From positions 1 to 45,750 of the forward strand of contig JALSJE010000125.1 in the NCBI GenBank assembly GCA_026989495.1: DNA of 45,750 nt, written 5' to 3'. The position numbers were made by a program, and so were the translations under genes. A model generated the notes under the pieces. The model saw only the letters and a list, made by a program, of their open reading frames with translations, had not been told where the DNA came from and did not search any database. The stretch is from Gammaproteobacteria bacterium (lineage in GTDB: Bacteria > Pseudomonadota > Gammaproteobacteria > S144-34). Shown here in pieces: positions 1 to 45,750 of this stretch (the first letter of the stretch is position 1; every line of letters starts with the position of its first letter).

Positions 1-1
1 C

Positions 2-142
2 GTCGAACGGCGCTTCTCGCTTCGTCAGGTTATAGATGCCTACCTGTCCGTCTACGAACTCGCCCTCGGCGCCGCAGACCGACCTGGACCACAACGAGCA
101 AATCTCCATTTCGCGCCTCGCAATCAAAACACTGGTCGATAG
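2..142 (+). CDS. Partial glycosyltransferase (GT4-like) C-terminus, truncated by window start
   Basis: Open frame from base 2 to TAG at 140-142: VERRFSLRQVIDAYLSVYELAL..., resembling the C-terminal 'RFS...AYLxVY' end of GT4 enzymes. Confidence 0.45.
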   Translation, partial: VERRFSLRQVIDAYLSVYELALGAADRPGPQRANLHFAPRNQNTGR

Positions 143-273
143 GCAGTCCCGCTGATAGCCCAGATCAAGGCTGCGATTGACCTATACTTGCACTCAAATG
201 CCGGACCACACGCGAGATCAGCACCACATAGGATCGCCCTCTTTATATTTGCCTTCGCAGGCTCGATAATTGC

Positions 274-594
274 ATGCCATCGGACAGCGGATCATCATAC
301 GCGGAGAACATGCAACGCAATTTGCACAACAGAATCCACAAGATCCTGAGTTCGATCCGAAACGAGGGGCTGCTCCATTACTTGCGCAGGATCATCTGGC
401 TGGGCCGCTATCGCCACCTGCTCTTCAGGCTCATCCGGCGGCGGCGCCTGAACCGCGACGCAGTGCAGGTCTACGGAGCCGACCTCAAATTGCCCACCGG
501 GCGCAGAGAAGGAATAGCCGAGGAACTGTTGCTGTATGGCGTTCATGAACCAGCCGCAACAGCTCACTACGGAGCATTCTTCGCCCAGGAATGA
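274..594 (+). pseudogene. N-terminal part of FkbM-type methyltransferase, separated from 591-1226 by a frame change
   Basis: 106 aa ending ...LLLYGVHEPAATAHYGAFFAQE*, the segment that normally precedes the SAM-binding motif of FkbM proteins; stop overlaps the next ATG (ATGA at 591-594). Confidence 0.5.
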
Positions 595-1226
595 CGATCC
601 TCGATGTTGGAACCAACATCGGCTACTACCTGGCCGTGGCGAGCGATCGGATTGGCCAAAATGGCCAAATCGTCGGTCTTGAGCCAGATCCAGAGCTTTA
701 CCGCATTGCCTTGCACAATGCTAACTCCATGAAAGCCCAGGTGAAGATCATTCAGGCGGCTGCGAGCGACAAGGAAGGCTATGCAGATTTCTATCCTTCG
801 GAAGTAAGCAACTGGGGTTCCCTAAGAAAGGACCCTTCCCATAAGCAGCTCCCGTCTGTGCGCGTCCCTACAGTGACGATCGACGCTGTGTGCGAGGAGC
901 TCGCCATGCAGCCCCATGCCATCAGGATGGATATCGAAGGGCTGGAAGCTGTGGCCTTGTCGGGCGCCAAGAAGACGCTTCGCAGGCTGCCCGCGCTCTT
1001 TATTGAGCTGCACCTGTCCGTGCTGAGCGACGCAGAAAAGAGACTGATCGCCTCACTCCTGTCCGGCTACGGGCATTTTCTTGCCCTCAGCCGATACTAC
1101 GACTGGGCATATAGCTTGCCTGTAGCGCGTCGTCGCTCGCGATGGGCCTTCGGCGCAGGCGAGCTCGCCGATTTCATGAGACGCCGTGACATCCATCCGG
1201 ACGTGATCCTCTTCGCTACGCGATGA
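591..1226 (+). CDS. FkbM family methyltransferase (SAM-binding domain)
   Basis: MTILDVGTNIGYYLAVASDRIGQNGQIVGLEPDPELY...; SAM motif I and downstream 'RMDIEGLEAVALSGA' typical of FkbM. Confidence 0.75.
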   Translation: MTILDVGTNIGYYLAVASDRIGQNGQIVGLEPDPELYRIALHNANSMKAQVKIIQAAASDKEGYADFYPSEVSNWGSLRKDPSHKQLPSVRVPTVTIDAVCEELAMQPHAIRMDIEGLEAVALSGAKKTLRRLPALFIELHLSVLSDAEKRLIASLLSGYGHFLALSRYYDWAYSLPVARRRSRWAFGAGELADFMRRRDIHPDVILFATR

Positions 1227-1257
1227 ACCTGTATTACCCGGCTCCGTATCTGGACCA

Positions 1258-2328
1258 GTGCCTCGCATCTCCGTTCTGATCCCGGCCCACAATTGCGCCC
1301 CGTACGTAGAGACGGCGGTCCAGAGTGTCCTGGACCAGTCATATCGAGATATTGAGGTGATTGTCGCCGACGATGGCTCGACCGATGGCACTTGGCGCAT
1401 CCTGGAAAGGGTGGCCCATCGGGACAGTCGTGTCATTTTGATCCGGAACGAGCGAAACCTTGGCCGCGCACGCACACCCAACTTGCTTATAAAGGCCGCC
1501 AGAGGCGAGTATGTGGCACGGCTTGACGCGGACGATGTGGCGCTACCACATCGGCTGGAGCACCAGTTACGATTCATGGAGGAGCACGGTCTCACCCTGA
1601 GCGGAACATGGCTCAGGACGCTCGGCCTGCCGCATAACTATGTCCTCACCTTCCCCGTAACCGATATGGAAATCCGCGCATACCTTCTTTTTCAAAGCCC
1701 GTTTGCACAAAACACAATCATGGCACGTCGCGAGCTGCTGTTGCGCCATCCATACCGGCCGGAAGCAGGGTACGCTGAAGATTATGATCTTTGGGTGCGC
1801 ATCTCGGCCGATGCCCGTATGGGAAACCTCCCCGACCCGCTCGTCCTTTATCGCCAGCATCCGTCCCAAGCTAGCATTGCGCACGCCCGGGAGCAGTGGG
1901 ACGATGCCAAACGTGCACGTCGGCTGGCACTAGATCTCCTGGGTCCTCCAGCCACGGATGGCGAGAAGGCGGTACACGAACGGATACGCTATCCCGCATC
2001 GATATCAAGCCGAAAAGAGCTAAAAGAAATGGAAAGTTGGCTGAGGCGCCTCGCCGTTCATTTTGAACGAGAGCCGGCGGCCGCTCGGGTCGTCGCGCGC
2101 CAGTGGCTGCACGTGTGCCTGAGAGCGGGCACGTTGGGCCCTTGGGCCGCCTGGACCTTTCTGCGCTCGCCCTTGCGCCGTGCAGGCGCTTCTGCCATGG
2201 AAGCCGCCCTCGTGGCTGGCGTATGCTGCCTGCACATCCGCTACAGGTCGCGATTCTACGACTGGCTGCTGGGAGCCGTGCTTTCGTCCGGACTGGTGAA
2301 TCCAGGCAAAGCGGGCATGGCCGCGTGA
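1258..2328 (+). CDS. Glycosyltransferase family 2
   Basis: GTG start; PRISVLIPAHNCAPYVETAVQSVLDQSYRDIEVIVADDGSTDGTW ... ARLDADDVALPHRLEHQ: GT2/GT-A signature. Confidence 0.9.
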   Translation: MPRISVLIPAHNCAPYVETAVQSVLDQSYRDIEVIVADDGSTDGTWRILERVAHRDSRVILIRNERNLGRARTPNLLIKAARGEYVARLDADDVALPHRLEHQLRFMEEHGLTLSGTWLRTLGLPHNYVLTFPVTDMEIRAYLLFQSPFAQNTIMARRELLLRHPYRPEAGYAEDYDLWVRISADARMGNLPDPLVLYRQHPSQASIAHAREQWDDAKRARRLALDLLGPPATDGEKAVHERIRYPASISSRKELKEMESWLRRLAVHFEREPAAARVVARQWLHVCLRAGTLGPWAAWTFLRSPLRRAGASAMEAALVAGVCCLHIRYRSRFYDWLLGAVLSSGLVNPGKAGMAA

Positions 2329-2333
2329 CCATC

Positions 2334-2495
2334 GAAAGGTCTGAAAAATTCGATCTTTCAGACCTTTCCCGCGGCCAGGGACGGCCGCGGGAGAGCTCAT
2401 GCACAGGGAAGTGCATGACGACCCCAGGAAAATCCGAATGGCCGCAAAGCACCTCAGCGCTGATCGATCCGCGCAGCGGATTGATCTGAGTTTCC
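2334..2495 (+). repeat. Multi-hairpin repeat element, copy 1 of 3
   Basis: GAAAGGTCTGAAA...TTTCAGACCTTT / CCCGCGGCC-AGGGAC-GGCCGCGGG / ATGCAC-AGGGAA-GTGCAT / GATCGATCCGCGCAGCGGATTGATC...GTTTCC; aligns along its length to 15527-15691 (reverse) and 45545-45706. Confidence 0.9.
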
Positions 2496-2570
2496 GATAC
2501 ACGGAAAACAAAGAAGCCACACTAAGCGCGGCGTCTTCCATCCGAAACCATCCACCTGATGTCCGCCAAA

Positions 2571-3830
2571 TCAGGGTTTGTCCATCCCTGATCTGGCCTT
2601 GAGAAAGGCCGCCGCCTGCAACAGGAGGGCAGCGACGCGGCCGGCGTAGAGCGCCAGGATGGCGCCCGGGGCGCCGAGCCATGGTATCAGGATGACGGCC
2701 GCGGCCGTGCCGGCGGCACCGCCGCCGAGCACGACGCGGGGAAGACGCCCCGCGTTGCCCGTCGCGACCAGGGCGACGTTGCCGAGGATGGTGGCGAGGT
2801 GGAGGGCGGGGTAGGCGGCGAGGGCGGCGAGCATCCACGCCGCCTCCGCGTAGCCGGGGCCGAAGAGCGGCAGCATCCACGGGCCGGCCGCGGCGAGGCC
2901 CGCGCCGAGCGCGAGCGCGGCGAGGAGCAGCGCGGCGCCGGCGCGCCGCAGGCGCGCGAGCGGCTCGCGCCGCTCGGCGTAGACGCGCGGCAGCAGGCTC
3001 TCCACCAGCGCCAGGAGGGGGAGCAGCGCGAGGTCCACGATGCGCTGGGCGAGGCCGAAGTGGCCCGCGCTCGCATAGCTGAGCTGGGCGAGCAGCGGCT
3101 TGTTGAGCTCGCCCTGCAGGCGCACGGCCAGCGCCGACAGGGCGAAGGGCCTGCCCTCGCTGGCGAGGGCGAGCCAGCGCCGCCACGGCACGCGCAGCGC
3201 GCGCGGCGAGGCCGCGGCGAGCCAGGCGACGGGGAGCACACCCGCCGCGGCGAAGGCGAGGACCCAGGCCTCCGCGCCCTCGACACCCAAGAGCGCGCAG
3301 GTCCCCACCGCCAGGGCGCGGGCTCCGGGCAGGGAGAACATGACCAGGCCGAAGCGCGCGAGCCGGCGCCGCCCCTGGTAGGCGCGGGCGTAGAGCTCGG
3401 CGCCGGAGGCCGAGACGGTCTCTCCGAAGGCGAGCGCACCGATGGCCCACACGGCCAGCGGTCCCCTCAGCGCCGTGGATGCCAGAATGGCCGAGACGGC
3501 CGCCGCGACGAGCCCGGCGCAGAGCCACAGCCCCACCGCCTCGCCCGTCCGCCGGAGCGCCTCGGCTGCGTCGCAGCGAGCGAGATCCCGCAGCAGCGCG
3601 CCGGGCAGGCCCAGGTTCGCCAGCGGCACGAGGAAGCCCCCGATCGCCACCGCCGCGACGAGCTGCCCGTAGGCCTCGGGGCCGAGCCGGCGCGCCAGCA
3701 GCACCACCAGGAGGGCCTGCGCCCCGGCGCGGGCGCCGAGCCCGGCCAGGGTCGCCACGCTGTCGCGCATGTAGGTCATCGGCTCCCACGCACTCCCGGT
3801 GTCGGCGGCCATGGGCCTCCCCGGCCGCAC
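2571..3830 (-). CDS. Oligosaccharide/polysaccharide flippase family membrane protein
   Basis: 419 aa, many TM segments, 'RDSVATLAGLGARAGAQALLVVLLARRLGPEAYGQLVAAVAIGG' typical of Wzx-like flippases; next to glycosyltransferases. Confidence 0.75.
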   Translation of the reverse strand: MRPGRPMAADTGSAWEPMTYMRDSVATLAGLGARAGAQALLVVLLARRLGPEAYGQLVAAVAIGGFLVPLANLGLPGALLRDLARCDAAEALRRTGEAVGLWLCAGLVAAAVSAILASTALRGPLAVWAIGALAFGETVSASGAELYARAYQGRRRLARFGLVMFSLPGARALAVGTCALLGVEGAEAWVLAFAAAGVLPVAWLAAASPRALRVPWRRWLALASEGRPFALSALAVRLQGELNKPLLAQLSYASAGHFGLAQRIVDLALLPLLALVESLLPRVYAERREPLARLRRAGAALLLAALALGAGLAAAGPWMLPLFGPGYAEAAWMLAALAAYPALHLATILGNVALVATGNAGRLPRVVLGGGAAGTAAAVILIPWLGAPGAILALYAGRVAALLLQAAAFLKARSGMDKP

Positions 3831-4000
3831 TTACGCCAGGCAGGCGCAGCCTGCGGCACCTCTTCAATCGGATGCTAATATTCGGTGCGGGCGTAGGCGC
3901 TCCGGACGCCATGCGCTATCATCCCAAATATTCGAAACCGTTCACAAATCCCGCCCATCGGCCGATATAGGGTAGGCAGGCGGGACAGGAGCGGCAGGCC

Positions 4001-5719
4001 ATGGCAAGCACCCAGCCCGTGCCGCCGCTGGGGGGGCTCGCCCGGCGGCTGGTGGAGGAAGGGCTCCTCTCGGAGGAGACGGCCCGTCTCGCCCAGCAGG
4101 AGGCCCAGAAGAAGCGCGTCTCCCTGGTGAGCGTGCTGGCCGGGACGGGGGAGGTCCCGCCCCGCGAGATCGCCACGGCGGCCTCGCGCGAGTTCGGGGT
4201 GCCGCTGTTCGACATCGGCGTCATCGACCTCGAGGCCGCTCCGGTCAAGCTGGTCGACGAGGACCTGATCCGCAAGCACAGGGCCCTGCCCATCTACAGG
4301 CGCGGCAACCGCCTGTTCGTGGCGGTCTCCGACCCCACCAACCTCGGCGCCCTCGACGAGATCAAGTTCCACACCAACCTCACCGTCGAGCCCATCCTGG
4401 TCGAGGACGACAAGCTCGAGCAGGCCATCGACCGGGCGCTCGAGGCCCACGACACCACCCTCCAGGACTTCGGCGACGTCGACCTGGAGAACCTGGACGT
4501 CGCCGGCGTCGACGAGGAGGAGCAGGCCAACGCCCAGGTCACCTCGGCGGACGCCGACGACGCCCCGGTGGTGCGCTTCGTCAACAAGATCCTGGTGGAC
4601 GCCATCAAGAAGGGGGCCTCCGACATCCACTTCGAGCCCTACGAGAAGGCCTACCGGGTGCGCTACCGCCAGGACGGGGTTCTGCACGAGGTGGCAAGCC
4701 CCCCCGTCTCGCTCGCGCCCCGCATCACGGCCCGGCTCAAGGTCATGGCCCGGCTCGACATCGCCGAGCGCCGCGTGCCCCAGGACGGCCGCATCAAGCT
4801 CTCGCTGTCGCGGAACCAGGCGATCGATTTCCGCGTCAACACCCTGCCCACCCTGTACGGGGAGAAGGTGGTGCTGCGCATCCTCGACTCCGCGCAGGCG
4901 AAGGTGGGGATCGACTCCCTGGGCATGGAGGAGGAGCAGAAGGCCGCCTTCCTCAACGCCATCCGCAAGCCCTGGGGCATGGTGCTGGTGACAGGCCCCA
5001 CGGGCAGCGGCAAGACCGTCACCCTCTACACCGCGCTCAACATCCTCAACACCCCCGAGCGCAACATTTCCACCGTCGAGGATCCGGTGGAGATCTTCGT
5101 CCCCGGCATCAACCAGGTGCAGATGAACCCCAAGACGGGGCTCACCTTCGCCGAGGCGCTGCGCGCCTTCCTGCGCCAGGATCCGGACATCATCATGGTG
5201 GGCGAGATCCGCGACCTGGAGACCGCCGAGATCGCCATCAAGGCGGCCCAGACCGGGCACATGGTGCTCTCGACCCTGCATACCAACGACGCCCCCCAGA
5301 CCCTCACGCGGCTCGCCAACATGGGCGTGCCGCCCTACAACATCGCCTCGGCGGTGACCCTGATCGTGGCCCAGCGCCTCGCCCGGCGCCTCTGCCCCCA
5401 CTGCCGCAAGCCCGCGGACTACCCGCCCGAGGTGCTGCTCAAGGCCGGCTTCCGCGAGGAGGAGATCGGCAGTCTCAAGATCTACGGCCCCGGCGGCTGC
5501 GATCAGTGCACCGGCGGATACCGCGGGCGCGTGGGCATCTTCCAGGTGATGCCGGTCTCGGAGGAGATGGGCCGCATCATCCTGGAGGGGGGCAACGCCA
5601 TGGATCTGGCCGAGCAGGCCCGCAAGGAGGGCGTCGCGGACCTGCGCGAGTCCGGCCTGCGCAAGGTCCGTGAGGGCATCACCAGCCTCGAGGAGATCGA
5701 CCGCGTCACGCGCGACTGA
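4001..5719 (+). CDS. pilB: Type IV-A pilus assembly ATPase PilB
   Basis: 572 aa; Walker A GPTGSGKTVTLYTALN, 'EDPVEI', 'LRQDPDIIMVGEIRDLETAEIAIKAAQTGHMVLSTLHTNDA', CPHCRKP...CDQC zinc motif. Confidence 0.97.
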   Translation: MASTQPVPPLGGLARRLVEEGLLSEETARLAQQEAQKKRVSLVSVLAGTGEVPPREIATAASREFGVPLFDIGVIDLEAAPVKLVDEDLIRKHRALPIYRRGNRLFVAVSDPTNLGALDEIKFHTNLTVEPILVEDDKLEQAIDRALEAHDTTLQDFGDVDLENLDVAGVDEEEQANAQVTSADADDAPVVRFVNKILVDAIKKGASDIHFEPYEKAYRVRYRQDGVLHEVASPPVSLAPRITARLKVMARLDIAERRVPQDGRIKLSLSRNQAIDFRVNTLPTLYGEKVVLRILDSAQAKVGIDSLGMEEEQKAAFLNAIRKPWGMVLVTGPTGSGKTVTLYTALNILNTPERNISTVEDPVEIFVPGINQVQMNPKTGLTFAEALRAFLRQDPDIIMVGEIRDLETAEIAIKAAQTGHMVLSTLHTNDAPQTLTRLANMGVPPYNIASAVTLIVAQRLARRLCPHCRKPADYPPEVLLKAGFREEEIGSLKIYGPGGCDQCTGGYRGRVGIFQVMPVSEEMGRIILEGGNAMDLAEQARKEGVADLRESGLRKVREGITSLEEIDRVTRD

Positions 5720-5730
5720 GGAGCGCCGCC

Positions 5731-6999
5731 ATGGCCACACGCGCCGCCAACGTCAGGGCCAGAACGAAGAAGGCCCGCAAGGACAGGGAGCAGACCCGGG
5801 CCGCGCTCTTCCTCTGGGAGGGCACGGACCGCAAGGGCAACCGCGTCAAGGGCGAGTCCCGCGGCGCCAACGAGGCCCAGGTGCGCGCCGAGCTGCGCCG
5901 CCAGGGTATCGTCCCGACGCGGGTCCGCAAGAAGATGGAGCTCTTCGCGGGCCTGAGGCGCCAGAGGATCCGCCCCGCCGACATCGCCGTCCTCAGCCGC
6001 CAGCTCGCCACCATGCTGGAGTCTGGCGTGCCGCTGGTGCAGGCCTTCGAGATCATCGGCCAGGGGCACGAGAACCCCAAGATGCAGGAGCTCGTCCTCG
6101 CCATCAAGGCCGACGTGGAGGCGGGCTCCTCCCTGGCCGAGGCGCTGGCCAGGCATCCCCTCCACTTCGACGACCTGTTCGTGAACCTGGTGCGCGCGGG
6201 CGAGCACGCGGGCGTGCTCGACACCCTGCTCGACAAGATCGCCACCTACAAGGAGAAGACCGAGAGCCTCAAGGGCAAGATCAAGAAGGCCCTCTTCTAC
6301 CCGACGGCGGTGCTGGTGGTGGCCGTCCTCGTCACCATCCTGCTGCTGGTCTTCGTCGTGCCCCAGTTCGAGAGCATGTTCAAGGACTTCGGGGCGGACC
6401 TGCCCGCCTTCACGCGCCTCGTCATCGACATGTCGCGCTTCATGCAGGAGTGGTGGTGGGCCGTGCTGGGCGGCGCCATCGCCGTCGTCGTGGCGCTGGC
6501 CCAGCTCCACAAGCGCTCGCCCCGCTTCCGGCGCGGGATGGACCGCGTGGTGCTGCGCCTGCCCATCGTCGGCCCCATCCTGCGCAAGGCCGCCATCGCC
6601 CGCTACGCGCGCACGCTCTCGACCATGTTCGCCGCGGGCGTGCCCCTGGTGGAGGCGCTCCAGTCCGTGGCGGGGGCCACGGGCAACGCCGAGTACGCCG
6701 ACGCCGTCCTCCAGATGCGCGAGGCGGTGGCCACCGGCCAGCAGCTCCAGCTCGCCATGCGCCAGACGGGGCTCTTCCCGCACATGGTGGTGCAGATGGT
6801 GGCCATCGGCGAGGAGTCCGGCGCCCTGGATGACATGCTCTCCAAGGTGGCGGACTTCTACGAGGAGCAGGTGGACAACGCCGTCGACGCCCTGAGCAGC
6901 CTCCTCGAGCCGCTCATCATGATCATCCTCGGCGTGCTGGTGGGCGGCCTCGTCGTGGCCATGTACCTGCCCGTCTTCAAGATGGCCTCCACGATCTGA
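5731..6999 (+). CDS. pilC: Type IV pilus inner-membrane platform protein PilC
   Basis: 422 aa, T2SSF domains, 'LSRQLATMLESGVPLVQAFEIIGQGHENPKM', C-terminal 'GLVVAMYLPVFKMASTI'. Confidence 0.97.
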   Translation: MATRAANVRARTKKARKDREQTRAALFLWEGTDRKGNRVKGESRGANEAQVRAELRRQGIVPTRVRKKMELFAGLRRQRIRPADIAVLSRQLATMLESGVPLVQAFEIIGQGHENPKMQELVLAIKADVEAGSSLAEALARHPLHFDDLFVNLVRAGEHAGVLDTLLDKIATYKEKTESLKGKIKKALFYPTAVLVVAVLVTILLLVFVVPQFESMFKDFGADLPAFTRLVIDMSRFMQEWWWAVLGGAIAVVVALAQLHKRSPRFRRGMDRVVLRLPIVGPILRKAAIARYARTLSTMFAAGVPLVEALQSVAGATGNAEYADAVLQMREAVATGQQLQLAMRQTGLFPHMVVQMVAIGEESGALDDMLSKVADFYEEQVDNAVDALSSLLEPLIMIILGVLVGGLVVAMYLPVFKMASTI

Positions 7000-7020
7000 G
7001 GCCCGGGCGGCGCGAGGGGT

Positions 7021-7887
7021 TTGCTCGAGGCGATCGCGACATCACCCGGCCTGCTGGTCTCCGGGACGGTGGTGCTGGGCCTGGTGGTGGGGAGCTTCCT
7101 CACCGTCGTGGCCCATCGGCTCCCCCTCATGATGGAGCGCGAGTGGCGCCGCCACTGCGCGGAGCTCGCCGGCGAGGCGCCGCCCGCGGAGCCGCCGCTG
7201 AACCTGGTCGTGCCGCGCTCGCGCTGCCCGGGGTGCGGGCGGGCCATCCGCGCCGTGGAGAACATCCCGCTCGCGAGCTTCCTGGCGCTGCGTGGCCGCT
7301 GCCCGGGGTGCGGGCGCTTCATCGGCTGGCGCTATCCCGCGATCGAGCTGGCCAGCGCCGCCCTGGCCGGCATCGCGGCCTGGCGCTTCGGCCTCTCGCC
7401 CGCGCTCGGCGCGGCGCTGGTCTACGCGTGGGCGCTGCTCGCGCTCACGGCCATCGACCTGGAGCGCCAGCTCCTCCCGGACCAGATCACCCTCCCGCTC
7501 CTGTGGGCGGGCCTGCTCTGGAATCTGGGCCCCTGGGGTTTCGTTCCGCTCGCGGACGCGGTCGCCGGCGCCGCCGCCGGCTATCTTTTCCTGTGGGGCG
7601 TGTACCACGCCTTCCGCCTCCTCACGGGCAAGGAGGGCATGGGCTACGGCGACTTCAAGCTGCTCGCGGCCATCGGCGCCTGGACCGGCTGGCAGATGCT
7701 CCCCCTTGTGGTGCTCGGCGCCTCGCTCATCGGCGCGCTCGTAGGCGGCGGCCTCATCGCCGCCGGCCGCCGGCGTCGTGAGGTGCCCATCCCCTTCGGG
7801 CCCTTCCTCGCAGGCGCCGGCTGGATCGCCCTCCTCTGGGGGGAGGCGCTCACCGCGGCGTATCTTCGCTGGACAGGCCTCGTCTGA
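7021..7887 (+). CDS. pilD: Prepilin peptidase PilD (TTG start)
   Basis: Two CPGCGR zinc motifs, GxGD-type motif 'GKEGMGYGDFKLLAAIGAWTGW', multi-TM; follows pilC. Confidence 0.95.
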   Translation: MLEAIATSPGLLVSGTVVLGLVVGSFLTVVAHRLPLMMEREWRRHCAELAGEAPPAEPPLNLVVPRSRCPGCGRAIRAVENIPLASFLALRGRCPGCGRFIGWRYPAIELASAALAGIAAWRFGLSPALGAALVYAWALLALTAIDLERQLLPDQITLPLLWAGLLWNLGPWGFVPLADAVAGAAAGYLFLWGVYHAFRLLTGKEGMGYGDFKLLAAIGAWTGWQMLPLVVLGASLIGALVGGGLIAAGRRRREVPIPFGPFLAGAGWIALLWGEALTAAYLRWTGLV

Positions 7888-7891
7888 GCCC

Positions 7892-8515
7892 ATGGCCGAG
7901 CGGAGCCGTCCGCTGGTGGTGGCCCTCACGGGGGGCGCGGGAGCGGGCAAGAGCGCCGCGGCGCACGTGTTCCGCAGCCTGGGCGTCCCCGTGCTCGACA
8001 CGGACGACGTCGCCCACGCGCTGACCCGCCCCGGCCAGCCCGCGCTGGCGGAGATCGTGACGGTCTTCGGACACGAGGTGCTCACGCGCGAGGGTGCGCT
8101 CGACCGCGCGGTCCTGCGCCGCCGCATCCTTGCCGACACGGCGGCCCGGCGCCGCCTGGAGGCCATCCTCCATCCCAGGATCCGGGCCGAGGTGGAACGC
8201 TGGACAGCCGCCTGTGAGGCGCCCTACTGTGTGGTGGTGGTCCCCCTGCTGGTGGAGGTCGGCTGGCAGAAGCTGGCCGATCGCGTGCTGGTGATCGACA
8301 CCCCCGAAGCCTTGCAGCGTACGCGCCTGCGAACCCGTGGGCTGTCCGGCCCGGAGATCGATGCTATGCTCACGGCGCAGGCGGACCGCGCCACGCGGCT
8401 CGCGGCCGCGGACGACGTGATCGTGAACGACCGCGGCCTGGCCGCGCTGGAGGCGGCCGTGCGCGCGGCCCATGCGCGTTATCTGGAACTGGCCCGCACC
8501 GGCGGCACGGAGTAG
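7892..8515 (+). CDS. coaE: Dephospho-CoA kinase
   Basis: MAERSRPLVVALTGGAGAGKSAAAHVFRSLGVPVLDTDDVAH...; P-loop and CoaE pattern; pilD-coaE-zapD-yacG order. Confidence 0.93.
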   Translation: MAERSRPLVVALTGGAGAGKSAAAHVFRSLGVPVLDTDDVAHALTRPGQPALAEIVTVFGHEVLTREGALDRAVLRRRILADTAARRRLEAILHPRIRAEVERWTAACEAPYCVVVVPLLVEVGWQKLADRVLVIDTPEALQRTRLRTRGLSGPEIDAMLTAQADRATRLAAADDVIVNDRGLAALEAAVRAAHARYLELARTGGTE

Positions 8516-8521
8516 CGCACG

Positions 8522-9349
8522 ATGCAGGGAGGGGCGCAGGCGGCCATGCGGCGAGAGCCGGCCTCGGACATCCGCACCCGGGCCCGGGTGGTGGTCTACG
8601 AGCAGCCGCTCAACGAGCGGGTGCGCACCCTGCTGCGCCTGGAGATGCTCTTCCGCCGCACCCGCCACAGCCTTGCCCGGCCCACCCCCTGGGACAGCCG
8701 CATGGCCCTGGACGGCCTGCTGGAGATCATGGCCATCGCCGGGCGCAGCGATCTGCGCTCCGAGCTCCTCAAGGAGCTCGAGCGGCTGGCCGGCGTGCTG
8801 GGCGAGCTTGCGAGCGACCCGCGCGTGGACCCGCAGCGCCTCGCCCACGTGCTCGGCGAGATGGAGGCCCTCGTGGACGTGCTCCGCCACGGCAACGGGC
8901 GCTTCGGCGAGGCGCTCAAGGAGAACGAGTTCCTGAGCGCCGTGCGCCAGCGCGCCGCCATTCCCGGCGGCACCTGCGGCTTCGACGTGCCGGCGCTGCA
9001 GTTCTGGCTGGAGCAGCCGGCGGAGCTCCGTCGCGGTGACCTGGAGGCCTGGCTCGCCGTGTTCGCGCCGCTGGAGACCGCCGCCGAGCTCATCCTGCGC
9101 CTCATCCGCGAGAGCGCCGTGCCCACACGGCAGGTGGCCGAGGGCGGCTTCTACCAGCGCAGCCTGGAGGGCGGGCGTCTGTGCCAGATGGTGCGCATCG
9201 GCCTGAGCGGCGACCAGCCCCTCTACCCGGAGGTGAGCGGGGGGCGCCACCGGGTCACCGTGCGCTTCCTCGAGCAAGACATCCGGGCCGGGCGGCCGCG
9301 CCAGACGAAGCGCGACGTGCCCTTCGACTTCACCTGCTGCGCCATCTGA
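8522..9349 (+). CDS. zapD: Cell division protein ZapD
   Basis: '[21 protein letters not shown]', '[27 protein letters not shown]'; ZapD/YacF motifs and gene order. Confidence 0.93.
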
Positions 9350-9363
9350 GCGAGCGCCCGGCC

Positions 9364-9567
9364 ATGGCCGAGCGGCAGCCGCCCAGGACCGTCCCCTGCC
9401 CCACCTGCGGGAAGCCCGTCCCCTGGATCGAGGCCTCGCGCTGGCGCCCCTTCTGCAGCGAGCGCTGCCGCCTCATCGACCTCGGCGAGTGGCTGGCCGA
9501 GACGCGCCGCATCCCAGGCCAAGAGCCGGCCCCTTCCGGCGGCCGCGACGGGGACGCGGCATCCTGA
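9364..9567 (+). CDS. yacG: DNA gyrase inhibitor YacG
   Basis: 67 aa zinc protein: [12 protein letters not shown]...[17 protein letters not shown]. Confidence 0.95.
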
Positions 9568-9593
9568 TCGGGCCGGCCCGGCCGCGCGCCGTC

Positions 9594-9680
9594 AAGTGGA
9601 CAGTGAACGGTGAACAGTGGACGGCAAGCGGGCACCACCTATCGTCTACCGCCTGCTTTCTGCCGTCCACTGTCCACCTT
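9594..9680. repeat. Imperfect inverted repeat built from GTGAACGG/CAGTGGACGG phrases
   Basis: aagtggacagtgaacggtgaacagtggacggcaagcgggc ... gcctgctttctgccgtccactgtccacctt. Confidence 0.75.
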
Positions 9681-10151
9681 GAAGGGAAAGCGCGCCACGC
9701 GCCCGCCCAGGCCGTCGCCCGGCACGGCCCGGACCTCCGCCACCCAGTCCGTGCGCCCCGTGGCGCAGACCGGAAGCACGGCCTCTCCCTGCCAGTCACC
9801 CTGCCCGTCCGGGGACAGCGCCAGCGGCACCTCGCCCATGGCCATGCCCGGCATCTCGAAGCGCACCGTCACCTCCGCCGGTGCCGCACCGCCGACGGCG
9901 GCCACCCGCACCCGGAACCGGCGCAGTGGCGCGGCGGGGCCCTCGAAGCGCAGGCGCAGGCCGAGACCGCCCGCCCGGGCCTCGCATGGGGCCCTCCAGG
10001 GCCGGCATTCGCCCAGCACCGCGAGCTCCCGGTCCTGGCGGGCGCTGGAGCGCTCCATCTGCCAGAGGCGCAGCCCCACGCCGGCCGCCGCGAGCGCCAC
10101 CGCACCCGCCACCGCGAGCGCCGCCACGGCCTCGGGACGCGGGCCCCGCAT
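9639..10151 (-). CDS. Small membrane-anchored protein of unknown function (FixH/YtkA-like beta domain possible)
   Basis: [31 protein letters not shown]... one N-terminal TM; 'VRFEMPGMAMGEVPLAL'; start overlaps upstream stop (TGATG). Confidence 0.6.
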   Translation of the reverse strand: MRGPRPEAVAALAVAGAVALAAAGVGLRLWQMERSSARQDRELAVLGECRPWRAPCEARAGGLGLRLRFEGPAAPLRRFRVRVAAVGGAAPAEVTVRFEMPGMAMGEVPLALSPDGQGDWQGEAVLPVCATGRTDWVAEVRAVPGDGLGGRVARFPFKVDSGRQKAGGRR

Positions 10152-11110
10152 CAGGCGCCCCCCCACAGGGCGCGGATCGCGGCCACACCCCGCGCGCCTG
10201 CGGCGCGCGCGGCCGCAAGGTCCTCGGGCCCGATCCCGCCCAGCGCGTAGACAGGGAGCGGCAGCCCGGCCACCAGCGCCTCGAAACGCGCCCAGCCGAG
10301 AGGGGCGGCCTGCGGATGCGAGGGTGTCGGCCGCACGGGCGACAGCACCGCATAGTCCGCCCCGATCGCCACCGCGTGCGCGAGCGATGAGGCATCGTGG
10401 CAGGAGGCGCCCACGAGGTGCGGCTCGGGCAGGGGCCGTCCGTCCAGGGCGCGCAGGCGCGCCTCGGTGAGATGCACGCCGTCCGCACCCGCCTCTTCGG
10501 CGAGCGCCGGGTCGGCGTTCATCACCAGCCTTGCCCCGTGGCCGTGACACAGCGCGCGGGCCGCGCGCGCCAGCGCCACGAGCGACCGGCCGTCCAGGGC
10601 CTTGGCCCGCAGCTGCACCAGCCCCACGCCCCGCGCCAGCGCCCGCTCCAGGCCCGAGAGGAAGGCGCCCGGGTCCGAACCGGGCTCCGGCGTGATCAGC
10701 ATCAGGTCCGGCAGGCGCAGGGCCTGCACCACCGGGCGGTCCGCCGGCGGCAGGTCCGTCCCGGCCAGGTCCTCGCGCGCCACCCATCGCAGGGGCTGGC
10801 CCTCCAGCCCCCGGGGCGTGCCGGACCAGCGCCGGACCTCCCACACGTCCAGCAGCACCTCGCGCTCGGGATAGCGGTGGCGCACGCGAATGAGGGGCTC
10901 GGCCGCCTCCACGGCGATGCCCAGCTCCTCGCGCAGCTCACGGGCGAGCCCTGCCGCGCGGCCCTCACCCGGCTCCAGCTTGCCCCCGGGCAGCTCCCAC
11001 AGCCCCGCCAGGTGCCCCCCCGCCGGACGCTGCGTGAGCAGCACGCGCCCGGCGGCGTCGCTGATCACGCCCGCGACCACGTGCACGGCTTCCAGGCGAC
11101 CGCCGCTCAC
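10151..11110 (-). CDS. Nudix hydrolase (MutT-like) fused to thiamine-phosphate-synthase-like (ThiE/TenI) domain
   Basis: N-term '[30 protein letters not shown]' Nudix box; C-term '[11 protein letters not shown]...GADGVHLTE...VGASCHD...YAVLSPV..T.SHP...LGWARFEAL...VYALGGI' TMP-synthase fold; GTG start overlapping argJ stop. Confidence 0.9.
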
Positions 11111-12309
11111 GTGCGGTACTCGGCGTTGATGCGGACGTACTCGCAGGAGAGGTCGCAGGTCCAGACGTGCGCCGTGGCCGTGCCGCGCCCGAGGTCGATG
11201 CGCAGCGTCACCTCCGGCCGGTCCATGGCGCGCGCGGCGGCGGCCTCGTCGTAGCCCGGCGCCAATGCCCCGCCCTCGGCCACCGTGACCTCGCCGATGG
11301 CGATGCGCACGCGTGCAATGTCCAGGTCCGCCAGCCCCGCCCGCCCCACGGCCGCCAGGATGCGGCCCCAGTTGGGGTCGGCCGCGTGCAGGGCCGTCTT
11401 GACCAGGGGCGACTCCGCCACCACACGCGCCACCCGCAGGCATTCGGCCTCGTCGCGTCCCCCCGTCACCTCCACGGTGACCAGCCGCGTGGCGCCCTCG
11501 CCGTCGCGCACGATGGCCTGCGCCAGCGCCACGCAGACTTCGGTCACGGCCACCTCCAGCGCCGCCAGGTCCGCCTCGGTCTCGGCGGCCGGCCCACGGC
11601 CCGTGGCGCTGAGGGTGCAGGCGTCGTTGGTGGAAGTGTCGCCGTCCACCGTGATGCGGTTGAAGCTCGCCGCCACCGCGCGCCGCAACACGGCCTGAAG
11701 GGCCTCGGGCGGCACGGCCGCGTCGGTGGCCACGAAGGCGAGCATGGTGGCCATGTCGGGCCGGATCATGCCGGCGCCCTTGGCCATGCCCGTCACCGTG
11801 GCCATGCCCCCGGAGAGCGCCGCCTGACGCGAGGCGAGCTTGGGGACGGTGTCGGTGGTCATGATGGCCCGCGCCGCCTCGGCCCAGCCGTCCGGATGGA
11901 GCCGCACGAGCAGCGTGGGCAGCGCCGCCTCGATGCGCGCCACCGGCAGCGGCTCGCCGATCACGCCCGTGGAGAAGGGGAGCACGGTCTCGGACGCGGC
12001 GCCCACGGCCGCGGCCAGCGCCCGGCAGCAGCGCTCGGCGTCGGCGATGCCCTGCACGCCGGTGCCGGCGTTGGCGTTGCCGGCGTTGACGAGCAGCCAG
12101 CGCGGGGCGTGCCCGCAGGCTGCGAGATGACGCTCCGCCACGAGCACGGGCGCGGCGCGGAAGGCGTTGCGGGTGAAGACGGCCGCGGTGCGGCTGCCGG
12201 GCGGGAGCGCGATGAGCGCAAGGTCGTTGCGCCCCTCGTAACGGATGCCGGCGGCCGTGGCCGCCAGCCGCACGCCCTCCACCGGCAGGAAGCTGGCTTC
12301 TTTGCCCAT
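11107..12309 (-). CDS. argJ: Bifunctional glutamate N-acetyltransferase/amino-acid acetyltransferase ArgJ
   Basis: 400 aa; '[10 protein letters not shown]'-like '[14 protein letters not shown]', '[18 protein letters not shown]', '[26 protein letters not shown]'. Confidence 0.97.
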
Positions 12310-12491
12310 GCGTCTACCCTGCTGTGCCTTTCGGAAACCCGGGTCACCGTGACTGCTGCCGCGGTGAAGCTCGTGGCCCGGCCGCTCTGGGCCGGTTCCG
12401 GACGCAACGCCCGCGGGGACATGGCGCGGCGCACGCACCGCGTGCGCACCCGAAAGGCGGCGGACGCACCCGCCCTGGTAGGCCTCCTCCC

Positions 12492-12600
12492 GCCGGCCGG
12501 GACAGCCGACCACCTGTGGGACCGGCTTCCAGCCGGCCGGGACAGCCGAATCCCCTGTGGGGCCGGCTTCCAGCCGGCCCCAGGGCACGGCTGGAAGCCG
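12492..12600. repeat. Tandem REP-like repeat (about 40-41 bp unit) with GGCTGGAAGCC palindromic core
   Basis: gccggccgggacagccgaccacctgtgggaccggcttcca / gccggccgggacagccgaatcccctgtggggccggcttcca / gccggccccagggcacggctggaagccg. Confidence 0.85.
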
Positions 12601-12686
12601 CGCATACGGAACCCGGGACAGCGCTTGCACCCCGTGCAGCCATGCCCCCGGGCGGGGCCGGACCCGGGGACCGGCCGACCGGCCCT

Positions 12687-15506
<2,820 letters not shown>

Positions 15507-15526
15507 GGAAATCCCTGGCCGCTCTA

Positions 15527-15691
15527 TGAAACGCTGATCAATCCGCTGCGCGGATCGATCAGCGCGATAGTGCTTTCGCGGTCCATTTCGATTTTTCGCG
15601 TGTCGTCATGCACTTCCCTGTGCATGGGCCGTCCCGCGGCCGTCCGTGGCCGTGGGGAAGGTCTGAAAAATCGCGATTTTTCAGACCTTCC
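15527..15691 (-). repeat. Multi-hairpin repeat element, copy 2 of 3, in the secA 5' intergenic leader
   Basis: Reverse complement starts with a perfect 36-bp palindrome GGAAGGTCTGAAAAATCG/CGATTTTTCAGACCTTCC (15656-15691), then the GC-rich hairpin, ATGCACAGGGAAGTGCAT and the GATCGATCCGCGCAGCGGATTGATC hairpin. Confidence 0.92.
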
Positions 15692-15698
15692 ATGGGGA

Positions 15699-15704
15699 AT
15701 GATA
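15699..15704 (-). promoter_or_regulatory. Possible -10 element (TATCAT) for secA, just upstream of repeat copy 2
   Basis: Minus strand ...ACTTGCGCTATCATTCCCCATGGAAGGTCTG...; no convincing -35. Confidence 0.3.
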
Positions 15705-15785
15705 GCGCAAGTTCCCGCCCAACCGGCAGCCGCGCGGCGGGGGCGGGAGGCGGTGGCCGGTGCCGGGCGGCCGGTCCCGGACGGG

Positions 15786-16718
15786 CTAGCGCCGGGCGGT
15801 ACGGATATAGCGCAGCGGGTTGACGACGCGTCCGCGGTGGAGAACCTCGAAGTGCACGTGCGGGCCGGTGGAGCGGCCCGTGCTGCCCATGAGGGCCACG
15901 GTCTGGCCCTTCTTGACGCGCTCGCCCACCCGCACCAGGTTGCGCAGGTTGTGGGCGTAACGGGTGACGTAGCCGTCGCCGTGGTCGATCTCCACCATGA
16001 GTCCGTAGCCGTAGCGCTCGCCCGACCAGGTGACGATCCCGCTCGCCACCGCCACCACGGGCGAGCCGAGCTTGCCGGCGAAATCCACGCCGTGGTGGTA
16101 CTCGCGCTTGCCCGTGAAGGGATCGGTGCGGCGCCCGAAGTAGGAGGAGATCCAGCCCCAGCGCACGGGCCGCCCCGCCGGCGCCGATTCGCGCCGCAGG
16201 CGCCGCTCGAGCAGGAGGTCCTCCAGCACGGCGAGCTGGCGGGTACGGTCCTCGATCTGGCGCTCCAGCCTGTCGAGGGCGGCCAGCAGCTCCGGGGCGG
16301 CCTGGCCCTCCTCGGCGGCCGGGCCCGCCCCAGGGCCGCCCTGGGCGGGGGGCTGGCTGAAGTCGAACTCGCCGCGGTCGAGCTCGGCCATCTCGGTCAG
16401 GCGCCGCCCGAGGGCGTCGAGCCGCATGACGTGGGCCTGCATCTGGCCGAGCCGCAGGGCCAGCGCATCCAGCTCGGCGCGCGTGCGCGCCCGCAGGGCC
16501 TGGAGCGCGCGGTCCTGCTCGGCGAGGCGCTGGGCCCAGCGCTCGGCCACGGCGGCCGGCAGGGTGCCCGAGCGGGCCAACCCCAGCCGGTAGCCCGCGT
16601 AGAGCAGGCCGCCGGCGAGCGCCGCCACCACGGCGAGCGCGGCCGCCCACACCCGGGGCTGGGTGAGGTCCAGGCATGCGCGCGGCCCGTGCCGCTTTGT
16701 CAGCAGGATCAGGTTCAT
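15786..16718 (-). CDS. M23 family metallopeptidase (membrane anchored)
   Basis: 'REYHHGVDFAGKLGSPVVAVASGIVTWSGERYGYGLMVEIDHGDGYVTRYAHN...STGPHVHFEV' M23 motifs. Confidence 0.95.
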   Translation of the reverse strand: MNLILLTKRHGPRACLDLTQPRVWAAALAVVAALAGGLLYAGYRLGLARSGTLPAAVAERWAQRLAEQDRALQALRARTRAELDALALRLGQMQAHVMRLDALGRRLTEMAELDRGEFDFSQPPAQGGPGAGPAAEEGQAAPELLAALDRLERQIEDRTRQLAVLEDLLLERRLRRESAPAGRPVRWGWISSYFGRRTDPFTGKREYHHGVDFAGKLGSPVVAVASGIVTWSGERYGYGLMVEIDHGDGYVTRYAHNLRNLVRVGERVKKGQTVALMGSTGRSTGPHVHFEVLHRGRVVNPLRYIRTARR

Positions 16719-16752
16719 CTATGCTGCCTGCGGTCTTCCCGGAGCATCTCCC

Positions 16753-17223
16753 ATGGGCCGCGATCGCGCCGACCTTCCCTTCCGCCGTCCCGGCACCCTC
16801 CTGGGCGCGGGCGCCGGTGGCCTCGCCGCCCTCGTGCGCCGCGCCCGGCGGCTCGAGGCCGTGCAGCGCGAAGCGGCCGCCTTCCTGGGCCTGCCGCTGG
16901 CCGCCCATGCCCGGGTGGCCAACGTCAGCGGCGAGGTCCTCGTCCTGCTCGCCGACGGACCCGCCTGGGCCGCGCGCCTGCGCTTCCAGGCCCGGGCGCT
17001 CGCCGCCCACCTCAACGCCCGCTTCGGGCTGCGCATCGCCCGCACGCGGGTGCGCATCGCGCCCCCACGGCCCACGCCCGCCCCTCGGGGGCGGGCGCCC
17101 ATCCCGCCCGCCGGCCGCGAGGCGCTCGCGCGCGCTGCGCGCACCGTGACCGACCCCGATCTTAGGGCCGCGCTCCAGCGGCTGGCGCGACGGGGTTCAA
17201 AAAACGGCGCGAGCGGCGCCTGA
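16753..17223 (+). CDS. DUF721/DciA-like protein
   Basis: MGRDRADLPFRRPGTLLGAGAGGLAALVRRARRLEAVQREAAAFLGLPLAAHARVANVSGEVLVLLADGPAWAARLRFQARALAAHLNAR: DciA-like; convergent to lpxC and near secA as in other gammaproteobacteria. Confidence 0.7.
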   Translation: MGRDRADLPFRRPGTLLGAGAGGLAALVRRARRLEAVQREAAAFLGLPLAAHARVANVSGEVLVLLADGPAWAARLRFQARALAAHLNARFGLRIARTRVRIAPPRPTPAPRGRAPIPPAGREALARAARTVTDPDLRAALQRLARRGSKNGASGA

Positions 17224-17262
17224 GCGGCGACGGGCGCGCGCACCCGCGCGCCGCGGCCAGGC

Positions 17263-18195
17263 TCAGGCGGCAGGGCCGCCCGCGGTGGCCGCCCGCACGA
17301 GCTGCAGGTAGGAGGCCGGGGCCGCCGCCTCGTCCTCGAAGGTGATCTCCTCCCAGGCATCCCGCCGGGCGAGCAGCTCGCGCAGCAGCCGGTTGTTGAG
17401 GGCATGGCCGGACTTGTGCCCGCTGAAGGCCCCCACCAGGCTGCGCCCGAGGAGATAGAGGTCGCCGATGGCGTCGAGGATCTTGTGCTTGACGAACTCG
17501 TCCTCGTAGCGCAGCCCCTCCTCGTTGAGGATGCGGTAGTCGTCGACCACCACGGCATTGTCCAGGCTGCCACCCAGGGCGAGGTTGTGCGCGCGCAGGC
17601 GTTCGATGTCGCGCATGAAGCCGAAGGTGCGCGCGCGGCTCACCTCCTTGACGAAGGAGGTCATGGAGAAGTCCACCTCGGCGCGCTGGGTGTGGCGCTG
17701 GAAGACCGGATGGTCGAAGTCGATGCTGAAGGCGACCTTGAAGCCGTCGAAGGGCTCGAAGCGCGCCCACTTGTCCCCGTCGCGCACCTCCACGCGCTTG
17801 CGGATGCGGATGAAGCGCTTGGGCGCGTTCTGCTCCTCGATGCCGGCCGACTGGATCAGGAACACGAAGGGGCCGGCGCTCCCGTCCATGATCGGCACCT
17901 CGGGCGCGCTGAGGTCCACGTAGGCGTTGTCGATGCCGAGCCCTGCCATGGCCGAGAGCAGATGCTCGACCGTGGAGATGCGCACCCCGTCACGCACCAG
18001 GGTGGTGGAGAGCTGGGTGTCGCCCACGTTCTCGGGGCTGGCCTGGATCTCGACGGGGGGGTCGAGGTCGATGCGCCGGAAGACGATGCCGGTGTCCGGC
18101 GCCGCCGGCCGCAGCGTGAGATAGACCTTCTCGCCCGTGTGGAGCCCGACCCCGGTGGCCCGGATGACGTTCTTCAGCGTGCGCTGCCTTATCAT
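17263..18195 (-). CDS. lpxC: UDP-3-O-acyl-N-acetylglucosamine deacetylase LpxC
   Basis: [31 protein letters not shown]...[39 protein letters not shown]...[14 protein letters not shown]. Confidence 0.98.
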
Positions 18196-18502
18196 TTTGG
18201 TTGTGATGCCCCCTCCGTCGCCCGCTCCCGGGGCCTTTGGCGCAAAAACGGTGCCGATACTAGCACCCCTCCCCGACCCTGCCAAGGGAAGGCGCATGCC
18301 ATGGCGGCGCCAAGCGGCTGATCCGGCGCGCCTTTGGCGCACCTCGCCGGGCCGCCTCCCCGTCCGGCCGCGGCATCCCGGCCTCGGGCCGGAAATCGGC
18401 CGAGCGGGAAGCCTGGCCCCTCCACCCGCTCTCCAGAGCCGAATCGGGACCTGGCCCCCCGTGGGAGGGGCTTCCCCTCGCGTGGACGAAGGCGCCCCGC
18501 GG

Positions 18503-18526
18503 GCCGGCCGGAAGCCGGCCCCACGG
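18503..18526. repeat. REP-like palindrome related to the 12492-12600 repeat core
   Basis: ggccggccggaagccggccccac in the lpxC-ftsZ spacer. Confidence 0.6.
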
Positions 18527-18577
18527 TAGGCGGCCCCGCGGTGCAGGGAACGCGTCTCCCCGCCCCGGGGCGGGGCC

Positions 18578-19759
18578 TCAGTCGGCCTGGCGGCGCAGGA
18601 AGGCGGGGATGTCGAGGTACTCCAGGTCCTTCTCGTCGTAGGCCGGCGGCGGGGGGGCGGCCTCGGCCGCGTAGCCGCCACCCGCGGCCACGGCGCGCTC
18701 GCGGCGCTCGACGGCGGGGCGCTCGAGGGCCGCGTAGTCGATCTCGCCACTCGCCTTGCGCCGCACGGCCGGCGTCTCCACCGGCTTGGGGCGGACCGCC
18801 TCGCCGGCGCCGAGCCCGGTGGCGACCACCGTCACCCGCAGCTCGTCGGCCATCTCCGGGTCGATGACCGTGCCCACCACCACGGTGGCGTCCTCGGAGG
18901 CGAACTCCTTGACCGTGTTGCCCACCTCCTCGAACTCGCCGATGGTGAGGTCCATGCCGGCGGTGACGTTGACCAGGATGCCGCGCGCGCCGGCGATGTT
19001 GACGTCCTCGAGCAGGGGGCTCGCCAGCGCGCCCTCGGCGGCCTCGCGGGCCCGGTCCTCCCCGCGCGCCGTGGCCGAGCCCATCATGGCCATGCCCATC
19101 TCGGCCATCACCGTGCGCACGTCGGCGAAGTCCACGTTGATGAGGCCGGGGCGCGTGATGAGCTCGGCGATGCCCTGCACGGCCCCCAGCAGCACGTCGT
19201 TGGCGGCGGCGAAGGCCTCGAGCAGGCCCACGTTCTTGCCCAGCACCGTGAGCAGCTTCTCGTTGGGGATGGTGATGAGCGAGTCCACGTTCTGGGAGAG
19301 CTCGCGGATGCCGGACTGGGCCACCTGCATGCGCTTGCCGCCTTCGAAGGGGAAGGGCTTGGTGACCACCGCCACCGTGAGGATGCCGAGCTCCTTGGCC
19401 ACCTGCGCCACCACCGGCGCGGCCCCCGTCCCGGTGCCGCCGCCCATGCCGGCGGTGATGAAGAGCATGTCGGCACCGGCGATCACCTCCTGGATGCGGT
19501 CGCGGTCCTCGAGCGCGGCCTGGCGTCCCACGTCGGGGTTGGCCCCGGCGCCGAGCCCCTTGGTGATGTTGGCCCCGATCTGGAGGACGGTCTTGGCACG
19601 GGTGCTCTTGAGGGCCTGGGCGTCGGTGTTGGCGCAGATGAAGTCCACCCCCTCGATCCCGGCCTCGACCATGTGCCTGACGGCGTTGCCGCCGCCGCCC
19701 CCGATCCCGATCACCTTGATCACGGCGTTCTGCGGGTACGTGTCCATCAGCTCGAACAT
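18578..19759 (-). CDS. ftsZ: Cell division protein FtsZ
   Basis: [30 protein letters not shown]...[34 protein letters not shown]-terminal peptide [15 protein letters not shown]. Confidence 0.99.
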
Positions 19760-19841
19760 GCTCCACCTCCTCGCGCCGATGCCTCGGCGAACCACCAGTC
19801 GACGAAACCCGAACCTCTCCTTGCTCCCCCGTCCCGCCGGC

Positions 19842-21074
19842 TCACAGCGTGCGCTGGAACCAGCGGCGCATGCGCTCCCAGATGCCCCGCACCCCGGAGA
19901 CGGGGCGCTCGGCCAGCCGGCTGTCGCGGTGCCGATGGCCGAACAGCAGCAGCCCCACGCCGGTGGCGTAGATGGGGTTGCGCACCACGTCCACCAGCCC
20001 GTTCACGTTCTGCGGCACGCCGAGCCGCACCGGCATGTGGAACAGCTCCTCGGCCAGCTCCACCACGCCTTCCATCCGCGCGCTGCCGCCCGTGAGCACG
20101 ATGCCCGCCGCCACCAGCTCCTCGAAGCCGCTGCGGCGCAGCTCCGCCTGCACCAGCGAGAGCAGCTCCTCGTAGCGGGGCTCGATGACCTCGGCCAGCG
20201 TCTGGCGCCCCAGCCGCCGCGCCGGGCGGTCGCCCACGCTCGGCACCTCGATGGTCTCGTCGGCGCTGGCGAGCTGGGTAAGGGCGCAGCCGTACTTGAT
20301 CTTGATCTCCTCGGCGTGCTGGGTGGGCGTGCGCAGGGCGACGGCGATGTCGTTGGTGACCTGGTCGCCCGCGATGGGAATGACCGCAGTGTGGCGGATG
20401 GCGCCATCGACGAAGACGGCGATGTCCGTGGTGCCGCCGCCGATGTCCACCAGGCACACGCCGAGCTCCTTCTCGTCCTCGGTGAGCACGGCGTAGCTGG
20501 AGGCGAGCTGCTCGAGGATGATGTCGTCCACCTCCAGCCCGCAGCGGCGCACGCACTTGACGATGTTCTGGGCGGCGCTGACCGCGCCCGTGACCAGATG
20601 CACGCGCGCCTCCAGGCGCACGCCCGACATGCCCACCGGCTCGCGGATGCCGTCCTGGCTGTCGATGATGAACTCCTGCGGCAGCACGTGGAGGATCTTC
20701 TGGTCGGCCGGGATCGCCACCGCGCGCGCGGCGTCGATGACGCGCTCGACGTCGCCCGGCGTGACCTCGCGGTCGCGGATGGCGACGATGCCGTGGGAGT
20801 TGAGGCTCTTGATGTGGCTGCCCGCGATGCCGGCGTAGACCGAGTGGATCTGGCAGCCGGCCATGAGCTCGGCCTCCTCCACCGCGCGCTGGATGGACTG
20901 CACCGTGGACTCGATGTTGACCACCACGCCCCGGCGCAGCCCGCGCGAGCGGTGGCTGCCGAGCCCCACCACCTCCACGGTGCCGTCGTCGCGCACCTCC
21001 CCCACGATGGCGACGACCTTGGACGTGCCGATGTCCAGCCCGACGATCATGTTCTGCTCGGTCTTCTTCGCCAT
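19842..21074 (-). CDS. ftsA: Cell division protein FtsA
   Basis: MAKKTEQNMIVGLDIGTSKVVAIVGEV...VCLVDIGGGTTDIAVFVDGAI...IVLTGGSARMEGVVELAEELF. Confidence 0.98.
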   Translation of the reverse strand: MAKKTEQNMIVGLDIGTSKVVAIVGEVRDDGTVEVVGLGSHRSRGLRRGVVVNIESTVQSIQRAVEEAELMAGCQIHSVYAGIAGSHIKSLNSHGIVAIRDREVTPGDVERVIDAARAVAIPADQKILHVLPQEFIIDSQDGIREPVGMSGVRLEARVHLVTGAVSAAQNIVKCVRRCGLEVDDIILEQLASSYAVLTEDEKELGVCLVDIGGGTTDIAVFVDGAIRHTAVIPIAGDQVTNDIAVALRTPTQHAEEIKIKYGCALTQLASADETIEVPSVGDRPARRLGRQTLAEVIEPRYEELLSLVQAELRRSGFEELVAAGIVLTGGSARMEGVVELAEELFHMPVRLGVPQNVNGLVDVVRNPIYATGVGLLLFGHRHRDSRLAERPVSGVRGIWERMRRWFQRTL

Positions 21075-21078
21075 TGCC

Positions 21079-21894
21079 TCAGCCGATCCCCCGCATCCGG
21101 GCATCACCCCCGGCCGACGATGCCCCCGCGCCGCCGTCGCGCCAGCGTACGGCGAAGCCGTTGGTGTAGCGCAGGTCGACGTGCGCGATGCGCGCCGCCT
21201 GCGCGGCGAGCGCCACGGGCCAGGCGCGCACGAGACGCTCGAGACGCGCCTCGGGCTCGCCGCGGCCCAGCAGCACCTCGATGCCGCCGGCGAGCCGCAT
21301 GCGCCAGGCCTCGCGCGCGCTCATCTCCAGCCGCTCGATGCGCAGCCCGAGCGGCGCGAGCCGCGCCTGCCAGCGCCGCCAGGCCGCGGCCACGCGCGCG
21401 GCGCTGCCCGCGGGCCCGCCCAGCACGGGCAGCCCCGGCGGCAGCGAGTCCGCCGGGACCGCGACGCGCTCGCCGCGGCCGTTGACGGCGCCGCCCGCGG
21501 CCCAGGCGGCCACCACGCGGTGCTCGCGCACCCGCACCACGAGGGTGTCCGGCCAGCGCCGCCGCACCGAGACCCGGTCCACCCAGGGCAAGGCCGCCAC
21601 CGCCCTTGCCAGCGCCGTCACGTCCACGGTGAGGAAGCTGCCGCGCGCGTAGGGCGCGGCCGCCGCCTGGAGCGCGGCGGGGTCCAGATGGCGCAGCTCG
21701 CCTTCGATACGCACGTGGCGCACGGGGAGCGTGGCCGGGTCGCGCAGCCAGGCGAGCGCCGCGGCGGCGCCCCCCAGCGCGCCGGCCAGCCCCGCCGCCA
21801 AGGCCGCGCCGCCCGCCAGCCGCCGCCACGGCAGGCGCGGCCCGCGCCGCGCCGCCTTCGGGACCGCCCCGCGTGGGCGACGGCGCGCGCTCAA
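21079..21894 (-). CDS. ftsQ: Cell division protein FtsQ/DivIB (TTG start)
   Basis: Single TM then POTRA 'LPVRHVRIEGELRHLDPAALQAAAAPYARGSFLTVDVTALARAVAALPWVDRVSVRRRWPDTLVVRVREHRVVAAW'; TTGA overlap with ddlB stop. Confidence 0.93.
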   Translation of the reverse strand: MSARRRPRGAVPKAARRGPRLPWRRLAGGAALAAGLAGALGGAAAALAWLRDPATLPVRHVRIEGELRHLDPAALQAAAAPYARGSFLTVDVTALARAVAALPWVDRVSVRRRWPDTLVVRVREHRVVAAWAAGGAVNGRGERVAVPADSLPPGLPVLGGPAGSAARVAAAWRRWQARLAPLGLRIERLEMSAREAWRMRLAGGIEVLLGRGEPEARLERLVRAWPVALAAQAARIAHVDLRYTNGFAVRWRDGGAGASSAGGDARMRGIG

Positions 21895-23060
21895 CCTGCC
21901 GCCTCCCGCCGTCCGCGCTCGCGCGCGAGGCTGCTCTCGAGGATGCGCCACACCAGCGCCTCCAGGTCCATGCCCACGGCGCGCGCGGCCATGGGCACCA
22001 GGCTGTGATCCGTGAGCCCCGGCACCGTGTTCACCTCCAGCAGCCAGGGCAGGCCGTCGCGGTCCACCATCAGGTCCACCCGCCCCCAGCCCTCGCACCC
22101 CAGGGCGCGGAAGGCGCGCCAGGCGAGCTGCTGCAGCGCGCGCTCGCGCGGGCGGTCGAGCCCGCAGGGGCAGTGGTAGCGGGTGCCCGCGCCCTCCGCG
22201 TACTTGGCCTCGTAGTCGTAGAAGGCGCGCGGGGTCTCGAGGCGGATGAGCGGCAGCACCTCGTTGCCGAGGATGGCCGCCGTGTACTCCTCGCCCTCGA
22301 CCCAGCGCTCGACGATCACCTCGCGGTCGTGCGCGCGCGCCGCCTCGCAGGCGGCCGCGAGCGCGTCCGGGTCCTCCACCCGGGCCATGCCGATGCTGGA
22401 GCCCTCGCGCGCGGGCTTGACCATGAAGGGCGGCTCGAGCTCGCGCAGCACCCGCTCCACGCCCGCCGCATCCGTCACCACGCGGAACTGGGGCGTGGGC
22501 AGGGCCTCGCCCTGCCACACGCGCTTGGCGCGCACCTTGTCCATGGCCAGCGCCGACCCCAGCACGCCGCTGCCGGTGTAGGGGATGCCGGCCGCCTCCA
22601 GCGCGCCCTGGATGACGCCGTCCTCGCCGCCGCGCCCGTGCAGCGCCACGAAGGCGCGGTCCCAGCCGCGCCCGAGCACGGCGTCGAGCCCGTCGATGGC
22701 GGGGTCCACCGGCTCGGACGCCACGCCGCGCGCACGCAGCGCCTCGAGCGCGGCGCGCCCCGTGCGCAGCGAGATCTCGCGCTCGGCCGAGCTCCCGCCG
22801 GCGAGAACGGCCACGCGCCCGAAGCCGCGCGGATCGTCCAGGCGCGGCAGGGCGGGCGCCTCCTCGGCCCGGAAGACGCCGCCCGCCGTGCCGGGGCCAG
22901 GCGCTGCCGACCGGGAATCCGGGCGTGCGCCGTGGACGGACCGCCCCGCCTGCGGGCGGTGCGAAGCGCCCCGCGGCTGCGCGCTCCGCGCGCCCGTGTC
23001 CGCGCCGCCCCCCGCCGACGGATTCGCCACCTGCCCTGCCTGCTGCCGTGCCATCCTCAT
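21891..23060 (-). CDS. ddlB: D-alanine--D-alanine ligase, with an atypical N-terminal extension if the ATGA-coupled start is used
   Basis: 'FGRVAVLAGGSSAEREISLRTG', 'ALHGRGGEDGVIQGALEAAGIPYTGSGVLGSALAMDK', 'LLEVNTVPGLTDHSLVPMAA'. Confidence 0.95.
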   Translation of the reverse strand: MRMARQQAGQVANPSAGGGADTGARSAQPRGASHRPQAGRSVHGARPDSRSAAPGPGTAGGVFRAEEAPALPRLDDPRGFGRVAVLAGGSSAEREISLRTGRAALEALRARGVASEPVDPAIDGLDAVLGRGWDRAFVALHGRGGEDGVIQGALEAAGIPYTGSGVLGSALAMDKVRAKRVWQGEALPTPQFRVVTDAAGVERVLRELEPPFMVKPAREGSSIGMARVEDPDALAAACEAARAHDREVIVERWVEGEEYTAAILGNEVLPLIRLETPRAFYDYEAKYAEGAGTRYHCPCGLDRPRERALQQLAWRAFRALGCEGWGRVDLMVDRDGLPWLLEVNTVPGLTDHSLVPMAARAVGMDLEALVWRILESSLARERGRREAAG

Positions 23061-23974
23061 GCCTCCCTGCCCTCCTCAGGCTCGCCCACGATCCGCACCT
23101 CGGGCTCCAGCCGCACGCCGTGCACCCGCTCGACCGTCTCCTGCACGTGGCGGATGAGGGCCTCGATGTCGGCGGCGGTGGCGCCGCCGGTGTTGACGAT
23201 GAAGTTGGCGTGCCGCTCCGAGACCATGGCCCCGCCGCGGCGCACGCCCTTGAGGCCGGCGGCCTCGATCAGGCGCCCGGCGTGGTCGCCGGGCGGGTTG
23301 CGGAAGACCGAGCCGCACGAGGGCCGGCCCATGGGCTGGGTGGCCGCGCGGCGGGCGAGCAGCGCGCGGATGCGCTCGAGGCCGCGCCCGTCGCCCGGCG
23401 CGAGCGCAAGCGCGGCGGCCACGAACCACTCCCCCGCAGGCCCGCGCACGCTGCGGTAACCCACCGTGTAGTCCGCCGGGGCGCGTGCGCGCACCCGCCC
23501 GGCGCGGTCGATGGTCCAGACCTGCCGCACCCGGGCCCAGGTCTCGCCGCCGAAGGCACCGGCGTTCATGGCGAGCGCCCCGCCCACCGTGCCCGGGATG
23601 CCCGCCATGAACTCCAGCCCCGCAAGGCCCATGCGCGCGGTGGCGCGCGCGAGCTTGGCGCAGGCCGCGCCCGCCTCGGCGCGCACGGTCCGGGCGTCCA
23701 GGCGCTCGATGCGGTCGAGGCCGCCGTGCAGGAGGATGACCGTGCCGCGCAGCCCGCCGTCGCGCACCAGCAGGTTGCTGCCGAGGCCGACCCAGTGCAG
23801 GGGCTCGTCCGGCGGGAGCGTGCGCAGGAAGGCGGCGAGGTCGTCCAGGTCGGCGGGGCGGTAGACCCGCTCGGCGCGCCCGCCCACACGCCAGCTCGTG
23901 TGGCGCGCCATGGGCACGTCGCGCTCGAGCCGCCCGCGCAGCCCCGCGGCCTCCCGAGGGCTCGGCACCATCAT
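23057..23974 (-). CDS. murB: UDP-N-acetylmuramate dehydrogenase MurB
   Basis: '[22 protein letters not shown]', '[18 protein letters not shown]', '[20 protein letters not shown]', '[24 protein letters not shown]'. Confidence 0.97.
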
Positions 23975-25410
23975 CCCGCCCCCTCCTCCGCGAGCCGGCG
24001 CGCGAGCGTCCCGATGTCGCCCGCGCCCATCACCAGCACCACGTCGCCCTCGCGCGCCAGGCCCGGCAGGAGCCGTCCGGCCTCGGCCACGTCCTCGGCG
24101 AAGACCGGATCCACCTCGCCGCGGGCGCGGATGGCGCGCGAGAGGCTGCGCCCGTCCGCCCCGGCGATGGGAACCTCGCCCGCGGGATAGACCTCGGTCA
24201 GCAGCAGGGCATCGGCGCGCGAGAGCACGCGCACGAAGTCCTCGAACAGGTCGCGCGTGCGGCTGTAGCGGTGGGGCTGGAAGACCACCACCACCCGTCG
24301 CCCCGGCCACACGGCGCGCGCCGCTGCCAAAGTGGCCTCGATCTCGCGCGGGTGATGGCCGTAGTCGTCCACCAGGATCACGCGCGCGCCGCCCAGCGGC
24401 ACCTCGCCATGGAGCTGGAAGCGCCGGCCGATGCCCGCGAAGCGCGCGAGGCCGCGCGCGATGGCGGCCTCCTCCACCCCGAGCTCGCGCGCCACCGCGA
24501 CCGCGGCGAGCGCGTTGCGCACGTTGTGCAGCCCGGGCAGGCTCAGCTCCACCGCCAGCGGCGGGGCATCCCCGCCCACCACGGTGAAGCGGGTGCGCAG
24601 GCCCGCCTGCGCGATGTCCACCGCGCGCAGCTCGGCCTCGGGGCCGAGGCCGTAGGTGAGCACCGGGCGCGTGATCTCGGGCAGCACCGCGCGCACGCCC
24701 GCATCGTCCACGCACACGACCGCCAGCCCGTAGAAGGGCAGGTGGTGCAGGAACTCCACGAAGCTCGCCCGCAGCCGCGCGAGCTCCCCGCCGTAGGTGC
24801 CGAGGTGGTCGGCGTCGATGTTGGTGACCACGGCGATCACCGGCTGCAGGTAGAGGAAGGAGGCGTCGGACTCGTCGGCCTCGGCCACCAGGTAGCGGCC
24901 CGCCCCGAGGCGCGCGTTGGCGCCCACGCTGTTGAGGCGCCCGCCGACGACGAAGGTGGGATCGAGGCCGCCCTCGGCGAGCAGGCTCGCAACCAGGCTG
25001 GTGGTGGTGGTCTTGCCGTGGGTGCCGGCCACGGCGATGCCGTAGCGGAAGCGCATGAGCTCGGCGAGCATCTCGGCGCGCGGCACCACCGGGATGCGCC
25101 GCCGCCGTGCCTCGGCCACCTCGGGGTTGTCGGGCGCCACCGCGCTCGAGACCACCACCACGTCGGCGCCGGCCACGTGCCCGGGATCGTGGCCGACGCG
25201 CACGCGCGCGCCCAGCCCCTCGAGCCGGCGCGTGACGGCGTTGGGCCGCAGGTCCGAGCCGGTCACCACATAGCCCAGGTTGATGAGCACCTCGGCGATG
25301 CCGCCCATGCCCGATCCGCCGATGCCGACGAAGTGCACGCGCCGCACACGCCCCATGCCCTCCGCGGCCCAGGGCGCGCGCGCACCGTCGAGGCTCGCGG
25401 CCGGCCTCAT
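23971..25410 (-). CDS. murC: UDP-N-acetylmuramate--L-alanine ligase MurC
   Basis: '[29 protein letters not shown]', '[29 protein letters not shown]', '[14 protein letters not shown]'. Confidence 0.98.
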
Positions 25411-26474
25411 CCGGCCACCTCCAGACAGACCGCCGCCACCCGCTCGGCGGCGTCCGGCAGGGCCGCCCGCCGTGCCGCCTCGGCGCGCCGCAGCAGGGCC
25501 TCGCGGCCGGCGAGCAGCGCCGCGAGACGGGCTGCGAGCGCCGCCGGCTCCAGGGGCTCGGTCACGATCTCCGCCGCGCCGGCACGCTCGAGCCAGCGGG
25601 CGTTGGCGCGCTGGTGGTCGTCCACCGCGTGGGGGTAGGGCACGAGCAGCGCCCCCACCCCCGCGGCCGCGAGCTCCGCCACCGTGAGCGCGCCCGCGCG
25701 GGCCACCACCAGGTCGGCCCAGGCGTAGGCCGCGGCCATGTCCTCGATGAAGGGCAGCACCTCGGCCGCCACGCCCACGCGCGCATAGGCCGCGCGTACG
25801 GCCTCGGCGTGGGCCGGGCCCGCCTGGTGCCGCACCGCGGGCCGCGCCGCGGCCGGGAGCCGCGCCAGCGCTGCGGGCAGGGCCTCGTTCAGGGCGCGCG
25901 CGCCCTGGCTGCCGCCGAGGACCAGCAGCCGCGTGGGCCCCGTGCGTCCGGCCCAGCGCGCCGCCGGCGCGGGGAGCGCGGCGATCTCGGCCCGCACGGG
26001 GTTGCCCGTCACCGTGACCTTCGGGCCCTCCGGAAAGGCGCCGGGGAAGGCGGCCAGCACGCGGCGGGCGAGCGGGGCGAGCAGCCGGTTGGTGAGCCCC
26101 GGGATGGCGTTCTGCTCGTGGATCACGAGGGGGCGCCGCAGCAGCCACGCGGCCACCCCGCCGGGGCCGGCGGCGTAGCCGCCCATGCCCAGCACCACGT
26201 CCGGGCTGAGGCTCCGCAGCAGCCGCGCGGCGGCCGCCACCGCGCGGGCGATGCGGAAGGGAGCGGCGAGCCAGGCGCCGACCCCGCGCCCGCGCAGGCC
26301 CGCCACCGGGAGCGTGTGCAGGGGCAGGCCCGCGGCGGGCACCAGGCGCGCCTCCAGGCCGCGCTCGGTGCCGAGCCAGGCCACGGCCGCCCCGCGCGCG
26401 CCGAGCGCCTGCGCCACCGCCAGGGCCGGGAAGACGTGGCCGCCCGTTCCGCCTGCCATGATCACCACGCGCAC
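25407..26474 (-). CDS. murG: UDP-GlcNAc:MurNAc-pentapeptide transferase MurG
   Basis: [24 protein letters not shown]...[29 protein letters not shown]...[16 protein letters not shown]. Confidence 0.98.
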
Positions 26475-26490
26475 CCCCGACGCCTCCGGC

Positions 26491-27732
26491 TCACCGCCTC
26501 CGGCCTCCGTGCCGCCGCCCCCCGCGCGAGGCGGTCCCGATGCGCGCCAGGGCGTCGCCGCCCCAGGCGCGCGCCTCGTGGTCCACCCGCAGCACCAGCG
26601 CCAGGGCCACGCAGGTCACCACCAGGCTGGTGCCGCCGTAGCTCATGAGGGGCAGGGTCAGCCCCTTGGTGGGGAGCAGCCCCATGCTCACGCCCAGGTT
26701 CACGAAGGCCTGGAGCCCGATCCAGGTGCCGACGCCGGCCGCCAGATGGCCGGCGAAGCCGAGCCCGCCCTGCCAGGCGCGGCCGGCCACGGCGAAGACC
26801 CGCCACAGGAGCAACGCGTAGAGGCCGATCACGGCCAGCGTCCCCGCGAGCCCCAGCTCCTCGCCGATGACCGCGGGCAGGAAATCCGTGTGGGCCTCCG
26901 GCAGGTAGAAGAGCTTCTGCACGCTCTCGCCCAGGCCCACCCCGAGCCATTCCCCGCGCCCGAAGGCGATGAGCGACTGGGTGAGCTGGAAGCCGCTGTC
27001 GAAGGGGTCGGCCCATGGGTTGAGGAAGGTGGTCAGGCGCGCGAAGCGGTAGGGCGAGGCCACCGCCGCGGCCGCCGCGGCGAGCGCCACCGCCGCCGCC
27101 AGCGCCGCGAAGCGCCCGAGCGGCACGCCCGCCAGGAACAGCATCACCAGCAGGGTGGCGCCGAGCACGGCGGCCGCGCCGAAGTCGGGCTCGGCGAGCA
27201 GCAGCGCGCATGCGATGCCGATCACGGCCACCGGGACGAGAAAGCCGCGCAGGCTCGCGCGCACCGCCTCGGCCCGGCGCGCGAGATGGTCCGCCAGAAA
27301 GACGATGAGCAGCAGGCGCGCGGGCTCCGATGGCTGCAGGCTGAGGGGCCCCAGCCGGATCCAGCGCTGGCTGCCGTTGACCTCGTGGCCCAGGCCCGGC
27401 AGGAGCACCGCCGCCAGCAGGAGCAGCGCCGCCGCCAGCAGGGCCGGGCCCAGGCGCTGCCAGGCCGCGAGCGGCACCCGCCAGGCGAGCCAGCCCGCGC
27501 CGGCGCCCAGGGCGAGCGCCACCGCATGGCGCAGGGCGTAGTGGAGCCCGAAGCCGGTGGCACGCTCGGCGGCGGCCACGGAGGCCGAGGCGACCATGAC
27601 CAGCCCCAGCGCCGCCAGCGCCGCCGCCGCCCCCAGCAGCCACGGGTCGCCCGCGCGGGGCATCCGCGCGGCCGCACGGCGCGATCTGCCCGCATCCTGC
27701 CGGCGCCAGCGCGCGTCCGCCACCGCGCTCAT
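26491..27732 (-). CDS. ftsW: Putative lipid II glycosyltransferase FtsW
   Basis: SEDS family; 'HEVNGSQRWIRLGPLSLQPSEPARLLLIVFLADH', 'HTDFLPAVIGEELGLAG', 'GLTLPLMSYGGTSLV'. Confidence 0.97.
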   Translation of the reverse strand: MSAVADARWRRQDAGRSRRAAARMPRAGDPWLLGAAAALAALGLVMVASASVAAAERATGFGLHYALRHAVALALGAGAGWLAWRVPLAAWQRLGPALLAAALLLLAAVLLPGLGHEVNGSQRWIRLGPLSLQPSEPARLLLIVFLADHLARRAEAVRASLRGFLVPVAVIGIACALLLAEPDFGAAAVLGATLLVMLFLAGVPLGRFAALAAAVALAAAAAAVASPYRFARLTTFLNPWADPFDSGFQLTQSLIAFGRGEWLGVGLGESVQKLFYLPEAHTDFLPAVIGEELGLAGTLAVIGLYALLLWRVFAVAGRAWQGGLGFAGHLAAGVGTWIGLQAFVNLGVSMGLLPTKGLTLPLMSYGGTSLVVTCVALALVLRVDHEARAWGGDALARIGTASRGGRRHGGRRR

Positions 27733-29108
27733 CGCCTCCCTCCGTGCAACGCGTGCACCGCCTCCGCGAAGGCACGGCCACGGTGCTCGAAGCCCGTGAA
27801 CATGTCGAAGCTCGCGCAGGCCGGCGCGAGCAGCACCGCGTCACCCGGCCGGGCCAGCTCGCCCGCGAGCCGCACCGCCTCCTCCATGGTGCGCGCGCGC
27901 CGCAGGGCCGGCACCGCGCCGGCGAGCGCCGCCTCCAGCCTCGAAGCGTCTTCGCCGATGAGGACCACGCCGCGCGCGCGCCCGCGCAGGGCGGCGGCGA
28001 GCGGGGCGAAATCCTGCCCCTTGCCCTGCCCGCCCGCGATCAGCACCACGGGGCGGCCCAGGCTGGTCACCGCCGCCACCGCGGCGCCCACGTTGGTGGC
28101 CTTGGAGTCGTCGATCCAGCGCACCCCGCCCGCCTCCCGCACCAGGCTCATGCGGTGCGGCAGGCCCGGGAAGTCGCGCGCGGCCGCCAGCATCGCCTCC
28201 AGGGGCAGGCCCACGGCCTCGCCCAGGGCGAGGGCGGCGAGCACGTTGGCGACGTTGTGCGTCCCCTGAAGGCGCAGCGCGCCCGCGGGCAGCAGGGGGT
28301 CGCCGCCGCGGGCGAGCCAGGCCTCGCCGCCGCGGCGCAGCACCCCCCAGCCCGACGCGTCCGGGCGGCCGAGGCCGAAGGCCACCCGCCGGCCGGGACC
28401 GGTGGCGAGCGCGCGGGCGCAGGCGTCGTCGCGGTTGATCACCTGCACCCGGGCGCGGCGGTAGATGCGCCCCTTGGCCGCGGCATAGGCGGCGAGGTCC
28501 GGGTAGCGGTCCAGGTGGTCCGGCGAGACGTTGAGCACCACGGCCGCCGCCGGCGCCAGGCTCTCCACGGTCTCGAGCTGGAAGCTGGAGAGCTCCAGCA
28601 CGTAGAGGTCCGGCTCGGCCTCGCCCAGCAGCTCCAGCGCGGGGGTGCCCAGGTTGCCGCCGGCGCGCGCCTCCCAGCCGGCGCGCAGGGCCATGGCCGC
28701 CACCAGGCTCGTGACCGTGCTCTTGCCGTTGGAGCCGGTGATGGCCACCACCGGCGCCGTGGCCGTGCGCGCGAAGAGCTCGATGTCGCCCAGCACCGGC
28801 ACGCCGGCTGCGCGCGCGGCGGCGATCTCCGGGGTGCCGAGCGGCACGCCCGGGCTTACCACGATGCGCTCGGCGTGGGCGAAGGCCTCCTCCGCGAGGC
28901 CGCCGACGAAGACCGCCACCTCCGGCAGCTCGCGCTGCAGGGCCTCGAGCCCCGGCGGCGCCGGATGGGTGTCGGTCACGGCCACGGACTCGCCGCGGCG
29001 CGCGAGAAAGCGGGCCACCGCGAGCCCGGTGCGCCCGAGCCCCACCACCAGCGTGCGCCGGCCCTGCACCGCCGCCCGCTCCTCCGCCTGCTCGCCCTGC
29101 CCGTCCAT
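27729..29108 (-). CDS. murD: UDP-N-acetylmuramoyl-L-alanine--D-glutamate ligase MurD
   Basis: 'TLVVGLGRTGLAVARFLARRGESVAVTDTHPAPPG', 'AITGSNGKSTVTSLVAAMALRAG', 'LPHRMSLVREAGGVRWIDDSKATNVGAAVAAV'. Confidence 0.98.
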   Translation of the reverse strand: MDGQGEQAEERAAVQGRRTLVVGLGRTGLAVARFLARRGESVAVTDTHPAPPGLEALQRELPEVAVFVGGLAEEAFAHAERIVVSPGVPLGTPEIAAARAAGVPVLGDIELFARTATAPVVAITGSNGKSTVTSLVAAMALRAGWEARAGGNLGTPALELLGEAEPDLYVLELSSFQLETVESLAPAAAVVLNVSPDHLDRYPDLAAYAAAKGRIYRRARVQVINRDDACARALATGPGRRVAFGLGRPDASGWGVLRRGGEAWLARGGDPLLPAGALRLQGTHNVANVLAALALGEAVGLPLEAMLAAARDFPGLPHRMSLVREAGGVRWIDDSKATNVGAAVAAVTSLGRPVVLIAGGQGKGQDFAPLAAALRGRARGVVLIGEDASRLEAALAGAVPALRRARTMEEAVRLAGELARPGDAVLLAPACASFDMFTGFEHRGRAFAEAVHALHGGRR

Positions 29109-29116
29109 GCGCGCCC

Positions 29117-30199
29117 TCACCGGATCTTGAGCGTCGCAAGGCCCACCAGCACCAGGATCACCGTGACGATCCAGAAGCGCACGATGACCCGCGGCTCCGG
29201 CCAGCCCTTGAGCTCGAAGTGGTGGTGCAGGGGGGCCATGCGGAAGATGCGCCGCCCCGTGAGCTTGTAGCTCGCGACCTGCAGGATGACCGAAACCGTC
29301 TCCATCACGAACACGCCGCCCATGACGAACAGCACCAGCTCCTGGCGCGCGAGCACCGCCACCACGCCGAGCGCGGCCCCGAGCGCGAGCGCCCCCACGT
29401 CGCCCATGAAGACCTGGGCGGGATAGGCGTTGAACCAGAGGAAGCCGAGCCCGGCGCCCACCAGGGCACCGGTGAAGACCACGAGCTCGCCCACGCCCGG
29501 GATGTAGGGGAAGCCCAGGTAGGCGGCGAAGCGCGCATGCCCCGCCACGTAGGCGAAGACGCCCAGCGCCCCGCCCACCATCACCGTGGGCAGGATCGCC
29601 AGCCCGTCGAGCCCGTCGGTGAGGTTGACGGCGTTGCTCGTGCCCACGATGACGAAGTAGGCGAGCGGGACGTAGAGCCAGCCCAGCGCGATGGACACGT
29701 CCTTGAAGAAGGGCACGATGAGCTCCGTCTCGGCCGGCACCTGGGCGGTGAGGTAGAGATAGAGCGCGGTGCCGAGGCCCGCGACGGACTGCAGCAGGTA
29801 CTTCCAGCGCGCCGGAAGCCCCCGCGGGTCGCGCAGCACCAGCTTGCGGTAGTCGTCCACGAAGCCGATGGCGCCGAAGGCGAGCGTGACCGCCAGCACC
29901 ACCCACACGTAGCGGTTGAAGGGGTCCGCCCACAGAACCGTGGCCGCGGCGATGGCCACCAGGATCAGGGTGCCGCCCATGGTGGGCGTGCCCGCCTTGG
30001 CGAGGTGGCTCTCGGGGCCGTCGGCGCGCACGGTCTGGCCGATGCGGTAGCGGTCGAGCCGCCGGATCATGGCAGGCCCCACCACGAAGGAGATCGCCAG
30101 CGCCGTCAGCACCCCGAGGATGGCGCGGAAGGTGAGGTACTGGAAGACGTTGAAGCCGCTGTGGAGGGCGGTGAGCTTCTGGGCGAGCAGGTAGAGCAT
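29117..30199 (-). CDS. mraY: Phospho-N-acetylmuramoyl-pentapeptide-transferase MraY
   Basis: '[19 protein letters not shown]', '[23 protein letters not shown]', '[17 protein letters not shown]', '[23 protein letters not shown]'. Confidence 0.99.
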
Positions 30200-30204
30200 C
30201 GCGC

Positions 30205-31584
30205 TCAGCCCTCCCCGTTCGCGGCCGGCGCCGCGGGCGCCGCCAGGAGGCGCTGCACGACCCGCTCCATGCGCATGCGGCGCGAGCCCTTGACCAGCAC
30301 CGTCACCTCCGGACCGAGCCGCGGCGCGAGCGCGGCCACGAGCTCCTCCACGTCCGTGCAGGCGCGGCCGGCCGCGCCGAAGGCGCGCGCGGCGCGCGCG
30401 GCCTCCCCGCCCAGGCCGTAGAGCGCCGCCACGCCGGCGGCCAGCGCCCGGCGGCCGGCGGCCTCGTGCCAGGCGGCCGACTCCGGCCCGAGCTCCGCCA
30501 TGTCGCCGAGGACCAGCACGCGCTCGCCCGGCAGCGCGGCGAGCACCTCGAGGGCGGCCTCGAGCGACTGGGGGTTGGCGTTGTAGGTGTCGTCGAGGAG
30601 CAGCGCGCCGCAGGGCAGTCGCAGCGGGCGCAGCCGCCCCGGCACGGGCTCGGCGGCCTCCAGGCCGGCGAGGATGGCCGCCTCGTCGGCGCCGGCGGCG
30701 CTCGCCGCCGCGGCCGCCGCCAGCGCGTTGAGGATGTTGTGGCGGCCGAGCAGGGGCAGGCGGCACTCGGCGAGCGGGCCCGCCGGGCCGCGCAGGTGCA
30801 GGCGCGTGCCCTCGGGCTCGGTGCGCCACTCGGCGGTCCACTCGGCCTCGGCCGCCAGGCCGAAGCGCACCACGGCACGGGCGCCGGCGGCGAGTTCGCG
30901 CCACAGGCCCGCGTGGGCGTCGTCGGCGTTGTAGACGGCCACGCCGCCGCGGGCGGCCACGGCCTCGAGCAGCTCCCCCTTGCCGCGCGCCACGCCCGCG
31001 ACCGTGCCGAAGCCCTCCAGGTGCGCGGGCCCCGCGTTGAGCACCACGCCCACGTCGGGCTCCGCCATGCCCGCGAGGCGGGCGATATCGCCCGCGGCGC
31101 TCGCCCCGAGCTCGACCACGGCCCAGCGGTGAGCAGGCGTGATGCGGCAGAGCGTGAGCGGCACGCCGATGGCGTTGTTGAGGTTGCCCACGGTGGCGAG
31201 CCCCGGGCCGGTGCGGGCGAGGATGGCGGCGGCGAGCTCCTTGACCGTGGTCTTGCCGCTGCTGCCCGTGACGGCCACCACGGGCCCGGCGCAGCGGCCG
31301 CGCCACCAGCGCCCGAGCCGGCCGAGGGCCTCCAGGGTGTCGTCCACGAGGACGCGCGCGAGCGGCCCGCCCGGGTCCTCGGCCACCAGCACGGCCGCCG
31401 CGCCGCGCCCGGCCGCATGCCCCACGAAGTCATGGCCGTCGAAGCGCGGGCCGCGCAGGGCGACGAAGAGCTCTCCGGGAGCCACCGTGCGCGAGTCCGT
31501 GCTCACCCCCGCGAGCGTCACGTCCGGCCCCAGCAGGCGTCCGCCCACCGCCGCCGCAACCTCGCTCAGACGCACGCCGCTCAT
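30205..31584 (-). CDS. murF: UDP-MurNAc-tripeptide--D-alanyl-D-alanine ligase MurF
   Basis: '[29 protein letters not shown]', '[19 protein letters not shown]', '[17 protein letters not shown]'. Confidence 0.97.
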
Positions 31585-33110
31585 CCGCCGCCTCCCCCAC
31601 GCTCGGCCAGGGTGGCCAGCACGACGGCGCGGTCGCTGAAAGGGCGGTATTCGTCGCCCACGATCTGCACCGTCTCGTGCCCCTTGCCCGCCACCAGCAC
31701 CACGTCGCCCGGGCGCGCGCGCCCGACCGCGTGGCGGATGGCGGCCTCGCGGTCGCGGATCACATAGGCGCGGTCCGGGTCGCGCATCCCGGCGAGGATC
31801 TCCGCCACGATCCGCGCGGCGTCCTCGCCGCGGGGGTTGTCGTCGGTGATCACCACGTGGTCGGCGCCGGCCTCGGCCACACGGCCCATCTCCGGGCGCT
31901 TGCCGCGGTCACGCTCGCCTCCGCAGCCGAACACGCACCACAGCGCGCCCGCGCACAGGGAGCGCAGCGCCGCGAGCGCCTGGGCCAGGGCGTGCGGGGT
32001 GTGGGCGTAGTCCACCACCACCAGGGGCTGGTCCGGCCCGCCGCCGAAGCGCTCCATGCGCCCGGGCACGGGGCCCACCCGCGCCAGCCGCGCGCAGGCC
32101 TCCTCGATGGGCGTCTCCAGCGCCAGCAGCACCGCCAGCGCCGCGAGCAGGTTCCAGGCGTTGAAGCGGCCGAGGAGCGGGGCCGCGAGCTCGCACCCGC
32201 CCCAGCTCGTCTCCACCGCCATGCGGATGCCCTCGGCGTCGGCGCGCAGGTCCCGGGCGAGCACCCAGGCCGCCCCCGCGGGCACCTCGGCCTTCGTCCC
32301 GTAAGCGAGCAGGCGCGCCGGCCCCGGCGGCTCGGCGAGCCAGCGCGCGCCCATGGGGTCGTCCGCGTTCAGCACGGCCCAGCCGAGCTCGCGCCCCTCG
32401 AACAGGCGGCGCTTGGCGCGGGCATAGGCCTCGGCGTCGCCGTGGTAGTCGAGGTGGTCCCGGGTGAGGTTGGTGAGCACGGCCGCCTCGAAGGCCACCC
32501 CGGCCACGCGCCCCTGGTCGAGGGCATGGGAGGAAACCTCCATCACCGCCCAGCGCGCGCCGGCGCGCCGCAGGGACTCGAGGCGCGCATGCACCTCGAC
32601 CGCGTCCGGCGTGGTGTGCCCGTCGCTGTCCAGGGCGCCGGGCAGCCCGTGGCCGAGCGTGCCCATGAGGCCGCAGCGGGCGGCGGGGCGGTCCAGGGCG
32701 CGGGCGACGAGATGGGCGCAGGAAGTCTTGCCGTCGGTGCCGGTGACACCCACCACCCGCAGGTCGCGGGAGGGGTGCAGGTAGAAGCGGTCGGCGATGA
32801 CGCCGGCGCGCTCGCCCAGGCGCTCGACCGGAACCAGCGGGATGCCCGCCACCTCGGCCGCGCCCGTGCCGGGGAAGGGAGGCTCCCAGGCCACGGCCGC
32901 GGCCCCGGCGGCGATGGCCCGGTCCAGGTAGGCGAGGCCGTGGGTGCGCCGGCCGGCCCGGGCCAGGAAGAGATCGCCCGGCCGCACCTTGCGGCTGTCG
33001 GCCGCGAGCCCCGTGACCATCACGTCGGCCGCCGGTCCGGCGTCGGCGAGCCCCGCGAGCAGCTCGCCCAGCCGCCGCCCCGGCAGCCTGGCCCCGTGTG
33101 CCGCCATCAT
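31581..33110 (-). CDS. murE: UDP-MurNAc-L-alanyl-D-glutamate--2,6-diaminopimelate ligase MurE
   Basis: 'GVTGTDGKTSCAHLVARAL', 'SSHALDQGRVAGVAFEAAVLTNLTRDHLDYHGD', 'VFGCGGERDRGKRPEMG', 'TDDNPRGEDAARI'. Confidence 0.98.
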   Translation of the reverse strand: MMAAHGARLPGRRLGELLAGLADAGPAADVMVTGLAADSRKVRPGDLFLARAGRRTHGLAYLDRAIAAGAAAVAWEPPFPGTGAAEVAGIPLVPVERLGERAGVIADRFYLHPSRDLRVVGVTGTDGKTSCAHLVARALDRPAARCGLMGTLGHGLPGALDSDGHTTPDAVEVHARLESLRRAGARWAVMEVSSHALDQGRVAGVAFEAAVLTNLTRDHLDYHGDAEAYARAKRRLFEGRELGWAVLNADDPMGARWLAEPPGPARLLAYGTKAEVPAGAAWVLARDLRADAEGIRMAVETSWGGCELAAPLLGRFNAWNLLAALAVLLALETPIEEACARLARVGPVPGRMERFGGGPDQPLVVVDYAHTPHALAQALAALRSLCAGALWCVFGCGGERDRGKRPEMGRVAEAGADHVVITDDNPRGEDAARIVAEILAGMRDPDRAYVIRDREAAIRHAVGRARPGDVVLVAGKGHETVQIVGDEYRPFSDRAVVLATLAERGGGGG

Positions 33111-34837
33111 GTGGCCGCCTCCGCGCCCAGGGCCACGTGCATGGGGCCACGCGGCGCATCCGGGGGCACGTCCAGCAGCCGCAGCGCCCCCGCCATCACG
33201 CGCGCGAACACGGGCGCGGCCACCTCACCGCCGTAGTAGGCGCCGGCGCGCGGCTCGTCGATCACCACGACGGCCACCAGGCGCGGGCGGCTCGCCGGGG
33301 CCATGCCGGCGAAGAGGGCCACGTAGCGCGTGTCGCTGTAGCCCCCGGGACCGGCCTTGCGCACGGTGCCGGTCTTGCCCGCCACCCGGTAGCCGGGCAC
33401 GGCGGCGCGCCGCCCCGTGCCGCCCGGGCCCACCACGCCCTCCAGCATGGCGCGCACCTGGCGCGCCACGCGCGCGGGCAGCACCCGCTCGCTCCCGGCG
33501 TTTCCGGCGCGCCGCGGGAAGCTCACCTGCGGCAGCCGCCCGTCGGCGGCCAGCGCCGCGTAGGCGCGCGCGAGCTGCAGGGCCGTGACCGAGAGCCCGT
33601 AGCCGAAGGCTGCCGTGGCCTGCTCGACCACGTGCCAGCGGCGGTGGTCGAGCAGCACGCCGTCGGCCTCGCCCGGGAAGCCGCTGGCCGTGGCGCGGCC
33701 GAAGCCGAGGCGCGCGTAGACCGACCACAGACGCCGCGCCGGGAGCGCCAGCGCGATCTTGGCCGCGCCCACGTTGCTGGAGCGGCGGACGACCTCGGTG
33801 ACGTCCAGCAGGCCGAAGTTGCGGATGTCGCGCACGGTGGCGTCGGCCACGCGCAGCAGCCCCGGGCGGGTGTCCACGGGGGTGTCCGGGCGGAAGCGCC
33901 CGCTTTCCAGCGCCGCTGCCACCGTGAAGGGCTTCATGGTGGAGCCCGGCTCGAAGACGTCGGTGACGGCGCGGTTGCGGCGTGCCGTGCGCGGGCCGCG
34001 GTCACGGCGGTTGGGGTTGTAGGCGGGCTGGTTGGCCATGGCCAGCACCTCGCCCGTGCGCGCGTCCAGCACCACGATCGAGCCGCCGCGGGCGCGGTGG
34101 CGCAGCACCGCGGCCTTGAGCTCGCGGTAGGCGAGGTACTGCAGGCGCCGGTCGAGGGCGAGGCGCAGGTCGCGGCCGGGGCGCGCGGGCCGCAACAGGG
34201 CCACGTCGCGCACCACGCGCCCGAGCCGGTCCTTGAGCACGCGCTTGGCCCCGGGCTCGCCTCGCAGCCAGCGGTCCCAGCCGAGCTCCACGCCCTCCTG
34301 GCCCACGTCGTCGATGTTGGTGAAGCCCACCACGTGCGCGGCCACCTCGCCCATGGGGTAGTAGCGGCGGTACTCGCGCTGCAGGTGCACGCCGGGCAGC
34401 CCCAGCGCCATCACCCGCGCGGCGGTGGCCGGATCCACATGGCGGCGCAGGTACACGAACTCGCGCTCGCGCCGGGCGGCGATGCGGCGCACGAGCCGCT
34501 CGGCCGGCATGCCCAGCGCCTGGGCGAGCCGCGCCAGGGCACGGCGGTCGGCGGGCAGCGCTCCAGGGTCGGCCCACACGGAGTCCACCGGCGTGCTGAT
34601 GGCGAGCGGCTCGCCGTTGCGGTCCATGATCATGCCGCGGTGCGCGGGCACGCTTACCACCCGCAGGTGGCGCGCCTCGCCCTGGCGGCGCAGGAAGTCG
34701 GTGTTGAGCACCTGCAGGAAGACCGCGCGTCCGGCCAGCGCGAGCCCCGCCAGCGCGAAGCAGGCGAGCACCACACGCCGGCGCGCGAGCGCCGGATCGG
34801 CCCGCCCCCCTGCGCTTTCGTGCCGCTGCCACCTCAT
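33107..34837 (-). CDS. ftsI: Peptidoglycan D,D-transpeptidase FtsI (PBP3)
   Basis: 'PAHRGMIMDRNGEPLAISTPVDSVWADPG', active site 'FEPGSTMKPFTVAAAL', 'VAGKTGTVRKAG'. Confidence 0.98.
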   Translation of the reverse strand: MRWQRHESAGGRADPALARRRVVLACFALAGLALAGRAVFLQVLNTDFLRRQGEARHLRVVSVPAHRGMIMDRNGEPLAISTPVDSVWADPGALPADRRALARLAQALGMPAERLVRRIAARREREFVYLRRHVDPATAARVMALGLPGVHLQREYRRYYPMGEVAAHVVGFTNIDDVGQEGVELGWDRWLRGEPGAKRVLKDRLGRVVRDVALLRPARPGRDLRLALDRRLQYLAYRELKAAVLRHRARGGSIVVLDARTGEVLAMANQPAYNPNRRDRGPRTARRNRAVTDVFEPGSTMKPFTVAAALESGRFRPDTPVDTRPGLLRVADATVRDIRNFGLLDVTEVVRRSSNVGAAKIALALPARRLWSVYARLGFGRATASGFPGEADGVLLDHRRWHVVEQATAAFGYGLSVTALQLARAYAALAADGRLPQVSFPRRAGNAGSERVLPARVARQVRAMLEGVVGPGGTGRRAAVPGYRVAGKTGTVRKAGPGGYSDTRYVALFAGMAPASRPRLVAVVVIDEPRAGAYYGGEVAAPVFARVMAGALRLLDVPPDAPRGPMHVALGAEAAT

Positions 34838-35103
34838 GGCCTCACCACCACCACCTCGTCCGGCCGCGGCAGGCGCATCCGCAGCCGCTCGCGCGCGAGG
34901 CGCTCGATACGCGAGTGGGCGGCCCAGGTGCTCTGCTCGAGCTGCAGCCGCCCCCACTCCACCTCGAGCGCGTCGCGCGCCTGCTCCAGGCGCGCGAGCT
35001 CGGCGTAGAGGCGCCGGCTGAGGTGGCTGGTGTAGACCACCCCCAGGGCCGAGGCGATCACCGCCAGCGCCAGCCCGGCCGCCAGGAGGCGCGCCCCGCT
35101 CAT
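34834..35103 (-). CDS. ftsL: Cell division protein FtsL
   Basis: 89 aa single TM plus heptad-rich '[48 protein letters not shown]'; between rsmH and ftsI. Confidence 0.95.
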
Positions 35104-36020
35104 GCCGCCAGCCTCTCCGCCGCCCGCAGGACCGCGCTGCGCGCGCGCGGGTTGGCCGCCACCTCCGCCGCCCCGGGGCGCACCGGCCCGCCGAGCAGCC
35201 GCAGCCGCGGGGCCCTGGGCGGCGGGAGACCCGGCGCCGGGGGCGCCGGCCGCGCCTCGCCGCGCAGGAAGCGCTTGACGATGCGGTCCTCGAGCGAATG
35301 GAAGCTGATCACCACGAGCCGCCCGCCCGGCGCGAGCGCCTCCACGGCCTGAGCCAGCCCCGCCCGCAGGGCCTCCAGCTCGCGGTTGACGTGGATACGG
35401 ATGGCCTGGAAGGTGCGCGTCGCCGGGTGCTTGCCCGGCTCGCGCCCCGGCACCGCGCGCGCCACCACCTCGGCCAGCTCCGCGGTGCGCCGCAAGGGGC
35501 GGGCACGCACGATGGCGCGGGCGATGCGCCGGGCGTGGCGCTCCTCGCCGTACTCGGCGATGACGCGGGCGATCTCGCGCTCCGGGGCGCGGTTGAGCCA
35601 GTCGGCCGCGCTCTCGCCCGCCGCGGGGTCCATCCGCATGTCCAGGGGGCCGTCGCGCAGGAAGCTGAAGCCGCGCCCGGGATCGTCGAGCTGGGGCGAA
35701 GAGACGCCGAGGTCCATGAGGATGCCGTCCACGCGCCCGGCCCAGCCCTGCGCGGCCACCAGCCCCGCGAGCGCCGCGAAGGAGCCCTGGGCCACGCGCA
35801 CCCGGGGGTCGCCGCCCAGGTGCGCGCGGGCGTGGGCCACGGCCTCCGGATCGCGGTCGAGCACGAGCAGCCTTCCGGCCGGGCCGAGGCACGCGAGCAC
35901 TGCGGCCGCGTGGCCGCCGCGCCCGTAGGTGGCGTCCACGTAGCGCCCTGCCGCCCGCACGTCCAAGGCCTCCAGCACCTCCTCCAGCAGCACCGGCCGG
36001 TGGCCCGGCGCCTCCGCCAT
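35100..36020 (-). CDS. rsmH: 16S rRNA (cytosine1402-N4)-methyltransferase RsmH
   Basis: '[36 protein letters not shown]', '[34 protein letters not shown]', '[14 protein letters not shown]'. Confidence 0.98.
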
Positions 36021-36025
36021 GGGAC

Positions 36026-36484
36026 CTACAGGGACAGCGAGGCGAGCTCCGGCGCCAGCGCCTCGATGGCCTCGCCCTCCGCCTCCTCGAGCCATGCCTC
36101 GCGACGCTCCGACCAGGTCGCCTCGTCCCACAGCTCGAACTTGTTGCCTTGCCCGATCAGCACCACCCGCCGGTCCAGCCCCGCGAACTCCCGCAGCGGC
36201 GGCGGGACCAGGATGCGGCCGTGGCTGTCGAGCTCGCACTCGGTGGCATGGCCGATGAGGAGGCGCTGCAGGCGCCGCGCGGCCGGGTTGAGGCTGGGCA
36301 GGCGCACGAGCTTGCGCTCGATCTCCTCCCATTCCGGCAGGGGGTAGAGCAGCAGGCAGTGGTCCGGGTCCACCGTGACCACCATCTGCCCGTCGCAGCG
36401 CTGGACCAGCCGGTCGCGGTAGCGGCTGGGCATGGCCATCCGCCCCTTGGCGTCCAGCGTCAGATGATTGACCCCCCGGAACAA
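36026..36484 (-). CDS. mraZ: Transcriptional regulator MraZ
   Basis: '[26 protein letters not shown]...[17 protein letters not shown]...[38 protein letters not shown]'. Confidence 0.98.
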
Positions 36485-36509
36485 GCCTGCCCCCTCTGGT
36501 GGCCCGGGC

Positions 36510-36535
36510 TCCCATTACGTCCCACTTTTTCCCAC
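36510..36535 (-). promoter_or_regulatory. MraZ operator: three TGGGN boxes at 10-bp period
   Basis: Minus strand AAAGTGGGAAAAAGTGGGACGTAATGGGAG: TGGGA-N5-TGGGA-N5-TGGGA, directly upstream of mraZ. Confidence 0.88.
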
Positions 36536-36543
36536 TTTGTGAC

Positions 36544-36573
36544 ACTATAGGTACCCGCTCTCGCGGCTGTCAA
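36544..36573 (-). promoter_or_regulatory. Sigma70-type promoter for mraZ/dcw cluster
   Basis: Minus strand TTGACA (36568-36573) - 18 nt - TATAGT (36544-36549), immediately upstream of the MraZ boxes. Confidence 0.85.
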
Positions 36574-36702
36574 GGACGACCGCGCCGAAAGTTGCTTGGC
36601 GGACAGGAGCTTACGCGCTCCGCCGGGTCTCGGAAGCGTGACAAAAAGCGCAGGAATCAGCCGGTTGCGAAAGCAAGCTGAGAAACAAGGTCAATCCATG
36701 AG

Positions 36703-36732
36703 AAAAGGCCCGGAGGCCGGGGCCTCCGGGCC
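36703..36732 (-). terminator. Intrinsic terminator downstream of rnpB
   Basis: Minus strand GGCCCGGAGGC-CCCG-GCCTCCGGGCC followed by TTTTCTC. Confidence 0.85.
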
Positions 36733-36743
36733 GGGTTCGGCGC

Positions 36744-37107
36744 GAGCCGGCCTGTAAGCCGGGTTCTGTTCCCCGCCGCGGGGGCGGGGCGGCAGCCATT
36801 CATCTGGGACGTGCGTCGCCGCACGCCTCTAGCGACCTACCCGGGAGCCGTGCGGGCCACACGATCGCTCCCCTATTCGGTCTTGCTCCGGGTGGGGTTT
36901 GCCGTGCCGCGGATGTCGCCACCCGCGCGGTGCGCTCTTACCGCACCGTTTCACCCTTGCCTGTGCCCCGGAGGGGCCATCGGCGGTCTGTTCTCTGTGG
37001 CACTTTCCGTGGGCTCGCGCCCCCCAGGCGTTACCTGGCACCCTGCCCTGCGGAGCCCGGACTTTCCTCCCCGCGCGCGAGGCGCGGAGCGGCTGCCCGG
37101 CCGGCTC
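36744..37107 (-). ncRNA. rnpB: RNase P RNA, bacterial class A (ends approximate)
   Basis: Minus strand GAGCCGGCCGGGCAGCCGC...GAGGAAAGTCCGGGCTCC...CAGGGTGCCAGGTAACGCCTGG...CCACAGAGAACAGACCGCC...GGTAAGAGCGCACCG...CCAGATGAATGGCTGCC...ACAGAACCCGGCTTACAGGCCGGCTC. Confidence 0.97.
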
Positions 37108-37151
37108 GCCCGGGCCACTCTAGGCCCGCGCCCCGGCGGGCGCAAGGCCGC

Positions 37152-37997
37152 TCAGCGGCCATCCTTTTCGACCGCCCAGCGGTAGAGCCGGTTCCGTGGC
37201 AGGCCCGTGATCTCCGCCGCCGCGCGCGCCGCCTCCCGGGGCGGCAGCCGCTGGAGGAGGACGGCTAGCACCCGCCGCGCCTCGGCCTCGTCCGGGGCGG
37301 GCGGCGCCTCGGCCCCCGACACCACCACCACGGCCTCCCCGCGCCGCTGATCGGCCTCGGCGGCCACGCGCGCGGCGAGCGCCTCCAGCGTGCCGCGCAG
37401 GACCGTCTCGTGCCGCTTGGTGAGCTCGCGCGCCACCACCGCCCGGCGCTCCCGTCCCAGCGTCCCGGCCATGTCCGCCAGGCTCTCGGCCAACCGGTGG
37501 GGGGCCTCGAAAAAGACCAGGGTGCGCCTCTCGCCGCGCAGCGTGCCGAGCCGCGCGCGCCTGCCGGCCGCCTTCGCCGGCAGGAAGCCCTCGAACACGA
37601 AGCGCTCGGCCGGCAGCCCCGCGACCGACAGGGCCGCGGTCACCGCGCTCGGGCCGGGCACGGCCACCACCTCCAGCCCCGCCTCCCCCGCCGCGGCCAC
37701 CAGGCGCCGGCCCGGGTCGCTCACGAGCGGTGTGCCGGCGTCGCTCACCAGGGCCAGGGCCTCGCCCGCGCGCAGGGCCGCGAGCAGCTCGGGCACGCGG
37801 CGGGCCTCGTTGTGGGCGTGCAGCGAGACCAGCGGCGTGGCCAGCCCCAGGCGCCTGAGCAGCGCGCCCGTGACGCGCGTGTCCTCGGCCACCACGCGCC
37901 CCACGCCCGCCAGAACGGCCCGCGCCCGCGGGCTCAGGTCGCCGAGGTTGCCGATGGGCGTGGCGACCACGTAGAGCGTGCCGGGCTCGATTGACAC
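37152..37997 (-). CDS. rsmI: 16S rRNA (cytidine1402-2'-O)-methyltransferase RsmI (GTG start)
   Basis: 'GTLYVVATPIGNLGDLSPRARAVLAGVGRVVAEDTRVTGALL', 'ALVSDAGTPLVSDPG', 'VVAVPGPSAVTAALSVAGLP', 'FFEAPHRLAESL'. Confidence 0.98.
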   Translation of the reverse strand: MSIEPGTLYVVATPIGNLGDLSPRARAVLAGVGRVVAEDTRVTGALLRRLGLATPLVSLHAHNEARRVPELLAALRAGEALALVSDAGTPLVSDPGRRLVAAAGEAGLEVVAVPGPSAVTAALSVAGLPAERFVFEGFLPAKAAGRRARLGTLRGERRTLVFFEAPHRLAESLADMAGTLGRERRAVVARELTKRHETVLRGTLEALAARVAAEADQRRGEAVVVVSGAEAPPAPDEAEARRVLAVLLQRLPPREAARAAAEITGLPRNRLYRWAVEKDGR

Positions 37998-38088
37998 CTC
38001 CGGGGCGCCTTCCGATACTCGCTCCACCTTGCGCACCCCATCCGCCAGCCTGTCCGTCGGGGCCCGCCGGCCGGGGCCACGGCCGCCT

Positions 38089-41824
<3,736 letters not shown>

Positions 41825-41825
41825 G

Positions 41826-41847
41826 GCCTGCGCCGCGCGGCGCAGGC
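41826..41847. repeat. Perfect 22-bp palindrome between two CDS
   Basis: GCCTGCGCCGC|GCGGCGCAGGC; no T-tract. Confidence 0.8.
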
Positions 41848-41858
41848 GCGGAGCGTAC

Positions 41859-43241
41859 GTGAGCGGTTCCCTCGTCGCCGACCTCGAGCGCGCGGCGGGC
41901 GCGGCGGCCGTGCTGGCCGAGCCCGCCGAACGCTGGACCTACGGCTACGACAACAGCCGCCGCCACGCCATGCCCGCGGCCGTGGTGCTGGCCGAGGAGG
42001 CCGCGCAGGTGGCGGAGGTGGTGCGCGTCTGCCGCGCGCACCGCGCGCCGCTGGTGGCGCGCGGGCGCGGCACGGGCACCGCGGGTGCCGCCGTGCCCGC
42101 CGCCGGCGGCGTGGTGCTGAGCCTCGAGCGCATGGACGCCATCCTCGAGCTCGACCCGGACGACCGCCTCATGGTGGTCCAGCCGGGCGTGACCAACGCC
42201 GCCGTGCAGCGGGCCGCCGCCGCGCACGGCTTCTTCTGGCCCCCGGACCCCACCAGCGCCGAGGTGTGCACCGTGGGCGGCAACCTCGCCTGCAACGCCG
42301 CCGGTCCCCGCGCGGTCAAGTACGGCACCCCGCGCGACTGCACCCTGGGCCTGGAGGCGGTGGCCGGCACCGGCGTGCGCTTCCGCACCGGCGTGCGCAC
42401 CACCAAGGGCGTGGTGGGCTACGACCTCACGCGGCTCATCATCGGCTCCGAGGGCACGCTCGCCGTCATCACCGAGGCCACGCTGCGGCTCACGCCCCTG
42501 CCCGAGGCGCGCCGCACCCTGCGCGCGGTCTACGCCGACGTCGCCGCCGCCGCGCGCGCGGTGACCCGTCTCATGGCCCTGCCCGCCGGGCCCTGCGCCC
42601 TGGAGTTCATGGACCGCCGCGCCCTGGAACTGGTGCGCGGCCACCAGGCCGTGGCCTTGCCCGAAGGCGCCGGGGCCCTGCTCATGATCGAGGCCGACGG
42701 GCCGGCGGGCTGCATCGGCGAGATCGTGGCGGCCACGCGCCGCGCCGCCACCGTCGAGGGCCTGCTCGAGCTGGACGAGGCCGCGGACGAGCAGGCGCGC
42801 GCCGAGCTGTGGCGGGCGCGCAAGGCGCTGTCGCCCGCGCTGCGCAACGCAGCCCCCGGCAAGATCAACGAGGACGTGGTGGTACCGGTCTCACGGCTGG
42901 CCGATCTGGTGCGGGGCCTGGAGCGGCTGGCCGAGACGCACCGCACCCTCATCGTCAACTTCGGCCATGCCGGCAACGGCAACCTGCACGTGAACCTGCT
43001 CTACGACCCGGCCGATGCGGACACGCTTGCACGCGCCGAGCGCTGCCTGGACGCGGTCTTCGGCCTCGTGCTCGAGCTCGGTGGCACCCTCTCGGGCGAG
43101 CACGGCGTAGGGCTGGTCAAGCGCGAGCTGGCCGCACGCGAGCTCGACCCCGCCGCCCTTGCCCTCATGCACGCCCTCAAGGCCCAGTTCGACCCCGACG
43201 GCATCCTCAATCCCGGAAAGACCCTCCCCGAGCCGGCCTGA
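41859..43241 (+). CDS. FAD-linked oxidase (GlcD/D-lactate dehydrogenase type)
   Basis: 'PLVARGRGTGTAGAAVPAAGGVVLSLERMD', 'TVGGNLACNAAGPRAVKYGTPRDCTLGLEAV', 'TLSGEHGVGLVKRELA'. Confidence 0.93.
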   Translation: MSGSLVADLERAAGAAAVLAEPAERWTYGYDNSRRHAMPAAVVLAEEAAQVAEVVRVCRAHRAPLVARGRGTGTAGAAVPAAGGVVLSLERMDAILELDPDDRLMVVQPGVTNAAVQRAAAAHGFFWPPDPTSAEVCTVGGNLACNAAGPRAVKYGTPRDCTLGLEAVAGTGVRFRTGVRTTKGVVGYDLTRLIIGSEGTLAVITEATLRLTPLPEARRTLRAVYADVAAAARAVTRLMALPAGPCALEFMDRRALELVRGHQAVALPEGAGALLMIEADGPAGCIGEIVAATRRAATVEGLLELDEAADEQARAELWRARKALSPALRNAAPGKINEDVVVPVSRLADLVRGLERLAETHRTLIVNFGHAGNGNLHVNLLYDPADADTLARAERCLDAVFGLVLELGGTLSGEHGVGLVKRELAARELDPAALALMHALKAQFDPDGILNPGKTLPEPA

Positions 43242-43256
43242 GGCGCCTCGACGCGC

Positions 43257-43286
43257 TTGACTTCCATCAAGGTTGATTTCCGTCAG
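43257..43286 (+). promoter_or_regulatory. Two tandem FNR/Anr-type boxes
   Basis: TTGACTTCCATCAA (43257-43270) and TTGATTTCCGTCAG (43273-43286), 9/10 and 8/10 to TTGAT-N4-ATCAA; upstream of the porin-like gene. Confidence 0.55.
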
Positions 43287-43449
43287 CGCCGTCGGCGGCA
43301 GCCACCACTATGTTCGCTTCCGATGCAGGGAGAGCGTGCGCAGCCGTCGGGGCCCCATAACGCAAAGACATGCGAAGCCGGACGAACCCTGCCCCACCCA
43401 GGGGACGGGAAAGGCCGCAGCAGATCCGATCCACACTCGGGGGGAAGCC

Positions 43450-44673
43450 ATGAAGACCACAAGCCACCGCATCGAGCACCAGACCTCACTGCTCAGCGCA
43501 CTGCTGGCGACCGGACTCTTCACTGCCGGCGTCTCCAGCGCACTGGCGGATAGCCTCGAGGAGGCCCTGAGGGGAGGCGAGGCGAGCCTCGACATCCGTC
43601 TCCGCTACGAATGGGTCAGGCAGGATGGTGCGGCGGACAACGCACGGGCCTCGACGGTACGGACCCGTATCGGTTACCGCACAGGCACCTATCGCGGCCT
43701 GCAAGCCTTCGTCGAGATGGAGAACACTTCGGCAGTCGGCTCCGAGGGCTACCGAGTCCCCGGCGCCTCGCCCTATGGCCCCCGCACCCCAGGTCGCCCG
43801 ATCGTGGCCGACCCGCTGTTCACCGAGCTGAACCAGGCCTGGCTGGAGCTCACAGGACCTTACACCACACGCATCCGCTACGGCCGCCAGCGCGTGACTC
43901 TCGACAACCATCGGTTCATCGGCAACGTCGGCTGGAGGCAGAACGAGCAGACCTACGACGCCCTCACCCTGCGCAACACCGCCGTCGACGGCCTGAGCAT
44001 CCTCTACGGCTACTTCACCAATGCAAACACGGTTATCGGAACCGACCGGCGCATGGGCTCCCACGTGCTCAACGTCTCATACGGCAAGCTCCCCCTTGGC
44101 CGTCTCACCGCCTACGCCTATCTGCTCGATTTCGAGGCGGGGGCGGGCACGGACAGCCGTACGGTCGGGGCCCGTCTCGCAGGCGAGCTTCCCGCCGGCG
44201 ACCTCAGGCTGGGCTATCTGATCGAGTACGCGCAGCAGGACTCCTATGCCGACAGCTCCGGCCTCGACCATGCCTACCACCGGCTGGAGCTCGGTCTGGG
44301 CCTGCGCGGCCTGACCTTCAGGATCGGCGAGGAGCGGCTCGGCGGCGACGGCGGCACCGCATTCCAGACACCGCTCGCGACTCTGCACGCCATGAACGGT
44401 TGGGCCGACCGCTTCCTGACCACGCCTGCAGACGGGCTCGTGGACCGCTTCCTGTCCGTGGGCGGCAAAGTGGCGGGAATCGCCCTGCGGGCCGTCTACC
44501 ACGACTTCTCCGCCGACCGCGGAGACCGCAGCTACGGCGACGAGATCGACCTCCTTGCCCTCTACCGTTTCGGGCGTCATATCACGCTGGGAGTCAAGTA
44601 TGCCGGCTATGACGCCGACAGCTTCTCGGTCGATACCGACAAGGCATGGGTCTGGATACAGGCCAGGCGCTGA
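43450..44673 (+). CDS. Outer-membrane porin-like / alginate-export-type beta-barrel protein
   Basis: Signal peptide then 'GGEASLDIRLRYEWVRQDGA..ASTVRTRIGYRTGTYRGLQAFVEMENTSAVG...LNQAWLELTGPYTTRIRYGRQRVTLDNHRFIGNVGWRQNEQTYDAL'. Confidence 0.85.
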   Translation: MKTTSHRIEHQTSLLSALLATGLFTAGVSSALADSLEEALRGGEASLDIRLRYEWVRQDGAADNARASTVRTRIGYRTGTYRGLQAFVEMENTSAVGSEGYRVPGASPYGPRTPGRPIVADPLFTELNQAWLELTGPYTTRIRYGRQRVTLDNHRFIGNVGWRQNEQTYDALTLRNTAVDGLSILYGYFTNANTVIGTDRRMGSHVLNVSYGKLPLGRLTAYAYLLDFEAGAGTDSRTVGARLAGELPAGDLRLGYLIEYAQQDSYADSSGLDHAYHRLELGLGLRGLTFRIGEERLGGDGGTAFQTPLATLHAMNGWADRFLTTPADGLVDRFLSVGGKVAGIALRAVYHDFSADRGDRSYGDEIDLLALYRFGRHITLGVKYAGYDADSFSVDTDKAWVWIQARR

Positions 44674-44825
44674 GCCGCACCTCGTGGACGGCGGGCGGCC
44701 ACCAAGCCGAGGGCAAGTCCAGCCGGCGTCCCTCAGCCCTCCGCGCCAGACGTCGTCGGATGGTCTGGAGTCGCCACGCTTTCGTGGACACCTGATGCTT
44801 TGGGATGGAGAAGGAGGTGTCTACG

Positions 44826-45531
44826 ATGGCGAAGACGAGAAAACCGTATCCGCCGGAGTTCCGGCGGCAGATGGTGGAGCCGGTAGCGGGCCGGCCGGAG
44901 CCCGGATTCGCTTGCCCGGGAGTTCGAGCCGGCGGCCGAGAGCACCCGCAACCGGGTCCGGCAGGCCGATCGTGACGAGGGGCGTCGTGGCGACGGCCTG
45001 ACGAGCCCGGAGCGCGATGAGCTGCGGCGGCTGCGGAGGGAGAACCGCCGGCTCAAGATCGGGCGCGAGATCCTGGCAAAAGCCGCGGCTGAGGTATCGC
45101 CCGGGAGACCGACTCGGTGCCGCCGAAGTCTTCGAGGCCGTAGAGGGTGAACCGGGCCCGTTACCTTGTGCCCACGATGTGCCGGCTGCGCGCATTCTCC
45201 CCGAGCGGGTTCCATGCGTGGCTGAAGCGCCCGATATCGGCCCGGGCGCGGCGGGATGCGGAGCTGGCGGAGAAGATCGAGGCCATCCATGCCCGCTCCC
45301 GCAGGACCCATGGGGCGCCCCGGATTCGCGCCGAGCTGCATGCCGAGGGCGAGCGTGTCGGGCGCAAGCGGGTGGCGCGGCTGATGAAGGCCAGGGGTCT
45401 GAAGGGTGTCAGCCGCCGCCGGGGCTGTCGCACCACCTGCCGCGGCGAGGCGGCCCGGGCGGTGCCGGCCCCGGTGGAGCGGGACTTTTGCGGCCGAGGC
45501 CCCGAACCGGCTGTGGGTGGCGGACATCACC
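44826..45531 (+). mobile_element. Degenerate IS3-family element (orfA and orfB remnants, frameshifted and 3'-truncated)
   Basis: orfA-like MAKTRKPYPPEFRRQMVE..., and in another frame RDELRRLRRENRRLKIGREILAKA; orfB-like MCRLRAFSPSGFHAWLKRP...RRTHGAPRIRAELHAEGERVGRKRVARLMKARGLKGVSRR..., then in another frame AEAPNRLWVADIT, ending at repeat copy 3. Confidence 0.88.
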
Positions 45532-45532
45532 G

Positions 45533-45706
45533 GGAAACTCTGATGGAAGCTCTGAAAAATCCGGTTTTTCAGGGCTCCCCGCGGCCATGGACGGCCGCGG
45601 GACGGCCCATGCACAGGGAAGTGCATGACGACACGCGAAAAATCGAAAGGGACCGCGAAGCACTATCGCGCTGATCGATCCGCGCAGCGGATTGGTCAGA
45701 GTTTCC
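45533..45706 (+). repeat. Multi-hairpin repeat element, copy 3 of 3, with perfect 11-bp terminal inverted repeats
   Basis: Left GGAAACTCTGA (45533-45543), right TCAGAGTTTCC (45696-45706); core 45545-45706 aligns to copies 1 and 2. Confidence 0.92.
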
Positions 45707-45750
45707 AATTGAATGGCAGCGGATCGCGCGTGAGCGCGACCAGCACGATA

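Follow-up and report, generated by a model that had tools for sequence, protein, structure and literature searches.

A four-hairpin element in the secA leader

The stretch of DNA analysed here (45,750 nt, hereafter the window) contains three copies of a short repeat, one of which occupies the 5' leader of secA (Table 1). An earlier note on this sequence had described three copies that align end to end and share two identical blocks. Both blocks are found in all three, and the copies also align over their full length with 80 further copies. The start of the third copy moves from 45533 to 45545, its first 12 bases being an extra terminal unit, GGAAACTCTGAT; similar extra end units lie beside other copies of the element. 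A repeat common to contigs L087 and L189 (~92%) occupies window positions 44766-45531, stopping one base before this unit; in translation (LWVADIT) it resembles what we take to be the last part of a transposase of the IS3 type.

The element is ~164 bp long, starts with GGAA(G/A), finishes with GTTTCC, and carries four hairpins in the fixed order A-B-C-D; the focal copy ends in A, against C in the consensus. Its ends, previously described as inverted repeats, are imperfect terminal inverted repeats (TIRs) of ~16 bp (GGAAGSTCTGAAAAAT / GGAAACTCTGATCAAT), left and right being identical at 13/16 positions for the GCT type (GGAAGCTCTGAAAAAT versus GGAAACTCTGATCAAT) and at 12/16 for the GGT type. 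Both ends are palindromic, each TIR being followed by its own inverted complement to form hairpins A and D. All four hairpins named in the earlier note are present, though not perfectly paired throughout: hairpin B of the focal copy has one mismatch (left arm CCACGGCC) and hairpin A is mismatched in copies 1 and 3. A consensus scan of the 15.5 kb copy detected no intrinsic terminator or promoter.

Table 1. Coordinates of the element copies, their parts and associated repeats (window positions unless a contig is given)
Feature	Position	Strand	Remarks
Element copy 1	2334..2495	+	left end of GAAAGG type
Element copy 2 (focal copy)	15527..15691	-	full element in secA 5' leader; aligned with 82 other copies
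secA start codon	15506		
Hairpin A, copy 2	15656..15691	-	left TIR and its own inverted complement; 36-bp palindrome
Left TIR within hairpin A, copy 2	15676-15691	-
Hairpin B, copy 2	15634..15655	-	CCACGGCC-ACGGAC-GGCCGCGG; consensus CCGCGGCC-AGGGAC-GGCCGCGG; sequence-conserved
Hairpin C, copy 2	15607..15626	-	CATGCAC-AGGGAA-GTGCATG; sequence-conserved
Hairpin D, copy 2	15534..15562	-	palindrome at right end; three pairs changed on both sides
Right TIR, copy 2	15527..15542	-	consensus read inward GGAAACTCTGATCAAT; 12-13/16 identical to left TIR
Element copy 3	45545..45706	+
Extra 12-bp right-end-type unit	45533..45544	+	GGAAACTCTGAT; abuts left end of copy 3
~320-bp repeat, three copies	L102:15839-16157, L064:215-534, L124:2226-2561

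Copy number and taxonomic range

A profile made from copies in the source genome (G000) was run over 1,740,877 of its 2,536,958 bases (69%) and returned 94 strong matches, of which 92 were non-redundant after overlapping contig ends were dropped, a density of about one copy per 19 kb. Scaling to all 2,536,958 bases gives an estimate of ~134 copies for the whole genome. The high genome copy number predicted from the window is thus confirmed, with many more copies found beyond it. Two other species of the genus (G001 and G002) contain dozens of copies each, at 77-87% identity. Among the 369 genomes of the class that we searched, the 366 outside the genus gave no real match; in four of these, matches at about E 5e-4 spanned 21-31 bp, which is chance level, and were rejected.

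Scanning a genome collection with the hairpin-C core matched two contigs. One (L053) is a gammaproteobacterial MAG contig syntenic with the source genome at about 85%. The other (L054, JALSGW010000039.1) carries the element and is filed as alphaproteobacterial, but is probably mis-binned because it has 124 bp in common, at 99%, with the end of a contig of the source genome (L156). The family is apparently restricted to one genus. None of the virus contigs carries the element core, and those with the right-end motif had no partner end. No Rfam family scored above its gathering score for the element.

Target duplications and empty sites

Exact 4-bp direct repeats, all in one register, flank 28 of the 73 usable copies, rising to 42 of 73 within one mismatch. 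Shuffled pairing of the flanks gave a mean of 1.05 and a maximum of 8 in 5000, and other registers off the match diagonal gave at most 2 copies with identical flanking tetramers. The duplicated tetramers varied in sequence among copies. If end units duplicated in tandem are treated as belonging to the element, several more copies show a target duplication outside them, for example L128:3221 ATCT, L088:6984 GACC, L167:3861 AGCC, and L108:14760 ATGC. No clear target duplication was seen at any of the three window copies. The 8 bp beside the element are 59% AT versus 26-36% further upstream, and a TATAAT-like hexamer (up to one mismatch) lies within 20 bp of 19 of the 92 copies, whereas points drawn at random from intergenic sequence have one in 5% of cases (p=2e-7); some of this excess of -10-like hexamers follows from the AT preference.

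Empty sites were found both within the genome and between species. In the source genome, a copy in L102, flanked by the duplication ATGG, splits a ~320-bp repeat that is intact in L064 and L124. The GTAG-type hairpin that this repeat contains (GTAGGCGCGGCTTCCAGCCGCGCC) is REP-like and distinct from the element; the repeat may go with a RAYT-like gene in L168. The secA leader itself is empty in the sister species G001 (L039), reading CATTCCGAATCTTATAGACCGG versus CATTCCCCAT-element-ATAGAGCGG in the source genome. A further empty orthologous site was identified by comparing L053 with L083, and at seven copies of the relatives the flanks are syntenic in the source genome and the element is absent there. 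At three pairs of loci (L034/L025, L037/L089, and L049/L073), both species have the element in the same gap, at a different point or in opposite orientation, which most likely reflects independent insertions; shared insertions at L037/L089 and L049/L073 were ruled out, as flanks and duplications differ. No insertion common to two species was found among those that could be assessed.

A repeat of ~164 bp with TIRs, a fixed 4-bp duplication, dispersed copies, empty sites, and no coding capacity has the properties of a miniature inverted-repeat transposable element (MITE), one of the two readings that the earlier note had proposed. Fixed-length duplications combined with inverted repeats point to a DDE transposase in the biology of insertion sequences, and because the element has both, we infer movement by such an enzyme. 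Very probably, then, the element is a non-autonomous DNA transposon that depended on a DDE-type transposase acting in trans, one that cuts AT-rich, mostly intergenic DNA with a 4-bp stagger. It forms a new MITE family, and the broad outline of how it spread has good support.

Search for a mobilising transposase

Searches of the three genomes with transposase families PF01609, PF05598, PF13586, PF13701, PF13546, and PF13751 identified no autonomous partner. They gave two IS-type loci (L051 and L052, matched by PF01609/PF05598/PF13586/PF13751), which have other ends. Solitary element ends in ~69% of the source genome likewise led to no autonomous partner, and a full-length insertion sequence bounded by these ends, of which the repeat might have been one end, did not turn up in the parts examined. 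Compared with the ends of E. coli IS5 (GGAAGGTGCGAAYAAG), the left end (GGT type) agrees at 12/16 positions and the right end at 9-10/16; as IS5 was picked for this comparison because of an apparent resemblance, the agreement is weak evidence. End similarity and duplication length weakly suggest a kinship with IS5.

Palindromic ends, high copy number, and extragenic position would also suit an element of the REP/REPIN type that relies on a Y1 (RAYT) transposase, and the genome has one RAYT-like gene as well as solo A and D palindromes. We consider this very improbable, however, for an element with TIRs and 4-bp target duplications. The RAYT-like gene is present in one copy in the source genome only (L168), on a contig containing neither the element nor its hairpins, and G001 and G002 carry the element without a Y1 match; a RAYT link was ruled out on these grounds.

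Folding, covariation and mosaicism

The sense strand of the element folds at -84.3 kcal/mol (z -7.6), and the opposite strand is about as structured (z -7.1). In the alignment of 83 copies, standard pairs make up 97.9% of 3621 cells. Changes on both sides occur in 105 cells, compared with 39.9 after shuffling and no more than 12 with the partner slid. These two-sided changes are confined to hairpin A (five pairs) and hairpin D (three pairs). Hairpins B and C barely vary, hairpin B having no pair changed on both sides; their near-invariance says little on pairing and points to sequence constraint or recent spread. Presumably the terminal palindromes stay paired because they are important either as DNA or as RNA. 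On the sense strand, G-U accounts for 66 cells versus 39 for A-C, an excess that weakly favours pairing at the RNA level, the cells not being independent.

Strong folding and covariation are what one would expect of a conserved structured RNA family, immobile, vertically inherited, and acting at many loci. Empty sites, target duplications, lineage-specific positions, and the lack of an Rfam match all speak against such a family, to which we give the slimmest of chances, and the empty sites rule it out as the sole explanation. Distances among copies of the source genome, taken segment by segment, are almost uncorrelated, and the copies are therefore mosaics in which single-copy histories are blurred. 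Hairpin-A type is scattered on the tree of the interior, requiring 39 changes against a minimum of 10 and a shuffled mean of 51.8. The simplest reading of this mosaicism is gene conversion between copies, the alternative being independent, coordinated change of both arms. Two same-orientation copies 70 bp apart (L080:5373-5769) have identical interiors, and their A and D hairpins differ yet remain self-complementary. The highest identity between any two copies is 96.3%, which gives no hint that the element moved very recently, although the assembly may hide identical copies. Solo palindromes without the rest of the element also occur, both 43-bp D palindromes (L131:22-64, L193:128-170, L081:18011-18053, and L099:17763-17805) and 35-36-bp A palindromes (L092:3257-3291 and L180:130-164).

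Position and orientation relative to genes

A simple and approximate codon-usage gene caller predicted 1662 genes covering 88% of the sequence. Although so much of the sequence is predicted to be coding, 91 of the 92 copies lie outside predicted genes; a single overlap agrees with the earlier judgement that the reading frames crossing the element are not convincing genes. For 63 copies both neighbours were called without overlap, placing 44 in codirectional, 13 in convergent, and 6 in divergent gaps. Within codirectional gaps, 33 copies have the same orientation as the genes versus 11 opposite (p=0.0013), and among copies no more than 120 bp upstream of a start codon, 39 share the orientation of the gene and 10 oppose it (p=4e-5). 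Downstream of stop codons the corresponding numbers (32 versus 22) do not differ significantly, and the orientation bias is therefore tied to leaders. Many copies sit a short way ahead of a start codon, where they probably enter the transcript as an array of leader hairpins.

An alternative is that an element that spread as a MITE is now kept for the host, in 5' leaders and the gaps between cistrons, as a transcribed array of four hairpins that would tune mRNA processing or stability according to orientation, with RNase III at Neisseria Correia elements as the model. The upstream bias, the codirectional bias, the covariation of hairpins A and D, and the preference for G-U over A-C on the sense strand all argue for it. 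On the other side, no insertion common to two species was found that would mark a copy as retained; the covariation could equally arise from a need for palindromes at the DNA level or from conversion of whole hairpins; the cell counts are not independent; and the orientation bias can come from preferential insertion or from selection that removes copies in a harmful orientation. We regard host retention as unlikely on balance. Its extended form, a mobile leader-RNA cassette whose hairpins are kept at the RNA level and which has been recruited in one orientation ahead of dozens of genes, secA among them, for genus-wide post-transcriptional control, is a more speculative proposition still. The MITE family is unusual in combining covarying palindromic ends, sequence-conserved interior hairpins, mosaic copies, and one strongly favoured orientation upstream of genes, and it makes the question of portable leader RNAs testable for bacterial MITEs.

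IS110-type insertions at the element ends

Six IS110-like insertions were noted (L114:1-216, L123:17030-17471, L107:2761-3089, L148:1-130, L153:1-130, and L096:1-16). In each, CCATACCAT is the last sequence of the insertion and is followed at once by CTGAAAAAT of hairpin A, or by CTCATCTGAAAAAT in L107. The insertions thus lie at CTGA in the terminal repeats of the MITE, and have MITE copies or solo A palindromes as hosts. The probable other end of the inserted element, GGTCCCGAAT or GGTCCAGAAT, abuts CTGAAGGAAACTCTGATC in L131 and L193. Its reading frame includes MREVSVIGLDLAKQLFQLHGVDAHGRVVLRR, which we take to mark the IS110 family. By analogy with IS110/IS1111 elements, which target REPs (PMC1525189, PMC11187229, PMC11208160), this arrangement suggests that an RNA-guided insertion sequence targets the terminal repeats of the MITE, an apparent IS110-type target thereby being embedded in a MITE end. 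Another IS110-type transposase (PF02371; L195 and L196) is common to G001 and G002.

Comparison with known systems

By way of working, the closest system appears to be the Correia element (CREE) of Neisseria, a small, geneless MITE present in more than 100 copies in a small genome, mostly directly upstream of genes, whose terminal repeats fold in the transcript and can be cut by RNase III (PMC10969869, PMC2649163). The present element is likewise small, geneless, high-copy, and mostly upstream of genes, a likeness of kind with no sequence relation. Its ends, moreover, presumably differ from the Correia repeat. It is also distinguished by its palindromic ends and by two additional hairpins in its interior. 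For Correia elements, promoters, an IHF site, and cutting by RNase III have been documented.

IS5 duplicates 4 bp of target, as does the present element, and IS5-family ends likewise begin with GGAAG. The IS5 target is YTAR, whereas the tetramers here are varied, and searches of the three genomes gave no IS5-type transposase with these ends. QMITE2 of Coxiella is another high-copy gammaproteobacterial MITE, and its palindrome is the target of an IS110/IS1111-type element (PMC10969869). The two MITEs apparently share a palindrome hit by an IS110-type element; the insertions described above recall those of IS1111 in QMITE2 (PMC10969869) and of insertion sequences in REPs (PMC1525189). As far as known the two are unrelated, the GTAG-type palindrome being that of QMITE2. 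REP/BIME sequences and the pneumococcal BOX element are also extragenic and hairpin-forming, and the modular structure of BOX resembles the mosaic hairpins seen here; TIRs flanked by 4-bp duplications, together with an invariant A-B-C-D order, set the present element apart from both.
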